Of a stretch of DNA of 64,000 nucleotides, positions 1-64,000 are shown piece by piece (within the stretch, counting starts at the first letter, position 1; every line of letters starts with the position of its first letter). This DNA is from Candidatus Nitrospira nitrificans (GTDB lineage: Bacteria > Nitrospirota > Nitrospiria > Nitrospirales > Nitrospiraceae). The notes beneath the pieces are model-generated. The model was not told the DNA's origin, did not search any database, and was given only the letters and a program-made list of their open reading frames with translations. The stretch spans positions 1 through 64,000 of the forward strand of contig NZ_CZPZ01000006.1 of NCBI RefSeq assembly GCF_001458775.1, read 5' to 3'. Made by a program: the position numbers and the translations under genes.

Positions 1-80
1 GTTGGTGTTATGGCAAGACCCCGATGCACACGTTCCTGGACAGTGTGCCCTTGGCGAAGGAAAAAATCCTAGCGGCGTAA
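1..80 (+). mobile_element. IS481-like transposase, C-terminal fragment (cut by window edge)
   Basis: The first 80 bases read, in one frame ending in TAA, as YGKTPMHTFLDSVPLAKEK followed by ILAA. This is the characteristic C-terminal tail of IS481-type integrase-core transposases. Everything upstream lies outside the window, so it cannot be told whether the element is intact. No terminal inverted repeat could be recognised between the stop codon and the next gene. It marks the left boundary of the accessory island that follows. Confidence 0.65.
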
Positions 81-207
81 ACCCGGTGAGGACTCGCTGT
101 CTGTCCGATGAAGTCTTGACTTATACAGATTAGCACAACATTGATACGCCCTCAGCCGTGGAGTAGGATGAGCCCGATTTCCCATCCTTACGATTCGGAG
201 CTACGCA

Positions 208-768
208 GTGCCAACTAAGCGGGTGAGTCAATTTGTGCTCCTGGCCATCCTTGGGGGATCCTGCCTTATAGGTTCCCAATTTTTGATGCGTCCGGCAGCG
301 GAAAAGGAAGCGCTCATCGCCGATATCATCAAAAACTGGCAGGAGGCACATCCGGCGGCCCAGCGTTTCGTGATCTTGCCTGACTTCAACAACAAGGCGG
401 TCCTCGATAAGGATACAAACCTCATCTGGGAGCTCTCCCCCCTGCCAACATCCGTGACGTGGAACGAAGCCCGCGCTGCATGCGTAACCCGAGCGACCGG
501 CGGTCAAAAAGGCTGGCGCCTACCGGCGCCCTCTGAAATGCGTAGCCTCGTGGGGCCGGCAGTGGACTCCCCGATCCCCAATATCCCCCCAGGGCATCCA
601 TTTTTAAACATCCAGCCGACATCCTATTGGACGGTAGTGCCGGAAGACAATCAGCCCTCCTATGCACGGTATGTGGATGCATTCCTCGGTAACGTGCTTA
701 GTTTCATTAAGATCTACACCTATCCGGTCTGGTGCGTTCGCGGGCCAATCAAGTCAGACGAGCATTGA
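208..768 (+). CDS. DUF1566 (Lcl-type) exported protein
   Basis: A 186-residue protein starting at GTG 208, with a GGAG about 7 bases upstream. Residues 8-26 form a hydrophobic N-terminal signal or anchor segment. The body carries the usual DUF1566/Lcl signature: a 'VLDKDTNLIWE' opening, 'TWNEARAAC', 'GWRLPAPSEM' and a C-terminal 'VWCVRG'. Such domains are C-type-lectin-like modules found in secreted and surface proteins, with no established enzymatic activity. It stands alone between the IS remnant and the convergent MerR-type gene. Domain family is fairly sure; function is unknown. Confidence 0.75.
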   Translation: MPTKRVSQFVLLAILGGSCLIGSQFLMRPAAEKEALIADIIKNWQEAHPAAQRFVILPDFNNKAVLDKDTNLIWELSPLPTSVTWNEARAACVTRATGGQKGWRLPAPSEMRSLVGPAVDSPIPNIPPGHPFLNIQPTSYWTVVPEDNQPSYARYVDAFLGNVLSFIKIYTYPVWCVRGPIKSDEH

Positions 769-940
769 GCTGAGCAGTCACTGTGCTGGAGTAACGTGAC
801 GCCCTTACGAGTTTCTTCAACGGGTAATTGATTGCGTCATCTCATCCACCTCATTCTCCCGCGCAGCACAGTTTCCGAAACCTTCTTCTATTGTGACTTC
901 ATTGAAGTCGACGATCCGCACCCCCAAGGATACGAATCCA

Positions 941-1864
941 TTACTGATACACGCGTTGGCGCATCGAAAGAAGAATCATCAGACGGCTGTGCAATGCCGT
1001 GAGATCCTCAAGGATCTCAATTTTGGTATCACGAAGAAGGACTCCGAAAGCGAGGGCACCCTGACCACCCACGGCAACAGGCCATCCAGTGGCTAGCTGT
1101 TCAAGTTCCTTGAGTTGTTGGAGCATGGCCGCCTCAGACTTTGATTCAGTGAAAGAGAGAAGTACGAGATCGGGTCTGATTTTCTCGCAGAAGGCCATGA
1201 GATCCGATATGGGCAGGTTAGGGCCAAGATAATAAACCTGGCAACCTCTGGTGGCTGCGGTATACGCGACGGCTTGGGCCCCGATTTCATGCGTTTCCCC
1301 TTCCGGACAAGCGATCAAGACACGCGGACCGAATTCATTCACCGGAAGCTGATTCATCACAGAAAATAACTTCTGCTGGATGAGCTTCGTCACGTAATGT
1401 TCGATGGCTGTTCCAAGACGGCCTTCGTGCCACTGTTCTCCGATTCGTCGTTGTAGTGGGAGTAAAATCCGCTGTACAGCCTCTTCGAATGGAATCACTG
1501 CCACTGCGCCGTTAAGTTTCCGCTCAAACCCCGCCTTATCGATCGGGTCAAGCAATCCCATCAAATCATCTAATAGATGCTCATGCGGCTTCTGCTCCTC
1601 TGCGATAAATGCAGTTGCTACACGCATACGTGAGAGTAGAGAATCACGTCCCTCTGTTGCGAGACCCCCGATTGTTGCGCCTTGTTCCATCTGGGCTTTC
1701 ACAAAGCGGAGGAGCGCGACATCCTCATCACTGTATTCTCGATAACGATTTGAACTTCGTGAGGGTTTGACAAGGCCATAACGCCGCTCCCATACACGAA
1801 TTACGTCCTTCGACAGGCCAGTTAACTTCGCAACTCTATGAATTCTATGTTTATTCATAAACAT
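941..1864 (-). CDS. MerR-family, cobalamin-binding (CarH/LitR-type) light-responsive regulator
   Basis: The N-terminal MerR helix-turn-helix (residues about 6-75, with 'VWERRYG') is followed by a helical B12-binding cap (about 95-175) and a Rossmann-like cobalamin domain (about 180-300). W145 followed nine residues later by E155-H156 reproduces the W-x9-EH motif of CarH photoreceptors. E190-x-H192 with G195 matches the cobalamin lower-ligand motif. In the characterised family, adenosylcobalamin-bound tetramers repress promoters and light disassembles them. The -10 element TAAAAT (1871-1876) lies only six bases before the ATG, so the mRNA may be leaderless; a second ATG follows two codons later. 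It is transcribed divergently from the NapC-like gene. Family is confident; light response is inferred. Confidence 0.88.
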   Translation of the reverse strand: MFMNKHRIHRVAKLTGLSKDVIRVWERRYGLVKPSRSSNRYREYSDEDVALLRFVKAQMEQGATIGGLATEGRDSLLSRMRVATAFIAEEQKPHEHLLDDLMGLLDPIDKAGFERKLNGAVAVIPFEEAVQRILLPLQRRIGEQWHEGRLGTAIEHYVTKLIQQKLFSVMNQLPVNEFGPRVLIACPEGETHEIGAQAVAYTAATRGCQVYYLGPNLPISDLMAFCEKIRPDLVLLSFTESKSEAAMLQQLKELEQLATGWPVAVGGQGALAFGVLLRDTKIEILEDLTALHSRLMILLSMRQRVYQ

Positions 1865-1870
1865 CCATAC

Positions 1871-1976
1871 ATTTTATTGGAATGTCCAATGTTTGTCAAA
1901 TATGACTCATGAACACTATTGACGCATTGAACATGTTACATTATACATTGAACACACACGACACAAACATTGAACA
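1871..1976. promoter_or_regulatory. Divergent promoters with CATTGRRC operators (regulator / NapC-like gene)
   Basis: On the minus strand TTGACA (1894-1899), a 17-base spacer and TAAAAT (1871-1876) face the MerR-type gene. On the plus strand TTGACG (1919-1924), a 17-base spacer and TATACA (1942-1947) face the cytochrome gene. The minus spacer holds CATTGGACA and the plus spacer holds CATTGAACA (1925-1933). Two more CATTGAACA copies lie at 1946-1954 and 1968-1976, giving steps of 21 and 22 bases, i.e. two helical turns. CarH-class proteins bind operators overlapping -35/-10 elements, so these are the likely autoregulatory sites. That link is inferred from position and from recurrence at 5.2 kb. 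Confidence 0.7.
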
Positions 1977-1993
1977 TAAGACTGGGTGGCATC

Positions 1994-2718
1994 ATGAAAG
2001 GGAGGTTCAGGCAATACTTGAGCGCGTCAGGCAATGCCTTGCTTCTCGGTGCCGCGCTCATGGTCGGAACGATCACCGTAGTATTCGGCGGGGAGCACGC
2101 CCTTCCAGAACCGCGTTCTCTGTGAGCTGCCACTCCCAAACCTACCCTTATGAGGAGCTGAAAAAGTCCTCACACTATGGCGCCCTGGGGGCCGATCCTG
2201 GCTGCAAGGATTGCCACGTCCCCCAGGGTTTAGAAAATTTCCATCTGGCCCTACGGACACACATCTATGACGGAACCATGGCGGTGCTCGCGGAGATTAA
2301 ATATGATTACTCAACGATCAAGAAGTTTAAGGAGCGCCGGCCAATCATGGCCCACCACGCCCGCATGTCCCTGAAAAACTGGGACAGCATCACTTGCCGG
2401 GAGTGCCACAAGAATACTAAGCCACCAGGCGCATCAGCCAAGGCCGCGCACAAGAAGATGGAAACCGAAGGCGCTACCTGCATCGATTGCCATCAGAATC
2501 TAGTCCATAAGAAAGTCCCGGAGAGCGATCTCAATGCAAGTTTAGCCCAGGGAATCATGGTGTTGAAGGAAGCTCAGCAAGGGTCAGAAGATGAAAGAAG
2601 GACTAATGCAACCCCCGTCACAGGTCCTACTCCACCATCAACAGGTCGTTGTTCAATTGATAATAAAACACTACCAGATGTCCAATGTGTGGAGGTAGTA
2701 ATAGGAGGTCGCGCATGA
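1994..2718 (+). pseudogene. NapC/NirT-type tetraheme cytochrome c, frameshifted and missing a heme cysteine
   Basis: ATG 1994 (GGTGG upstream) opens a membrane anchor, 'NALLLGAALMVGTITVVFGG', that runs into TGA at 2123-2125. The rest of the protein continues in another frame from about 2110: 'FSVSCHSQTYPYEELKKS', then CKDCH, CRECH and CIDCH. This is the order of a NapC/NirT quinol dehydrogenase: one N-terminal helix plus four hemes, handing electrons to periplasmic partners. The first heme site reads S-V-S-C-H, so its first cysteine is lost (TCT where TGT is expected). A frameshift plus a ligand loss points to decay, although a sequencing error could explain the frameshift alone. The 3' end overlaps the next start as ATGA. 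Confidence 0.75.
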
Positions 2719-3911
2719 GGAGCAGGATGATCGGGCAATGCATCCTGGTATTGGTATCAGGCCTGACTCTCTCAGAAGGGGTCGCCTCTTCTGGTGAGCT
2801 CATGCCACTAGATCCAGTTCCAGACGCCTACGCCAAGAAAATAATGCCAGGCGGCTGGTGGATAGATCCAAAGGTCATTAAAGAGGGAAGAGACATTTAT
2901 TTTGGTGATGCCCACCCACTTGTCGCGTGTCACTCTTGCCATGGTCAGGATGGACGACCAGTAAACAGTGGAGGGGGGCTCCGCGACCAGAACAATGTCA
3001 GCCGTTTCTCAGACAGCTACTGGTACTGGCGAGTGGCGGAAGGAATTCCAAAAACGCCAATGACGCCCTGGAAATCGCTCCTCACGGAAGACCAGATATG
3101 GAAAGTGATCGCGTTCATACATACCTTCTCGCATAAGGGCAAACCCTCGCAGCACAAAGATTATAAGGTAGAGGCACGATCGAAGAAGATCACGGTCAAA
3201 GATTTGGCCCCGATGATGCTCGTGCCGGCAGGAGAGTTTACCATGGGGAGCAACGAAGGTAATGACGATGAAAAGCCGGTGCACCAAATCAATCTCAATG
3301 CCTATTATATAGATAAGTACGAAGTGACGGTCAGGCAATATGAGGAGTTCCTAGAAGCCAACAGTTTTGACCCTCCGCCGTCGTGGACAACCATGGCCCA
3401 TCCTTCCTATGAGAACCGCCCAGTTGTCAATGTCGATTGGAAGGATGCGAACAACTATTGCAAGTGGGCCGGCAAGCGGCTGCCGACGGAAGCTGAATGG
3501 GAGAAGGCGGCACGAGGGACAGACCAGCGCATCTATCCCTGGGGCAATGATGCGCCTAGTCCGCAGCGAGCCAACTATGGGAAGACGACGTGGAATAACC
3601 ATGCTGCGTTGGTGCCGGTGGGACAATTAGAAGACGGGAAAAGCCCCTATGGGATTTACGACCTGGCGGGGAATGTCTGGGAATGGGTCAGCGACTGGTA
3701 TGACCCCGATTATTACACCACCAGCCCCGTTCGAAATCCGGCTGGTCCGGAAACCGGCAAGTATAAAGTCTTGCGGGGAGGCTCGTGGGATCTCGCTCCG
3801 GAGAACCTCCGATCTGCGCATCGGGACTTTAACGTATCGTCGACCGCAGACTACGACTCGCCTGCATATCGGAACTTCAACAGTGGATTCCGGTGTGCAA
3901 AGAGTCCGTAG
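2715..3911 (+). CDS. Fusion of c-type cytochrome and SUMF1 (formylglycine-generating-like) domain
   Basis: Start at ATG 2715, chosen for AGGAGG at 2703-2708 and the ATGA overlap with the preceding cytochrome stop. The 398-residue protein has a signal peptide (about 5-25), a monoheme cytochrome c domain with C72-HS-C75-H76 and a likely Met axial ligand in 'TPMTPWK', then a SUMF1 domain from about residue 167 ('MLVPAGEFTMGS', 'RLPTEAEWEKAARG', 'GNVWEWVSDWYD', 'LRGGSW', 'GFRCAKS'). True formylglycine-generating enzymes carry a catalytic cysteine pair just after RGGS; this stretch (RGGSWDLAPENLRSAHR) has none. It is therefore probably not a sulfatase-activating enzyme. Export to the periplasm, with electron transfer coupled to an unknown binding or catalytic role, is the likeliest reading. 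Confidence 0.8.
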   Translation: MRSRMIGQCILVLVSGLTLSEGVASSGELMPLDPVPDAYAKKIMPGGWWIDPKVIKEGRDIYFGDAHPLVACHSCHGQDGRPVNSGGGLRDQNNVSRFSDSYWYWRVAEGIPKTPMTPWKSLLTEDQIWKVIAFIHTFSHKGKPSQHKDYKVEARSKKITVKDLAPMMLVPAGEFTMGSNEGNDDEKPVHQINLNAYYIDKYEVTVRQYEEFLEANSFDPPPSWTTMAHPSYENRPVVNVDWKDANNYCKWAGKRLPTEAEWEKAARGTDQRIYPWGNDAPSPQRANYGKTTWNNHAALVPVGQLEDGKSPYGIYDLAGNVWEWVSDWYDPDYYTTSPVRNPAGPETGKYKVLRGGSWDLAPENLRSAHRDFNVSSTADYDSPAYRNFNSGFRCAKSP

Positions 3912-4007
3912 GACTTTGTTCCCCAAGCATGCTAGTGTTGCCGAGGCACCACATGAAACCAAGATGCTCCTAGACAGCAGAACGGTCCCATAAAAGGAGG
4001 ACTATCA

Positions 4008-4385
4008 ATGACACGACATAACACCCGACTCGCTCTCGTGCTGACCGGAATTCTGGCCACGGTCCTCACCACAACCCTGGATCTGCAATCGGTATCCGCA
4101 GAAGGCGGGGCACGACGTGATGCCGTGCGTCAAGAACAAGTCGTCAAAGACGCCCTCAACCATGCGATGGAAGCGGTGGAACACAGCAAACAGGGTCATG
4201 CCGAGAAGTTGGTGACACATGCCGAGGCCTCGCTGCAGCTGGCCCTGCGAGGAGGTACAGACCGGCATTTGGCAGAAGCGATGACCAATCTGAAAGAGGC
4301 GATACAGCATGGCAAGGCTGGTCATGCTGACGCGGCTACGAAATATGCCGAGAGTGCCGTCACCCATCTCTCTCAAGTTAAGTAA
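4008..4385 (+). CDS. SmbP-like small periplasmic metal-binding protein
   Basis: A 125-residue protein with AAAAGGAGG at 3993-4000 ahead of ATG 4008. A signal peptide (about 10-31, ending near 'VSA') precedes a four-helix-like region with regularly placed histidines: 'ALNHAMEAVEHSKQGHAEKLVTHAEASL', then a near repeat 'EAIQHGKAGHADAATKYAESAVTHL'. The duplicated helical unit and the His pattern match SmbP, the small copper- and nickel-binding protein first characterised in Nitrosomonas europaea. It follows the cytochrome c-SUMF1 gene, and the same SUMF1/SmbP pairing recurs at 7.2-8.5 kb. Metal binding is inferred from the family. Confidence 0.75.
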   Translation: MTRHNTRLALVLTGILATVLTTTLDLQSVSAEGGARRDAVRQEQVVKDALNHAMEAVEHSKQGHAEKLVTHAEASLQLALRGGTDRHLAEAMTNLKEAIQHGKAGHADAATKYAESAVTHLSQVK

Positions 4386-4448
4386 CGAATGTCCGCCGCT
4401 CGTGAAAAATGGTTTCTCCGAACGGGCAAAAAACAATCATCCGCCCAG

Positions 4449-4857
4449 TCACAGATCGTGCCGGCGTGAATGGGCAGATTTGCATGCATCTGCCATACAA
4501 GTATGCGAGCGACCGGTGAGCCTCAAGCGGTTACGTGCGAACCACGCATAGGCATTTACGACAAGTGGCTCGACTAAAGAAAGACGGCTGAGCCTCGCCA
4601 AAAATCCCAGGCCGACTGCCTCCCACATGGCTCGGAGCACATCGACGCCGGTGATGACAGTCCCATCAACCCAACGGGCATGAATGATTCTTCCAAGTTC
4701 AGTGGGGGATATGTGTATTGATGCTAGGTCATAGTCCGGTCGTGAGATCGCAAAATACCAGCTGCCGTCTCCTGTCCAATCGCCTCATGAGGGCGATTTC
4801 TCGGTCGCAAATGGGGTAGGCTCCATCGAAGAATACTGTAAGCGGGTATGGTGCCAT
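4449..4857 (-). pseudogene. DUF393 (DCC-family thiol-disulfide oxidoreductase-like) pseudogene
   Basis: From ATG 4857 the minus strand reads 'MAPYPLTVFFDGAYPICDRE', continuing 'IALMRRLDRRRQLVFCDL', the N-terminal DCC motif. A one-base shift near 4740 moves the remainder, 'YDLASIHISPTELGRIIHAR', 'VDGTVITGVDVLRAMWEAVG' and a 'YAWFARNR' tail, into another frame that ends at 4449. The first cysteine of the DGxCPxC redox motif is a tyrosine (DGAYPIC). The frameshift plus loss of the redox cysteine make this a decayed gene. DUF393 proteins often accompany photolyase and B12-regulator clusters, which fits the neighbourhood. Confidence 0.72.
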
Positions 4858-5160
4858 CTGATCGACCTTCCCTCGTTATCAGCTGCACAGAGTTTGCTCT
4901 TGAATCTATCGAACCTGTGATCCATGGCAGCGAGGTTCTCCCAAACCATAGTAAATATTGACCCTGCGGTTGATCAACAGGTCACGTATGGCGAGTGCGT
5001 CATCTTCTTCCAGCGCGTTTGAATGTTCATTCAGCCCTCCTTGTCAGTTTCATGAGACCAAATCAATGCTCTTAGATTTGAACTTCCTTTCTCGCTAGGT
5101 CCACCCATTTTTCAACTATATGATTTTGATTGAATTTTCATAAATTAATTCATTAAATTA
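4858..5160. other. Gene-poor gap between DUF393 remnant and promoter pair
   Basis: About 300 bases without a convincing gene. On the minus strand AAGGAGG (5036-5042) precedes ATG 5030, but that frame closes after 18 codons. A neighbouring frame reads protein-like for about 40 residues ('DALAIRDLLINRRVNIYYGL') to a stop near 4909, without a start codon. A small decayed gene between the minus-strand promoter at 5152-5180 and the DUF393 remnant is possible but unproven. Confidence 0.35.
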
Positions 5161-5257
5161 CTATGCTCAATGTATGTCAAATCTTATTTTATAAAACACT
5201 TGACACATTGGACATTTTCCTTTATTGATTAGACATACTTTTGACATACATTGAACC
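5152..5257. promoter_or_regulatory. Second divergent promoter pair with CATTGRRC operators
   Basis: The minus strand has TTGACA (5175-5180), a 17-base spacer and TTTAAT (5152-5157), pointing to the DUF393 remnant. The plus strand has TTGACA (5200-5205), a 17-base spacer and TATTGA (5223-5228), pointing to the zinc-ribbon gene at 5279. Both spacers contain the same element (CATTGAGC and CATTGGAC). A degenerate copy, ATTAGACAT (5228-5236), and another full copy, TTGACATACATTGAAC (5241-5256), follow at steps of about 20 and 22 bases. The arrangement mirrors the one at 1871-1976, so the same regulator probably acts on both. Confidence 0.68.
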
Positions 5258-5278
5258 TCGAAATAACGAGGGAGCATC

Positions 5279-5596
5279 ATGGCAAGAGCAATAAACGAAA
5301 AAACAACTAATGTTCGGCTCACGAATCACAGGGCTTTTAAGCTGCCCGCTATTAATCCTCTTCCATTTAGGGAAAATGCTCAGGTGCAATTTCAGACTCA
5401 CCGCACTTCCGCCTCTTCTACGGACACGCATCAATCGAAATGCATCAGATGCTGGGGACTTATGGTGAACGAGTACTACATGGATCTTCTGAACAGTATC
5501 GGCGAGTCGAAATTTCATGCGAAACGCTGTGTGCAATGTGGTGAGGTCGTCGACTTCGTCATTCTGCTCAATCGGCAGCTTGGGCAAAGCCAATGA
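5279..5596 (+). CDS. Small two-CxxC (zinc-ribbon-like) protein of unknown function
   Basis: A 105-residue protein starting at ATG 5279 with GAGGGAG just upstream. The N-terminal half is polar and low in structure. The C-terminal half holds 'KCIRCWGLMVNEYY' and 'KRCVQCGEVVDFVILLNR', two CxxC pairs about 29 residues apart, as in a zinc ribbon. No enzymatic motif and no membrane segment are seen. It lies directly downstream of an operator-bearing promoter, so it is probably a member of the regulon of the MerR-type B12 protein. I do not recognise a named family. Confidence 0.6.
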   Translation: MARAINEKTTNVRLTNHRAFKLPAINPLPFRENAQVQFQTHRTSASSTDTHQSKCIRCWGLMVNEYYMDLLNSIGESKFHAKRCVQCGEVVDFVILLNRQLGQSQ

Positions 5597-5704
5597 CGTT
5601 CAGCTTAGGAGGGAGCAGTTATCAAGTAATCATATGACGAAAGGTCAATAAAGATTGTGATGCCAACCAGGTGGTCCTGGTTCCCTAAACCAAGGAGGTC
5701 TCAT

Positions 5705-6670
5705 ATGCGGAGTCGAATCGTGCTTCAGGTCGGATTAGGCGCGGCATTGATGGTAGAGGTCTTCGCCCTCGCAATAGCGGCGGACACACAGAGCAGCGAC
5801 AAGGACATGGTCCTCATCCCGAAGGGCGAGTTCACCATGGGGAGCAGCGAACATTCAGATGAAGCCCAGCACCAGGTCGTGCTTGATGCCTATCTGATCG
5901 ACAAGTTCGAAGCCTCCAATGCACGTTACAAAGAGTTCATGAAGGTTGCCGGTCACCCGGCACCGGCCTATTGGGACGACCCGCGGCTCAACAAGTCCAA
6001 CCATCCGGTTGTCGGTGTGAGCTGGACAGATGCGAGCGCATTCTGCAAGTGGGACGGCAAACGACTTCCAACGGAGGCAGAGTGGGAGCGAGCGGCCAAA
6101 GGCCCACAAGGCGAAAACCACTACCCATGGGGCCACATGCTCGATCCTAAGAAAGCCAACTATGGACAGCTTGTCGGCAAGACCACGTCGGTGGATTCGT
6201 ACCCAGATGGGGTCAGCGGGTTCGGGGTCTACAACATGGCCGGCAACGTCTTCGAATGGGTCGAGGATTGGTATGAACTGAAGTACTATAAAGAAAGCCC
6301 GGCCCTGAATCCCCGAGGCGCAGAGAAGGGTTACAATTTCGCCAACCAAGGACCAGTGCGGGTACTACGCGGCGGTTCCTGGTTGGCACCGGAAAGCTCA
6401 CTCCATACGAGCCACCGATTCTGGAATCAACCTGACAACAACAGCTACGGCGTCGGTCTCGGATTTCGTTGTGCGAAGTCAGTCCAGACGGTGTCCGACG
6501 AAGCCGTGCAAACAGGCCGCGACGCATTCATTCAGGCGCTGGTTGCAATGGGTGCCGAAAAGCATGCCGAGGCATTGACTGCCATCGAGAAGGCATTGGC
6601 CTCGGATCCGGGGAACCAGGAGTACCTTGCGACCCGTGACCTGATCAAGAAGAGCATGAAGAAGAAATAG
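5705..6670 (+). CDS. SUMF1-domain exported protein with TPR-like tail
   Basis: Start at ATG 5705, behind AAGGAGG at 5692-5698; an upstream in-frame ATG lacks such a site. The 321-residue product has a signal peptide (about 5-27, ending 'AIAA') and a SUMF1 domain: 'MVLIPKGEFTMGSSEHSDEA', 'VVGVSWTDASAFCKW', 'RLPTEAEWERAAKG', 'GNVFEWVEDWYE', 'LRGGSWLAPESSLHTSHRFW', 'GLGFRCAKS'. As in its paralogues, no cysteine pair follows RGGS, so formylglycine synthesis is unlikely. A roughly 50-residue helical tail ('ALVAMGAEKHAEALTAIEKA') resembles one TPR unit. The next gene is a truncated copy of this C-terminal half. Confidence 0.78.
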   Translation: MRSRIVLQVGLGAALMVEVFALAIAADTQSSDKDMVLIPKGEFTMGSSEHSDEAQHQVVLDAYLIDKFEASNARYKEFMKVAGHPAPAYWDDPRLNKSNHPVVGVSWTDASAFCKWDGKRLPTEAEWERAAKGPQGENHYPWGHMLDPKKANYGQLVGKTTSVDSYPDGVSGFGVYNMAGNVFEWVEDWYELKYYKESPALNPRGAEKGYNFANQGPVRVLRGGSWLAPESSLHTSHRFWNQPDNNSYGVGLGFRCAKSVQTVSDEAVQTGRDAFIQALVAMGAEKHAEALTAIEKALASDPGNQEYLATRDLIKKSMKKK

Positions 6671-6735
6671 TTGAATTCTGGGATGAGGGGGATATTACCC
6701 CATCTCCTAGCCCAAGTCATGATGAGAGGTCTGAA

Positions 6736-7209
6736 GTGAATAAGTCCGACACCACGGGGCCAAGTACATCGACAGCCACACCAGCAGCAACCCCCGGGAC
6801 CTCTCTGATCCTCCTCACTGGCGCGAGCGGGTGCATCGGCCCGGAAAAACCCGTATGGATAGGGGGCACCGGAACCTATGTGGATCTGCTGACACTCGGA
6901 GAAAAACGAGTGATTCGAGGCGGGTCCTGGGTTGCACCAGAAGGCTCGGTCAGGTCGACACATCGATTCTGGAATCACCCTCTCAATAACAGCTACGGCG
7001 TGGGTCTGGGATTCCGCTGCGCGAAAACAGCTCCACCAGAAATCGATCAACGAATCAAAGAGGCTTCCATCTTGACCTACGTCGAAATGGGACGAAAGCG
7101 CTTTGCGGAGGCCCGGCATGCTCTTGCTCCAGGACTAGCCCTCGATCCCAAAAATACGGAACTCCTGGAGCTTCGACAATTGATTGAGCAGTCGATGCAG
7201 CGACCGTGA
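6736..7209 (+). pseudogene. SUMF1-domain gene fragment (remnant of tandem duplication)
   Basis: The frame opens with GTG 6736 and a low-complexity Ser/Thr/Pro start that resembles no domain. It then joins the C-terminal part of a SUMF1 domain: 'VIRGGSWVAPEGSVRSTHRF', 'NNSYGVGLGFRCAKTA' and a TPR-like tail. This closely matches residues from RVLRGGSW onward in the gene immediately upstream. The N-terminal two-thirds of the domain (GEFTMG, RLPTEAEWE) is absent, and there is no signal peptide. It looks like a truncated tandem duplicate. Expression of a short protein cannot be excluded. Confidence 0.65.
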
Positions 7210-7262
7210 AGGAAGATTTCACGGGTTCCTGATTAAGGTTGGATTGTGAGGGAGGCACACCG

Positions 7263-7631
7263 ATGATGCATCGCAAGATTCTCTATCAAGGGATTGTCTT
7301 CATCGCCCTACTCGGGGCCTCATCCCTCCACGCAAGTCCCATCGATCCACCTGGACACGCTTATCAGGACATGGACCAGCTGGTCCATGAGGCCAATCAT
7401 GAAGTGGACCACGCATGGGAGGTCTACCATCGGGCTGCATTGGGGGGAACAGTGGCTTCACCTGCGCTGCAGGCGGAAATCGAGCAGCACCTGCATGAAG
7501 CCCGAACCCTCATAACCCAGGCGCAAGAAGCAGCTGATCGAGGGAACGAGCGACAGGTTGAGGACCTTGTCAAGCAAGTGCGACTCCATACCACCCAAGC
7601 CATTAAGGGTAGCAAGGAGCAGAAGAAATGA
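7263..7631 (+). CDS. Small exported His-bearing helical protein (SmbP-like)
   Basis: Start placed at ATG 7263 (the first of two adjacent ATGs), with GGGAGG at 7250-7255; 122 residues. A signal peptide ('GIVFIALLGASSLHAS') precedes a helical region rich in His, Glu and Gln: 'MDQLVHEANHEVDHAWEVYH', 'IEQHLHEARTLITQAQEAAD', 'QVRLHTTQAIKGS'. The histidines recur at helical spacing as in SmbP-type proteins, but similarity to the family is weaker than for the gene at 4008. Its stop codon overlaps the next start (ATGA), so it is translationally coupled to a SUMF1 protein. A periplasmic metal-buffering role is inferred. Confidence 0.6.
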   Translation: MMHRKILYQGIVFIALLGASSLHASPIDPPGHAYQDMDQLVHEANHEVDHAWEVYHRAALGGTVASPALQAEIEQHLHEARTLITQAQEAADRGNERQVEDLVKQVRLHTTQAIKGSKEQKK

Positions 7632-8473
7632 TCACTGGTCTGTGGCGCAGATCAACTCAGTTCATGAGAATGACGATGGTGGTTGTCACGGCCCTTGCGC
7701 TCATGCAGTCGCTCACCGTGGAAGCGTTGCCGGAAACGAAAGAGCTTGACCCGGTGCCGATGGTCACGATTCCGGCCGGAGAATTTCTGATGGGCAATCC
7801 AGAAGGAAAAGGCCGGGATGATGAGAGGCCGCAGCGATCTGTCCACCTCGATGAGTTCGCGATCGATCAAGTCGAAGTGACGAATGAACGGTATATGGCC
7901 TTTGTGAAATCCATCGGTCATCGCACACCACCCAATCCTTATGGCGCCGGGCCCCTCCAATCCATTAAGGGCATTGAGCAACTACCGGTGGTCCAGACGA
8001 CCTGGTACGACGCCAAGGCCTATTGTAGCTGGACTAAGAAACGGCTGCCGACGGAAGCAGAATGGGAGAAGGCTGCTCGCGGAACTGACGGCCGCCTCTA
8101 CCCTTGGGGAAATGAACCGCCCACCGCGAAACGGGCGAACTTTGATCGAGAGTGGGAAGATGAGCATACCTTGCACGCTGTCGGATCGCTTCCTGATGGA
8201 GATTCACCCTACGAGGTGAAGGATATGGCCGGAAACGCCAGGGAGTGGGTCTCCGACTGGTACGACGCCGACTACTATCACCATGCGCCTGATCGCAATC
8301 CACAAGGTCCAGACAAGAAGGGAGTGGTTCGGTCGATTCGTGGCGGGTCCTGGCATAGTCCAGCGACCGATATCACCACATCGGCGCGTGGTCGTGGCGG
8401 GTTCGCCTTGCAGACTCATGGAACAGGGTTTCGCTGTGTCCGTGGTCTCGAGGCAGCGATCCGGAAGAAGTAA
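7628..8473 (+). CDS. SUMF1-domain exported protein
   Basis: A 281-residue protein whose ATG overlaps the preceding stop as ATGA; an alternative start is ATG 7664. The signal peptide is 'MTMVVVTALALMQSLTVEAL', and the mature part is essentially one SUMF1 domain: 'VTIPAGEFLMGNPEGKGRDD', 'RLPTEAEWEKAARG', 'YPWGNEPP', 'GNAREWVSDWYD', 'IRGGSWHSPATDITTSARGR', 'GTGFRCVRG'. The catalytic cysteine pair of formylglycine-generating enzymes is missing here too. With the SmbP-like partner it repeats the pairing seen at 2.7-4.4 kb. The substrate or ligand is unknown. Confidence 0.78.
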   Translation: MITGLWRRSTQFMRMTMVVVTALALMQSLTVEALPETKELDPVPMVTIPAGEFLMGNPEGKGRDDERPQRSVHLDEFAIDQVEVTNERYMAFVKSIGHRTPPNPYGAGPLQSIKGIEQLPVVQTTWYDAKAYCSWTKKRLPTEAEWEKAARGTDGRLYPWGNEPPTAKRANFDREWEDEHTLHAVGSLPDGDSPYEVKDMAGNAREWVSDWYDADYYHHAPDRNPQGPDKKGVVRSIRGGSWHSPATDITTSARGRGGFALQTHGTGFRCVRGLEAAIRKK

Positions 8474-8551
8474 CCCGTTGCAGTGAACGTGCGGGATAAG
8501 ACGATGGCAACGACAAAAGTTCGGAGGCCGGTTTATTGGTTTTGTAGAGGG

Positions 8552-8618
8552 GACGCCGAAACTCCGCACGGCGTCGCCCGCTGAGGTAGACAGGTCTCCT
8601 CTTCATGAAGAGCCTGTC
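8552..8618 (+). other. Two inverted repeats upstream of a 43-residue membrane protein
   Basis: GACGCCG (8552-8558) can pair with CGGCGTC (8569-8575). Next, GACAGG (8589-8594) can pair with CCTGTC (8613-8618) around the perfect palindrome CTCTTCATGAAGAG (8599-8612). Neither is followed by a T-run, so they are not typical intrinsic terminators. They may serve as an mRNA processing or attenuation structure. The exact first pairing should be confirmed by folding. Confidence 0.3.
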
Positions 8619-8686
8619 TCCTTGGCGAACAGTATACTCAACATGCGGGCAGGTGGTTCCAGACTCGGATGAGAAGGAGGAACGAT

Positions 8687-8818
8687 ATGGATATGAGTCT
8701 AGTCTTTTTGATCGCTGTTGGATTTCTGGCTTGCAGTATGGCAATGGGACTCTATCAGACCGCTGCCGTTGTCGTCAGACGTCGGCCTGTGAAAGGCAGG
8801 AGGACCAGTAAGAGCTAA
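8687..8818 (+). CDS. 43-residue single-pass membrane protein
   Basis: ATG 8687 follows a strong ribosome-binding site (GAAGGAGG, 8673-8680). The product begins 'MDMSLVFLIAVGFLACSMAM', continues through one hydrophobic helix ending near 'AAVVV', and finishes with a strongly basic tail ('RRRPVKGRRTSKS'), giving an N-out, C-in prediction by the positive-inside rule. A longer overlapping frame lacks such a ribosome site. No family is recognised. It sits between the SUMF1 block and the epimerase and could be a small regulator or subunit of a membrane complex. Confidence 0.55.
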   Translation: MDMSLVFLIAVGFLACSMAMGLYQTAAVVVRRRPVKGRRTSKS

Positions 8819-8948
8819 AAGGTAACCGGCTTGTCTTTTTCACCATACGCTTGATGCAGAAAAGGCAGCCGATCGACATCACACCGCGGGCGGAACAGAA
8901 GCTCGTGATTGACCAGACCTGTCGATGGCTCTGCCGGGAGACATGTTT

Positions 8949-9887
8949 ATGAACATCGTCGTAGCTGGAGGAACAGGGTTCATTGGTCAGGCGCTGTGCG
9001 CAGCGCTCGTACACGGTGGCCACAGAGTCAGTCTCCTTACAAGAGATGCAGGACAGGTTCTTCACCGACCTGACACACGTGTGAACTTGATGGAATGGAA
9101 CGCACGAGACACGGGCCCCTGGGAGGAGCTCCTTGAAGGAGCTGATGCAGTCATTAACCTCGCCGGGGCACCGATAGCCGATGGACGCTGGACCGACGAG
9201 CGCAAGCGACTCCTTACCGAAAGCCGAGTCCTCACTACCCGCTTACTCGTCAGCGCGCTGTCCCGCCGGTCATCAAAACCCCGCGTGTTTATCAGCGCCT
9301 CCGGCATCGGCTATTACGGCGCCAGCGACGATCGCGTATTGGATGAAGGCGCGGCTCGCGGCAACGGCTTCCTCGCTGACCTTTGTCTTGCCTGGGAAGC
9401 GGAAGCGATGAGCGCCGCAGAGTTTGGAACCCGCGTGGTCATCTTGCGGACCGGCATGGTCCTGGAAGCAGACGGTGGCGCGTTGGGAAAAATGTTATTG
9501 CCGTTCAGGCTGTTCGCAGGGGGGCCGATCATGCCAGGAACCCAGTGGGTCTCCTGGATCCACCGCCGTGATCACATCGACTTGATCCAATGGGCCCTCA
9601 CCACGACCACGGTTTGCGGGCCGATCAATGCCGTGGCCCCAGAGCCGGTGAGGATGAAAACATTCTGTGACATCCTCGGTCACGTGATGCACCGACCGTC
9701 GTGGCTCCCAGTTCCAGGCATTGCGTTGGATATCCTGCTGGGAGAGTTGGGGACATTGATGACAACCGGCCAACGAGTGATTCCAAAGAAAGCGATGACA
9801 GGAGGCTATACGTTTCGATATTCGACGCTCGAATCCGCGTTGCGAGCCGTGCTCAAGAAACCGATCGCCGCAGACCCTATGACATGA
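8949..9887 (+). CDS. TIGR01777-family NAD(P)-dependent epimerase-like protein
   Basis: Start at ATG 8949, eight bases after GGGAG; two upstream in-frame ATGs are worse placed. The 312-residue protein has an N-terminal Rossmann nucleotide-binding motif ('VVAGGTGFIGQAL') and the family signatures 'NLAGAPIADGRWTDERKRLL', 'ISASGIGYYG', 'RTGMVL', 'WVSWIHRRDH' and a C-terminal DUF1731-like part. Known members (SDR39U1, YfcH, and SulA in cyanobacteria) are sugar-epimerase-like, with unclear substrates. In many bacteria this family sits in light- or B12-regulated clusters with photolyase and DUF523-DUF1722 proteins, as it does here. Family is firm; substrate unknown. Confidence 0.88.
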   Translation: MNIVVAGGTGFIGQALCAALVHGGHRVSLLTRDAGQVLHRPDTRVNLMEWNARDTGPWEELLEGADAVINLAGAPIADGRWTDERKRLLTESRVLTTRLLVSALSRRSSKPRVFISASGIGYYGASDDRVLDEGAARGNGFLADLCLAWEAEAMSAAEFGTRVVILRTGMVLEADGGALGKMLLPFRLFAGGPIMPGTQWVSWIHRRDHIDLIQWALTTTTVCGPINAVAPEPVRMKTFCDILGHVMHRPSWLPVPGIALDILLGELGTLMTTGQRVIPKKAMTGGYTFRYSTLESALRAVLKKPIAADPMT

Positions 9888-9981
9888 TCGACGTCCGCGA
9901 ATCATCGCGAAGTCTCGGCACCGTCTTTACTTGGATATGTAAATGTTCGGTGATCAATGGGAATTGAACAGGAGGTGCGCT

Positions 9982-10431
9982 ATGAGAATCTCCAGATTCC
10001 ATATGATGGCAGGGTTGTTGATGAGCCTTCTCGTTGTGGGATCGGCGCTAGCCGATCAACCAGCGAACCAGACTCCGTATGGGCATGGAGACGATACCAA
10101 GCTGCCGAAGGGTGTGATCGGTCTCGCTCTACAGATCGGAGCCGAGCGGGTTGGTGATCCGGCCATCCTGTATGTCGGCATGGTCCATCCGGAGGGACCA
10201 GCCCACAAGGCGGGACTCGGACATGGCGATGAGGTCGTTAGTGTTGATGGAACACCCGTGAAGGGAAAGCGTTATGAGGAAGTGGTCGGCATGATTCGAG
10301 GAGAAGCAGGAACCGCCGTGAAGGTTGGAGTCAAGGGTGAACACGGCCTCCGTGAGCTATCCATCACACGAGTGGCAGGTGACAAGCTTTCAAGAGGACC
10401 ATCGGGATCACATGGTAACCCAGCGCCTTAG
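9982..10431 (+). CDS. Exported single-PDZ-domain protein
   Basis: Start at ATG 9982, with AGGAGG at 9969-9974; 149 residues. A signal peptide ('MMAGLLMSLLVVGSALA') is followed by one PDZ domain (about residues 40-130: 'GVIGLALQIGAERV', 'VHPEGPAHKAGLGHGDEVVS', 'VGMIRGEAGTAVKVGV'). There is no protease domain, unlike DegP/HtrA. Free PDZ proteins usually bind C-terminal tails of envelope partners. It lies between the epimerase and the photolyase on the same strand, with short gaps, and may be cotranscribed. Confidence 0.72.
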   Translation: MRISRFHMMAGLLMSLLVVGSALADQPANQTPYGHGDDTKLPKGVIGLALQIGAERVGDPAILYVGMVHPEGPAHKAGLGHGDEVVSVDGTPVKGKRYEEVVGMIRGEAGTAVKVGVKGEHGLRELSITRVAGDKLSRGPSGSHGNPAP

Positions 10432-10454
10432 GACTTCATAAGGGGAACAAACCT

Positions 10455-11900
10455 GTGCGAGGACTGATTTGGTTCAGGCGCGATCTTCGATTGCATGACC
10501 AACCGGCTCTTACCGCGGCCTGTGCGGAATGCGACGAGATCATTCCGCTGTTTATATTCGATGAGCCGTTGCTGCAATCGCATGAGTTTGGATCAGCCTG
10601 TGTGAACTTCATGCTGGGATGCCTCGAAGATCTGAACGCTGTGTTGAGCGGACTGGGAGCACCGCTCCAATGGAGGCGGGGTGAACCGATCGAACAGGTC
10701 TTACAAGCAGCACGTGAATGGAAAACTGATGTGGTCTATTGGAATCGTGACTACGAGCCGGGAACCATCGAGCGGGACCGGCTGGTGCAACAGCGTTTGG
10801 CAAAGCTCGGAGTGGCGGTGCGGACGTTCAAAGACCATGTTGTGTTTGAAGCATCTGAGGTGCGGGGCGCAACAGGTGAACCATTGCAACGGTACAGCGC
10901 CTATCGCGCACGCTGGTGGACCACATGGCATGCCACAACCCCGGCAGTTCAGCCGATCCCAACCGCCCTTGCGAAAAAGAAAGCCGCACCGCTGCCACTC
11001 TCTCATCCTCTTCCCACCGCCGGTGAGCTGGGGTACAACCCCATCGTCTTGGCGTTTGAGCCTGGCGAGCAGAACGCCCTGAAGCGATTGCGCTGGTTCA
11101 TGAAAGGGCCGCTTCATTCCTATGCGCAAGGTAGAAACCTGCCGGCCATCGATGGCAGTTCAACACTTTCCCCGCACTTCCGGTTCGGAACACTGTCACC
11201 GCGCATGGCCATTCACGCAGCGTTGAATGCACTGACTAAAGGCGGGCCAGTCTCCCGGATTGATGTCCTGACCTGGGTTGATGAGTTGATCTGGCGTGAG
11301 TTCTTCCAGCAAGTCCTCACATCCTTTCCACATGTCGCGAAGGGCCCGTTCAGAACAGTCATCGTCCCACCAGCTCGACCAGCTGGGAATAATCGGGATC
11401 GGCTGTTTCAAACGTGGTGTGAGGGAAAGACCGGCTATCCCATTGTGGATGCAGGCATGAGGCAACTCAACCAGACAGGATGGATGCATAACCGTGTTCG
11501 AATGATCGTCGCGTCATTCCTGATCAAAGATCTCCGGATAGACTGGCAGAGCGGCGAGCGGTATTTTATGCAGCATCTGATCGATGCTGACGTGGCGGCA
11601 AACAACGGCAATTGGCAGTGGTGTGCCTCAACTGGCACCGATAGTATGCCCGGCTATCGGATCTTTAACCCTGCGCTTCAGAGCAAGAAGTTCGACCCCG
11701 ACGGAACCTACATTCGCCGGCATGTTCCTGAACTGGCCCGTGTATCGACGAAGAGGATTCATGAGTTGCATCTCATGACCGCAGATGAGCAAGAACGCGC
11801 TGGATGCCGAATCGGGACCGATTATCCTTCCCCGATTGTGGACCATCAACTCGCTCGTCAGGAATATCTCAACCTCGGGAAGCAGGAGGCAACGAGATGA
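10455..11900 (+). CDS. phrB: Deoxyribodipyrimidine photolyase (CPD class I type)
   Basis: GTG start at 10455 behind AAGGGG; 481 residues, the usual length. The N-terminal antenna domain begins 'GLIWFRRDLRLHDQPALTAA'. The C-terminal FAD domain has 'LSPHFRFGTLSPR', 'DELIWREFFQQVL', 'GYPIVDAGMRQLNQTGWMHN', 'VASFLIKDLRIDW' and 'NWQWCASTGTDSMPGYRIFN'. These include the FAD-binding and active-site Trp/Asn regions of class I photolyases. The enzyme repairs UV-induced cyclobutane dimers using blue light. It overlaps the next gene by ATGA. Nearby genes and the CarH-like regulator suggest light-dependent expression, although no CATTGRRC operator was found immediately upstream. Confidence 0.92.
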   Translation: MRGLIWFRRDLRLHDQPALTAACAECDEIIPLFIFDEPLLQSHEFGSACVNFMLGCLEDLNAVLSGLGAPLQWRRGEPIEQVLQAAREWKTDVVYWNRDYEPGTIERDRLVQQRLAKLGVAVRTFKDHVVFEASEVRGATGEPLQRYSAYRARWWTTWHATTPAVQPIPTALAKKKAAPLPLSHPLPTAGELGYNPIVLAFEPGEQNALKRLRWFMKGPLHSYAQGRNLPAIDGSSTLSPHFRFGTLSPRMAIHAALNALTKGGPVSRIDVLTWVDELIWREFFQQVLTSFPHVAKGPFRTVIVPPARPAGNNRDRLFQTWCEGKTGYPIVDAGMRQLNQTGWMHNRVRMIVASFLIKDLRIDWQSGERYFMQHLIDADVAANNGNWQWCASTGTDSMPGYRIFNPALQSKKFDPDGTYIRRHVPELARVSTKRIHELHLMTADEQERAGCRIGTDYPSPIVDHQLARQEYLNLGKQEATR

Positions 11901-12850
11901 CAACCTCCCCCCTTCGCCTTGGCATCAGTCGATGCCTTCTCGGAGATGAGGTTCGCTTCGATGGAGGACACAAGCAGGACCATTTCCTAACCGATATACT
12001 GAGCCGCTACGTCGAATGGGTCCCGGTTTGCCCTGAGGTGGAAGCGGGATTGGGCACCCCGCGTGAGGCCATGCGCTTGGTGGGCAATCCGCATCACCCC
12101 CGGCTCATGACCATTACGAGCAAGCACGATCATACCCAGGCAATGAAGACGATGATCGCTGCGCGTCTTGATTCGCTCAAAAAACAGGACCTCTCAGGGT
12201 TTATCTTCAAGAGAGGCTCACCCAGTTGCGGGGTCGAACGGGTGCGTGTATATACCGTACAGGGGATGCCGAGCCATAACGGGGTCGGGATCTTTGCAAA
12301 AGCCTTCACAGAGCAGTTTCCGTTGATTCCCGTCGAGGAAGAAGGGCGGCTCTGCGACCCTGCGCTCAGAGAGAACTTCATCGAGCGAGTGTTCTGCTAC
12401 CGCCGGTTCCAAGATCTGGTGCAGAACGGAGTCACCAAACAGGCTTTGATTCGCTTCCACACGATTCACAAATATCTGCTCCTAGCCCATAGCCAGCAGC
12501 ACTACGAAACGATGGGGCGGCTAGTCGGCCAAACGAAACGATATCAACTCAAAGAATTGACGTTGAAGTACGGTGAGCAGTTCATGAAAGCCCTGACCAT
12601 GAAGGCGACGGCGCGTAAGCATGTCAATGTGCTGCAGCATATTGTGGGCTACTTCAAGAGTCGATTGACCACTCATGAAAAGGCCGAGCTGTTGAGCGTG
12701 ATCGCAGACTACCATAAGGGGCTTACGCCGTTGATCGTCCCTCTCACGCTGGTCAAGCATTACGTCCAGATCTTTGACGTCGGGTACATTCGCGATCAGG
12801 TCTATCTCAGCCCGCATCCGAAAGAGCTCATGTTGCGGAATCATGTGTAA
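11897..12850 (+). CDS. DUF523-DUF1722 (YbgA-type) protein
   Basis: ATG 11897 overlaps the photolyase stop (ATGA) and is preceded by AGGAGG; 317 residues. Residues 1-150 are DUF523 ('GISRCLLGDEVRFDGGHKQD', 'CPEVEAGLGTPREAMRLVG', 'FIFKRGSPSCG' with conserved cysteines). Residues about 180-310 are DUF1722 ('LLAHSQQHYETMGRLVG', 'HVNVLQHIVGYFK'). The biochemical role is not established. The gene is a frequent neighbour of photolyase and of LitR/CarH-type regulators. Overlap with phrB suggests coupled synthesis. Family assignment is strong. Confidence 0.88.
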   Translation: MTTSPLRLGISRCLLGDEVRFDGGHKQDHFLTDILSRYVEWVPVCPEVEAGLGTPREAMRLVGNPHHPRLMTITSKHDHTQAMKTMIAARLDSLKKQDLSGFIFKRGSPSCGVERVRVYTVQGMPSHNGVGIFAKAFTEQFPLIPVEEEGRLCDPALRENFIERVFCYRRFQDLVQNGVTKQALIRFHTIHKYLLLAHSQQHYETMGRLVGQTKRYQLKELTLKYGEQFMKALTMKATARKHVNVLQHIVGYFKSRLTTHEKAELLSVIADYHKGLTPLIVPLTLVKHYVQIFDVGYIRDQVYLSPHPKELMLRNHV

Positions 12851-12940
12851 AGATCTACGAGTCGATCGTGTGAGTGGGGTCAAGATGTGGCCCGGAATTC
12901 CGCTAAGGGGTTCCGAACCCAACTCTCCGTAGGAGGATTC

Positions 12941-13474
12941 ATGAAGACGGAAACACGAGGCGTCATTTTGGTGGGTCATGGTGGCATTCCCAAGGGATGC
13001 CCACAAGAACTCATCACGAAACTGAAACGGCTGGAAGGTCAACGGCGGGCGGCGGAGCTTCCGCCTACGGCGGAAGAACGTGAGTTGGATGCCAAGATCC
13101 GCCAGTGGCCCAGAACGGCAGAAACGGACCCCTATCAAGCCGGTCTGGAAAGAGTCGCGGCGCGTCTGCGAGCTCGACTCGACGGCGCGCTCTTTGCCGT
13201 GGCCTACAATGAGTTTTGTGCACCCACGTTGGAGGAAGCCGTCGAGTCGTTGGTGAAGCAGGGGGCCACTCACATTACCGTGACGACGACGATGTTCACG
13301 CCAGGTGGGTCACATTCGGAAGTCGAAATTCCTGAAATTCTCGATCATTTGCGGCCCCGGTATCCTGGGGTCGCACTACGTTATGCCTGGCCCTTCGATC
13401 TTGAGTTGGTCGCCGACACGTTAGCCGAGCAGATCAGCCGCTTCTCTGCAGCGGCTCCTCACTCCACTCGATGA
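12941..13474 (+). CDS. CbiX/SirB-type sirohydrochlorin chelatase
   Basis: Start at ATG 12941, directly behind GGAGGATTC; 177 residues. 'VILVGHGGIPKGC' supplies the N-terminal metal/substrate histidine. The second half has 'AYNEFCAPTLEEAVESLV', 'ITVTTTMFTPGGSHSEVEIP' with the second catalytic-region histidine, and a short C-terminal helix. Single-domain CbiX proteins insert Co or Fe into sirohydrochlorin for cobalamin or siroheme. A charged insertion after residue 25 is longer than in classical CbiX. A role in B12 supply would fit the B12-sensing regulator 11 kb away, but siroheme for nitrite or sulfite reductase is equally possible. Confidence 0.75.
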   Translation: MKTETRGVILVGHGGIPKGCPQELITKLKRLEGQRRAAELPPTAEERELDAKIRQWPRTAETDPYQAGLERVAARLRARLDGALFAVAYNEFCAPTLEEAVESLVKQGATHITVTTTMFTPGGSHSEVEIPEILDHLRPRYPGVALRYAWPFDLELVADTLAEQISRFSAAAPHSTR

Positions 13475-13549
13475 AAAGGTGTATCAGCAGTCAGCCGGGC
13501 GGTGTAGAATGCCGGCACATAGCCGATTCTGATAAAGGGAGGAGAACGC

Positions 13550-14152
13550 GTGACGGTTCGGGAACAACTGGCGCAAGCATTTCACGATACGCAGTCGTTT
13601 AAGTGGGATCGCGACAAGGGGTTCAAACTCGCATCCGGCGAGATCAGTCCCTTTTATGTCGATTGTCGCGCGCTCATGGCGCATCCGGAAGCGCGTCGTC
13701 TGGTCGCCCAACTGGCCTATGAGGCGCTCACTGACATTGAATTCGACTGTTTGGGCGGCCTCGAACTCGGCGCGATTCCGATTGCCATGACCATTTCCGA
13801 TTTTGCCTGCGCCGCTTCGCGCCGGCGTCTCTGGCGGACGTTCGTCGTTCGCAAGCAGCCCAAAGACCATGGACTGGGAAAGTTGATCGAGGGGAGCGTT
13901 CGCCCCAATGATAGAGCCTTAATCGTGGACGACGTGCTGACGAGCGGTGGGTCCTTGCTGAAAGCGATGGGAGTTGCGCGGGAGGCCGGGCTTCGTGTGG
14001 ATCATGCCTTAGTGATTGTGGACCGCCAGGAGCAGGATGGCAGAGCGCGTGTGGAAAAAGAAAAAGTTCGGCTTATCAGTCTCTTAACAATTCAGGACCT
14101 CATGAGCGCGATGAAGAAGCATGAACAGGCTGTTGAAAAGTTCTCCCGCTGA
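13550..14152 (+). CDS. pyrE: Orotate phosphoribosyltransferase
   Basis: GTG start at 13550 after GGGAGGAG; 200 residues, typical of PyrE. It shows 'FKLASGEISPFYVDCRALMA' at the substrate end, the Lys-rich flexible-loop region ('VVRKQPKDHGLGKLIEG') and the PRPP-binding motif 'ALIVDDVLTSGGS'. It converts orotate and PRPP to OMP in pyrimidine synthesis. It is the first clearly housekeeping gene after the accessory island. A paralogous phosphoribosyltransferase function cannot be excluded from sequence alone. Confidence 0.85.
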   Translation: MTVREQLAQAFHDTQSFKWDRDKGFKLASGEISPFYVDCRALMAHPEARRLVAQLAYEALTDIEFDCLGGLELGAIPIAMTISDFACAASRRRLWRTFVVRKQPKDHGLGKLIEGSVRPNDRALIVDDVLTSGGSLLKAMGVAREAGLRVDHALVIVDRQEQDGRARVEKEKVRLISLLTIQDLMSAMKKHEQAVEKFSR

Positions 14153-14189
14153 GTGTTCCGCGCATAGATTGCGTCTTGCCTATCACCTT

Positions 14190-14507
14190 TCATTTGCACT
14201 CAAACTGAATCCCCCACCGCCGCTCTTCTACGAGTTCTTGCGCTCCATCAAGCGGACTCACGACTCGAGTGCGCCCTTTGGCTTCTCCCTCGCGAACGAT
14301 GCTGTAGGAACTACGGCCGCATTTTTCTTGCATGAGGTCAAGCGCCTCTCTGCGGAAAGAGGAAAGCATTGGCCCCTGTCCCTCTTTAAATGGATAGATG
14401 ACAACTCCACCCGTGTCGTGTTGCTGAACCATTTTTGCGCCGTCCGCACAGCCTCCAACGGCTAGGCACGCCACTGCCAGGATGGTTATCAGCCAAGAAG
14501 TACTCAT
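14190..14507 (-). CDS. Small putative lipoprotein
   Basis: A 105-residue protein with an N-terminal signal and a lipobox ('ILAVACLAVGGC', Cys20). The mature part is polar, with a central 'VVIYPFKEGQGPMLSSFRRE' and two further cysteines ('MQEKCGRSS' and the C-terminal 'FEC'). Its ATG shares one base with the stop of the upstream glycosidase-like gene (TAATG), so translation is probably coupled. Similar short proteins occur among outer-membrane-targeted lipoproteins, but I do not recognise the family. Confidence 0.65.
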   Translation of the reverse strand: MSTSWLITILAVACLAVGGCADGAKMVQQHDTGGVVIYPFKEGQGPMLSSFRREALDLMQEKCGRSSYSIVREGEAKGRTRVVSPLDGAQELVEERRWGIQFECK

Positions 14508-15355
14508 TACCTAGGGCTGGCCCCGATCACGGTAGGCAACGGGATATGACTCCCCGTGCTTCCCCCGAACAAACTCTTCCAGGAGGCATGTTCCGGCACC
14601 GATAGATCTTTTTCCCACAACGATCCCAAAATTCGGACGTCCGAGGACGACCCACCGTCCATGGCCATTGCTTGGCGCACAGCAGGAAGCGCATCTTTGA
14701 AACACTGCCCGATATCGTATAAGCGAACGGCTCCGAGACTCTTCAAGAGAAGGATGTGTCCGGCTTCCGTTTCAGCGACAATTGTCTGATAGGCATGTTT
14801 CCCACCCTCGCGGACACGGATCTTACCGGTCAGATCCAGCAACATCAATGCCTGTGCTGCCTCACGGTAGCGCGGTTGTTCTTCGTCGAAACGCTCTGCG
14901 GCCAGGTCAAAAATCCGCGCCTTCTTCAATCCCATGACATACGGTTCTGCGACAAACAATCCCTGCCATGAGGTGTGGCGCCGGCTTCCCAACGGACGTC
15001 CGTCCTTATAGAGAAGACCGAGATACGCAAAGTTTTCCCGGAACAACCCGGCATTGAATAGCACATGATGGCCCGTTCGTTTCTGCCACTCGTCGATCCT
15101 GGGTGGTTCTGAAAGCGCTTCTTGGGCGTAATGATGAACGGAGAATCGTATCCGCTCCGGATCCATATCGACCACCAGCATGGTCGGGACCGTTGGACAC
15201 GCGTCGCCTGGCTTCCACACCGACACCATGAGGCCGTCGGAGAGGCGCTCCCACGAGATCTCCTGGGCTGGACACAGACCGGGCAGTAAAACGACGCTCA
15301 GGAAGAGGACGAGCACGGCATGTTTGGCTCCTTCATACCACCGAGGCTTCTTCAT
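14507..15355 (-). CDS. Exported phosphodiester glycosidase-family (DUF2233/NAGPA-like) protein
   Basis: The start is placed at ATG 15355, giving 282 residues with a signal peptide ('AVLVLFLSVVLLPGLCPA'); upstream in-frame starts at 15373 and 15409 are possible. The body has the NAGPA/DUF2233 pattern: 'VVDMDPERIRFSVHHYAQ', 'HVLFNAGLFRENFAYLGLLY', 'ALMLLDLTGKIRVREGG', 'SLGAVRLYDIGQCFKDAL', 'QAMAMDGGSSSDVRI'. The family cleaves phosphodiester-linked sugars or acts in sporulation and envelope processes; the specific substrate here is unknown. Its stop overlaps the start of the downstream lipoprotein gene. Confidence 0.75.
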   Translation of the reverse strand: MKKPRWYEGAKHAVLVLFLSVVLLPGLCPAQEISWERLSDGLMVSVWKPGDACPTVPTMLVVDMDPERIRFSVHHYAQEALSEPPRIDEWQKRTGHHVLFNAGLFRENFAYLGLLYKDGRPLGSRRHTSWQGLFVAEPYVMGLKKARIFDLAAERFDEEQPRYREAAQALMLLDLTGKIRVREGGKHAYQTIVAETEAGHILLLKSLGAVRLYDIGQCFKDALPAVRQAMAMDGGSSSDVRILGSLWEKDLSVPEHASWKSLFGGSTGSHIPLPTVIGASPR

Positions 15356-15412
15356 GACGGCCCCTACAGACATCCGGTCGAAACAAGTAGGCAGGCAACC
15401 ACCGCTCAACGT

Positions 15413-17044
15413 TCAGGATCGCGTGACGCTCCGTGACGGCTCATTTGCCTCCGGTTGGTGACCGCCCCTTGCCCGCGTGGTCGGTTTCATATCCAGCAGT
15501 TCGCGTACGGAACTTGCCAACGCTTCCGGCGTAAACGGCTTCTGCAGAAAGGCACTCGCCGGGTCGCCGGCTCCGATACCGACATCATCCGTATACCCAG
15601 ATATGAAAAGAAGCTTCAATTCCGGTTTAATCACGCGAAGATGCCGCGCCAGCTCGGTCCCGCTCATCCCCGGCATCACGATATCCGTGAGCAATAGTTT
15701 GAGCTTCCCAATATGCGGAGTGGCCACCAGACAGGCCTCTATGCCGTTTCTTGCTTCGACGATGCGATAGCCCAGCTTACGAAGTTCATCCCGAATGAGC
15801 ACACGAACCTCTTCCTCGTCCTCAACAAGGAGAATGGTTTCATGACCCTCGACCGACTGCGCCTGTACGTTCTCGTCTGCCGGCATCTCAATCTCGCTGA
15901 TCGCGCGCGGGAGGTACACATCAAAGCGCGTCCCCACTCCTATCGCGCTGATCACATCCAATCCTCCGCCATTTTGGGTAATGATACCCAACACGGTCGA
16001 TAGCCCGAGTCCGGTTCCTTTCCCTTCCTCCTTGGTCGTAAAGAATGGCGTGAAGATCTGCGCCTGTACCTCGGGAGACATTCCGCACCCGGTGTCGGAT
16101 ACTGACATCTTCACGTACTCTCCCGGCGGGATCGGATTGACATGATATTTGGGCACATGGTCGAGATCGCCCAACGCGGTCTCAATCGTCAGCTTGCCGC
16201 CGGTCGGCATCGCATCTCGCGCGTTGACCACCAGATTCATCACAATCTGCTCGACAAAGGTAGGGTCGGCTTTGATCCTGAGATCGTCCACGCTCAGCCT
16301 CAGCGCCAGCTGAATATCCGCTCCGATCAACCTCCGAAGCATGCTCTCGCAGTTACGGAGGATGGCGTTCAAGCTCAGGACCTTCGATCCGGAAGGCTGC
16401 TTCTTGCTGAAGGTGAGCAACTGGCGAATGAGCACCCTCGCGCGCTCACCCGCCTTCTGCATCTCTTCCACCCTATTTCTCAGGGGATGATCCGAACCCA
16501 TTTCGCTGAGCAGAACCTGACTCTGTCCCATGATGACCATCAGCAGATTGTTGAAATCGTGTGCCAGGCCGCCCGCCAAACGACCGACGGCCTCGAGTTT
16601 CTGGAGCTGCCGAAGTTGCATCTCGCTTTGTAGCCGCGCATCCTCTGCCTGCTTTCGTGCCGCTCGTGCTTCTCGCTCATGCAGCACGCGGCGTACCGAT
16701 GGAACAAGTCGACCTAATCTTTCTTTGGAAATGCAATCCGTTGCGCCGCCATGCATGTGCTCGATACACCGCGTCTCAGCATGTGCCGCCGAGATAAAGA
16801 TAAACGGCACGTCAGGAGCCGCCTGTTGAGCCACCGCGAGAGCGCCCCCCTCCTCAAACCCATGAAGGAAGAATTCGGCCAAGATGAGGTCCACCTGACC
16901 ATCGTTCAGAGCGGCAATAAAGGTGTCGCGAGTGTCCACCCGTCGTATCACACACGACAGCCCTCCCTCGACCAACAGGGCCTCGATGCGATCGGCATCT
17001 TGTGGGTTCGTCTCCAGATGCAAGACTCTCAGCGCAGTCGTCAT
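15413..17044 (-). CDS. Hybrid histidine kinase, REC-HisKA-HATPase-REC
   Basis: Starting at ATG 17044 (seven bases after the preceding stop), this 543-residue soluble protein begins with a receiver-like domain (about 1-120), then HisKA ('VGRLAGGLAHDFNNLLMVIM'), HATPase ('NPIPPGEYVKMSVSDTGCGM', 'GKGTGLGLSTVLGIITQNGG') and a C-terminal receiver ('LLLTDIVMPGMSG'). In the first receiver the phospho-acceptor position reads L-A-E-F-F where D is usual, so that domain may not be phosphorylated. It is the last gene of a three-gene phosphorelay. An upstream GTG at 17098 would overlap the regulator gene and is less likely. Confidence 0.82.
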   Translation of the reverse strand: MTTALRVLHLETNPQDADRIEALLVEGGLSCVIRRVDTRDTFIAALNDGQVDLILAEFFLHGFEEGGALAVAQQAAPDVPFIFISAAHAETRCIEHMHGGATDCISKERLGRLVPSVRRVLHEREARAARKQAEDARLQSEMQLRQLQKLEAVGRLAGGLAHDFNNLLMVIMGQSQVLLSEMGSDHPLRNRVEEMQKAGERARVLIRQLLTFSKKQPSGSKVLSLNAILRNCESMLRRLIGADIQLALRLSVDDLRIKADPTFVEQIVMNLVVNARDAMPTGGKLTIETALGDLDHVPKYHVNPIPPGEYVKMSVSDTGCGMSPEVQAQIFTPFFTTKEEGKGTGLGLSTVLGIITQNGGGLDVISAIGVGTRFDVYLPRAISEIEMPADENVQAQSVEGHETILLVEDEEEVRVLIRDELRKLGYRIVEARNGIEACLVATPHIGKLKLLLTDIVMPGMSGTELARHLRVIKPELKLLFISGYTDDVGIGAGDPASAFLQKPFTPEALASSVRELLDMKPTTRARGGHQPEANEPSRSVTRS

Positions 17045-17051
17045 GGCAAGA

Positions 17052-17507
17052 TCAGTCGGTGGAACGGCACTTTTCAGGAGGGGGTTCATTGATGACACCC
17101 CAGAATGTTCCCAGCTCTTTGACCGCGGACAAGAACTTGTGAAACTCCACGGGCTTGACGACGTAAGCGTTAGCCCCTAAGGCATAGCTCTCCGACAGGT
17201 CGCGTTCCTCTCGCGAAGAGGTCAGCATCACCACAGGAATCGGACGAAGGTCGACGTCCGCCTTGATGGCACGCAAGACCTCCAGGCCGTTTACTTTCGG
17301 CATTTTGAGGTCAAGAAACACAACGGCTGGATTCCCTTTCAGCCGTGACTTGAATTGCCCGCGATAATACAAGTAGTCCAACACCTCGGCACCGTCATGG
17401 CACAGCACGACTTTGTCGGAAATATGCTCTGCCTCCATCGCAGCTAAAGCCAGCTCGGCGTCTCTCGGGTTATCCTCTGCGAGGAGGATCGGTTTGGCCG
17501 CAGTCAT
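17052..17507 (-). CDS. Single-domain response regulator (Rcp1-like)
   Basis: A 151-residue receiver without an output domain: 'PILLAEDNPRDAELALAAME', the phospho-acceptor in 'AVVFLDLKMPKVNGLEVLRA', 'VVMLTSSREERDL' and the conserved Lys in 'AYVVKPVEF'. This resembles Rcp1-type partners of phytochrome-like or CHASE3 kinases. The start overlaps the stop of the upstream kinase (ATGA), and the downstream hybrid kinase begins eight bases later. It likely shuttles phosphate between the two kinases or to an unlinked protein. Confidence 0.85.
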   Translation of the reverse strand: MTAAKPILLAEDNPRDAELALAAMEAEHISDKVVLCHDGAEVLDYLYYRGQFKSRLKGNPAVVFLDLKMPKVNGLEVLRAIKADVDLRPIPVVMLTSSREERDLSESYALGANAYVVKPVEFHKFLSAVKELGTFWGVINEPPPEKCRSTD

Positions 17508-18994
17508 GAGTCTCGCCTCCTTCGTGGAAGCAGGACGTAGAACGTCGCTCCCTTGTCCGGCACACTTTCGGCCCAGGTCCGTCCCCCATGGCGATGAACG
17601 ATCCGACGAACGTTGGCGAGGCCGATGCCGGTGCCTTCAAACTCGTCGGCTCGGTGCAGTCTCTGAAACACTCCGAATAGTTTGGGGGCATATTGCATGT
17701 CGAATCCCACGCCATTGTCGCGGACGAAAAGAACGATCTCCGTCGAGCTGGGGTGCTCGACACCAATCTCAATCGTGGCGATCGGCCTGGTGCTCGTAAA
17801 CTTCACGGCATTGGCGATCAAGTTCATAAACACCTGTCGGAGCATGGCCGGATCACCCTGTACTTCAGGCAGTGCAGCGATTGTCCATGATATCTCTCGT
17901 CCTTGCAAGTCCAAGCGGAGATCGGAAAGGATGTTCGTGATCAACTGATCCAGATTGACGGCGGTATGAAGCATTTCTTGCCGCCCCATGCGAGAAAATA
18001 CCAACAAGTCGTCGATCAGCTCTCCCATCTGTTTGGCGGAATCGGAGATCATCTGCAAATATCGAGCAGCCTTGTCGCTCAGAGACTGTTCCACCGCTTT
18101 TCCTAAGAGCGCGGCGTAGCCGTCGATGTGTCGCAGCGGGGCTCGGAGGTCGTGGGAAACGGAATAACTGAACGCTTCCAGCTCCTTATTTGCCGCCTCC
18201 AAGAGTTCTCCTCGCCGTTGTAGCTCTCCTGCCACACGTCGCCGTTCCGTGATGTCATGACGAATGAGATAGTACACCCATGCCAGCAAAACCAGTTGCA
18301 GCAATGCACCGATGCCGAGAAGCACGATGGTGGTCTTGGTCCCGGCTGAAGATTCCACGACACGCCGCCCTATTGCCTGTCGCTCATGCAAGTCCATTTC
18401 CGCAATAATGTGATGAATCACGCCAAGCTCACGTTTTCCGGCCCCTTCAAAAGCTATTTTCTTGACGGCTCGGAAGCCGCCCTCTTGAAATTGGGCTGTC
18501 GCTTTTGATTCCGCGTTCAGTTGCCGGTCCATCATCCTATCGAGGAGCACGACCCGTTGTTGCTGCTCCGGTGATTCACGGATCAAGTCCGTGAGATATG
18601 CGGTGAGTGTCGGCTCTTGCTTCACAACCTTCTTGTAAGCTTCCAGATACGACGCCTCTCCCGTCACCAAATAACGACGATGTGTATCTTCGGCTTCGCT
18701 CATCGCCACATCGATATTATTGAGGAGTTGAATGAGCTCCTGACCGTGGCCATCCAATTCCCTGTTCGTAAGGAGGATGTTCATATTGTGATACGATATT
18801 GCGCTCACGATAAGAATCCCCACGAACACCAAGCTGAAACCGGCTAACACCCGTTGCTCAATGGTCAGTCGGTAAAACCACGCGACTGCAACATAGTACA
18901 AACGGGATGAGCCGGCGGAAACGGAGGATGTAGGTGCGGGTCTCTCAGTCGCTAAGGAAGGAGCTTGTGATTGATGGTTGGAGGCTGATTCCAT
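17504..18994 (-). CDS. Membrane histidine kinase with CHASE3 sensor domain
   Basis: 496 residues. A first membrane helix ('VLAGFSLVFVGILIVSAIS') precedes a periplasmic CHASE3-type helical sensor (about 65-225; 'AEDTHRRYLVTGEASYLEAY'), followed by a second helix ('TTIVLLGIGALLQLVLLAWV'). A coiled linker leads to HisKA ('FSYSVSHDLRAPLRHIDGYA') and HATPase ('QVFMNLIANAVKFT', 'VRDNGVGFDMQY', 'GTGIGLANVRRIVHRHGG'). The C-terminal architecture is like bacteriophytochrome-type kinases. The signal sensed is unknown. It is the promoter-proximal gene of the relay. Confidence 0.87.
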   Translation of the reverse strand: MESASNHQSQAPSLATERPAPTSSVSAGSSRLYYVAVAWFYRLTIEQRVLAGFSLVFVGILIVSAISYHNMNILLTNRELDGHGQELIQLLNNIDVAMSEAEDTHRRYLVTGEASYLEAYKKVVKQEPTLTAYLTDLIRESPEQQQRVVLLDRMMDRQLNAESKATAQFQEGGFRAVKKIAFEGAGKRELGVIHHIIAEMDLHERQAIGRRVVESSAGTKTTIVLLGIGALLQLVLLAWVYYLIRHDITERRRVAGELQRRGELLEAANKELEAFSYSVSHDLRAPLRHIDGYAALLGKAVEQSLSDKAARYLQMISDSAKQMGELIDDLLVFSRMGRQEMLHTAVNLDQLITNILSDLRLDLQGREISWTIAALPEVQGDPAMLRQVFMNLIANAVKFTSTRPIATIEIGVEHPSSTEIVLFVRDNGVGFDMQYAPKLFGVFQRLHRADEFEGTGIGLANVRRIVHRHGGRTWAESVPDKGATFYVLLPRRRRDS

Positions 18995-19104
18995 CGATCA
19001 GGATGACTTGCATCACGACACTTCGGTGAGCGTACGGAAACCGGACGGTGAAACCGAATCCCACTGGTAATTGTAGCAGAACTCTTGCACTGTGGAAGCA
19101 GAAA

Positions 19105-20601
19105 CTACCCGCCCAGCGAGGAGCCCGGAGGAGTGATCGTCACCGAAGAGCCGCCAAAAGTGGAGAACATGAGAGTCGCGGAGACGACCCAGTCCGTGAA
19201 CGGTTGCGGATAAATGCCGATCACCAACGTCCCGGCTAACCCGACATAGATCACCGCCTTCATCGGGCCGGAAATGGCGATCGGAGAAGAATCGATCGGC
19301 TCATTGATATACATCTGTTTCACGACGATGAGGTAATAGTACATCGAGATCACGATGTTGATCAGACCAACCGCGATCAATGTATAGAGGCCTTCTTTGA
19401 TGGCCGCCACGAAAATGTAGAGTTTGCCGATAAACCCGGCGAGAGGCGGCACTCCAGCGAGCGACAGGAGAAACAGCAACATCGCAAACGCCAGAAACGG
19501 CGACCGTCGGCTGAGGCCTCGGTAATCCGAGATTTCATCCGTTCCGATCGCTTGGCTGACCGCAATCACGACCGCAAAGGCCCCGATATTCGCAAACAAA
19601 TACGCGAGAAGATAAAACAAAATGGCATCGGTTCCCATTTTGGTGCCTGCCGCAAGGCCGATCAAGACATTCCCCACTTGAGCGATACCGGAATAGGCCA
19701 GCAGCCGCTTAATGTTGCGCTGCGCAATGGCCACGATATTGGCGTAGGTCATCGAGAGGATGGACACCGCCACTAAGAGAACCACCCATAACGGCTTGAA
19801 TGTTCCCAAGGCGACCAGGACGATGCGGAGCAAGATCGCAAAAGCTGCCGCCTTTGGGGCAATCGACAAAAAGGTCGTTACGGGAGTCGGAGCTCCATGG
19901 TAAGTATCGGGAATCCATGAGTGGAATGGAACGGCACCGACCTTGAATCCCAGGGCGGCAAAAATCAGCAGAAACCCAATGATCAAGCCCGGCGTCGGCT
20001 GAGCGGATGTCATGTCCGAGAACACGAGCTTGCCGGTTTCACCGTAGACGAGGCTGATCCCGTAGGCAAGCAAACCAGCGGCAAGGACGCCCAGGATAAA
20101 AAACTTGAGCCCTCCTTCGTTCGAAGCCAAATCATCACGCAGATACGAGACCAGAATGTAGAACCCGAGCGTTGCAAACTCCAGACTGACGAAGACAGAC
20201 AGCAGGTCATTGGCGGACGCCATGAACATCATGCCCAGTGCCGACATGACGACGAGGCAATAATATTCCCCCCTAAAAAGCGTGAAGCGATTGACGTACT
20301 CGATCGACGCAAGGATGACGAGTATCGTGGCTCCGAGAATAAGGACTTTGAAAAAAATCGCCATGCGATCCAGCACGAACATGTTGCTGAACAGCGTGCC
20401 TGAAATATGGTTCATATCAAACCATGCCAAGCAGCCAAGGGTGCCGGCAAGACCTGCGACGCTGAGATAGGCCAATCGCTCTTTCGGGATGCGCGGAAGG
20501 GAGAAATCAACGATGAGCACCACACAGAGCCAGCAAGTCAGAAAGATCTCCGGCAATAACAGTAGAAGATCGGAAAAGCTCATATTCAGCGAGAACGTCA
20601 T
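19105..20601 (-). CDS. nuoN: NADH-quinone oxidoreductase subunit N
   Basis: 498 residues with about 14 membrane helices of the antiporter-like fold. Diagnostic stretches are 'ASANDLLSVFVSLEFATLGF', 'GAVPFHSWIPDTYHGAPTPV', 'RNIKRLLAYSGIAQVGNVL' and 'AGVPPLAGFIGKLYIF'. It is one of the proton-pumping subunits of complex I. It is the last gene of the operon. Its ATG overlaps the stop of the second nuoM (ATGA). A second ATG six codons downstream is a possible start. Confidence 0.93.
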   Translation of the reverse strand: MTFSLNMSFSDLLLLLPEIFLTCWLCVVLIVDFSLPRIPKERLAYLSVAGLAGTLGCLAWFDMNHISGTLFSNMFVLDRMAIFFKVLILGATILVILASIEYVNRFTLFRGEYYCLVVMSALGMMFMASANDLLSVFVSLEFATLGFYILVSYLRDDLASNEGGLKFFILGVLAAGLLAYGISLVYGETGKLVFSDMTSAQPTPGLIIGFLLIFAALGFKVGAVPFHSWIPDTYHGAPTPVTTFLSIAPKAAAFAILLRIVLVALGTFKPLWVVLLVAVSILSMTYANIVAIAQRNIKRLLAYSGIAQVGNVLIGLAAGTKMGTDAILFYLLAYLFANIGAFAVVIAVSQAIGTDEISDYRGLSRRSPFLAFAMLLFLLSLAGVPPLAGFIGKLYIFVAAIKEGLYTLIAVGLINIVISMYYYLIVVKQMYINEPIDSSPIAISGPMKAVIYVGLAGTLVIGIYPQPFTDWVVSATLMFSTFGGSSVTITPPGSSLGG

Positions 20602-22304
20602 TTCTGACCCCGTGAGGGATTATGGGTGGGGAAGACGGGGCTGTTCGCAACCAGCGGGGGCAGAGACGGCTCAGCCGACATCGCATCACGTTTCACGTTT
20701 AACGTTTCACGCTCTTCCGAGGCGATGGGAACCACGCGCGTAATCCGCGCGACTAACGGATCGACTCCGGACCGAACGACATCATACAAATGCATCGGAA
20801 AAATCCCGAATCCGATGCTGATCGAGATCATGATCAACAGCGGGAGGCGATCGACCGTAGAGATCGCATCGTGCGCATGACTGTACTTTTGGTTCATCGG
20901 ACCGTAGAAAAGACCTCGCATCATTTTAAACAGGTAGGCCAAGGTCAATACGATCCCTAACATGGCCACGATGACTTGGAGCGGGTACTTGTCCCAACTT
21001 CCGACAATGATCATGATCTCGGCAATGAAATTCACCGTGCCGGGCATCCCGATCGACGCCATACACCCTACGACAAAACACACCGAGATAAACGGCATCT
21101 TGTTCGAAAGACCGCCCAACGAGGGGATGTCACGCGTATGGGTCTGATCATAGACCCACCCGGCCATCGCGAAGAGCATGCCGGTCGCCATCGCGTGGGC
21201 GAACATGTAGATCACGGCCCCGCTCAAGCTGATGTAATTCAGCGCGGCCATTCCCAAGAAGACATAGCCCATGTGGCTGGAACTGGAATAACCGATCACG
21301 TATTTGGTGTCCTTGGCGTAAAAGGCGACAAAACCACCATAGATAATACTGAACATGCAGAGAACAGCGGCGATCGGCATCAGTTCTCTGGTCGTTTCCG
21401 GAAGAATTTCGAAGGCCACGCGAATAATCGAAAAGTGTCCGAGCTTCATCAACACGCCCGCATGAAGCATGCTGGTTGCGGCCGGCGCAGCCGCATGGCC
21501 GACCGGAGACCATGAGTGCAACGGCCACAGTGGAGCGATCGAGGCAAACCCGAAAAACACCAACACCCAGATGATCTTGTCCAACGTCGTGCCGAGCACC
21601 GGAATATTCATGAAGTTGGCCTGCTCGCGGAGCACCAGAATATCGAAGGTGTTCAGACCGGAATATTTATAGATGAGTAAGATGCCCATCAGCGCAACGA
21701 CGGCAAACGCCGACAGAAAGAGCACCAGTTTCATCGCCGCATATTCTTTGCTGTTCGATCCGAAATTGAGGATAAACCCGACTGAGTCCCGCAGCTTCAT
21801 GCCTTCGGAATCGGTCATCTCCAAATACTTCTTGGTGTGGCTCCCCCACATCCCCAACAACAAATACATCGGAATGACCGACATCTCGTAAAAGAAATAG
21901 AGGAAAAACAGGTCGAGGGACATGAACACACCGATCGTGGCCGCAGCCAAGATCAGGAGCCAGATGTAAAACTCCTTCGCGCGATCCTTGATATGCCACG
22001 ACACGAAAATTCCGGCAAACAGCAAAATCGATGAGGCCAGGACGAGAGGTGTGCCGATCCCGTCCACACCAAGATGCAGTGAAATACCGAGCTGTTTCGA
22101 CCATTCATATTTCTGGACGAACTGAAACCCACCCTTCACCGGATCATACGCATAAAAGAGATAGATGGACGCAAGCAGCGACACAAACGCGGCGCACGCC
22201 GCGACGCTTCGAACGAGCAGAGGTTGCCGATTGGAAATAAAAATCAATGCGAGGGCGCCGGCGAACGGCGCAAAGAGGATATAGAGCAGTGCGTATTCTC
22301 CCAT
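20598..22304 (-). CDS. nuoM: NADH-quinone oxidoreductase subunit M, second copy
   Basis: A 568-residue antiporter-like subunit with 'LFFLYFFYEMSVIPMYLLLG', 'APLWPLHSWSPVGHAAAPAA', 'AKDTKYVIGYSSSSHMGYVF' and 'IGMPGTVNFIAEIMIIVGSW'. It lies between nuoM and nuoN and is clearly distinct from the 519-residue copy. Two adjacent nuoM genes define the '2M' complex I described in Nitrospira and some other lineages, in which an extra antiporter module should add a proton channel. In the TM12 glycine-rich region it has GMPGTVNF where the other copy has GLPGTNGF. The last 45 or so residues are not membrane-like and are partly encoded by a heptamer repeat. Confidence 0.9.
   Translation of the reverse strand: MGEYALLYILFAPFAGALALIFISNRQPLLVRSVAACAAFVSLLASIYLFYAYDPVKGGFQFVQKYEWSKQLGISLHLGVDGIGTPLVLASSILLFAGIFVSWHIKDRAKEFYIWLLILAAATIGVFMSLDLFFLYFFYEMSVIPMYLLLGMWGSHTKKYLEMTDSEGMKLRDSVGFILNFGSNSKEYAAMKLVLFLSAFAVVALMGILLIYKYSGLNTFDILVLREQANFMNIPVLGTTLDKIIWVLVFFGFASIAPLWPLHSWSPVGHAAAPAATSMLHAGVLMKLGHFSIIRVAFEILPETTRELMPIAAVLCMFSIIYGGFVAFYAKDTKYVIGYSSSSHMGYVFLGMAALNYISLSGAVIYMFAHAMATGMLFAMAGWVYDQTHTRDIPSLGGLSNKMPFISVCFVVGCMASIGMPGTVNFIAEIMIIVGSWDKYPLQVIVAMLGIVLTLAYLFKMMRGLFYGPMNQKYSHAHDAISTVDRLPLLIMISISIGFGIFPMHLYDVVRSGVDPLVARITRVVPIASEERETLNVKRDAMSAEPSLPPLVANSPVFPTHNPSRGQK
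20691..20711. repeat. Heptamer repeat (TTTMACG)x3 inside the second nuoM
   Basis: Three contiguous heptamers, TTTCACG, TTTAACG and TTTCACG, preceded by ATCACG. On the coding (minus) strand they encode 'RETLNVKRD' in the C-terminal tail. A related four-unit array lies at 30211-30238 in the same operon. They look like a dispersed short repeat captured in frame. Confidence 0.6.
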
Positions 22305-22312
22305 CTCGTGAC

Positions 22313-23872
22313 CTAATACCCTCTTCCGGTTCGGTTGTCTTGCAGCGACACGTTCGTCTCCTGTTGGACTCGATCAACAAGTGCTTGGATTGATCCATTC
22401 ATGATTCGCAAGAACGGCGACGGATACAGCCCGATCCAAAGAATCATGACGGACAGGGACACCGCAATGATCTTCTCGCGCGGTTGCAGATCGCTCATGG
22501 TCCCCTTCACCGCGGCACCCAACGGTCCAAGCATCGAACGTTCGTAGTACCACAGAAAATAGGCGGCGCCGAAAATGACGCCCAGAACGGCAATGGCACC
22601 GATCCACCATTTGGCCTTAAACGCCCCCAACAAAATAAGGAACTCGCCGACAAAACCGTTGGTGCCGGGAAGTCCGATCGACGCCAGCCCGATAATGAGA
22701 AAGAAGGTCGCCAGCAGAGGCACTTGTTTCGCCATTCCACCGAACGCCGATAGCTGGGTCGTTTGCTGCCGAGAGTAGAGAAACCCGGCGATAAAGAAGA
22801 GCCCCGCCGTGCTGAAGCCCAGATTGATCATCGTGAGCAAGCTGCCCTGCAAACCTTGATAGTTCAAGGCGAACAATCCCACGACGACGAAGCCAAGATG
22901 ACTGACGCTGCTGTAGGCGAGCAAGCGTCGAAAATCGGCTTGAACCAAAGCCATCCACGCTCCATAGAGAATTGCGCAGAGACCGAGCACGACCACGACC
23001 ATCACGACCGTCTCGCTTTTTGACGCATCCGGGAGCAGTGGAATGCTGAAGCGCATGAAACCGAACGTGCCCAATTTCAAGCCCGCCAAGACCACCGCCA
23101 TCCCGATCGGGCCCTCCAAGAGCGCATCGGGCAGCCATGTGTGAAAGGGAAACACGGGCGCTTTGAACGCAAATCCCAAGAACATCAGCCAAAAGATGAC
23201 GAGTTGCTGAGAGACCGGAATCGGCACCGTCAGGAGATCGAGGAGGTCAAACGAATAGGTCTGATCCGTGTGATGCAGCAACGCCCACTGATGATAATTG
23301 ATATTCAACAAGGCGATGCCGACCAGCATGAATACGCTGCCCAAGAGCGTATACAGGACGAACTTCAACGCGGCATAGTGACGCTCCGCTCCTCCCCCCC
23401 ACAGCTTGATCAAAAAGTAGCTGGGAATCAGCATGAGTTCCCAGAACACGAAGAACAGAATCAAATCTAGCGAGACGAACACGCCCATCGTCGTCGTCTC
23501 GAGCGCTAACAGACACATCATGTACAGTTTGACTTGATGTCGGATCGTATCCCATGAGTACACCACCACCAAGACCGTCAGAAAGGCCGTGAGCCCGACG
23601 AACAATACGCTGATTCCATCGACTGCCAGGTGATAGCTGATGCCTAAGGCCGGAATCCATTGAACACGTTCTGTAAACTGCATGGCGGCCGATTCCGGCA
23701 CGAAACGCAGCAGGACAAATACGGAGAGCGCAAGTTCCACGAGCGCAATCGTGAGAGCTGAGGTCCGCACCAGGTCCTCGTCGTCGAACAGCCAGAGCAC
23801 GGCCGCTCCGACAACCGGGAGGAAGAGAATACAGGAGAGAATCGGGAATCCGGCTGTGAGTTCTTCGAGCAT
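22313..23872 (-). CDS. nuoM: NADH-quinone oxidoreductase subunit M, first copy
   Basis: 519 residues, close to the standard NuoM length. It shows 'LILFFVFWELMLIPSYFLIK', 'APVFPFHTWLPDALLEGPIG', 'VQADFRRLLAYSSVSHLGFV' and 'IGLPGTNGFVGEFLILLGAF'. The essential Glu in 'FWELMLIP' and the Lys/His-bearing channel regions are present. It follows nuoL with 15 bases between them and precedes the second nuoM with eight bases. It is the more canonical of the two copies. Confidence 0.93.
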   Translation of the reverse strand: MLEELTAGFPILSCILFLPVVGAAVLWLFDDEDLVRTSALTIALVELALSVFVLLRFVPESAAMQFTERVQWIPALGISYHLAVDGISVLFVGLTAFLTVLVVVYSWDTIRHQVKLYMMCLLALETTTMGVFVSLDLILFFVFWELMLIPSYFLIKLWGGGAERHYAALKFVLYTLLGSVFMLVGIALLNINYHQWALLHHTDQTYSFDLLDLLTVPIPVSQQLVIFWLMFLGFAFKAPVFPFHTWLPDALLEGPIGMAVVLAGLKLGTFGFMRFSIPLLPDASKSETVVMVVVVLGLCAILYGAWMALVQADFRRLLAYSSVSHLGFVVVGLFALNYQGLQGSLLTMINLGFSTAGLFFIAGFLYSRQQTTQLSAFGGMAKQVPLLATFFLIIGLASIGLPGTNGFVGEFLILLGAFKAKWWIGAIAVLGVIFGAAYFLWYYERSMLGPLGAAVKGTMSDLQPREKIIAVSLSVMILWIGLYPSPFLRIMNGSIQALVDRVQQETNVSLQDNRTGRGY

Positions 23873-23887
23873 GAAAGACCGTCTAAC

Positions 23888-25864
23888 CTACATCTGAACA
23901 AACAGTTGAACAACCAGAACCAACAGGAACAGCCCCGCAACGATGATGGCAGCATAATGATGGACCATTCCGCTCTGCATCTTCCGCCCTTCGCGAGCCG
24001 CGAGATGATTGCCATAACCGATTACGTTGAGGCCGGCATAGACGATGTACTTCTCGATCCATGTGGAGCCAAAGGCACCCCAATCGGTCATCCGCCCCAC
24101 CGCTCGCACGATACCGTCTATGACCGTACGATCGAACCAGTCAAGTATCGCTCCCAGACGTTTGAGCGGCTCGACGAAAATGAGGTCGTACAGTTCATCC
24201 ACATAGTACTTGTTCAATAGGATCCGATAGGCCCCGGAAAATCTCTCAGCCCATCCTTCCGAGGTCGCCGGACTCACGGCGTACAGGAAATGCGCGAGTC
24301 CCCATCCGAGCAAGGCAATGATGATCGCAATGCTCATCAGCAGAATCATCATGCCCGCGCCGGCCTCAGGCTCAGCCCCAACCCCGACGACCGGCGCCAA
24401 AAATCCATGGAGCCAGCCATGCTCCGGTGGAAACCCCAATATCAATCCGCCCACGAGCGAGAGGAACGCGAGGACCAGCAAGGGAGCGACCATGACCATT
24501 GGAGATTCGTGCACATGCTCGGCCGTATGGGCATCCATCCGAGATGCGCCATAAAACGTCAGATAGGTCAGACGAAACATATAAAAAGACGTCATCAGGG
24601 CCCCGACGGCCGCCATGCAATACAGAAGATAATGATGATGGATGAAGGCATGGGCCATTATTTCGTCTTTGCTCCAGAATCCCGCCAAGGGAGGAAGTCC
24701 GGCGATCGCAATGGTGCCGATCAGAAACAGACGATGGGTCCATGGAATTCGGTTGCTCAATCCGCCCATCTTCCGGATATCTTGTTCCCCCGATAATGCA
24801 TGGATTACCGACCCTGCCGACAAGAACAACAACGCTTTGAAGAACGCATGGGTCATGACATGAAACACGGAAGCCGTATAGGCCCCGATCCCGCAACCCA
24901 GGAACATATATCCGAGCTGGCTCACGGTCGAATAGGCTAAGACGCGTTTGATGTCAGTCTGGACGAGTCCGATGGTCGCCGCAAACAACGCGGTCCCCCC
25001 CCCGACAAACGCGACCATCGACATCGCGAAGGGCGAAAGATCGAAGATCGCGTGATTACGGACGATCATGTAGACACCGGCCGTCACCATCGTCGCCGCA
25101 TGGATCAACGCGCTCACCGGCGTCGGGCCTTCCATTGCATCGGGCAGCCATGTGTGGAGAGGCAATTGCGCGGACTTCCCGATCGCGCCGACGAGGAGAC
25201 AGAGGGCGATAGCGGTGGCCATGTCCGGAGACAGTTGCCCGACCTGGGCAAAGACCTTTGTATAGTCGAGGGTCTTGAAGTTGATAAAGACAAGAAATAT
25301 GGCCACAAGAAATCCCGCGTCACCGATCCGGTTGACTACGAACGCCTTGGAGGCTGCTTTGGCGGCGGAAACCTTGTCGTAGTAATAACCGATCAAAAGA
25401 TAGGAACAGAGCCCGACACCCTCCCACCCGATAAAGAGCACGACATAGTTGTTCCCCATGACGAGAAGCAGCATGGAGACCATGAAAAGATTCATGTAGG
25501 TGAAGAAGCGCGTGAATCCCGCTTCTCCATGCATATAGCCGACGGAATAGACGTGGATGAGGAACCCAACGCCGGTGACAACCAGCAACCACGCACAGGT
25601 CAAGGGATCCACCAGGTAGGCTAAATTGATCGCAAGATCACCGCCGAAGATCCACTGATAGACGATGACTTCATGGGAACTCCCCGTCCGCATGATGTCG
25701 GTGAAGACGCCGACCGTACAGAGAAACGAGAGCCCGACCGATCCCCACGCCAAGCGATGGGCCAGGTCTTGAGAGTAGCGGGATCCCAGCAGCCCGTTCA
25801 CAAGAACCGCGAGCAGCGGGAACACAGGAATCAATTTAATGAGGAGATCAGTCAAGTCGGACAC
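23888..25864 (-). CDS. nuoL: NADH-quinone oxidoreductase subunit L
   Basis: 658 residues, longer than the roughly 610 of E. coli NuoL. Typical motifs are 'FIGWEGVGLCSYLLIGYYYD', 'SAQLPLHTWLPDAMEGPTPV', 'VQTDIKRVLAYSTVSQLGYM' and 'AGLPPLAGFWSKDEIMAHAF'. The C-terminal part includes the lateral-helix region and ends in a hydrophobic helix ('IIVAGLFLLVLVVQLFV'). In 2M complexes the lateral helix has to span one additional antiporter subunit, and the extra length fits this, but a structure-based alignment is needed. A 134-base gap separates it from nuoK. Confidence 0.92.
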   Translation of the reverse strand: MSDLTDLLIKLIPVFPLLAVLVNGLLGSRYSQDLAHRLAWGSVGLSFLCTVGVFTDIMRTGSSHEVIVYQWIFGGDLAINLAYLVDPLTCAWLLVVTGVGFLIHVYSVGYMHGEAGFTRFFTYMNLFMVSMLLLVMGNNYVVLFIGWEGVGLCSYLLIGYYYDKVSAAKAASKAFVVNRIGDAGFLVAIFLVFINFKTLDYTKVFAQVGQLSPDMATAIALCLLVGAIGKSAQLPLHTWLPDAMEGPTPVSALIHAATMVTAGVYMIVRNHAIFDLSPFAMSMVAFVGGGTALFAATIGLVQTDIKRVLAYSTVSQLGYMFLGCGIGAYTASVFHVMTHAFFKALLFLSAGSVIHALSGEQDIRKMGGLSNRIPWTHRLFLIGTIAIAGLPPLAGFWSKDEIMAHAFIHHHYLLYCMAAVGALMTSFYMFRLTYLTFYGASRMDAHTAEHVHESPMVMVAPLLVLAFLSLVGGLILGFPPEHGWLHGFLAPVVGVGAEPEAGAGMMILLMSIAIIIALLGWGLAHFLYAVSPATSEGWAERFSGAYRILLNKYYVDELYDLIFVEPLKRLGAILDWFDRTVIDGIVRAVGRMTDWGAFGSTWIEKYIVYAGLNVIGYGNHLAAREGRKMQSGMVHHYAAIIVAGLFLLVLVVQLFVQM

Positions 25865-25998
25865 AGTCTCGTGCCATTCCGAGGATGTTCACCTAGCCAA
25901 CCATGCTCACGGAGTCGGATCCTAAAGCGTACGCGTGGGGGTACGTTGAGGGCTACGAGCTACCGACTGCAGTGTTGGATGTGAGTATCCACATCCTG

Positions 25999-26301
25999 CT
26001 ACCACTTTAATAGGTTCATTTCATCCACATTCGTGGAAATCTTGCCTCTGAACACGACAATGATGATAGCCAAACCAACGGCCGCTTCGCCCGCCGCAAT
26101 GGCGATAATGAATAGGGCTACCAGTTGCCCCGACATCGATTCCAAATAGTGTGAAAAGGCGACCAAATTGATATTGGCCGCATTCATCATGATTTCAACC
26201 GACAGCAGCACAATGATGAAATTCCGTCTGACAAGCACCCCCATGAGCCCTATGATGAAAAGAACGGCGCTGACAGCGGTATAGGCAGACAGCGGGATCA
26301 T
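25999..26301 (-). CDS. nuoK: NADH-quinone oxidoreductase subunit K
   Basis: 100 residues, three membrane helices, with 'GVLVRRNFIIVLLSVEIMMN' and 'IIAIAAGEAAVGLAIIIVVF'. Both conserved membrane glutamates of NuoK are visible (in LSVEIMMNA and AAGEAAVGLA). It contributes to the proton path between the quinone site and the antiporter modules. The start overlaps the nuoJ stop (ATGA). Confidence 0.93.
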   Translation of the reverse strand: MIPLSAYTAVSAVLFIIGLMGVLVRRNFIIVLLSVEIMMNAANINLVAFSHYLESMSGQLVALFIIAIAAGEAAVGLAIIIVVFRGKISTNVDEMNLLKW

Positions 26302-26825
26302 GATCGCTCTCTCTCCGCCTCCAGCTGTTTCGGCGTCTTGGCCAGGACAATCGCACCGATGGCGGCGCCCAGCAGAAATATGCCGACGATCTCAAACTGC
26401 AAGAGATGGTCGCTGAACATCTTGATACCCACGGCGTAGGTGTCCCCGTCTTGCAGCACGGCAGTGGCCGACGTATCCCCCTTCGTCCCATCAAACGGCG
26501 ACCGCAGGAGGTTGTACAGAACGTAGCCGGCCCCCAAGACCGCAGGCCCCAGAACATACAACGCCGATTGATGGAAATATCGCTCATCCGTTTTGAGATT
26601 CATCAACATCAACACAAAGAGATACAGCACCAGAATCGCGCCGACGTAGACGATGACTTGCACAGCCCAAAGAAACTCCGCGTTTAGGAGGATGAACAAG
26701 CCGGAAACGTGCATCAGCAACACGAGCAAGGAGAGCGCACAGTGAACCGGGTGCCGTAAGGTCACCGTCAAAACACCGGCGGCAATACTGACCAATGCGA
26801 AATAGGTGAAAAACACTCCGACCAT
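26298..26825 (-). CDS. nuoJ: NADH-quinone oxidoreductase subunit J
   Basis: 175 residues with five predicted helices: 'VGVFFTYFALVSIAAGVLTV', 'HPVHCALSLLVLLMHVSGLF', 'AVQVIVYVGAILVLYLFVLM' and a final 'FEIVGIFLLGAAIGAIVLAK'. The Tyr/Gly-rich helix 3 ('VIVYVGAILVLY') is the family hallmark. It is encoded 10 bases after nuoI and overlaps nuoK. Confidence 0.93.
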   Translation of the reverse strand: MVGVFFTYFALVSIAAGVLTVTLRHPVHCALSLLVLLMHVSGLFILLNAEFLWAVQVIVYVGAILVLYLFVLMLMNLKTDERYFHQSALYVLGPAVLGAGYVLYNLLRSPFDGTKGDTSATAVLQDGDTYAVGIKMFSDHLLQFEIVGIFLLGAAIGAIVLAKTPKQLEAERERS

Positions 26826-26834
26826 GGGTTCAGC

Positions 26835-27422
26835 TCAATTCAGATGTTTGGGAGGCGGTTGGGTCGACTTCTGTACCGACTGCGGGAAATAGTAGCGGTA
26901 CTCGCGACTCTGCTCGACATTTTTCTCTTGGTTGTGCGCATACAAATACTTCTTCCCATCATCGAGGTGGCGTTCGCCGATGTCGTACAACCGCTTTTTG
27001 TCGAACAGCAGACTGCGTTTGTCGTGGGTCGAATATTCGTACATCTTGGTCATCGCCAGCGCGTTGACCGGACAGGCCTCGACACAATAGCCGCAGAACA
27101 CGCATTTTGTGATATCGATATAGAACTCACTGGCATAGCGCTGGAGCGGACGGGTCGTATCCTCCGCGCTGATCACCTTGATGCAATGCGATGGACAGGC
27201 GACCTCGCACAGATCGCAGCCGACGCACCGCTCCTGGCCATCGTCGTACCGAAGCAAGCCTAGCGCGCCGCGATGCGCATCCGGAATCGTTCGTTGTTCC
27301 CGCGGATACTGAAACGTCATCGGTCGATGAAGCATGTGCCGAAACGTGACCTTCATGGCGTCCCAAATCTCATAGAAGAGCGCGGCATGGAGAATTTTTT
27401 TGGTCAGGGCGGCAACACTCAT
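26835..27422 (-). CDS. nuoI: NADH-quinone oxidoreductase subunit I (2 x 4Fe-4S)
   Basis: 195 residues. Two complete ferredoxin motifs, 'CVGCDLCEVACPSHC' and 'CVFCGYCVEACPVNA', bind the N6a and N6b clusters that relay electrons towards NuoB. The N-terminal amphipathic region ('ILHAALFYEIWDAMKVTFRH') anchors it at the membrane. The C-terminus is extended by a polar, Gln- and Tyr-rich tail. It follows nuoG after only 41 bases, so no nuoH lies in its usual place between nuoG and nuoI. Confidence 0.93.
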   Translation of the reverse strand: MSVAALTKKILHAALFYEIWDAMKVTFRHMLHRPMTFQYPREQRTIPDAHRGALGLLRYDDGQERCVGCDLCEVACPSHCIKVISAEDTTRPLQRYASEFYIDITKCVFCGYCVEACPVNALAMTKMYEYSTHDKRSLLFDKKRLYDIGERHLDDGKKYLYAHNQEKNVEQSREYRYYFPQSVQKSTQPPPKHLN

Positions 27423-27463
27423 CGTAGACTCCTCGTCACGAACGGTCGACCGTACACATCCGC

Positions 27464-30157
27464 TTATGCCTGCTCAACACTCACCCAGATCTGCTTGAAC
27501 GACGGGACGCCGGTGGTGGCATCAACCGACACCGTCATCAAATCCTTGACCGGCGGTTCGTTAAAATGCTCCGGGAAAAAGCACGTGCCGGGCGCGACGG
27601 ACTGGTCTGGCTGGACACCCAGCTGAAGAGAGCCCCGATCGGAGGTCAGTCGCACCTTCGTGCCGTCTTGCAATCCAAGACGCTCCATATCTTGTATGTT
27701 CATCCGAAGCTTCCCGGTGTTCGGGGCAATGTTGATCAACCCTGATGCGTGCGTCGATAATTTTCCCGAATGCATGAGCACTTGTCCCATCAACAACGCG
27801 AAGGGACGCGCGTGTTCTTCTGACGGCGGGGTCGGTCGATACCGAACCGCGACCTCCGCCGCATAGCCGGCAGACAAATATTGGTCAGGAACAGGCGTGA
27901 CTTTCCGCGGTTGACCGAGATTATAGTATCCGGGCAGCAGCTTCATAATCTCGGCTTGAATATCGTTGGGCGATTGGTATTCCCATCGACACCCCATGGC
28001 GTTCGCGAGGGCGGTCATGATGTGCCAGTCCGGCAGGCTCTCTCCAAGCGGATCCATCGCCTGACGAACGCGAAGCACCCGACCTTCAAGGTTCGTAAAG
28101 GTGCCGTCCTTTTCTGCGTAGGTACAGGCGGGGAGCACGAAATGAGCCATCTTCGCCGTATCGGTCAAGAAAGGATCTTGCACCACCAGCAGTTCGAGCC
28201 GATCGAGAGCAGGTCGCACTTCCATTGAAGCCGGCAAGGTCGCGAGCGGATTTTCCCCTAGCACGTACAAAGCTTTGATCTGGCCACTCTTACACCGCTT
28301 CAGTATTTCAATAAGATGGGCACTCGATTCGGTCGAAGGAAGCGGCGCCTCCCACGCGCCGGCGAACCGGTCCCGCGCCGTGGGATCGTCAAACCGAGCT
28401 TGCCCGGGCAAAAACTCGGGCGCCACGCCCATATCAACGGCGCCTTGTTCGTTCGGCTCCTCTGTCACCGTGTTCACACCGCAACCTGGTCGACCAAGCT
28501 TGCCGGTGATCCAGGCGAGATCCATCAGTTTTAAGACGTTCTGATAGCCGTTCGCCCGCCTGACGATCCCTTCCGCGCACAGGATGATCGACCTCGGTGA
28601 TTCGGCAAAAATAGCTGCAATTTCGCGGAAGGCTTCTATGGGAACGCCGGTCTGAGCTGCGAGCCGCTCTACCGAAACGTGTGCGACCGCGCTCTTGAGC
28701 GCTTCAAACGCCTGGGGATGTTTTTCGACCGTCTCTTCATCAACCAAATCCTGATCGATCGTCGCCCTGACCAACCCATCGATCACGGCTCCTTCCGTCC
28801 CAGGCTTGATCAAAAATGGATGCGATGCCAACTTCGCCATATTCGTGATGGCGCTGTCGAGCGTCACAACTTGAGCCCTGTAGACCCGCATGGCTTCTTT
28901 GATTCGCACAGCGGTCAACGGGTTTGTCTCGGTAATATTGGAACCGATCAAAATGATGGCTTTCGCTTTCGTCAGATCTTCCCAATCATTCGGCGTTCGC
29001 CCAAGTCCGACCGCATGTTTGGACGCGAGCACAAAGTTCATATGGCCATAGCGGGCGCTGCTGTCGAGCTGATTGGTGCCAAAAGCAGTACGCATGAGCT
29101 TCTGAAATAAATACAGCTCTTCGTTCGTGCAGCGCGCCGTCACGAGGCCGGCAACGGCATCGGCGCCGTATTGACGTTTGATTTCGGCAAACCGGTCTAC
29201 GAGCTGGTGCATCGTTTCCAGCCAAGGTTTCTGCACCAACTGACTGCCTTCACGGACCAGGGGCTGTGTCAGCCGGCTCTTACTGTCCAGATATTCGAAC
29301 CCAAAACGTCCGCGTACGCAGAGCCCACCGTGTCCCTTGGCGGTTTCCGATCGGTCGCCCCACTTGTTCTTCCACGATAACGAGGAGGTGACGCGGACCA
29401 CCTCTTCATCTTTCGTCTCCAGGTAGAGCTGGCAACCGTCTCCGCAATAGTTGCAGGTCGTCGTCGTCTTCTTCATCTGCCACGGCTTATACAGATACTT
29501 GGAAAACTTATTCGTGATGGCGCCGACCGGGCAGACCGCCAAACAATCTCCGCAGAATTCGCAATTGAGGGCGAGGTCGCCCTTGGCCACGACCTGGTTG
29601 AATCCACCCTTCTTCATGAACTGCAAGGCATCGATCATCAACACGTCCTTGCACACATTGATGCATTCCGCACAGGCAATGCAGCGATTCATGTTGAAGT
29701 CGAGCACGGGACTGCGCGTATCTTCCGGAATGAATTTCTGCTTGGCACTGGCCAGATTTGTCACGCCGTGCTGGAAGGCCATATCTTGAAGTTCACAATG
29801 GCCGTCCGCGTCGCACACCGGGCAGTCGAGAGGATGGACCGACAGATGTTTCTCGACGGCTTTCTTCCGGGCAAGAAAGAGATCCTCGCCTTCCGTACGG
29901 ATGACCATTCCCGCCGCCGCCTTGGCGGTACAGGACCGAACGGGAGCTTTCTTCCCCTCTTGCATCACCAAACACATGCCGCAAGAGCCGAACGGGTCAA
30001 ATGTGTAGTGATAACACATCGCCGGGATGATCTTGCCCGTCATGGCAATGACGTCGTACAACGACACCCCGTCCTTTGCCGTGACGGACTTTCCGTCGAT
30101 GCTCAACTCGATCTTTGCCGCTTCGACGTCTGGATTAGTAGCCGGCCTCAGGCCCAT
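27464..30157 (-). CDS. nuoG: NADH-quinone oxidoreductase subunit G (molybdopterin-oxidoreductase fold)
   Basis: 897 residues. N-terminal [2Fe-2S] region ('FGSCGMCLVMQEG', 'VRSC'), a His/Cys-ligated cluster region ('HPLDCPVCDADGHCELQD'), two ferredoxin-type motifs ('CIACAECINVCKD', 'CEFCGDCLAVCPVGA'), then a 4Fe-4S motif ('CNYCGDGCQL') opening the long molybdopterin-oxidoreductase-like domain. In E. coli NuoG takes electrons from NuoF. Here neither nuoE nor nuoF is adjacent, so the electron partner may be ferredoxin or separately encoded NuoEF. It lies between nuoD and nuoI, with an 85-base repeat-bearing gap before it. Confidence 0.9.
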   Translation of the reverse strand: MGLRPATNPDVEAAKIELSIDGKSVTAKDGVSLYDVIAMTGKIIPAMCYHYTFDPFGSCGMCLVMQEGKKAPVRSCTAKAAAGMVIRTEGEDLFLARKKAVEKHLSVHPLDCPVCDADGHCELQDMAFQHGVTNLASAKQKFIPEDTRSPVLDFNMNRCIACAECINVCKDVLMIDALQFMKKGGFNQVVAKGDLALNCEFCGDCLAVCPVGAITNKFSKYLYKPWQMKKTTTTCNYCGDGCQLYLETKDEEVVRVTSSLSWKNKWGDRSETAKGHGGLCVRGRFGFEYLDSKSRLTQPLVREGSQLVQKPWLETMHQLVDRFAEIKRQYGADAVAGLVTARCTNEELYLFQKLMRTAFGTNQLDSSARYGHMNFVLASKHAVGLGRTPNDWEDLTKAKAIILIGSNITETNPLTAVRIKEAMRVYRAQVVTLDSAITNMAKLASHPFLIKPGTEGAVIDGLVRATIDQDLVDEETVEKHPQAFEALKSAVAHVSVERLAAQTGVPIEAFREIAAIFAESPRSIILCAEGIVRRANGYQNVLKLMDLAWITGKLGRPGCGVNTVTEEPNEQGAVDMGVAPEFLPGQARFDDPTARDRFAGAWEAPLPSTESSAHLIEILKRCKSGQIKALYVLGENPLATLPASMEVRPALDRLELLVVQDPFLTDTAKMAHFVLPACTYAEKDGTFTNLEGRVLRVRQAMDPLGESLPDWHIMTALANAMGCRWEYQSPNDIQAEIMKLLPGYYNLGQPRKVTPVPDQYLSAGYAAEVAVRYRPTPPSEEHARPFALLMGQVLMHSGKLSTHASGLINIAPNTGKLRMNIQDMERLGLQDGTKVRLTSDRGSLQLGVQPDQSVAPGTCFFPEHFNEPPVKDLMTVSVDATTGVPSFKQIWVSVEQA

Positions 30158-30210
30158 TGTCGCCTCGTTGCTCGCTCAACGTTATTCGTTGTTGTTGAGG
30201 TTCTGCTTCG

Positions 30211-30238
30211 TGTAACGATTAACGTCTTACGTTTAACG
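30211..30238. repeat. Heptamer repeat (NNTWACG)x4 in the nuoG-nuoD gap
   Basis: TGTAACG, ATTAACG, TCTTACG and TTTAACG follow one another between nuoD and nuoG. The units resemble the TTTMACG array in the second nuoM. It occupies part of an 85-base intergenic gap in an otherwise tight operon. Confidence 0.55.
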
Positions 30239-30242
30239 TCTC

Positions 30243-31487
30243 TCATCTGTCACACTCGCCCATCACGACATCGTAGGTGCCGAATATGGTACAGGCATCC
30301 GAGATCATATACCCTCGGGCCATGTGATCGAAGGCGCCCATGTGAATGAACGAAGGGGCACGAATCTTCAGTCGATAGGGCTTTCCTCCCCCCGTACTGA
30401 CGATGTAAAAGCCCAGTTCCCCTTTGTGCGCTTCCGTACCGCAGTAGACCTCTCCCGGTGGAGCATCGAACCCCTGCGAGAAGAGTTTGAACTGTTGGAT
30501 CATTGCCTCTAGGTTTGTAAAGACCCGCTCTTTCGGCGGCAGCGTCACGCTGGGAACATCGGCCATGATGGGCCCTTCCTGCATCTGCTCCAAACATTGC
30601 CGAATGATCTTGACGCTCTCATGGAGCTCCATCACCCGAATCCAATAACGATCGTACGTATCCCCGTTTTTTCCGACCGGCACGCTGAACTCACACTTCG
30701 GATAGGCGCTATACGGCTCATACTTGCGAAGGTCATAGTCCACGCCGGATCCGCGGAGAACCGGCCCACTCAACCCAAAATTGACCGCATCTTCGGCGGA
30801 AATCACGGCGACTCCCTTGGTGCGCCCAAGCCAAATGCGGTTTCTCTCGAGAAACACCTGATATTCATCGATCTTCGGCGGGAAATAGTCGAGAAACTGT
30901 TTGAGCTTGTCGATCAACGAAGGCGTCAAGTCTCGTTCAATTCCTCCGATTCGGTACCAGCTCGTTGTGAGGCGAGCCCCGCACAGCTCGTCGAACCAAT
31001 CAAGCAGGATTTCGCGATCTCGAAAACAGTAAAAAAATACGGTCATGGCTCCAATATCAAGCGCCTGGGCGCTCAGCCAAAATTGGTGCCCAATGATGCG
31101 CTGAACTTCCGCAACGATCGTCCGTAAATATTCAGCTCGTTCCGGAACCTGTAAATTTAAAAGTTTCTCAACGGCTCGGCAGTAGGCAAAGTTGTTGTAC
31201 ATCGCGCAGACATAGTCAAGTCGATCCGTATGAGGAATGAACTGATGATACGTGCCATCTTCCGCCAGCTTTTCGACTCCCCGGTGGAGATACCCCATCA
31301 CCGGAGTAGATTTCACCAACCGTTCCCCTTCCAGCTCTAGAATGACCTTAAGCACCCCATGGGTACTGGGATGTTGCGGCCCCATATTGAGCAGAAGCTC
31401 CTCGGTTCGCAAGGTCGGGAGCGTCTCGCTCTCCGGGTGTTCCGGATTGACCTTGTAAACAGTGGTTCTTTGATCTTCGAATGCCAT
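30243..31487 (-). CDS. nuoD: NADH-quinone oxidoreductase subunit D
   Basis: The start is set at ATG 31487 (13 bases after nuoC), because the protein then begins 'MAFEDQRTTVYKV' and reaches the conserved 'LLLNMGPQHPSTHGVLKVIL' within 40 residues; 414 residues. It has the quinone-site signatures 'MGYLHRGVEKLAE', 'YVCAMYNNFAYC', 'RIIGHQFWLSAQALDIGAMT', 'GPVLRGSGVDYDLRK' and the C-terminal 'GTYDVVMGECDR'. It forms the quinone-binding cavity with NuoB. NuoC and NuoD are separate here, not fused. Confidence 0.94.
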   Translation of the reverse strand: MAFEDQRTTVYKVNPEHPESETLPTLRTEELLLNMGPQHPSTHGVLKVILELEGERLVKSTPVMGYLHRGVEKLAEDGTYHQFIPHTDRLDYVCAMYNNFAYCRAVEKLLNLQVPERAEYLRTIVAEVQRIIGHQFWLSAQALDIGAMTVFFYCFRDREILLDWFDELCGARLTTSWYRIGGIERDLTPSLIDKLKQFLDYFPPKIDEYQVFLERNRIWLGRTKGVAVISAEDAVNFGLSGPVLRGSGVDYDLRKYEPYSAYPKCEFSVPVGKNGDTYDRYWIRVMELHESVKIIRQCLEQMQEGPIMADVPSVTLPPKERVFTNLEAMIQQFKLFSQGFDAPPGEVYCGTEAHKGELGFYIVSTGGGKPYRLKIRAPSFIHMGAFDHMARGYMISDACTIFGTYDVVMGECDR

Positions 31488-31500
31488 ACTAGGGATCGTC

Positions 31501-31998
31501 CTATCGTGGAATCTCATCCAAGAAATCAAACGTGTCTCGCCAGCCTTTGCCGCGAAGCGGAAAATCCTTACGCAACGGATAGCCCTCGGTATAGTCATCC
31601 GGCATGAGAATCCGTCGAAGATCCGGATGATTTCGAAACCGAATACCCATCATGTCGAAGACTTCACGTTCCATGAAATCGGCACCTTTCCAAAGATCCG
31701 TTAAGGAATCAACGACACAATCCGTTTCAGGCACCCGCGTCTTCAGTCGGATGCGATGCCGCTTCCGAATCGAGTAGAACTCCCACACCACTTCGAATCG
31801 CTCTTCCTCGTCGGGCCAATCCACGGAACTCACATGGACGATATAATCGAAATCCATCCCGGGATCGTTGTGCAGAAACTGGGCCACTTCATGAAGTTTG
31901 TCCCGCGTAACAGTCACCGCCGCATCGCCTCGCCACTCAGCCAAGCCGGTGACTCCAACCGAAAACGCCTGCTGAATTCGTTGCAGCAATGGATGCAT
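31501..31998 (-). CDS. nuoC: NADH-quinone oxidoreductase subunit C
   Basis: 165 residues. The family signature 'ERFEVVWEFYSIRKRHRIRL', 'WKGADFMEREVFDMMGIRFR' and 'HPDLRRILMPDDYTEGYPLRKDF' (read across a few extra residues) is intact. This is the 30-kDa peripheral-arm subunit that packs against NuoD. It lies nine bases after nuoB and 13 before nuoD. Confidence 0.94.
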   Translation of the reverse strand: MHPLLQRIQQAFSVGVTGLAEWRGDAAVTVTRDKLHEVAQFLHNDPGMDFDYIVHVSSVDWPDEEERFEVVWEFYSIRKRHRIRLKTRVPETDCVVDSLTDLWKGADFMEREVFDMMGIRFRNHPDLRRILMPDDYTEGYPLRKDFPLRGKGWRDTFDFLDEIPR

Positions 31999-32007
31999 AG
32001 CGACGCG

Positions 32008-32535
32008 TCAGGCCTTCAGACCGGCCTGGACCTGCTCTGGTTGAGTCACGAACACACGTTTTTGCATAATGCGCTCTTGAAGCTTCAGGATGCCGTCCAA
32101 GAGCGCCTCCGGCGTCGGAGGACAGCCGGGCACATAAATGTCAACGGGGATAAATCGATCGACTCCCTGGACGACGCTATAACTGTCATAGATATTCCCT
32201 GATGTGGCACAGGAGCCCATCGCAATGACATACTTAGGTTCCGGCATTTGGTCGTAAATCTTTCGAATCACCGGCGCCATACGTCGACATACGGTTCCGG
32301 CGACGATCATCAAATCCGACTGCCGCGGCGAGCCGCGAAACACGCCTGCCCCGAACCGATCCATGTCGTACCGCGAAGAAACAGCAGCCATCATCTCGAT
32401 GGCGCAGCACGCAAGTCCGAAGGTCATTGGCCAGAGGGAACCCTTCCTTGCCCAATTCACAGCTTTTTCAAGAGACCCCGTGATGACGTCCGGAGCCGCG
32501 TCTTTCTCATGCCGTCCCAGTTGAATCAGTCCCAT
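32008..32535 (-). CDS. nuoB: NADH-quinone oxidoreductase subunit B
   Basis: The start is set at ATG 32535 ('[13 protein letters not shown]'), seven bases after the nuoA stop; 175 residues. All ligands of the terminal N2 cluster are visible: the CC pair in '[12 protein letters not shown]', the Cys in '[11 protein letters not shown]' and the Cys of '[14 protein letters not shown]', with '[10 protein letters not shown]' between. It passes electrons from N2 to quinone in the NuoD cavity. Confidence 0.95.
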
Positions 32536-32542
32536 ACAAGCC

Positions 32543-32926
32543 TCAGTCCCACTCCAGTGCGCCCTTTCGCCAGGCATACGCGTAAGCCACGATGAACAAT
32601 CCTATAAAAATCAGCATTTCAATCAACCCAATCACCCCGATCTTGGTAAAGACGACCGCCCATGGATAGAGGAAGATCACTTCAATGTCGAAGATGACGA
32701 ACAACATGGCAAAAATGTAATACCGAACAGGAAATGGCATACGGGCATCGGAAAATGGTTCGGCTCCACATTCATAGGTCGATAACTTTTCTGGCTCCGG
32801 ATACCGGGGTTGCACAAAATAACTGATGAGCAAGGTCATCACTCCGAAGGCCAAGGCGACCAAGATAAAGAGAAAGACCGGGAAAAACTTAGTCAGGTAA
32901 TCAAGAAGAGCTTCAGTCCCGGTCAT
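32543..32926 (-). CDS. nuoA: NADH-quinone oxidoreductase subunit A
   Basis: 127 residues, three helices, with the conserved loop '[20 protein letters not shown]' and '[20 protein letters not shown]'. It is the first gene of the operon, so the operon promoter should lie in 32927-33000. The loop Cys/Glu region contacts NuoD near the quinone site. Confidence 0.94.
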
Positions 32927-33470
32927 TTAGTTTCTCTCACAAAGCATTGACCTAAAAAGGATATTAGAGATATGATGAGTGAAATCTTAGTGCCCACGTC
33001 TTGGGGATAGCAAGCGAACAAAGGACCTAATCCAGGCGGACCCGAAAGCCCTAGGGAAGATGGTCTGGCAGCGGAGAGTACGGTGAGCCGTTATATTCTT
33101 GTTGAAACTCAAGATGGGGCATCAAGTGCGGAATCTCTTTCGCTTTGTTCATCACCCCACAAGAGAATGGCCTGAGAACTCTCCCATTCAGACTCGAGAG
33201 GAGAAAGCGCTTTGACCTTTCGTCGCCGATGGATTTGTGTATCGATTCGTTCCGTCTGGCGGACCCCTCCGGAGAGACGCTGACCTTCTTTTTCGTTACC
33301 ATTCATCAGTCAGTCACTCCACCACGAATAGGCAACCAATGACAAGGCCTCAGCCTACCACTGGAAAGAACAGCTCATCAAGTTCCTACCAAGTTCAGCT
33401 CAAATTCTTGACAATACAGCGTCTTTTGCTATGGTTTGAAAGCAACACTAGCCTCAAAAGGAATCCTCCT
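32927..33470. other. Intergenic region between nuoA and the OmpA-family gene
   Basis: About 540 bases separate these divergent genes. A clear plus-strand promoter sits at 33408-33435. Short open frames on the minus strand (33051-33302, 33109-33306) have no ribosome site and no domain and are not called. GTCTCTCCGGAGGGGTCCGCC-like partly self-complementary sequence lies near 33265, without a T-run. A nuoA promoter was not identified with confidence. Confidence 0.4.
33408..33435 (+). promoter_or_regulatory. Sigma-70-type promoter of the OmpA-family gene
   Basis: TTGACA (33408-33413), a 16-base spacer, then TATGGT (33430-33435), about 35 bases before ATG 33471. The -35 is perfect and the -10 matches at four of six positions. 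Confidence 0.55.
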
Positions 33471-35033
33471 ATGAAAACCTTCGCATTTCTTGTCTTAGTT
33501 CTGTGTTCGGGAATCGGCGCCTCACTTGATGGAGCGCTGGCACAGACACCAGAGGTTGATTCCGTTCGGTTTTCAGAGGCTGCGCTGGCATTTTCCAATG
33601 GTGTAATCCAGAAAACATCCCCGATCGACGGAACCGTAAACTTGATAACCGGCGATAATCAGTCGACGGGCAATCGCATGCTTCTTGGCAAGCGCGATTC
33701 CCTCTATCTCAAGCTCAATAACCCCACTGATGTGGCAGTTGGTGATCTGTTCACCGTCTACCGACGGATTCGGAAAGTGTTTCACCCCATGACGAAGGAA
33801 TATCTCGGGTTTGTCGTGAATCGTTCGGCGATCGTGAAGGTAACCGCAGCCGATCACGCTCTCACAACCGTGGAGGCCGTGCACAGCTATGGACCAATTT
33901 CCCCCGGGGACCCCGTCATGCGTTTTGTGGCGCCGGCGGCAGACACCGAAGCAAACCCTGCGTCGAACATCTCCGACCTCGAGGGTATGATCGTTGAGCT
34001 CCAGGCCGACCGGACAATGACCCTCGTTTCACAGTCAAATGTTGTGTATGTGGATCGAGGGAAAGAGGACGGACTAAGGACCGGCGATCTCCTCGATATT
34101 CACCGTCACAGTGCCGGACTTCCTCCACGAAAGATCGGCCAACTCAAGGTGCTGTCGGTGGAATCTCACACGGCAACTGCCCTCATCCGTAAGGCCAACA
34201 CCCGCGTCTTCAAAGGAGACCGATTCAAGCTCGTTGGATACGCTGCACTTCTTCCTCAGCCCGCGGGCGCAATCCCAGAATCACCCACAACTCAGACCAG
34301 TCAAGCGGTACCAGCTAATCTGGTAGCCAGCAAGCTGAAAATACAGGATACATCAGGTCAAAGCCGACTCAACCTTGGGGACCTCGCAAAGTTCCTGCAC
34401 TACGACTCAGGGGATGCCGCTATTAAGCCTGCCAATTACAAAGTGCTCGATCAGTTGATTGATTACCTGCACACCAGTGGTGACATGAGGATGATCCGAA
34501 TCGAAGGCCATGCAGATAACATGGAGATCGGCCCCTCACTCAAGTCGCGGTATCCAAGCAATTTGGAATTGTCCAAAATGCGCGCAACCGGCGTCCTACG
34601 CTATCTCGTAGAAAAGGGCGGCCTGCAACCGGAACGGGTCAGTGCGGTAGGGCTCGGTGACACCAAACCAACTGCTACGAATACGGTAGAAGAAGGCCGC
34701 ATGAAGAATCGCCGTGTAGAACTTCTTCTGTACACTCCAGACAGGGGGACTCCGGCGCCTAAGCCGGAGGTTGAGACTCAAGTGCAAAAACCGGAAGGAA
34801 GTCTTTCCACTGTGAATGCTCGTGACGACAACGACCAGTCGCTTCCCGCTACTTCCGGCATGACCGACTTCCCAGGTCGAGGGACCACGGCTATGAGCGA
34901 CTCTCCACACGCTCCTTCAAAGGATAAGTCAAATACTGCTAGTAACCCTGATGAGAGTGGCTCAACGTCGAGCGATACAAATAAGAAAGATATTCCTCCT
35001 CAGCAGCCAACAGTCGGAACCCAGACGGAATAG
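33471..35033 (+). CDS. OmpA-family peptidoglycan-binding envelope protein
   Basis: The start is set at ATG 33471 for the signal peptide it gives ('FAFLVLVLCSGIGASLDGAL', ending ALA-Q) and AAGG upstream; 520 residues. The middle part holds two similar beta-rich segments ('DLFTVYRRIRKVFHPMTKEY', 'GDLLDIHRHSAGLPPRKIGQ'). Residues about 285-425 are an OmpA C-terminal domain: 'IRIEGHADNMEIGPSLKSRY', 'LSKMRATGVLRYLVEKGGL', 'SAVGLGDTKPTATN', 'NRRVELLLY'. It should bind peptidoglycan in the periplasm. The last 95 residues are Pro/Ser/Thr-rich and disordered. It is monocistronic. Confidence 0.82.
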   Translation: MKTFAFLVLVLCSGIGASLDGALAQTPEVDSVRFSEAALAFSNGVIQKTSPIDGTVNLITGDNQSTGNRMLLGKRDSLYLKLNNPTDVAVGDLFTVYRRIRKVFHPMTKEYLGFVVNRSAIVKVTAADHALTTVEAVHSYGPISPGDPVMRFVAPAADTEANPASNISDLEGMIVELQADRTMTLVSQSNVVYVDRGKEDGLRTGDLLDIHRHSAGLPPRKIGQLKVLSVESHTATALIRKANTRVFKGDRFKLVGYAALLPQPAGAIPESPTTQTSQAVPANLVASKLKIQDTSGQSRLNLGDLAKFLHYDSGDAAIKPANYKVLDQLIDYLHTSGDMRMIRIEGHADNMEIGPSLKSRYPSNLELSKMRATGVLRYLVEKGGLQPERVSAVGLGDTKPTATNTVEEGRMKNRRVELLLYTPDRGTPAPKPEVETQVQKPEGSLSTVNARDDNDQSLPATSGMTDFPGRGTTAMSDSPHAPSKDKSNTASNPDESGSTSSDTNKKDIPPQQPTVGTQTE

Positions 35034-35160
35034 CATCGGGACCTAAACGGGGGTCGGTCGGTATTGGACTCCTCCCCTCAAAGAGTCTATCCAATATCTT
35101 TCTAGCCGAGAACCCGGTCTGCCGGGTGTCCTTCGCATTTCCAGACTGCTAAAATGCGGC

Positions 35161-37431
35161 ATGGCTTCCGATGGGCTCTCAACCCTTCCGCATCAAATGC
35201 AGACGCTCTATGCAGACGTTATTGTACCCCGCCATATTGCGAAGGCCTTCACCTATCTCATCCCTCCCGCCTTAGCTGAGACCCTAACAATAGGGCACCG
35301 CGTCCTCGTCCCGTTTGGACGCATGGTGCTGGAAGGGGTTGTCATCTCACTGAGCAACCGCCTCGCGACCGAGATTCAGTCCGCTTCCCTTAGAGAGATC
35401 CGCTCTCTAGCCCACGATGGGGAAGCTTCTACATTGCCTCCGGCGTTGTTCGAACTCTCGCGCGCGATCGCGGAATATTATGTTGCACCCTGGGGCCAGT
35501 GTCTTCGCCTCATAGTGCCCTCGATCGCGACGCGGAAAACCTCGCCCGCACGATACATGGCTACTCCGCAGGGTCGCGCAGCCCTAGAAACCGACCTTTG
35601 TCCAGACTCTCTGAAGCCGACTCTGGACCGAATTGCCCGACGAACTGCAGGAATCCTGGCCTCGACATTTCAACCACCTCGACAGGCAAAGGCTGTGCAG
35701 GGGATCGCCGCCCTCATCAACAAGTCGTGGATAACACTCGTACCCTCGACTAACGCCCACGTCGGGTCTCAAGAGCCGCGCAGGAAACTCACCATGGACG
35801 AGCCTGATCGTCGAACACTATGGGATGGCATTCTGCCCACTGACACGCTTCCGAAGATCAGCTCCTCTTGGAAAACGCATATCGCTCACTGTCTTCACAG
35901 TAATCACACGAGGACGCTCGTGCTCCACGCCCCATGGGAGCACCGGCTCAGCCGGCTTGCCGACGCTATTCACCAAGCCCACGCAATGAAGCGATCCACT
36001 CTAGTTCTGACCGGCGAGATTGCGAGAGCGTCCTGGTTGAAACAACAACTCTCAAAGCTCACGGGCATCCAGATTACCCTCGCGCACCCATCTTCACAAT
36101 CCGATCGATGGCCACAGGGCCAGGGACTGACTCCCTTGGTAGTCGTAGGAACCCGTTCGGCCATATTTTCGCCTCTTCAATCGATGGGGCTCATCTGGGT
36201 GGAGGGAGAAGAGGACCCTGCTCTGAAAGAGCCCCAGGAGCCTCGCTATCATGCCAGAGAGGTGGCTGGTTTGAGGGCGAAGAGCGAGCGAGCGCTCGTT
36301 GTGCTGGCATCGGCTCATCCATCTCTTGAATCGAGGTTCAATACCGAAGCCGAGCTCCATCATGTGCCACAAGAAGTGGCCCTTCAACCAACGATTGAGC
36401 TCGTTGACCTCCGCAACGAGTCAGCAAGAACCCTCCTTAGCCACACTCTTATTCGGGCAATGCACGACGCCCTACAGGGTCACGTCAAGATTCTGCTCTT
36501 TCTCAATAGGAAAGGGTACGCTGGGACCTTGGCCTGTCGAGACTGTGGCTGGGTCCCTCGTTGCGATTCCTGTATCGTGCCGCTGACCTATTATCGTGAA
36601 GCCGGCAGGCTGACTTGCCGCTACTGTGGGAAGGCGGATCGGCTGCCGGATCTCTGTCCTTCATGCCGCACTCCTCGTATGAGTCCTGTCGGTGGTGGAA
36701 CCGAGCGTGTTGAAGCCGAAGTCCGTCGTGTATTCCCGCAGGCCAACGTTGCTCGGCTCGATGGCGACACGCTCCGGCGCTCGGCATCTGCTCACGCTCT
36801 GTGGGAAGGCGTCAAGTCGGGCGCGTGGGATATTCTCATCGGGACCCAAGCGTTGTTTGGCGGGGAGCCACTGCCCCGCTACGGCTTGGTGGGAATCCTC
36901 CAGGCAGATTCCGGGTTGCACGTCTCGGACTTTCGCGCAGCCGAGCGCACCTATCATCTCCTGGTTGATGCCGCCGACCTGGCCTCTCCGGCGTCCACCG
37001 GAGGCCGAGTCATCATCCAGACACGTCTCCCGACGCATTACACCGTGCAGGCCCTGCTATCAGGCCATCCCCATCAATTCTACGATGAAGAATTCGCCGC
37101 GCGGCGGCTTCTTCATTATCCGCCCGTCTGCCGCTTGGCTGATCTCTCGGTAACCGGAAAAGACTCTAGAATTGTCGAGGAGGCCGCCAAACGATGGGGT
37201 GCGGAGCTTGAACAAAACGCCGATGGCCAGGAGCCTCTGATGGTGTTAGGACCAGTGCCGGCGATACGCAGGCTTCCCAAAGGCCGTCAGCAGTATCGCC
37301 TCTTGGTAAAAGGAACGGATCGCACCACTCTCAGCCGACGGATCCATGATTCCGTCCAGAACATGGAGCGAAAGTATCGCAAAGGACAGATCAAATTTCT
37401 GATCGACATCGACCCGGTCGAGAATGGATAA
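35161..37431 (+). CDS. priA: PriA-like primosomal protein lacking ATPase motifs
   Basis: 756 residues with the PriA order: 3'-DNA-binding domain (residues about 15-110, 'VIVPRHIAKAFTYLIP'), helicase-like core, an eight-cysteine zinc region (C459, C462, C468, C471, C486, C489, C499, C502) and the C-terminal domain. However, the P-loop position (255-262) reads LHAPWEHR instead of GxTGSGKT, the DEEH box (about 347-351) reads VEGEED, and the motif-VI GRAGR is replaced by 'AADLASPASTGG'. Neighbouring conserved blocks such as 'VVVGTRSAIFSPL' and 'ADSGLHVSDFRAAERTYHLL' remain. It is full length and in frame, so it is likely a DNA-binding restart factor without helicase activity, as reported for actinobacterial PriA. 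Confidence 0.85.
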   Translation: MASDGLSTLPHQMQTLYADVIVPRHIAKAFTYLIPPALAETLTIGHRVLVPFGRMVLEGVVISLSNRLATEIQSASLREIRSLAHDGEASTLPPALFELSRAIAEYYVAPWGQCLRLIVPSIATRKTSPARYMATPQGRAALETDLCPDSLKPTLDRIARRTAGILASTFQPPRQAKAVQGIAALINKSWITLVPSTNAHVGSQEPRRKLTMDEPDRRTLWDGILPTDTLPKISSSWKTHIAHCLHSNHTRTLVLHAPWEHRLSRLADAIHQAHAMKRSTLVLTGEIARASWLKQQLSKLTGIQITLAHPSSQSDRWPQGQGLTPLVVVGTRSAIFSPLQSMGLIWVEGEEDPALKEPQEPRYHAREVAGLRAKSERALVVLASAHPSLESRFNTEAELHHVPQEVALQPTIELVDLRNESARTLLSHTLIRAMHDALQGHVKILLFLNRKGYAGTLACRDCGWVPRCDSCIVPLTYYREAGRLTCRYCGKADRLPDLCPSCRTPRMSPVGGGTERVEAEVRRVFPQANVARLDGDTLRRSASAHALWEGVKSGAWDILIGTQALFGGEPLPRYGLVGILQADSGLHVSDFRAAERTYHLLVDAADLASPASTGGRVIIQTRLPTHYTVQALLSGHPHQFYDEEFAARRLLHYPPVCRLADLSVTGKDSRIVEEAAKRWGAELEQNADGQEPLMVLGPVPAIRRLPKGRQQYRLLVKGTDRTTLSRRIHDSVQNMERKYRKGQIKFLIDIDPVENG

Positions 37432-37434
37432 AGA

Positions 37435-37860
37435 CTACACGCCTTTCTTCTTTTTGTTCGTCCGAGAAGTCGCCGCCCTTGCAACCTGCGACTCGGATAC
37501 AGCCGCATCCCCCTGATGGGCTCGTCTGAACAAGCCGTAGGAAAACGAAATCCAAAATACGGATGAGAAGAGACCCAGCACGACGGCGGAGAGGACCGTT
37601 CCCATCTCAGATTCGGGAAGTGATTCGGCCTGGCCCCTGAGTTGAATCATCAACACCACGGGCCAGGCAAAGCTTTCCAGGCCAAGCAACAAGGTAGACC
37701 ACGCCCATAGTCCCGTGATCGACTCCGCCATGAACCATAAAAACAACCCTACGCTCAGAGCCCATCCGACCACGAGGGCTGGCGCGACGGTTCCCCCCCA
37801 GATGAGCCAGAACCCAACGGCGGCAACGAGAGTCCCCAGAGACAGATTGATAAATATCAT
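37435..37860 (-). CDS. Four-helix integral membrane protein, unknown function
   Basis: 141 residues with four hydrophobic helices ('LGTLVAAVGFWLIWGGTVAP', 'ALSVGLFLWFMAESITGLWA', 'LLLGLESFAWPVVLMIQL', 'VLSAVVLGLFSSVFWISFSY') and a basic Lys-rich tail ('TSRTNKKKKG'). Convergent with priA, with only three bases between the stops. No family is recognised. Confidence 0.6.
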   Translation of the reverse strand: MIFINLSLGTLVAAVGFWLIWGGTVAPALVVGWALSVGLFLWFMAESITGLWAWSTLLLGLESFAWPVVLMIQLRGQAESLPESEMGTVLSAVVLGLFSSVFWISFSYGLFRRAHQGDAAVSESQVARAATSRTNKKKKGV

Positions 37861-37950
37861 GATGGACGCGATCCAGGCATGGCAGGCAAAGTCTGACGGG
37901 AGTCTGACGGGATGTCAATGTGAAGAACGTTGCGCGTACCAGGCGAGTCT

Positions 37951-38322
37951 CTAGACAGTCAGTTCGGCAGCAACCGCATCGAGGAGGACATTCAGCTCGA
38001 ATGGCTTGTGAAGCGTCCGCCTGGCCCCAAACATCTTTGCAACGTCCAATAAATCGAGGACGCCGATCGTATCACTTGCCCCTGTCATCGCAATCACACG
38101 CGTATCGGGAAACTCCCGGCGAAGCGTCATGATGGCCTCGAGTCCATCCTGATCCGGCATGAGAAGATCCATGATGACGAGATCCGGCGATTTAGCCCGA
38201 TACCGTTCCACTCCTTCTTTTCCATTCGAGGCCTCTTCGACCTCGTAGCCGGCCTGCTCCAAGGTTTCTCGGATGAGCTGACGAACTTGGCCCTGATCAT
38301 CAACCACGAGGACCGACGGCAT
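37951..38322 (-). CDS. Single-domain response regulator
   Basis: Start at ATG 38322, behind GGAGGTG on the minus strand; 123 residues. A receiver with 'SVLVVDDQGQVRQLIRETLE', the phospho-acceptor in 'DLVIMDLLMPDQDGLEAIMT', 'VIAMTGAS' and the conserved Lys in 'TLHKPFELNVLL'. There is no output domain. It overlaps the 3' end of the upstream hybrid kinase by 23 bases and is probably its cotranscribed partner. Confidence 0.82.
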   Translation of the reverse strand: MPSVLVVDDQGQVRQLIRETLEQAGYEVEEASNGKEGVERYRAKSPDLVIMDLLMPDQDGLEAIMTLRREFPDTRVIAMTGASDTIGVLDLLDVAKMFGARRTLHKPFELNVLLDAVAAELTV

Positions 38323-40444
38323 CCGACACCTCCATCGATATACTTGATGATTCGGGGCCGGCGTCGGCCGGAGCACCAGTTGATTCCGAATACGTGGGAG
38401 ACTGGTCCAAAGCCCGACGGATGGCATACGCCAGCTCATGCAATGCGACCGGTTTGAGGAGGCATTCCGTCACGCCCTGCGAACAGACGCCGTCCAGGCC
38501 AGGTGCGCCATGTGACCCGCTGCAGAGAATGACGGAGAGATCCGGTCGAAGCCTCCGACATTCCCCTGCTAAACGATCCCCGCTCATGCCGGGCATCGTC
38601 CGATCAGTGATCAGCAAGTCGAACCGGTTGGGCTCAGCTTGAAAAACCTCCAAGGCTTCTACGGCTGTTCTACACACGACTGCATGGTAGCCAAGAAATG
38701 TCAGCACCTCTCTTCCGAAACGGACCACGGCGTCTTCATCATCGACGAATAAGATACATTCGCTTCCGTGAGGAAGGGGATCATCCTGTTGAGTCGTTGA
38801 GGAAGCACAAGCCCGGAGAACAGGGAGGTAGACCGATACTGTCTCACCGACGCCGGTTTGGCTCTCAACCGCCAAGGTACCGCCATGCGTCGAGACGATG
38901 CCGTAGATGACCGCGAGTCCTATACCCTGCCCCTCGCTGGTTACAGTAGACATCGCAAACGAATCGAACAATCGATGGAGGCTCTGAGGGTCGATTCCCT
39001 CGCTCGTATTTCGAGCACTCAGGCAGACGTACCTTCCCGCGGAGAGTCGACCGGAGGTCATGATTTGATCGGTGTCAAACTCCTGGTTCCGAAGCTGAAC
39101 TTCGAGGATTCCTCCCGTCCTCTGCATCGCACGGACGGCGTGATCGACCAGATGAAAAATCATTTCATGCATCTGCATGGCATTGGCCGAAATAGGATTG
39201 GTCGCGTGTGCAATCTGTGTTCTGAGCTCAATCCACAATGGGATCGTCGGACGAAGGAACCTGAGGGATTCTTTCGCCAAGGAGTGGAATAACAATGGGC
39301 ATCGACCCTGGTCGTTCTGTCCGCCGAAGGCCAGCAACTGTTGGATCAGCTCTCGTGATTTTTGGGCCGCCGTGATCACTTGCCTGACATGACGATGCGA
39401 TTTGGCCTCAGCTGGAATCAACGGAAGCGCCAACTCGCTGAAGCCGAGGACAGCCGTGAGACCGTTATTCAACTCGTGAGCGATGCCGCCGGCAAAGGTG
39501 CCGATCGCTTCCATCCTGGCTGTCTCGCGCCAACGAGTCTCGACGCGTTTCCGATCGGTCACATCGACGACCGCCCCCAGCGTACGGACCGGTTGGCTCG
39601 ATGAACCATCGCTATCGAACGAAGTCCGAGAACGAAGACTGATGTGCCGCATCGCGCCGTCCGGTCTGACGAGACGGTACTCGATCTCATCCAGGCCATC
39701 ACCCGCCGCAACACCGGCTCGTTGGACCATAGACGTCACCCGGTCACGATCATCCGGATGAACGAGTTCAAGGCAGCGCTGCCATGATGCCGGCTCATCG
39801 GCGCCGACACCATAGAGATGCCGTAGGATCGGTGACCAAGAAAGGGAGCCTGCCCGGTAGTCGTATTCAAAGAACCCAACCTGCCCGAGCTGCACCGCAA
39901 GGTCACGTCGCGCCTCGCTGTCCTGAAGCGCTTCTTCGGCCCGCCGGCGCGCGGCGGCATCTTCATCCTGAGTCCTGTCAAACGTTTCCGCGACCTGCCC
40001 GAGTTGTGACACTTCGCTCATTGTCCAAACAACCGACGTCACCCGGCCCAGGCGGTCTTTCACCGGCGACAGCGAGACATCACTCCAAAACGAGGAACCG
40101 CTCTTGCGATAATGACAGATCCGCACACGACACGCCCATCCATCCTGGAGGGCCATTGCAAGCTTTTCCATCGAGGCCCGATCTGTATCCGGCCCGGTCA
40201 AGATCGACGTCGTGTGACCGATCACTTCCTGCTCGGCATACCCGGTCAGTGCGAGGAAGGCCGGATTGACATAGACGATGGGATGATGGGACACCCTCGC
40301 ATCCGTCACGAGCACACTACAGTTCGTCGCCGCGATGATGGTTGAATGCAAGACGTTCTCTTGGCGCTGCCGAATGAGTATCCAGAGAATATAGCTGAGC
40401 AACAGGAGCACCCCGAGGAAGAGACCAGCAGCCATGCGGAACAA
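38300..40444 (-). CDS. PAS-PAS hybrid histidine kinase with C-terminal receiver
   Basis: 714 residues. One N-terminal helix ('AAGLFLGVLLLLSYILWIL') anchors it. A first PAS domain (about 35-150) looks LOV-like ('YVNPAFLALTGYAEQEVIGH', then TTSILTGPDTD) but lacks the photoactive cysteine of the GRNCRFLQ motif. A second PAS with PAC follows (to about 300), then HisKA ('IGTFAGGIAHELNNGLTAVL'), HATPase ('GQGIGLAVIYGIVSTHGGTL') and a receiver ('LLITDRTMPGMSG'). The classical N-box is weak. The end overlaps the downstream regulator. Confidence 0.82.
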   Translation of the reverse strand: MFRMAAGLFLGVLLLLSYILWILIRQRQENVLHSTIIAATNCSVLVTDARVSHHPIVYVNPAFLALTGYAEQEVIGHTTSILTGPDTDRASMEKLAMALQDGWACRVRICHYRKSGSSFWSDVSLSPVKDRLGRVTSVVWTMSEVSQLGQVAETFDRTQDEDAAARRRAEEALQDSEARRDLAVQLGQVGFFEYDYRAGSLSWSPILRHLYGVGADEPASWQRCLELVHPDDRDRVTSMVQRAGVAAGDGLDEIEYRLVRPDGAMRHISLRSRTSFDSDGSSSQPVRTLGAVVDVTDRKRVETRWRETARMEAIGTFAGGIAHELNNGLTAVLGFSELALPLIPAEAKSHRHVRQVITAAQKSRELIQQLLAFGGQNDQGRCPLLFHSLAKESLRFLRPTIPLWIELRTQIAHATNPISANAMQMHEMIFHLVDHAVRAMQRTGGILEVQLRNQEFDTDQIMTSGRLSAGRYVCLSARNTSEGIDPQSLHRLFDSFAMSTVTSEGQGIGLAVIYGIVSTHGGTLAVESQTGVGETVSVYLPVLRACASSTTQQDDPLPHGSECILFVDDEDAVVRFGREVLTFLGYHAVVCRTAVEALEVFQAEPNRFDLLITDRTMPGMSGDRLAGECRRLRPDLSVILCSGSHGAPGLDGVCSQGVTECLLKPVALHELAYAIRRALDQSPTYSESTGAPADAGPESSSISMEVSDAVGPRG

Positions 40445-40590
40445 CCTCCCGGTCCGTGCACGCGGAGTCGTTAGGTCTACTAATAATTTGGTTTCAACTT
40501 ACATGAACCACAGGTGGAATGCCAGGTATGAAGGGTAATCGCAAAATCAGTTTTTTGCACCTAAAAGCGGTAGATCCGAATGTGGGTCGC

Positions 40591-41247
40591 TCATCCTTGC
40601 CGTTTCACAAAAAAGGCGGCCGCCTGTGCGCGCCGCGTGATGCGAAGTTTTTGAAACACGTTGGCCAAGTAGTTCTTGACGGTCTTGTCGCTGAGCCCGA
40701 GTGCGACGGCGATTTCCTTGTTGGTCTTTCCCTCGGCAACCAGCGCGACGACTCGCTCCTCCTGAGAAGACAGCTGGTCCGTACCAGAGGTCGCCGGCAG
40801 ATCGTGAAGCCCTCTCAACCAACGCAGAGCCCTTTCGGTCACAGTAGAGTCGAGGATCGATTGGCCTTTCGCCACCGAGCGGATGGCTTCGAGCAAGGCG
40901 GGTGAATCGATTTCTTTGAGGACATAGCCATGAGCGCCGGCGAGCACGGCGGCGATCACGGAGTCGTCGTCGGCGTAGGACGTCAGGAAAATGACCCGTG
41001 TCCGCGGCAGCGCCCCGAGAATCTCTCGACAGGCATCGATCCCGGACCCGTCCGGCAGTCGGACATCCATCAGAATCACGTCGGGCTTCAATCTCTGCGC
41101 TTGCTGGACAGCCTCCGCCATGGCACCCGCCTCCCCGACGACTATGACATCCTGGGTTTGGCCGAACACCGTCCGCAGTCCCACGCGAATGACCTCATGA
41201 TCATCGACCAACAGGACTCGAATAACGTGAGTTTTAGGTGTGAGCAT
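40591..41247 (-). CDS. NarL/FixJ-type response regulator (REC-LuxR)
   Basis: Start at ATG 41247 ('MLTPKTHVIRVLLVDDHEVI'); 218 residues. The receiver has its phospho-acceptor in 'DVILMDVRLPDGSG', and the C-terminal LuxR helix-turn-helix is 'EERVVALVAEGKTNKEIAVA', 'SDKTVKNYLANVFQKLRI'. It begins 14 bases before the end of the giant kinase gene, which carries a NarX-type HisKA_3 domain, the classical partner of this regulator class. It should act as the DNA-binding output of that kinase. Confidence 0.9.
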   Translation of the reverse strand: MLTPKTHVIRVLLVDDHEVIRVGLRTVFGQTQDVIVVGEAGAMAEAVQQAQRLKPDVILMDVRLPDGSGIDACREILGALPRTRVIFLTSYADDDSVIAAVLAGAHGYVLKEIDSPALLEAIRSVAKGQSILDSTVTERALRWLRGLHDLPATSGTDQLSSQEERVVALVAEGKTNKEIAVALGLSDKTVKNYLANVFQKLRITRRAQAAAFFVKRQG

Positions 41248-44200
41248 AGGGCGTATCCTTTGGAAGATCGAGCGAGACCCTCGTCCCCTTGTCAGGTTTC
41301 GACTGGATGGCGAACAGGCCGCGGACTTTTTGAGCCCGTGCCGCCATGTTGGCGAGCCCATGACCAATCCCCTGAACCGAGCGTGTATTAAATCCGATGC
41401 CGTCATCCGTCACGGCGAGACGATCGGAGCGGATGAGATCCCGAAGCGATACCGTGATGTGTTTGGCGCGGCTGTGGCGCAACGCATTACTCACCCCTTC
41501 CCGTACGATGTTGATGATATGGAGCGCCTGTTCGGTGGAAAGCCGCCGCGCAGCTGCCTCGTCGATTCTGACCCGACATTTGGTGAAAGAGGCGATGGAC
41601 ATCGTTTCGACCATAGTTCGCAAGGCGGTCGAAAAGTCTCCACCCTGCAGCACTTGAGATTCGAGACCGGCAATGAAATTCCGGACTTCCGTCATGACCT
41701 GGTTGAGCTGCCCAATGGCTTGATCCAGTGTCGCCCTGAACTTCTCCGCCATAGGATCGCGCTGTTTTTTGATCAGGGGCTTACACGCTTCCAGTCCAAG
41801 CCCCACTGCATACAATGCCTGGAGGATTCCGTCGTGGAGGTCCTGGCTGATCCGCTCTCGTTCCTGGAGCGCGGCGCTCAAATCTCGCTCGCGCTGCAGG
41901 AGTATCTCCTCCATCCGCTTACGCTCGGTGATATCCGTCGCGGCGCCCAGGACCATGTGAACCTGCCCATGATCGTCAAAAATGGGCCTCTTGACCGTTT
42001 GTAACCAGCGCGTCCTTCCCCCGGCATCGGTGATCCTTTCCTCCAAGATGAACCGATCCATCCCGGAACTGAACACCTCAAGATCGCTCCTCCGAAAGAA
42101 CTCTACCTCTTCCGCATTGACATTGAAGTCAGAATCCGATTTCCCGATCAACGCTTCCACCGTCGTGCCATACCAATCGGCCAGGGCTTTGTTCGCCAAT
42201 GCAAACCGTCCGTCCCGATCCCTGGCAAAGATGAGGTCTGGGTCGGTGTCGATGACTTGTCGCAAGAACCTGTGGGAGCGATGAAGCTCGGCTTCCGCCT
42301 GCTTGCGTTCTGCAACGTCCCGTAAGATCATACAACCATATTCTTGCCCGTCATACTGCAGGTAATTAACGGTCACGTCCGTCTCCAGGACGTTTCCGGT
42401 TCGTGACCAAAACTTCGCGTCGAACGTCAACGCTCCCTGCTGTTTCAAGAAATGCCAATGCTCTGCCCACCGTTCCACGGGGAAATTCGGGTCAATGTCA
42501 TGCACCGTCATGGCCAGGAGTTGCTCGCGTGAGTACTCCAACATGTCGCATGCGGCGTCATTGACGTTGAAAATTCGAGCGTGCGGGTCCAACCACACAA
42601 TCGCCTCCACGGCCTGATCCACGGAGAACTGGGTTAACCGCAGCGCCTTTTCCAATCGCTTGCTCTCGGTGATATCGTCGCCGACCGTCACACTGCATTG
42701 CTTGCCGTTCAACTCAATCAATTCCGCCGACAAGAGACACTGGCGAACTTCGCCGCTCTTGCTTCGGAGCGCCACTTCCACGTTGCGGACGGATCCCTGG
42801 CTCAGCAACAGTTCGAGATAACGGTCCCGCGCCTCCGTCGAGGGCCAGAGTCCTATTTGTTGCGTCGTGCGTCCTACGACTTCTTCTTTGCTATAGGCGA
42901 ACAGCTGACACGCGGCATCATTCGCGTCCACCACGAGACCGGAGTCCAGCTCGCTTATGACGACCGGATTGGGACTGGCTTGGAACGCCTTCGCAAAACG
43001 CTCTTCGCTCCTGCGAAGCGCTTCCTCGGCCTGCTTGCGGTCCGTGATGTCGTTGGCGATGGTCACCACACAGAGCGTTCCGTTGAGCTCCGCGAGATCA
43101 GCGGAGGCCAGAAGGTAGCGCAACGCGCCCGATTTGATCTTTAAAGCAAACTCCATGTTGCGCACCGGCTGCCCGGCTTTCAAACGCTCGATGACCCGTA
43201 CTCTGTCCTCGAGATTCGGCCAGATCCCCAGCATCAACGTGGTGCTTCCGATCACTTCTTCGCGACGAAAACCGAACAGTTCCAGACAGGCATCGTTCAC
43301 CTCGATACAACGGCCCGTTGCGACCTCCGTGATCCCGATCGGATGAGGACTCGTTCGAAAGGCTTTGGAGAATCGTTCCTCGCTTTCCCGCAGAGCTTGC
43401 TCAGCCTGCTTCCGCTCGGTGACATCGACTGTCGCGCCGATCAGGTGCGTCAACCGCCCGTCCTGATCACGAACGCTGTGGCAGCGAACGTCAGTCCACA
43501 CCATCGAGCCGTCTTTCTTGACCATCCTCAGCTCATAGTGACAGGCATCGGCTGCTCCGCTTTGGACCAATTCCCAGTTCTTCATGGCGATCGGCTGGTC
43601 CTCCCGACAGACCAGGTCCAGCCAAACAAACGGATCGGTGGAGAGTTCTTCAGGCGCATAGCCAAAGAGGGCTTTGAGATTGGCATCCGCGTGGTATTCA
43701 CCTCTGATGACATCCAATTCCCAGACGCCGACCTTGCCGATGGCCGTGGCGCGTGCGTAGCGTTCTTGGCTGGCCTGAAGTTCGGCCGTACGTTCCATCA
43801 CTTTTCGTTCTAATTCTCCATGTGCGCGCTGAAGCGCTTCCTCCGACCGTTTGCGATCCGTGATGTCCTGGAACGTTCCGTACGCTCGCACGGCTCGCTC
43901 TTTCACCACGTCGACCTTGCCGACGACCCGTACGGTAACCCGCCGCCCCTTCGCCGTGAGAAGCTCCAACTCGAGATCCCACGGTGTCCCCTGCTCCGCC
44001 CCTTTTCTGAGCGCTTCGGCAATAAGGGAGCGGCTGTCGGACATGCAAAAATTCACCGCCGTCTCCACCGTCGGGCTATACAGCTCCGGTGTCGTGTCGT
44101 ACAGCCGGTAGGTTTCGTCGCTCCACCACAGACGGTTCGTCAGGAAATCCAACTCCCATCCCCCGATGTTCCCGATCGCTTCGGTTTGGGCCATCAGCGC

Positions 44201-47200
44201 CAATTGTTGCTTGTGGTGCGTGATGTCCTCCGCAATGCCCGCAATGCGATGTTCCCGCCCCGCCATTCTGACTCGGCGATCGGAGATCCAGCGGACATGA
44301 CCATCTCGTCCCACGATCCGATACTCGCAATGGAACACCGCCGCCGCTCCTCCGCCGACAAACCCCTCATGGTGCGCCTTCACCCGAGTACGGTCATCCG
44401 GATGGATCGAGTCGAGCCAAAGGGACCAATTACGATATATTTCTTCCCGCTCGATGCCCCAGATACAGGTGAATGCGGAATTGACATACAAGACCTTTCT
44501 TTCGTCCGGTGTCACATCCGCGATCCAGAAGGCTGAACCGACCGACTCGGCGAACTGCTGCCACCGGGCCTCGCTCTCCCTCAACGCCTCTTGTGTACGA
44601 TTGCGCTCGGTGACATCGGTGGCAATGACGCCGATGGCCGAGAGACGACCAGCCGCATCGCTCACCGGGAACTTGACGACAATGCTGGTATGAGGCCCGT
44701 CTTCCTGCTCCGCGACTTCCTCAAACTCCTGTCCTCGTCCGCCGGCCAACACCTGTCGATCATGCGATTCAAACTGTTCGGCCTGCTGTGGTGAAAACAG
44801 TTCTCGATCCGTCTTCCCCAAGGCCGTGCCAGGATCCAGCCGGAAGACTTCGTCGAACCGCCGATTGGTATACACATACTGCCCATGGTGGTCTTTCAGA
44901 GCGGTCAAATTCGGCGCGTTGTCGAAGAATTGTCGAAAGCGCTCTTCGCTCTGACGCAGGGCTTGCGTCCGGTCGCCCACCTGCTGTTCCAATGTGGCGT
45001 TAAGATCGGCCAACGCTTTCTCCGCCTGCTTGCGCTCGGTGATGTCCTCGCACACGATGAGCGCCAAGGATTCTTCAACCCGATTTTGGAGCACGCGCGC
45101 GAGCTCGCGTACCCACAAGACCGAGCCGTCGCTTCGCACCTTGCGGAATTCCCATTGCGCGACTCCTTCCGGCCGACGAAAGAACGCCTCCATCTCGGCA
45201 CAGACGCGCGCGCGGTCTTCCTCGAAGAAAATCGACGCCACCGACTTCTCGACCAGATCCTCGACGCGATAACCCAAGTACTGCGCGCCGTACTGATTGA
45301 CGGATCGAAGGATACCTGTTCCATCCACGGTAAAATACATGGAGGGAGTTTCATCATAGAGAGTCCGGTATCGCTCCTCGCTCTGACGCAGAGCGTCCAG
45401 GGTCGATTGGCGGTCCAGCTCACCGCCGAGCCACCGGGCCATGAGTTGAATGAAATCCCTTTCGGCCTCGGTAAAACGTTTTGCGCGAGGTTCGGTATTC
45501 GCAAAACACAGGGTCCCGTAGGTGCGCTCCCGTCCGTTGATCACGGTCCCGATGTACGATTCCAACTTCAGCGCGGCATACGCCGGGTGCCGCCGCCACT
45601 CCGGAGAAGCACCGGCATGTTCGAAACTCAATGTCCCGCTCTGGCGAAGGGTCTCGCTGCAGTACGTCTTGCCCAGCGGCACACTCATACCAGGGTGGAA
45701 AGCCGTACCAGGCGCGTTCACCTGCCCCACCTCCAACGCTTCGCCCCGGATAAAGGTCTCCATTCCGATCGGTGTGTCGAAGAATCGGCACCCGAGGTGA
45801 AGCAGCGCTTCGACCCGCTCCTTGAGCGACTGGCCCTGCGCCGATGCAATATCGTGGAGCGCGCGGATCGCCTGTCGGCTCCTCCACAGGACCTGTTCCG
45901 CTTGTTTTCGCTCGGTGATATCGGAGAACAGGCCGAGGATCGCCGGCTTGCCGTTCCAGTGGATCCGCGCTGCCTCGACCTGAACCGGGATCGATGTTCC
46001 ATCCATCTTCAGATAGATGCGTTCCGCGCTATGGACGGAGACCCCGCCGTTCAGCAGGCGTTTCACATTCTCGCGGACTTCCGGATGATAGTCCGGATGG
46101 ATGAATTCAAACGTCGGCCGGTCCAGAATTTCCCGAACGGCGCTCGCTCCCAGGAGGACGGCACCCGTGGGGTTGATGTAAACCGTTCGTCCTTCACTGA
46201 AGACGACGACACCAGACGGTGAAAGCTCGACCAACGTCCTGTACCGTTCTTCACTCTCCCGTACCGACTCTTCCATCAGTCTGCGATCGGTAATATCGAC
46301 ATGCGAGCCGAGCACGCGAATCTGTCGACCATCCGCCTCCGCGACAAACGAGGCCCGCGCCTCGATCCAGCGATACTGCCCATCCTTGTGCCGCAGCCGA
46401 AATTCCTGTCGATAGTCTCCCTCGCGGCGGGACACGTAATCTCGCACATACGCCATCACCGCATCCCGATCCTCCGGGTGTAGACGCGCCGTCCATGCTT
46501 CAAAAGAATCCGCGATCTCCTCCGGCTCGTATCCCAGCTGACGCTTCCATTCGTCGGAAAAGACCACGTCGTTCGTTTCGGTGTTCCAATCCCAGAGTCC
46601 GATACCTGACGCACGGAGGGCCTGTCGGAGTTTTTCTTGCGAAGCCCGGAGCATCGCCTCCACGCGCTTCCGCTCGGAAATGTCGTGAGCATTCACGATC
46701 ACGCCGCATCGGCCATCTGAATCGCGGATGATCCGACCGATTCCTTCGAAATTTCTCCACACGCCGCTCTTGTGGTGAAAACGAAACTCGGCGAACTGAG
46801 GCGTTCCAGGCTGCTGAACGAGCAGATGAAATTTTTCGGTGACGGCGGGAAGGTCCTCGTGATGAACAAATTCGACCGCGCTACGCCCATTGAGCTCGTG
46901 CTGGGCATAACCGAGCCATCGTTCGACCGACGGACTTTCATACCGGATCGTGCCGTCCAGATTGAAAACGATGATGACGTCCGAGGAGTGCTCGATAAGC
47001 GCGCGAAAATGCGCTTCGCGTTGTTGCAGAACCAGCTCCGCCCGCTTGCGATCAGTAATGTCCAAGGCCGTTCCGGACATACGGCGGGGTTGCCCGCCGC
47101 TATCACGCCCGACCTCGCCGCAGCAATGAATCGTCCGTACCTCGCCATCGGGGCGGACGACTCGGCATTCCAGGTCGTATGCTGCGACTCCTGCTAACGC

Positions 47201-47503
47201 GTCATCGATCGACGCCAGCACCCGATCATGATCGTCCGGCAGGATCGCCGACACAAAGCTGTCGAAGGTGACCGCCCGTGATCGAGGTTCATAGCCGAAG
47301 ATCCGGTAGAGTTCATCCGACCATTCCACCTCGCCGCTTGCGATGTCCCAACTCCAACTCCCCAGATGAGCAAGGGCTTGTGCGACCTCGAGGTGACGAG
47401 TCTGTTCGTGCAGGACTCGGTCACGTTCGGCCAATTCACGGGCGAGATCGGCAACTTGCCTGCGCAGCAGATCCAATTCAGGACGGTGACTCGTGGGATT
47501 CAT
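41234..47503 (-). CDS. Giant soluble multi-PAS/GAF histidine kinase (HisKA_3 type)
   Basis: 2089 residues with no membrane helix. By eye I count 13 PAS domains, most closed by a PAC signature of the 'DITDRKRAE' type, at roughly 45-155, 165-285, 290-415, 418-535, 715-835, 865-985, 990-1115, 1120-1235, 1265-1385, 1390-1505, 1510-1630, 1635-1750 and 1755-1875. One GAF domain lies at about 545-700 ('LGCRFFDTPIGMETF', 'GKTYCSETLRQSG'). Two short coiled linkers occur ('ALADLNATLEQQVGDRT', 'HGELERKVMERTAELQ'). The output is HisKA_3 ('ERERISQDLHDGILQALYAV') and HATPase ('GIGHGLANMAARAQ'). PAS 10 and 11 are close to each other, which suggests internal duplication. It is coupled to the NarL-type regulator. 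Confidence 0.9.
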   Translation of the reverse strand: MNPTSHRPELDLLRRQVADLARELAERDRVLHEQTRHLEVAQALAHLGSWSWDIASGEVEWSDELYRIFGYEPRSRAVTFDSFVSAILPDDHDRVLASIDDALAGVAAYDLECRVVRPDGEVRTIHCCGEVGRDSGGQPRRMSGTALDITDRKRAELVLQQREAHFRALIEHSSDVIIVFNLDGTIRYESPSVERWLGYAQHELNGRSAVEFVHHEDLPAVTEKFHLLVQQPGTPQFAEFRFHHKSGVWRNFEGIGRIIRDSDGRCGVIVNAHDISERKRVEAMLRASQEKLRQALRASGIGLWDWNTETNDVVFSDEWKRQLGYEPEEIADSFEAWTARLHPEDRDAVMAYVRDYVSRREGDYRQEFRLRHKDGQYRWIEARASFVAEADGRQIRVLGSHVDITDRRLMEESVRESEERYRTLVELSPSGVVVFSEGRTVYINPTGAVLLGASAVREILDRPTFEFIHPDYHPEVRENVKRLLNGGVSVHSAERIYLKMDGTSIPVQVEAARIHWNGKPAILGLFSDITERKQAEQVLWRSRQAIRALHDIASAQGQSLKERVEALLHLGCRFFDTPIGMETFIRGEALEVGQVNAPGTAFHPGMSVPLGKTYCSETLRQSGTLSFEHAGASPEWRRHPAYAALKLESYIGTVINGRERTYGTLCFANTEPRAKRFTEAERDFIQLMARWLGGELDRQSTLDALRQSEERYRTLYDETPSMYFTVDGTGILRSVNQYGAQYLGYRVEDLVEKSVASIFFEEDRARVCAEMEAFFRRPEGVAQWEFRKVRSDGSVLWVRELARVLQNRVEESLALIVCEDITERKQAEKALADLNATLEQQVGDRTQALRQSEERFRQFFDNAPNLTALKDHHGQYVYTNRRFDEVFRLDPGTALGKTDRELFSPQQAEQFESHDRQVLAGGRGQEFEEVAEQEDGPHTSIVVKFPVSDAAGRLSAIGVIATDVTERNRTQEALRESEARWQQFAESVGSAFWIADVTPDERKVLYVNSAFTCIWGIEREEIYRNWSLWLDSIHPDDRTRVKAHHEGFVGGGAAAVFHCEYRIVGRDGHVRWISDRRVRMAGREHRIAGIAEDITHHKQQLALMAQTEAIGNIGGWELDFLTNRLWWSDETYRLYDTTPELYSPTVETAVNFCMSDSRSLIAEALRKGAEQGTPWDLELELLTAKGRRVTVRVVGKVDVVKERAVRAYGTFQDITDRKRSEEALQRAHGELERKVMERTAELQASQERYARATAIGKVGVWELDVIRGEYHADANLKALFGYAPEELSTDPFVWLDLVCREDQPIAMKNWELVQSGAADACHYELRMVKKDGSMVWTDVRCHSVRDQDGRLTHLIGATVDVTERKQAEQALRESEERFSKAFRTSPHPIGITEVATGRCIEVNDACLELFGFRREEVIGSTTLMLGIWPNLEDRVRVIERLKAGQPVRNMEFALKIKSGALRYLLASADLAELNGTLCVVTIANDITDRKQAEEALRRSEERFAKAFQASPNPVVISELDSGLVVDANDAACQLFAYSKEEVVGRTTQQIGLWPSTEARDRYLELLLSQGSVRNVEVALRSKSGEVRQCLLSAELIELNGKQCSVTVGDDITESKRLEKALRLTQFSVDQAVEAIVWLDPHARIFNVNDAACDMLEYSREQLLAMTVHDIDPNFPVERWAEHWHFLKQQGALTFDAKFWSRTGNVLETDVTVNYLQYDGQEYGCMILRDVAERKQAEAELHRSHRFLRQVIDTDPDLIFARDRDGRFALANKALADWYGTTVEALIGKSDSDFNVNAEEVEFFRRSDLEVFSSGMDRFILEERITDAGGRTRWLQTVKRPIFDDHGQVHMVLGAATDITERKRMEEILLQRERDLSAALQERERISQDLHDGILQALYAVGLGLEACKPLIKKQRDPMAEKFRATLDQAIGQLNQVMTEVRNFIAGLESQVLQGGDFSTALRTMVETMSIASFTKCRVRIDEAAARRLSTEQALHIINIVREGVSNALRHSRAKHITVSLRDLIRSDRLAVTDDGIGFNTRSVQGIGHGLANMAARAQKVRGLFAIQSKPDKGTRVSLDLPKDTPYAHT

Positions 47504-47736
47504 GATGAGGCTCCTTGCCGTCGCGACGCCGACAGCACCTCAACAGCCAGCGCAACTCACAAGAGCGACCAGGTCGCGTCGCGAATGAGGATTGATGGTG
47601 ACGGCCCAGCCTACTACTTCCCAAGTTCCCAAGAAAAAACCTCGGGATGGGGCTAGTGTCCTATGGGAATGCGTGAAAGTCTAGATCCAAATGGCCCGGA
47701 GTCTCTAGCCGGAATCAGCGGGGCTGCATCGATCGA

Positions 47737-47820
47737 TGGTGCCGAAGGCGGGACTTGAACCCGCACGGCTTTCGCCACACGCCCCTCAAACGTGCGTGTC
47801 TGCCATTCCACCACTTCGGC
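47737..47820 (-). tRNA. tRNA-Leu (anticodon GAG)
   Basis: The minus strand starts GCCGAAG and ends CTTCGGC-A-CCA, with the CCA encoded. A D-arm, an anticodon stem CACGT/GCGTG around a TTGAGGG loop, a variable arm (TGGCGAAAGCCGT) and the GGTTCAAGTCC T-arm are all present. The long variable arm and the GAG anticodon (47785-47787) identify a class II leucine tRNA. Confidence 0.95.
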
Positions 47821-47952
47821 CACCGAAAAATCAGAACCGTCACACGGGACGCCTGACTGAGGGGAGGGGCATTATAGAAGTAGGGTAAAATTCTTGTCAA
47901 TCAACCGGACGTTCTGTAGAATCGGCACCTTATTGTCCTATGGCGTTCTTCC

Positions 47953-48633
47953 ATGACGCGAACAGACGCACAGGGCCTCTCCTCTTCCATTGCGGCATTT
48001 TTTGATGTCGACAATACCATTTTGCCCGGCGAAGCGAGCGAAGTCAGATTTTTCCGCTGGCTGTGGCGACGCGGGATCGTCGGGTGGCCTGAAGCTCGCG
48101 AGAGCGTGTCGTGGCTCCTGCGGCATTTTCCGGCATGGTCGCTGCACCCGCTCCGCGAGCGGAAGCTGTACCTGGCCGGAAAACCTTCGCAAGTGATTCA
48201 ACCGTTGGGCGAGGAGTTTTGTCGCGAGGAACTCTGTCCTCGTGTCTCTCCCGCCGCCATGCGGATGCTCGACGAGCATCGCCGTGCCGGCCATGCCATC
48301 ATTTTCGTGACCGGGTCCATCGATTTTCTGATCGCCCCCGTCGCTGACGCGCTTCGGGTTGATCGTTGCTTTGCCACTCGATTGGAGCAGCAGAACGGAC
48401 TCTATACCGGTTTCCTAGTGCCCCCCCTGCCGTATGGAGAAGGGAAGCGCCAACTCATTGATCGATTGACCCATGAACTGACGTTGGATCTGTCCCAATG
48501 CTATGCGTACGGAGACAGTCCCGGTGATCTCAACCTGCTCCGGGCCGTAGGCCATCCGACGGTGGTGAATCCGATTCGTGGCATGGCCTCCATCGCCCGA
48601 CAAAAGAACTGGCCGATCGTCAAATGGCGATGA
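47953..48633 (+). CDS. HAD-IB family (SerB-like) phosphatase
   Basis: 226 residues; ATG 47953. Motif I is 'AAFFDVDNTILPG' (D18 and D20 region), motif II is 'IIFVTGSIDF', and motifs III/IV include 'YGEGKRQLIDRL' and 'CYAYGDSPGDLNLLRAVGHP'. The subfamily HAD-IB contains phosphoserine phosphatase-like and acyl-phosphate hydrolases; the helical cap here ('FFRWLWRRGI', 'RKLYLAGK') fits CicA- or SerB-like proteins of unknown substrate. It follows tRNA-Leu on the opposite strand. Confidence 0.85.
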   Translation: MTRTDAQGLSSSIAAFFDVDNTILPGEASEVRFFRWLWRRGIVGWPEARESVSWLLRHFPAWSLHPLRERKLYLAGKPSQVIQPLGEEFCREELCPRVSPAAMRMLDEHRRAGHAIIFVTGSIDFLIAPVADALRVDRCFATRLEQQNGLYTGFLVPPLPYGEGKRQLIDRLTHELTLDLSQCYAYGDSPGDLNLLRAVGHPTVVNPIRGMASIARQKNWPIVKWR

Positions 48634-48710
48634 GTGACTCCTTGTGATCAAATCAACCGCCTCCTTGGTGAATCATCCAATCGACGATTCGGTTAATCCG
48701 CACATGACTC

Positions 48711-49346
48711 ATGCGCGTCACTGAAATTTTTCATAGCGTTCAAGGCGAGTCGACCTTTGCCGGCCTCCCATGCGTGTTCATACGTCTCACCGGTTGCCCG
48801 CTGCGATGCACCTGGTGTGACACGGACTATGCGTTCTTTGGCGGAACGGACCGGTCCATCGATGACATTCTCGACAGGGTGCGATCCTACGGGTGTCAGT
48901 TGGTGGAAGTAACGGGCGGGGAGCCGCTGGCGCAACCGGACGCCGGCACATTGCTTCGTCGATTGTGCCGCGAAGGATTCACGGTCCTCCTTGAAACGAG
49001 CGGGGCGGTGGACACCGCCATCGTCGACCCGTCGGTCCGCATTATCTTGGACGTGAAATGCCCGGGAAGCGGCATGACGGACCGGATGCACTGGCCCAAT
49101 GTCGAACGGTTGCGGCCACAGGACGAAGCAAAATTCGTCATGCAAGACCGGAGTGATTACGAATGGGCGAAAACCATTCTGGATCGCTTCCGGTTGACCG
49201 CTCGCTGCTCGGTTCTCTTTAGTCCGGTGTTTGGCGCGCTGGATCCACGACAGTTGGCCGAATGGCTCTTGGCGGATCGATTGCCGATTCGCCTTCAGTT
49301 GCAACTCCACAAGCACATCTGGACACCCGATATGCGGGGAGTGTGA
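48711..49346 (+). CDS. queE: 7-carboxy-7-deazaguanine synthase (QueE), radical SAM
   Basis: 211 residues. 'EIFHSVQGESTFAGLPCVFI' precedes the radical SAM triad C-x3-C-x2-C in 'GCPLRCTWCDTDYAF', and 'EVTGGEPLAQ' is the SAM-binding GGE motif. The enzyme makes 7-carboxy-7-deazaguanine, a precursor of queuosine and other deazapurines. It is independent of the HAD gene (77-base gap), and no queC or queD lies nearby. Confidence 0.9.
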   Translation: MRVTEIFHSVQGESTFAGLPCVFIRLTGCPLRCTWCDTDYAFFGGTDRSIDDILDRVRSYGCQLVEVTGGEPLAQPDAGTLLRRLCREGFTVLLETSGAVDTAIVDPSVRIILDVKCPGSGMTDRMHWPNVERLRPQDEAKFVMQDRSDYEWAKTILDRFRLTARCSVLFSPVFGALDPRQLAEWLLADRLPIRLQLQLHKHIWTPDMRGV

Positions 49347-49438
49347 AGACTACCGCCGTCGATCGAGACGGAGAAGTTCCGATGACAATCAACAATCGGC
49401 TGATGCTGCTTACCCATTGATGCATCAAAGGAGAATCG

Positions 49439-50950
49439 ATGCCCATTCTGCGAGTTCACGCGAAACAAGGACATGCTGACACCGAGACCACCGACGCACT
49501 GGTCCTCCTGCTTTGTGAAGGGGAGGGACTGCCGAAGGAAGATGGGGCCATGCTGGATCAACTGCTCGGTGGAGCCCTCCGTGATCTTCTGCAATCCAAG
49601 GAGTTCGATGGAAAGGTCGGTACCGTCCTTGTGTTTCATACGCACGGGAAAATTCCGGCGAAGCGGTTGATACTGGTCGGCATGGGCAAGAAACAGGGCT
49701 TGGGGTTGGATCAGATACGACAGGCGATGGGACATGCCGTCAAACGGGTGCGCCAAGCCAAATCCGGTTCCTTTGCGGTGGCGCTGCCGAGCGTCACGCC
49801 GCATGGGGCGTCGCCGATCGACGTGGGCCAGACCATGACCGAAGGGGCGATCCTAGGAAGCTATCAATTCACGGCCTATCGCAGCGAGGCCCCGACGGGT
49901 AAGGACGTGACGGCGATGACGGTTCTGGCTCCGCAGAAAGATCAGCTGCCTCGGCTGTCGGAAGGGATTCGTCGCGGTGTCGCGACCGCTGAAGCCACGG
50001 TCTATGTTCGGGATCTCTGCAACCATCCGTCGAATGTGATGACACCGACCAGGATCGCCAGTGAAGCAAAAACCGTGGCGAAGGAAGTCGGCGTGAATCT
50101 CAAGATCCTTGAACAAAAGGACATGGAAAAACTCGGCATGGGCGCGCTGCTGGGGGTCGCGAAAGGCAGCCACGAACCGCCGAAGTTCATCATTCTCCAG
50201 TACCACGGAGCCAAGAACAAAGCCGATCGCCCGGTCGTGCTCGTCGGCAAGACGATCACCTTCGACACGGGTGGGATCTCGCTCAAACCGGCGGAGAATA
50301 TGGAACAGATGAAGGCCGACATGACCGGTGGAGCGGAGGTATTAGCCACGATGCGGGCGGCGGCGCGGCTGAAGCTCCCCCTCAATCTCATCAGCATTCT
50401 CCCGGCGGCGGAGAATATGCCCGGCGGCCGGGCGATGCGACCGGGCGACGTGGTCAAGACCCTTTCGGGCAAGACCGTGGAGGTGCAGAACACGGACGCC
50501 GAGGGCCGCCTGATCCTGTCCGACGGCCTTGCCTATGCGACGCGATTTAAGCCGGCCGCGCTGATCGATATCGCCACGTTGACGGGAGCATGCGTCGTCG
50601 CGCTGGGTCAGTTTGCCATCGGAATGTTCGGCACCGATGCGACGTTGAAAGATGCCATTCAGAAGGCCGGTCTTCGAGCGGGCGAGCGGGTATGGGAAAT
50701 GCCGTTATGGGAAGAATATTTCGAGCAACTGCGCAGCGATGTGGCCGACATGCGGAACATCGGCGGGCGTGGGGGTGGCATGATCACGGCAGCACTGTTT
50801 TTAAGCAAGTTCGTCGGCGACGCCCCTTGGGTGCATCTCGACATCGCCAGCACCGATTGGAGCGAGCGGGAACGGGCATATATCCCCAAAGGCCCGACCG
50901 GCATCGGCACTAGACTGTTGATCCAGTTCCTCATCAATCGCTCACTCTAA
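49439..50950 (+). CDS. pepA: Leucyl aminopeptidase (M17)
   Basis: 503 residues, start at ATG 49439 behind AAAGGAGAA. The N-terminal macro-like domain ends near 170. The catalytic domain has 'VGKTITFDTGGISLKP' (Lys and Asp metal ligands), 'MKADMTGGAEVLATM', 'AENMPGGRAMRPGDV' and the family signature 'NTDAEGRLIL'. A dinuclear Zn/Mn exopeptidase acting on N-terminal Leu and related residues, active as a hexamer in the cytoplasm. Related PepA proteins can also bind DNA. Confidence 0.95.
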   Translation: MPILRVHAKQGHADTETTDALVLLLCEGEGLPKEDGAMLDQLLGGALRDLLQSKEFDGKVGTVLVFHTHGKIPAKRLILVGMGKKQGLGLDQIRQAMGHAVKRVRQAKSGSFAVALPSVTPHGASPIDVGQTMTEGAILGSYQFTAYRSEAPTGKDVTAMTVLAPQKDQLPRLSEGIRRGVATAEATVYVRDLCNHPSNVMTPTRIASEAKTVAKEVGVNLKILEQKDMEKLGMGALLGVAKGSHEPPKFIILQYHGAKNKADRPVVLVGKTITFDTGGISLKPAENMEQMKADMTGGAEVLATMRAAARLKLPLNLISILPAAENMPGGRAMRPGDVVKTLSGKTVEVQNTDAEGRLILSDGLAYATRFKPAALIDIATLTGACVVALGQFAIGMFGTDATLKDAIQKAGLRAGERVWEMPLWEEYFEQLRSDVADMRNIGGRGGGMITAALFLSKFVGDAPWVHLDIASTDWSERERAYIPKGPTGIGTRLLIQFLINRSL

Positions 50951-50973
50951 GGCGAGAGAAAGACGGTTCGACG

Positions 50974-52071
50974 ATGTCGTACGATCAGATCGGCCAACTC
51001 TTCATGATAGGGTTCGATGGCGCCGCTGTTTCCGCGGACCTCGCCTCCTTCATCAGGGAATATAAACCCGGTGGGGTCATTCTGTTTTCGAGGAATCTCG
51101 AATCGATCGCGCAGATCGTTGAATTGACAAGCGACCTTCAACGCTGCAGTCCACACTCCCCCCTCATTATCTCTATCGATCAAGAAGGCGGACGGGTCTC
51201 ACGGTTGCCGAAGGACTTTACCATTTTCCCACCGTGTGAAGTCCTTGGGCGATGCCGTTCCTCTGAACTGGCTTACGCCGCGGCAGCCACGACCGCAACA
51301 GAGCTCAAGGCCGTCGGCATCAACATGAATATGTCTCCGGTGCTGGACGTGAACAGCAACCCCGCCAATCCGGTGATCGGTGATCGCGCCTTCGGTGCAA
51401 CTCCTGACCTCGTAGCTGAATTGGGGTTGGCCACAGTGGGCGGCCTCCAGGACAATCGCGTCGTGGCGTGCGGAAAGCATTTTCCCGGTCATGGCGATAC
51501 CAACTCGGACTCGCACAAGGAGTTGCCCATCGTGACGGCGCCGCGCGAACGGTTGGAGCGCATTGAGTTTCCTCCGTTCCGGCGGGCGGTTGCGAACGGC
51601 GTGGCGACGATGATGACGGCCCACGTTCTGTATCAGGCGTTGGATGAGAAACGGCCGGCAACCTTGTCCCCGACCATCATCGGGAGATTCCTTCGCGAGG
51701 AGCTGCACTACGACGGGGTCGTATTGACAGACGATCTCGAGATGCATGCCATCATCGATCATTACGGCATCGGCGACGCGACCATCCAGGCCATCCAAGC
51801 CGGTTGCGACATGCCGTTAATCTGTAAAGACCGCAACCGCGTCGTAGCCGCGATGACTGCCGTGGACAAGGCTGTGGCGAACGGGGACATCTCTGCCGGA
51901 CGGTTGGCCCAATCCCTCGCGCGGATTCGCCGCGTGAAAGAGCGTTTCCTGCTTCCCTATCGCCCTGTGATGATTTCAGATGCGAAGCTTGTGGTGGGGT
52001 GCCGAAGCCACAAAGCGCTCTTGCGCTCCATCGACCGGACAGGAGAACGATTCGCGAAATCCGACCTATGA
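50974..52071 (+). CDS. nagZ: Beta-N-acetylhexosaminidase (GH3, NagZ-type)
   Basis: 365 residues; ATG 50974, 23 bases after pepA. The GH3 pattern is intact: 'GGVILFSRNLESIAQIVELT', 'IDQEGGRVSRLP', 'NMSPVLDVNSNPANPVIGDR', the NagZ catalytic-loop motif 'KHFPGHGDTNSDSHKELP' (His/Asp) and 'VVLTDDLEMHAI' (nucleophile Asp). It removes GlcNAc from muropeptides during cell-wall recycling. The C-terminal 25 residues are extra and basic. Confidence 0.92.
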   Translation: MSYDQIGQLFMIGFDGAAVSADLASFIREYKPGGVILFSRNLESIAQIVELTSDLQRCSPHSPLIISIDQEGGRVSRLPKDFTIFPPCEVLGRCRSSELAYAAAATTATELKAVGINMNMSPVLDVNSNPANPVIGDRAFGATPDLVAELGLATVGGLQDNRVVACGKHFPGHGDTNSDSHKELPIVTAPRERLERIEFPPFRRAVANGVATMMTAHVLYQALDEKRPATLSPTIIGRFLREELHYDGVVLTDDLEMHAIIDHYGIGDATIQAIQAGCDMPLICKDRNRVVAAMTAVDKAVANGDISAGRLAQSLARIRRVKERFLLPYRPVMISDAKLVVGCRSHKALLRSIDRTGERFAKSDL

Positions 52072-52262
52072 CCTTTGCCTTCCTTCTTGCAAAATAACAG
52101 GCTGGACAACTTTGTGCAGTGTCTCTCAGGAGAATTCCCTGGCCGAGATGGAAGACCTCACCTCACTGAAGTGAGGAAGCGAAACCTCCCTCATTCCCCT
52201 ACCGAATACCTTGCCCTCTTCTCATCTCTTGTGGCATCATGAACCTTCCTGTGGAGGGCCTT

Positions 52263-52727
52263 ATGGCCTCATTGCTCGAGTACGTTGGATCTGTCCATAT
52301 TTTTCTTGGGCCCTACCGGGGTAATCCGATCGCGATCTATTTGCGGCGGACGGAATCAGGCTGCCAGGTCGGACCGAAAGTCTATCCTTGGAACGATGTC
52401 CTGGGTATCGGTGAAACACCGAATAAGGCCGCTGCCGATTTCGAGGAAAAATGGAAGACAAAGGGCTTAACAGCGGACATGTATTCGGGTCCAGCCTGGG
52501 AAGGAGGCATTAAGCCGGAACGACCGGCGCCGCCCAAACCAGCTGCCCCTCCACCTAAACCGGCTACTCCACCCAAGCCCGCAACCGCTCCAGTGGAAAC
52601 CACCCCCGGATCGCCTGTTCCGGCCGCTCCCGTCACGAACACGGTTCGACCTGCGACGGTTCCCGTTGAAGAGCCTTCTACCGCAGCACCCGCTTCCTCA
52701 CCTCAGCCCTCCGGAAAGTCGGACTAG
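52263..52727 (+). CDS. Hypothetical protein with proline-rich tail
   Basis: Start at ATG 52263 after GGAGG; 154 residues. The N-terminal 85 residues look folded ('VGSVHIFLGPYRGNPIAIYL', 'SKSAADFEEKW'-like helix, 'NDVLGIGETPNKAAADFEEK'). The remainder is a Pro/Ala repeat-rich tail ('PAPPKPAAPPPKPATPPKPA'). No signal peptide, so probably cytoplasmic. No family recognised. Confidence 0.55.
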   Translation: MASLLEYVGSVHIFLGPYRGNPIAIYLRRTESGCQVGPKVYPWNDVLGIGETPNKAAADFEEKWKTKGLTADMYSGPAWEGGIKPERPAPPKPAAPPPKPATPPKPATAPVETTPGSPVPAAPVTNTVRPATVPVEEPSTAAPASSPQPSGKSD

Positions 52728-52753
52728 ACTTCCTCGTTAGAGCCGTCCCTCAC

Positions 52754-54196
52754 TCATCGCGGCCGTGGATTGACGGCCGGGGCTGCTAGTTTACTGTGTT
52801 TCATTCCATAAGCCGCGTACACGAGAATCCCAATAACGGTCCATACCACAAAACGGATCCATGTTGCCCAAGGCAAACCAGCCATCAGGTATAGACATGC
52901 CGCGATACTTGCGAGTGGCACGAGCGGCATCAAGGGAAGACGAAAGGGCCTGGGCAGATCCGGTTTTGCGTACCGGAGCACCATGACCCCAAAGCTGACG
53001 AGTATAAAGGCAAAGAAGGTTCCGATGTTGGTCATATCGGCCGCTTCCCCGATCTGGAACAACGCCGCCAGGATCGCGATAGCCGCTCCGGTCAGAATCG
53101 TTGCCCGGTGGGGGGTTCCAAACGTTGGATGAACCTTTGAGAGCCCCGGGCTCAACAGTCTATCACGCGACATGGCAAAGAACACCCGGATTTGTCCCAA
53201 CATCATGACGACCAATACGCTCGTGATACCCGCTACCGCTCCGATGGCCACGATGGCCGCGCCCCATTTAAACCCGACGAGGCTGAGCGCTTCAGCCACC
53301 GGGGCATGAATGTCGATGTGGCTGACGGGAACCAGGCCGGTGAGGACAGCAGCGACGGAAATATAGAGCACGGTGCACACAGCCAGCGAACCAAGGATAC
53401 CCAACGGAACGTCTCGTTGGGGGTTCCGAGCCTCCTCCGCAGCGGTTGAGACGGCATCGAACCCAATATAGGCAAAAAAGATGATGGCCGCCGCCGCGCG
53501 GACCCCCTCAAATCCGTTCGGCATAAAGGGCGTCCAGTTATCGGCACTCACAGAGGGAGCCCCCACGGCGATGAAGAAGAGAACCACCGCAAGTTTCAGC
53601 AGGACGATCATGCCGGCGGCACGGGCACTTTCCTTGATTCCGATCACGAGAATAGCCGTGACCAACAAGACGATGATGGCTGCGGGAAAATTGGCGATAC
53701 TTCCCTCAGGACCCCCCGCCCAATGCGGTGGATTGGTCGCCCAATAGGGCAATTCCAGGCCGGCAAGCTTCAAGAGTTTGTTGAAATAGCCGGACCAGCC
53801 GATAGCAACCGCGACGCACGCCACGCCATATTCCAAAATCAGATTCCACCCTGTGAGCCAGGCAAGAAACTCGCCCAGTGTGGCGTAAGAAAACGTATAG
53901 GCAGACCCGGCGACCGGGATCATCGCTGAAAATTCAGCGTAACACAGCGCGGCTAACGCGCAGGTGATGCCGGAAAGAATGAAGGAGAGCACAATCCCCG
54001 GTCCCGCTCCCGGCCGATGTGCGTCACCGACGATGGCGGTTCCGACCAGGACGAAAATGCCGGTCCCAATAATCGCGCCGATCCCCAGCGCCGTGAGATC
54101 CCACACCGTTAATGTTTTCTTGAGACGATGCTCTGGATGCTCGGCGTCGGCCAGAATTTGATCGATGGGTTTCGTTCGGAGAAGCTGGCTGCTCAC
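52754..54196 (-). CDS. APC-superfamily amino acid permease (cationic amino acid transporter type)
   Basis: GTG 54196, with GGGAGG just upstream, gives 480 residues beginning '[13 protein letters not shown]'; an earlier in-frame start at 54259 is possible. About 12-13 helices, with the APC signature '[20 protein letters not shown]' and '[20 protein letters not shown]'-like unwound helix ('[20 protein letters not shown]'). The family imports amino acids by proton symport or exchange. It is convergent with the Pro-rich hypothetical gene. Confidence 0.85.
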
Positions 54197-54328
54197 GGTC
54201 CCTCCCAAGCTCAACGTGCCGGAATTCGCGGTGATGGGGTCACGAGGCCGCGGCTCCATCTGAGATCAAAGTATGGCCAGGGGACCACGGAACCAGTCGG
54301 CAGTGGGTGCTGGAACGGTCCTGAGAGA

Positions 54329-55075
54329 TCATGCACGCGTCCGGTGGGCCGCGCGGAGCAGGGCTTCAAACAGCCGCCGATGGACCGCATGCCGCTCGAA
54401 CAAGAATTCGGGGTGCCATTGGATAGCGAGGAGAAATCGATGTGCGGGGGATTCGATCGCTTCGATAATTCCATCGGGGGCCATGGCGCTTGCGCGGAGC
54501 GACGGAGCCACTGTCTTGACCGATTGGTGATGGGAACTATTCACCATGAGCGTTCTCTTTCCGACCACCTTGTTCAAGAGGCTCTTAGGCACCACGGTCA
54601 CGGGGTGAGCGACATGGATCGCCTTCGCTGTTTGACGATGATCCAACGCACCGGGGACTTGCGCGGGAATGTCCTGATACAGGCTTCCTCCGCAGGCGAC
54701 ATTGACCGCCTGCATTCCTCCGCAGATTCCCAACAAAGGAAGATCCCGCTTCCTGGCCTGAAGGACTACCTCCAACTCAAAATCGGCGCGGCGTTCGCTC
54801 ACCAGCGGAAACTTGTAACGCTGTCGCTCGCCATAGAGACTCGGCGGAAGGTCCGGTCCGCTTCCGGTGAGGAGCAGCCCATCGACACCGTCAAGAAGCC
54901 GCCGCCGGGCAGATGGTTCCGCTATGAGAGGAAGGATCAGAGGAATACCGCCGAGTTCTTCAACGGCCCGAATGTAGCGAGCCCGCAAAAAGTAGGTCGG
55001 CTCACGCCCGCCCATATCCTTCCTGTCACCGGCATTAAAGTCTGGGGTCACGCCAATGACAGGCTTCATACTCAA
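54329..55075 (-). CDS. Class I glutamine amidotransferase-like hydrolase (PuuD type)
   Basis: 248 residues. 'PVIGVTPDFN' start, 'GGIPLILPLIAEPS', 'VDGLLLTGSGPDLPPSLYGE', the nucleophile elbow 'LLGICGGMQAVNVACGGSLY' (Cys) and the catalytic His-x-Glu 'AIQWHPEFLFE'. PuuD-type enzymes hydrolyse gamma-glutamyl-gamma-aminobutyrate in putrescine breakdown, though the wider family is broad. It lies upstream of the permease on the same strand (132-base gap), which would suit amine or amino-acid use. Confidence 0.85.
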   Translation of the reverse strand: MSMKPVIGVTPDFNAGDRKDMGGREPTYFLRARYIRAVEELGGIPLILPLIAEPSARRRLLDGVDGLLLTGSGPDLPPSLYGERQRYKFPLVSERRADFELEVVLQARKRDLPLLGICGGMQAVNVACGGSLYQDIPAQVPGALDHRQTAKAIHVAHPVTVVPKSLLNKVVGKRTLMVNSSHHQSVKTVAPSLRASAMAPDGIIEAIESPAHRFLLAIQWHPEFLFERHAVHRRLFEALLRAAHRTRA

Positions 55076-55083
55076 TACGCGGG

Positions 55084-55464
55084 CTAGTTCGTCGGAGCAG
55101 GCATGACGGAGGTTCCCTCATTTTCGGCAGCGACACCGAGGAAACGTACCGGGCGATCGCCGCTGAGATGCTCCGGAGTAATGACGTAGGTGCCGTACAT
55201 GCTGGGGACCCAGATACTTTTCGCCGTTGGCTCACTGAATCCCGAAAACACATAGGCAAGACCGCCGACTATTCCACCCCCGATGGCAAATGCGGCTTTA
55301 AACGGGAAATACAAGATCGTGGCGGCAGCTGAGGCAGCTCCCATGCCGGCCCCGGAAGCCGTCCCTTGCTGTGTATCGGCGGACGACGACTGACTCCAGG
55401 CCGGAGCGACAAGCATCGAACAGTAGGTGATGACAAGAATGAGAACCACGATTGGGAGTCTCAC
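55084..55464 (-). CDS. Exported glycine-zipper-like small protein
   Basis: 126 residues. A signal peptide ('VVLILVITYCSMLVAPAWS') precedes an Ala/Gly-rich segment ('GAGMGAASAAATILYFPFKA', 'AIGGGIVGGLAYVFSG') typical of glycine-zipper envelope proteins, then a polar end ('SMYGTYVITPEHLSGDRPVR'). A decayed copy of the same gene lies at about 58385-58600. Function unknown. Confidence 0.65.
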   Translation of the reverse strand: MRLPIVVLILVITYCSMLVAPAWSQSSSADTQQGTASGAGMGAASAAATILYFPFKAAFAIGGGIVGGLAYVFSGFSEPTAKSIWVPSMYGTYVITPEHLSGDRPVRFLGVAAENEGTSVMPAPTN

Positions 55465-55586
55465 GTGCAGCGCCTCCTTCCTTTTTCACATCCACAACGA
55501 TGGGATGCATGAATGATCATACACGAGTCCTGGCATGCGTTATAACAAATTCGCCGCTGAATGCAACCCCCCTACAGGCCGCGACA

Positions 55587-56057
55587 TCAACAGGAAGACG
55601 GCAACGAACGATCAGGGGCCAGATCCAACTCTCCCAAGATATAGGCGAGAACATAGTCGACGCGATTGCCGGCTTCGCGATCCAATTCGATCGCCAACTC
55701 ATCGGCTTGGATTCGCTGACTTTCTTGGGCCATACCCGCTTGCAGCCTGAGATCCAACTTGCACCAACAAACAGCTTGCGCAAAGCAATCCGCCATGCGT
55801 TCTTGATAGTGAGGACGCTCCTGGGGATCGAGTGCCATCAGACTCTTCGCAAGTCGATCGGCAAGACGCATCTTCTGTTGAAGCCCCGCCAGCTGGTCGG
55901 TGCTCATCTCAACGGAGATCTGAATGCCTGCTTTCCAACTCCGTTTTTTCACGTTGAACACACAGGCCAGCACGTCGGGGCGCCCCTCGACCGGCTCTGG
56001 CCCGAAGAAGAACGTGACTCGATAAGAGGGGACGTCGCGAGTTGATTCCGGAACCAT
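55587..56057 (-). CDS. Conserved hypothetical protein
   Basis: 156 residues from ATG 56057; ATG 56075 is an alternative, and neither has a strong ribosome site. The N-terminal part is beta-rich ('SYRVTFFFGPEPVEG', 'DVLACVFNVKKRSWKAGIQI') and the C-terminal half is helical, with 'LAGLQQKMRLADRLAKSLMA', 'RMADCFAQAVCWCKLDLRLQ' and 'LDREAGNRVDYVLAYILGEL'. No signal peptide. It is divergent from the M24 peptidase, 82 bases away. No family name can be given. Confidence 0.6.
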   Translation of the reverse strand: MVPESTRDVPSYRVTFFFGPEPVEGRPDVLACVFNVKKRSWKAGIQISVEMSTDQLAGLQQKMRLADRLAKSLMALDPQERPHYQERMADCFAQAVCWCKLDLRLQAGMAQESQRIQADELAIELDREAGNRVDYVLAYILGELDLAPDRSLPSSC

Positions 56058-56139
56058 GGAGCGCCATTGTACCATGATTCACACGGCGACCCGGTGCTTG
56101 ATTGACGCCTCTGTACCCCAAGGCTAAGATGGATACCCC

Positions 56140-57342
56140 ATGAGCGACACTGCCCATCACTCACGGATCGTTGCGATCCAAGACGCCCTCGGAGATATGG
56201 ACACCGTTGATGGGTGGCTTTTTTATGACTTTCGCGGCAGCGACCCGCTCGCCTATCGAGTGTTGCTCCTTGATCCGAGCCGGCATGTCACTCGGCGCTG
56301 GTACTATTGGATCCCGACAAGGGGGGAACCGGTCAAACTCCTTCACAGGATTGAACCACATGTGCTGGATGAGTTACCCGGCCAAGTCCGGCAGTACGTC
56401 TCATGGGAACACCAACATACGATACTGGCGTCCCTGCTGCGGGGCCGACAGCGAATCGTCATGCAGTACTCACCGTTCAACGCGGTTCCCTATCTGTCTC
56501 GAGTGGACGCCGGCACCGTCGAGTTGATCAGAAGTTTCGGGCTTGAGGTAATCACCTCAGCCGATCTCGTCCAACGATTCGAGGCAGTGTGGACGGATGC
56601 GCAACTGGAATCCCATCGGTACGCCGTGACGGCGCTCAGAAACATCGTCGATGAGGCCTTCGCCCATGTGGCGTCTTGTGTCACCCACGAACGTCGGATA
56701 TCCGAATATGATCTGCAGCAATTCGTTCTCTCGCGTATTCGCGATGCGGGCATGACGACGTCCAGCGCTCCGATTGCCGCGGTGGATGCCCACAGTGCCG
56801 ATCCCCATTATGGACCGACGGCGTCATGCTCCTCACTCATCACTCGGAACAATTTGGTTCTGATCGACTTATGGGCGAAACAAACGACAACGGGCTCGGT
56901 CTATGGGGATATCACCTGGACAGGCTACACCGGCACAGAAGTGCCGGCAAAACAGCGCATGATCTTTGAACATGTTCGACGCGGACGCGACGCGGCACTG
57001 TCGTTTGTCCACCAGCAGGTGGCTACCGGCCGATTTCCTTGCGGATGGGAAGTTGATGATGTCTGCCGTAATCCGATTCGAGCTGCAGGTTACGGCGACT
57101 TTTTCATTCATCGAACCGGCCACTCGATCGGGGAGGAAGTCCATGGTAATGGAGCCAATATCGACAACCTGGAAACTCAAGACGGTCGTCGACTCCTGCC
57201 GAGAACCTGCTTTTCTATCGAGCCGGGCATCTACCTGCCGGGAGAGTTTGGGATCAGGAGTGAGCTTGATGTCTATATATCGGATCGAGAAGCCGTGGTG
57301 CACGGCCTCCCGCTTCAAACCGAAATTGTGTCTCTTCTCTGA
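56140..57342 (+). CDS. M24-family metallopeptidase (Xaa-Pro aminopeptidase-like)
   Basis: 400 residues. An N-terminal creatinase-like domain (about 1-160) is followed by the pita-bread fold with the metal ligands in sight: Asp in 'NNLVLIDLWAKQTTTG', Asp in 'SVYGDITWTGY', His in 'FFIHRTGHSIGEEVHGNGAN', Glu in 'CFSIEPGIYLPGEFGIRSEL' and the following Glu. It should hydrolyse Xaa-Pro bonds or related amides with two Mn or Co ions. Substrate not determinable. Confidence 0.86.
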   Translation: MSDTAHHSRIVAIQDALGDMDTVDGWLFYDFRGSDPLAYRVLLLDPSRHVTRRWYYWIPTRGEPVKLLHRIEPHVLDELPGQVRQYVSWEHQHTILASLLRGRQRIVMQYSPFNAVPYLSRVDAGTVELIRSFGLEVITSADLVQRFEAVWTDAQLESHRYAVTALRNIVDEAFAHVASCVTHERRISEYDLQQFVLSRIRDAGMTTSSAPIAAVDAHSADPHYGPTASCSSLITRNNLVLIDLWAKQTTTGSVYGDITWTGYTGTEVPAKQRMIFEHVRRGRDAALSFVHQQVATGRFPCGWEVDDVCRNPIRAAGYGDFFIHRTGHSIGEEVHGNGANIDNLETQDGRRLLPRTCFSIEPGIYLPGEFGIRSELDVYISDREAVVHGLPLQTEIVSLL

Positions 57343-57451
57343 CGCTTCCGTTTGATCGTTCCGCTCCAGCCCTTTCTTGACACCATGTCCGAGGGGCGGC
57401 TAGATTCAGTCATCCCGCAAGGACAGTCTCCGGATCACTGCGAGGCCGTGC

Positions 57452-58246
57452 ATGTTCGGCACAATGGGTTTCTCAGAACTCATTCTCATTCTCGTCATCG
57501 TGCTGATCATTTTCGGCGCAGGTCGTCTGCCGCAGATCGGCGAGGGCGTCGGCAAAGCCTTGAAAGGTTTTCGAAAAGAAGTCACCGATGTGCCCCAACC
57601 CGCTTCAGGTCAGGTCGAACAAGAAACCGGGCACCCACAGGCGATTCAGACTCCGACAAACATCGCGGCGACAGTTCCACCACCGGCCACGGGATCATCG
57701 CCGGCAACGACGAGGCCACTAGCTCCCTATGCCCCTGGTCCAGAACTCACGCCCGGCACCACTGCTTCATTGCTCTACAACACAAGCCTTCAGACCCAGC
57801 GACCATCGGCCCCTTCCTCGAATCCAGCCTCGGCATCCGCCGCCGGCCCCGTGCTATCAATGGAGGAGCGGGCCGCAGCCCCCCCTCCGAGAGCTCACGC
57901 GTCGTATCCACCGTTACCGGCTGGTTCCGAGACAAAGCCGGCGGCCAAACGTCCTTCCGCCATTGTGAACAAAGAGGCGGTGGCCCGCGTACAGGCGCAA
58001 CAGGCCGCGCTCAAAGCCACGCAATCAGCAGCGGTATCGCCCGATGACCTTCAGCATTTCGGTGAAGGCCTCGGAGAGGTCGTGCGAACGTTCCGGCAAG
58101 CCGTGACGGATGTCCGCAACAGCGTCGACCCTCAAATGAATACGATTCAGGCCGAACTGGATGCGGCTAAAAAAGAAATTCAACAATCGATGGAAGCCGC
58201 TAAAGAATTACCCCCGCCGCAAGAAGATCCCCGGAAATCTGCGTGA
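57452..58246 (+). CDS. TatA/TatB-like translocase protein with long tail and second amphipathic motif
   Basis: 264 residues, against about 60-170 for usual TatA or TatB. Residues 7-24 form the membrane helix ('FSELILILVIVLIIFGAGRL'), followed by the amphipathic helix 30-47 (GEGVGKALKGFRKEVTDV). A Pro/Ser/Ala-rich linker (about 48-175) leads to a second copy of the motif at 204-221 (GEGLGEVVRTFRQAVTDV; 10 of 18 identical) without any second membrane helix, and then a charged helix. The Tat system exports folded proteins. No tatC lies nearby. Confidence 0.82.
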   Translation: MFGTMGFSELILILVIVLIIFGAGRLPQIGEGVGKALKGFRKEVTDVPQPASGQVEQETGHPQAIQTPTNIAATVPPPATGSSPATTRPLAPYAPGPELTPGTTASLLYNTSLQTQRPSAPSSNPASASAAGPVLSMEERAAAPPPRAHASYPPLPAGSETKPAAKRPSAIVNKEAVARVQAQQAALKATQSAAVSPDDLQHFGEGLGEVVRTFRQAVTDVRNSVDPQMNTIQAELDAAKKEIQQSMEAAKELPPPQEDPRKSA

Positions 58247-58384
58247 CCCTCATCAGAGCCTCCTCCTATTCGGTTGTTCTCATTTGGAGATGACTGATTC
58301 GGGTTTTCGTTTTTTCAGCCGGACCGCGGGTAATCGCGATCGTAGGCGTTACCGGGCTGCCCTTTCGGTCCGTCGCGGATTCAA

Positions 58385-58600
58385 ATACTGTTCGCCGTGG
58401 ACTCACAGAATCCCGACCACACCTAGGCAAGTCCACGGCGATTCTCCCCCGAGAGCGAATGCCGCCTTAGAGGATCGTGGAGACGGCTGCGGTTCGCTGT
58501 ATGTCAGGAGGAGGACTCACTCCAAGCCGGAGGAACCAGCACCGAACAGGTGATGGCCACGATGAGAACCACGAGTGGGGAATCTCACGTGCGCCCCTTC
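58385..58600 (-). pseudogene. Degenerate copy of the glycine-zipper-like gene at 55084
   Basis: Read on the same strand, this stretch repeats much of 55210-55490, including the 'ACTCACAGAATCCCGA' block, the 'GAGAACCACGA-TGGG' block and the upstream 'CTCACGTGCRSCSCCTTCCTTT' segment with the ribosome site. Deletions and frame breaks remove the central Gly-rich part. It is a decayed duplicate. Confidence 0.55.
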
Positions 58601-58608
58601 CTTTCACC

Positions 58609-58920
58609 TCAATTATCACGCTGCAACGTCGTCGTATGACCCTGGTCCGTCACATAAGCTTTGACCATGTCGCCCGGTCTTACCGTGTCCAACTTCGTAC
58701 TCTTGTCGACATGAATCATATGCTCTTTCCCGTCGTTATCTTTAATGTAGTAGTACTCTCCCTTGATATTCATGAGCGTGCCCTTGATCGTATCCTTGGT
58801 CAGACGCTCTTTGATGGTGGGAGTGGCTTCTTTCTCCGCCAGGGAATCTGCGGCGTAGGTCACGCCCAGTCCGAAGCTCAGTAGTCCAACCACACATATG
58901 GATAGTAATCCTGTTTTCAT
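58609..58920 (-). CDS. Small exported protein, unknown function
   Basis: 103 residues; ATG 58920 with GGGAGGCC upstream on the minus strand. Signal peptide 'LLSICVVGLLSFGLGVTYAA', then a small beta-rich domain ('TIKGTLMNIKGEYYYIKDND', 'KEHMIHVDKSTKLDTVRPGD', 'VKAYVTDQGHTTTLQ') resembling an OB-type fold. Probably periplasmic. Confidence 0.65.
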   Translation of the reverse strand: MKTGLLSICVVGLLSFGLGVTYAADSLAEKEATPTIKERLTKDTIKGTLMNIKGEYYYIKDNDGKEHMIHVDKSTKLDTVRPGDMVKAYVTDQGHTTTLQRDN

Positions 58921-59038
58921 ATGGCCTCCCTGTAGGTTTCACGTATCCTCGCATAAGCCAACCGTGTCGGGAGCTGGGAATACACCTTGGGTTGAGGTTC
59001 GCATCTGTGCCGGCAGCGCCACACGAGAAGGCGAGCCT

Positions 59039-59416
59039 TCATTGGGCACACCACGTCGGCGGCTGCGTGAGCGCGTCGCCCGCGACATTCGTAAATTTCG
59101 GCGTGAACAGAAACGAAAAGGGTGGAAAGATCCACCACAGTGTAGTTTCGTCAGATTGGACGATGCGAACCCGGTCGGCGCCCGCCTTTTTCGCTGCCTT
59201 GGTGAACTCCTCCACCGTACCGTCGAGGCTGGCGTCCCCGATTAACGGCAGCACCACCCCAAAATGCAGGGCTACCTTTGTCAAATTGATATGCACTGGC
59301 GCTTCGGAGCCGTCGAAATTATGCAAACCGTTGAAGTTCGGCGCGGTACTGGTTAAGGCGCAGCCTGAGAGGAATAGCCCGCAGAGGAACACTGAGAATT
59401 TCATTGTATGAGGCAT
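59039..59416 (-). CDS. Small putative lipoprotein
   Basis: 125 residues. ATG 59416 is preferred over ATG 59404 because AAGGAG lies eight bases upstream. Lipobox 'VFLCGLFLSGC' near residue 19. The mature part has 'VHINLTKVALHFGVVLPLIG' and 'KAGADRVRIVQSDETTLWWI', probably a small alpha/beta fold. Likely anchored to the inner or outer membrane. Unknown function. Confidence 0.65.
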   Translation of the reverse strand: MPHTMKFSVFLCGLFLSGCALTSTAPNFNGLHNFDGSEAPVHINLTKVALHFGVVLPLIGDASLDGTVEEFTKAAKKAGADRVRIVQSDETTLWWIFPPFSFLFTPKFTNVAGDALTQPPTWCAQ

Positions 59417-60184
59417 ATTGCACTCCTTTCATTTTGAATTATGGTGCCCGTTTTGTCCGAACGGTGGGACTAGCAAAAGCCAGCATGGCGTCGTGACAGA
59501 AAATTTAGTCAATGGCCGTGGTATGAGCGATAAGAACTCAGGCAATAGAACCGAATCGTTGCAGTAATAAGAAGGTGAGCTAGCGCTCCAGGCATACTTC
59601 AGACGATTGAGCGTCAAAACATGCAATTCAGCCGCCGCCGAGGAGCGTTTAGCGGGAGATCAGGTTGTAGCCTTCCTTGGCGATTCGATCCATACGGATG
59701 TGGAGTAGCCCCTCTTCCTTTTCGGAATTGGTAGGTGTCGTTTGCAACTCGTTTACAGGTCTCGGAGTGGATTACGAGATCAGGCAGGCTGAACCGAGAC
59801 TCAAAAGGCCTAATGTCGAGGCGGGCCTATATCAGAGAGGATTGCCGAAGTCATTGAAACAACCGGCAATCCTCCCAATCCTCGCATCGTCAGCAGTCCA
59901 GACTACTTGTTTCGCTTTGTCTCTCCCTATTGATCTCTCCATGGCTATCCATCTCTAGTGCAAAACGCTTCACTGTCGGTCAGCAAGATCTCGGTCGCTG
60001 CCCTGTCGCATTCATCGCGAACGCCGCCGGCTAGGCGAATTCCTAATAGCCAAGTTTGGCAGTCCCTATCATTCTACTCAGGGGATAATAGATTGCAGTG
60101 AAATCGTGAGTCGGCGAGGAAAACCAGGGATAGGATCTTTATGTAACGTTGCATGCAGTTCACATAATCGCAAGGAGTAACCCG
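59417..60184. other. Gene-free stretch
   Basis: About 770 bases without a gene I can support. Short frames at 59429-59626 (minus) and 59677-59958 (plus) have no ribosome site, domain or signal. The region lies among other decayed sequence. Confidence 0.45.
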
Positions 60185-60601
60185 ATGAAACATACATATT
60201 TCAATACGTGTTTGCTATGGACGGGTGTTTGGTTAGCCGCGCCTGTCTTTGCGTCAGCTGCGGGACTGCCGCACACCGGAGAGGGCTGGAGTATAGGAAG
60301 CCCCTTAATCCACAAAGTGCAGTCAACGTACTATGGTTCAACCGGTACACTCCGAGACAGACTAGCCGGGCCCGGGTTTGACGAGCCGAATCCGTCCGAA
60401 AAGAACAAGGAGGTCCGCGAGGAGAAGTCCCAGGATGATCATGGGCTCACTCCATCTCCCGATATCTTTCCTAGCGTCCACGGCCACACGGGGAGAGACC
60501 GGAGTTCCTTAAGCGATCCAAGCGTCAGGGGCTTGAGTGAGATGGATCGTGGTGGATTTGCCCCGACTGGTTCCTATACGGGGACTGAGCGACGACCATA
60601 A
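60185..60601 (+). CDS. Small exported protein, unknown function
   Basis: Start at ATG 60185, with AAGGAG at 60171-60176; 138 residues. Signal peptide 'CLLWTGVWLAAPVFASAAGL'; the mature part is polar, Ser/Gly/Asp-rich and probably disordered ('STYYGSTGTLRDRLAGPGFD', 'SLSDPSVRGLSEMDRGGFA'). No family recognised. Confidence 0.5.
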   Translation: MKHTYFNTCLLWTGVWLAAPVFASAAGLPHTGEGWSIGSPLIHKVQSTYYGSTGTLRDRLAGPGFDEPNPSEKNKEVREEKSQDDHGLTPSPDIFPSVHGHTGRDRSSLSDPSVRGLSEMDRGGFAPTGSYTGTERRP

Positions 60602-60869
60602 AACGACAATTGCATACAGTCTCCCACGTACGCCGCCCGTCCTGGAACTTGAAGGACTTCAATGGCACTTAACAAGTTCGTCAAAGAAGGCATGCTCACA
60701 GAGACCAGAGGGAAAGATCGCTACATGATTTTACCTGGCGAATGAAATCTTCGACATAATGAAAGCTGATCGTGCCACGTCCAGTTGCACCGCTTTCAGA
60801 ATGCCCGCGAGCGGCTGGCTCTTTACACAAGAGAACCGCTTCAATCCACTCAAAAGGAACTGCTGTTTT

Positions 60870-61076
60870 CTAATCTACTCGCGAAAAGCGTGGGACGGAA
60901 ATGCCTCCCTTATCGACGCTCTCCATAAACATGGCAAGCGGTCTTATCCAGAGACCTCGCTCACCATACAATGCCCGGTAAACGACAAACTCTGCCTCAG
61001 TTTCGGAATCCCGGGCGACTCCCAAAACTTCATAGTCCTGGCCTTTATGGTGACGGTAAACCCCTGGTGAGATCAT
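60870..61076 (-). CDS. DUF1653-domain protein
   Basis: 68 residues, a complete DUF1653 domain: 'GVYRHHKGQDYEVLGVARDS', 'EAEFVVYRALYGERGLWIRP', 'MFMESVDKGGISVPRFSRV'. The family is small, widespread and of unknown function. It stands alone amid decayed sequence. Confidence 0.82.
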   Translation of the reverse strand: MISPGVYRHHKGQDYEVLGVARDSETEAEFVVYRALYGERGLWIRPLAMFMESVDKGGISVPRFSRVD

Positions 61077-61382
61077 GATCGCCTGTTCCTCGTCGTGTGG
61101 GCACCTGCAATGCTCACCTGACAGTTACCTGACAATCTAGCCTCGTGTTCCAATAGGCGGCGTCCTAATTCTGCCAATGACAGAGCTGGAATTCTTCTTT
61201 GATGATCATGTCTTTTACTATCAGAACAAATGCCATTTGCGCCACTCCTAATAGTTTCCGCCGACGAGGAACGGTTTCCATAATAGAAAGTTCTGCGCAG
61301 CAGGCCGAACCCTGGCGATGTAGTCCTCCATGATCCCCTCAAGAAATCGGAAGCTTCCCATGTTTTTGTGTGCACAGGGGTT

Positions 61383-61950
61383 CTACCCTGTTTCCACGGA
61401 CACCTGAGTTAAGAGTTTCGCTGTTTGTTGCTGAAACGTCAGCCTCCGCCGCTGCCGGGGATTGTGCCAGCGCTCGATGTAGTCAAAGATATCCGCTCGT
61501 GCCTCGGCCCTGGTCTGATACTGCCGTCGGTTCACGCGCTCGCGTTTGAGCACCCCAAAGAAACTCTCGGCCGCCGCATTATCGGCACAACTGCCGACGG
61601 CGCTCATGCTGCACGTAATGTGATGCGCCGCCAAGAATTGCTGGTACTCGTCTGACGTAAACGGGCAGCCGCGATCGGAATGGAGAATGACCGGCGTCCG
61701 ACCCGGTCGTTGCCACACAGCCGTCAACACCGCCCTGAACCACGAGGTGACAGTCCTGGCGTGGACTCATCGACCAGCCGACGACCACACCGGAATACAA
61801 ATCCAGCACGATGCAGAGATCCAGCCAATGCTCGGCCGTGCGAACGTAGGTGATGTCGGTGACCCATTTGGTACTGAGAGCGGTAGCCGTGAAGTCGCGC
61901 TCCAAATGGTTCTGCGTCCCGGCCGGCGGGAAACCAGAGGCCTTCCGCCG
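61383..61950 (-). mobile_element. IS3-family transposase remnant (frameshifted, N-terminus missing)
   Basis: The minus strand encodes the DDE integrase core in two frames that join near 61737. The first part has 'RDFTATALSTKWVTDITYVR' and 'DLYSGVVVGWSMSPRQ'. The second has 'VILHSDRGCPFTSDEYQQFL', 'GSCADNAAAESFFGVLKRER' and 'RRRLTFQQQT'. All three acidic catalytic positions are represented, but the frameshift and the absent N-terminal region and orfA make it inactive. It seems to abut or interrupt the integrase gene on the plus strand; the exact upper boundary (about 61950) is uncertain. Confidence 0.75.
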
Positions 61951-61961
61951 CCAGGGTCGGC

Positions 61962-62561
61962 ACGGACGTTCGACGACATGATGCAACGCTATCTTGTAGA
62001 ACGCTCGCCCCTCAAAGCGCGCCCAAGAGCGGGATTCGGGACCAATCAGCTCTCAAGCATCTCCTGCCGATGTTTGGCCAGAGGGTGCTTGGCCACATGA
62101 CGCCGAAGATGTTCGCAGAGTACAAGGTCCAACGGCGCCTGGAAGGAGCCGCTCCGGCAACCGTGAACAAGGAGCTCCAGCTGGTGCAGCATGCGTTTAA
62201 TTTGGCGGTTCGCGAATGGGAATGGTGTCGTACCAATCCCATGCATCGGGTTGCCTTAGAGCAAGTCCGGAATGAAGTGGATCGTTGGCTCACGGTTGAG
62301 GAAGAGATGCATCTGATGGCGATCTCGTCGCCCTGGCTTCATGGCATCATCGTGTTCGCGCTCAATACAGGGATGCGCCAAGGTGAAATCCTGAACCTTC
62401 ACTGGGAGCATGTCGATTTTAAGACAGGCAACATGACGCAACGCTATGCGCATCACTCGTCGGAAAGTCTTCGGGCCGGTCTCAGCGTGCTCGAAAAGCC
62501 ATTCCGGATTGGCACAAATTTGACACAAGCAACCAGGATGAGGGAGGCAACGAGGGACTAA
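61962..62561 (+). pseudogene. Tyrosine recombinase (integrase) remnant, frameshifted and internally deleted
   Basis: 'TFDDMMQRYLVERSPLKA' starts in one frame; a shift near 62020 continues with 'RDQSALKHLLPMFGQRVLGH', 'PATVNKELQLVQHAFNLAVR', 'NEVDRWLTVEEEMHLMAISS' and box I 'NTGMRQGEILNLHWEHVDFK'. It then jumps to 'MTQRYAHHSSESLRAG', the end of the protein. The part with box II (HxLRH) and most of the region before the active-site Tyr is deleted. It lies beside the 3' end of tRNA-Lys, the usual integration site for such enzymes. Confidence 0.75.
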
Positions 62562-62573
62562 CTCGTTGATTTA

Positions 62574-62649
62574 TGGTGAGCCGGCTGGGACTCGAACCCA
62601 GGGCCCTCGCCTTAAAAGGGCGATGCTCTACCGACTGAGCTACCGGCTC
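62574..62649 (-). tRNA. tRNA-Lys (anticodon UUU)
   Basis: The minus strand reads GAGCCGG at the 5' end and CCGGCTC-A-CCA at the 3' end, with CCA encoded. D-stem GCTC/GAGC, anticodon stem TCGCC/GGCGA around CTTTTAA, and the T-arm with GGTTCGAGTCC are complete. An integrase remnant abuts its 3' side. Confidence 0.95.
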
Positions 62650-62653
62650 ACGG

Positions 62654-62778
62654 CAGGATGTTGAAAATGGCCGCCAACTGTGTGTCTCGCATCGCTCAAA
62701 CCCTGCGACGTACCAACGATTGTACGCCTCGGATGTTCGCGCGTTGCGGCCTTGTTGTCGGCCATTTTCAACATCCTG
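62654..62778. repeat. 125-bp palindromic repeat with 20-bp perfect arms
   Basis: CAGGATGTTGAAAATGGCCG (62654-62673) is exactly inverted at 62759-62778. The inner part adds shorter complementary pieces, such as GTAC around 62711 and 62723. No coding potential. The arm sequence resembles palindromic repeats I remember from Nitrospira and related genomes, but I cannot verify the match here. It lies between tRNA-Lys and purA and could act as a REP-like element or a bidirectional terminator. Confidence 0.7.
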
Positions 62779-62876
62779 CAGCTCACATCAACTCACCAGT
62801 TCTATTTTCTTGTCGGATGACGACGAAACAATCGAACTATCCTAACATTCCTGGATGACCGATGACCATTGACTAT

Positions 62877-64000
62877 TCAGGAGCGTTTGGGGCGGCGGCG
62901 GGAGCAATCCAAGGGATTGCGCAGCATGATCGTTTCGGCGCGCTTGGACCCGGTCGAGATCATGTCGATTCGGCACTGTGCCAACTCTTCGATACGGGCG
63001 AGGTAGCGCTTGGCCTCCGCCGGAAGCTGCTTGTACGCGGTGGCCCCGGTTGTCGAGGCTGTCCAGCCTTTCATCCGTTGATAGACAGGCTCGCAGCCGG
63101 TCAACACGTCCAGATCGGCCGGCATATCTTTATAGATGGTGCTCCCATATCTGTAGCCGGTACAGAGCTTCAACTCCTTGCAACCGTCGAGTACATCCAG
63201 CTTGGTCAGAGCCAGTGACGTAAGCCCGTTTACCACTGTCGCATGGCGAACCACGACCGCATCAAACCAGCCGCATCGTCTGGCGCGCCCGGTGGTCGAT
63301 CCGAACTCCTTCCCTCGCTCCTGTATTCCACGGCCGACTTCGTCGGTCAGCTCAGTCGGAAACGGCCCGCTGCCCACCCTGGTGGAGTAGGCTTTTGCAA
63401 TGCCCATGACCGCGTCAATCATGGTCGGACCGACACCGGTCCCCGTGCAAGCCCCGCCGGCCGTGGCACTGGATGAGGTCACGTAAGGATACGTGCCGAA
63501 ATCCACATCCAGGCTCGTCCCCTGAGCGCCTTCGAACAAGACCGTCTTGTTCTTGGCTACCGCACGATTCAGTACGACCGTCGTGTCGGCGATGTGGCTC
63601 TTGAGCCGGTCGGCATACCCCATATATTGGGCGAAGACCTTCTCGACCTGAAAAGTCTCGACTTTGTAGAGTCGCTCCAAGAACCAGTTCATCTCGACAA
63701 GGTTTTCTTCGAGTTTTTTCTTGAACAGAGGAGGATTCAGCAGATCTCCCATGAGAACTCCGATCCGCGCCATCTTGTCGGCATACGAGGGGCCGATCCC
63801 ACGTCCGGTCGTGCCGATTTTCCGTGACCCTTTGGACTGTTCCGACGCGCGGTCGATCGCTTTATGATACGGCAGAATCAGGTGTGCCCGCTGGCTGACG
63901 GCGAAGTTCTTGCCGATCGTGATGCCTTTAGTCTGGAGCAAATCCATCTCTTCGATCAGAGAACCAGGATCGACGACGACACCGTTGCCAATGACACAGG
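62877..64000 (-). CDS. purA: Adenylosuccinate synthetase, 5'-truncated by the window edge
   Basis: The coding frame is open to base 64000 (reading 'CVIGNGVVVDPGSLIEEMDL'), so the N-terminal GTP-binding part is outside. Seen here are 'AHLILPYHKAIDRASEQSKG', 'RKIGTTGRGIGPSYADKMAR', 'LFEGAQGTSLDVDFGTYPYV', 'GVGPTMIDAVMGIAKAYSTR', 'GSTTGRARRCGWFDAVVVRH' and 'LTKLDVLDGCKELKLCTGY'. It ligates IMP and aspartate using GTP in AMP synthesis. The last 15 residues ('NPLDCSRRRPKRS') are more basic than usual. Confidence 0.93.
   Translation of the reverse strand, partial: CVIGNGVVVDPGSLIEEMDLLQTKGITIGKNFAVSQRAHLILPYHKAIDRASEQSKGSRKIGTTGRGIGPSYADKMARIGVLMGDLLNPPLFKKKLEENLVEMNWFLERLYKVETFQVEKVFAQYMGYADRLKSHIADTTVVLNRAVAKNKTVLFEGAQGTSLDVDFGTYPYVTSSSATAGGACTGTGVGPTMIDAVMGIAKAYSTRVGSGPFPTELTDEVGRGIQERGKEFGSTTGRARRCGWFDAVVVRHATVVNGLTSLALTKLDVLDGCKELKLCTGYRYGSTIYKDMPADLDVLTGCEPVYQRMKGWTASTTGATAYKQLPAEAKRYLARIEELAQCRIDMISTGSKRAETIMLRNPLDCSRRRPKRS

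Follow-up and report, generated by a model that had tools for sequence, protein, structure and literature searches.

PriA, the restart protein found most widely among bacteria, is commonly presented as a helicase. It is normally a DNA-unwinding motor that aids the restart of stalled chromosome copying. Actinobacterial PriA is believed to lack the helicase motifs, and the initial annotation of the locus described here took the actinobacteria as the precedent for a helicase-dead PriA. That precedent had to be replaced. Nothing on an actinobacterial PriA pseudohelicase was found in open-access papers, and as far as found the only experimental precedent is Deinococcus (Deinococcus-Thermus), where the PriA of D. 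radiodurans was described as a pseudohelicase (Lopper et al., 2015; PMC4504706). This protein is without ATPase or helicase activity, and it binds ssDNA, fork DNA and DnaB (PMC4504706). It has the full PriA architecture with helicase motifs I and II ruined, a state that is clade-wide in its phylum, and clear priB or dnaT homologs have not been reported in Deinococcus (PMC4504706). In E. coli, PriA with a dead ATPase can still build primosomes and restart forks (PMC4504706; PMC10175261), and the K230R mutant marks the motor as unnecessary for primosome assembly. The literature yielded nothing specific on Nitrospira PriA, and no earlier report of a motor-dead PriA in its phylum was found.

The window (the whole 64,000-nucleotide stretch of Candidatus Nitrospira nitrificans DNA that was analysed) contains an ORF that matches PriA over its full length, as initially annotated. 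It scores 374.6 bits against TIGR00595 (cut-off 230.35), and solved PriA structures align with it at E 1e-74. Pfam identifies the 3'-DNA-binding domain (3'BD), the PriA zinc ribbon and the PriA_C domain, with PF17764 and PF18074 both above their gathering cut-offs. General PriA models reach 453 bits, whereas the actinobacterial models of NCBIfam PRK14873 fit the protein far worse, at up to 215 bits. Its two named close relatives, at 83% protein identity, come from Nitrospira MAGs. Domain order, DNA-binding domains and the eight zinc cysteines are as in E. coli PriA. The features are collected in Table 1.

Table 1. Features of the priA locus and of other parts of the window.
Feature	Position	Strand	Basis
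priA, full-length, single-copy, motor-dead by alignment, 756 aa, ATG start	35161..37431	+	ORF, profile and structure matches
3'BD, kept	35215..35520	+	PF17764, aa 19-120, 75.7 bits
Former motif I (Walker A), reading APWEHRLSRLA	35929..35961	+	88-PriA alignment
Former motif II, reading WVEGEEDPALKE against VIDEEHDSSYKQ in E. coli; second Glu retained	36196..36231	+	88-PriA alignment
Former motif III, LASAHPSLES	36304..36333	+	Alignment; T358 to H in 26/29 Nitrospirales
Cysteine-rich zinc region, eight Cys (C459, 462, 468, 471, 486, 489, 499, 502)	36535..36666	+	Alignment; PF18319 zinc ribbon match
Former motif V, DILIGTQALFGGEPLP; GTQ kept, AKGHxFP lost	36829..36876	+	88-PriA alignment
Former motif VI, DFRAAER kept, QVAGRAGR to VDAADLAS	36928..36996	+	88-PriA alignment
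PriA C-terminal domain, kept	37123..37416	+	PF18074, aa 655-752, 50.9 bits
Respiratory complex I (nuo) genes, incl. 49-kDa, 20-kDa, NuoG-like and chain-5 antiporter subunits	23888..32577	-	
Sensor histidine kinase, 2089 aa, about nine PAS domains and a GAF domain	41234..47503	-	

The motor was analysed in an alignment of 88 PriA sequences, consisting of 87 from the phylum (the window PriA included) and that of E. coli K-12. In the window PriA, motif I has changed from GVTGSGKTEVYL to APWEHRLSRLA (GVTGSGKT to APWEHRLS), motif II from VIDEEHD to WVEGEED (DEEHD to EGEED), motif III from GSATP to ASAHP, and motif V from GTQMLAKGHHFP to GTQALFGGEPLP, the beginning of motif V being retained. The initial description of motifs I, II and VI as erased thus fits I and VI exactly and II almost, since the second Glu of II (E. 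coli E322) survives. The loss is shared by all aligned PriAs of the order, and no lysine is present at the K230 position in any of the 29 Nitrospirales PriAs. By comparison, the key change in motif I of Deinococcus-Thermus is a Lys to Arg substitution within GKT, while in Nitrospira the P-loop has been replaced in its entirety by a shorter sequence, and motif VI is lost as well. The retention of the DNA-binding part and of the zinc cysteines, also noted initially, is borne out by the Pfam domains and by the cysteines, which lie in the helicase insertion and are invariant in all 88 sequences.

The loss is concentrated in the motifs. Among 104 positions that are invariant in 25 motor-intact PriAs, Nitrospirales keep 8 of the 36 inside motifs and 50 of the 68 outside them (Fisher p = 9e-7). 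The signatures GxxxxGK[TS], DEEH/Q and GRxGR are present in 25/25 motor-intact PriAs and stand at their proper place in 0/62 motor-dead ones. When profiles were compared domain by domain, both lobes, the 3'BD and the C-terminal domain matched motor-intact PriA at 99.7-100% probability. This match of the former motor lobes makes it probable that the PriA fold survives, even though the ATP site has been lost. A structure prediction of the window PriA from three sequences gave a model too poor to use, with a pLDDT of 33.8 and a pTM of 0.24.

On the alignment, therefore, the window protein is a member of the PriA family yet not a PriA helicase, motifs I, II and VI being non-functional as judged by comparison with E. 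coli PriA. The helicase-dead state first proposed for it is well supported at this level, and the protein would be expected to have no ATPase activity. A cryptic ATPase, using a non-standard nucleotide site, could draw on the retained motif II Glu and the GTQ of motif V, but it is very improbable: in Nitrospirales the Lys, Thr and glycines of motif I have gone, as have the conserved Gln upstream of this motif (Q203) and the two arginines of motif VI, and the ATPase of E. coli PriA is abolished by K230R alone (PMC4504706).

The initial annotation allowed that a canonical priA elsewhere would overturn its reading. A search of the genome, which is 99.8% complete and in 36 contigs, found no second canonical priA, and the reading survives. 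The three other weak priA matches in this genome fall in ORFs of the sizes of Mfd, UvrB and RecG. Like that of Deinococcus, the window PriA has Walker A and B destroyed, is the sole priA and is conserved across its clade. Of 49 good genomes in the genus, 46 have PriA. Gene-wide dN/dS is 0.19-0.33 among close relatives (13 measurable pairs), and across the segments of the former motifs II and V/VI it falls to about 0.1-0.2 for most pairs; the former motif I segment is short and its values are too noisy to judge. Purifying selection acts on this gene, and at least some of the former motor surfaces remain constrained. Since dN/dS is low across close relatives, priA is a maintained gene and not a relic.

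In a few genomes of the genus priA could not be detected, which is what decay toward loss would produce. Decay is nevertheless hardly credible against a dN/dS of 0.2-0.3, an open frame, and conservation over the whole order and a second clade; for the genus, the selection and distribution data largely refute it. One Nitrospira genome (G029, 2.0 Mb, 99% complete) is without priA by tblastn and two HMMs, and the gene was likewise undetected in G005, G040, G037 and G071 of the genus and in G235 and G289 of the class. Such cases reflect either assembly gaps or true loss, gaps being the likely explanation in the less complete genomes of the genus. These few genomes suggest that priA may not be essential in every member.

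PriA family model scores range widely over 295 genomes of the phylum. Representatives were taken from most of its families, which are designated by number. Every sampled PriA of the order Nitrospirales (f1-f3) is motor-dead by its motifs. In the same class f8, a sister family of the order, is motor-dead too, with six other families motor-intact; the other classes hold 13 motor-dead families (f15, f21, f23, f25-f31, f33, f35, f38) and 14 intact ones. In family f37 the P-loop is present and GRAGR is lost, so that its PriA looks like an intermediate in sequence. The example from f37 (genome G261, locus L114) retains the P-loop GIAGSGKT and has LAEKVGTG in place of VAGRAGR in motif VI.

Nitrospirales and f8 are monophyletic, with support of 0.88 in an rpoB tree (FastTree; the mistranslated sequence G207 left out) and 0.94 in the PriA tree, and the second motor-dead group of 13 families is monophyletic with support of 1.0 in both. 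Parsimony gives two motor-loss changes on either tree. Because each dead clade is nested among motor-intact lineages in both trees, the motor was lost at least twice in one phylum, a further difference from Deinococcus. The two clades also carry different conserved substitutes: K230 is replaced by E in 27 of 31 members of one, and the motif III Thr by His in 26 of 29 of the other. The best reading is therefore of two loss events, each with its own later re-fixation of residues.

Such clade-specific residues at the former ATP site suggest a new constraint, as would be expected if PriA had been repurposed and no longer restarted forks, for example as a passive, SSB-associated protein protecting forks or D-loops. 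We consider this improbable, given that the best-kept parts of the protein are the DNA-binding and zinc parts, which are those used in primosome assembly, and that no alternative restart initiator was seen (PriC was outside the search).

DciA and the RecQ and UvrD helicase families were surveyed in 60 genomes (37 motor-dead, 23 motor-intact). The loader DciA is present in all 60, this genome included; it is equally common in motor-intact genomes, and hence is uninformative on the motor-dead state. Wild-type E. coli PriA, with its motifs intact, has PriB, DnaT and DnaC as partners. The E. coli-type DnaT/DnaC set was not encountered in the Nitrospira genome: DnaT was searched for and not found, and the DnaC/DnaI family (PF01695) gave only weak matches in longer ORFs, with a best score of 33 bits in a 452-aa ORF.

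The initial annotation had also argued that loss of the motor implies restart through another helicase. On this reading RecG, a UvrD/Rep-type helicase or RecQ took over unwinding of the lagging arm, and motor-dead PriA depends on it. Candidates exist, in that the genome encodes a RecG-sized relative (901 aa) and RecQ, and UvrD-type helicases are found in 60/60 genomes; moreover, a fork with a duplex lagging arm would require some unwinding (PMC4504706). Against this, none of the tested helicases tracks the loss. Of the 37 motor-dead genomes 16 have RecQ, as do 11 of the 23 motor-intact ones, and neither the RecQ nor the UvrD family shows a phylum-wide association with motor loss in the 60 genomes. 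Nitrospirales and f8 lack the best-scoring UvrD/PcrA type, which the class's intact families have; this is the opposite of compensation. The type occurs also in most of the second motor-dead clade. This distribution speaks against a common replacement helicase. As ATPase-dead E. coli PriA restarts forks, and so dispenses with unwinding by PriA (PMC10175261), and RecQ does not track the loss, another helicase is not required. Dependence on one is possible but not implied, and we regard a takeover as rather unlikely.

At the level of individual genomes, a PcrA/UvrD scoring >300 bits to PF00580 was found in 8 of 8 motor-intact genomes sampled from the class and in none of Nitrospirales and f8, where the remaining UvrD is a lower-scoring type of ~690 aa. 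In G000 this type was missing as well, probably owing to a contig end near rpoB.

On the basis of the PriA precedents, the kept DNA-binding parts, and the presence of DciA without DnaT, we think it likely that the window PriA is an ATP-independent pseudohelicase, serving as a fork-binding platform for the reloading of DnaB, with DciA as the probable loader. PriA would recognise abandoned replication forks and D-loops by their shape. The 3'BD would hold the leading-strand 3' end, and the zinc-rich domain, lobe 2 and the C-terminal domain would grip lagging-strand ssDNA. Bound there, the protein would act as a platform for putting DnaB back with the aid of its loader DciA. Its substrates would be forks whose lagging arm is already single-stranded, PriA-driven unwinding being outside its job. 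Homology suggests that it binds fork DNA and DnaB, and the hand-off to DnaB and DciA would follow. For Deinococcus PriA there is biochemistry, while the Nitrospira protein is known from its sequence.

A bolder version is that, after each of the two losses in Nitrospirota, the dead ATP site was rebuilt, clade by clade, into a different conserved structural element, leaving PriA as a static clamp on forks, loading DnaB directly together with DciA. We put this forward tentatively, as doubtful. If true, it would be an ATP-free restart route unlike the E. coli and B. subtilis primosomes.

A PriA pseudohelicase as such was already known; the present case extends the kind to a new phylum, in which the motor was lost independently at least twice. 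Repeated and stable loss of the motor within one phylum, with every zinc residue and the DNA-binding domains kept, is natural evidence that what is conserved in PriA is fork recognition and loading, not unwinding. Because motor-intact and motor-dead lineages share one class, the phylum offers a ready comparison for the purpose of the PriA motor.
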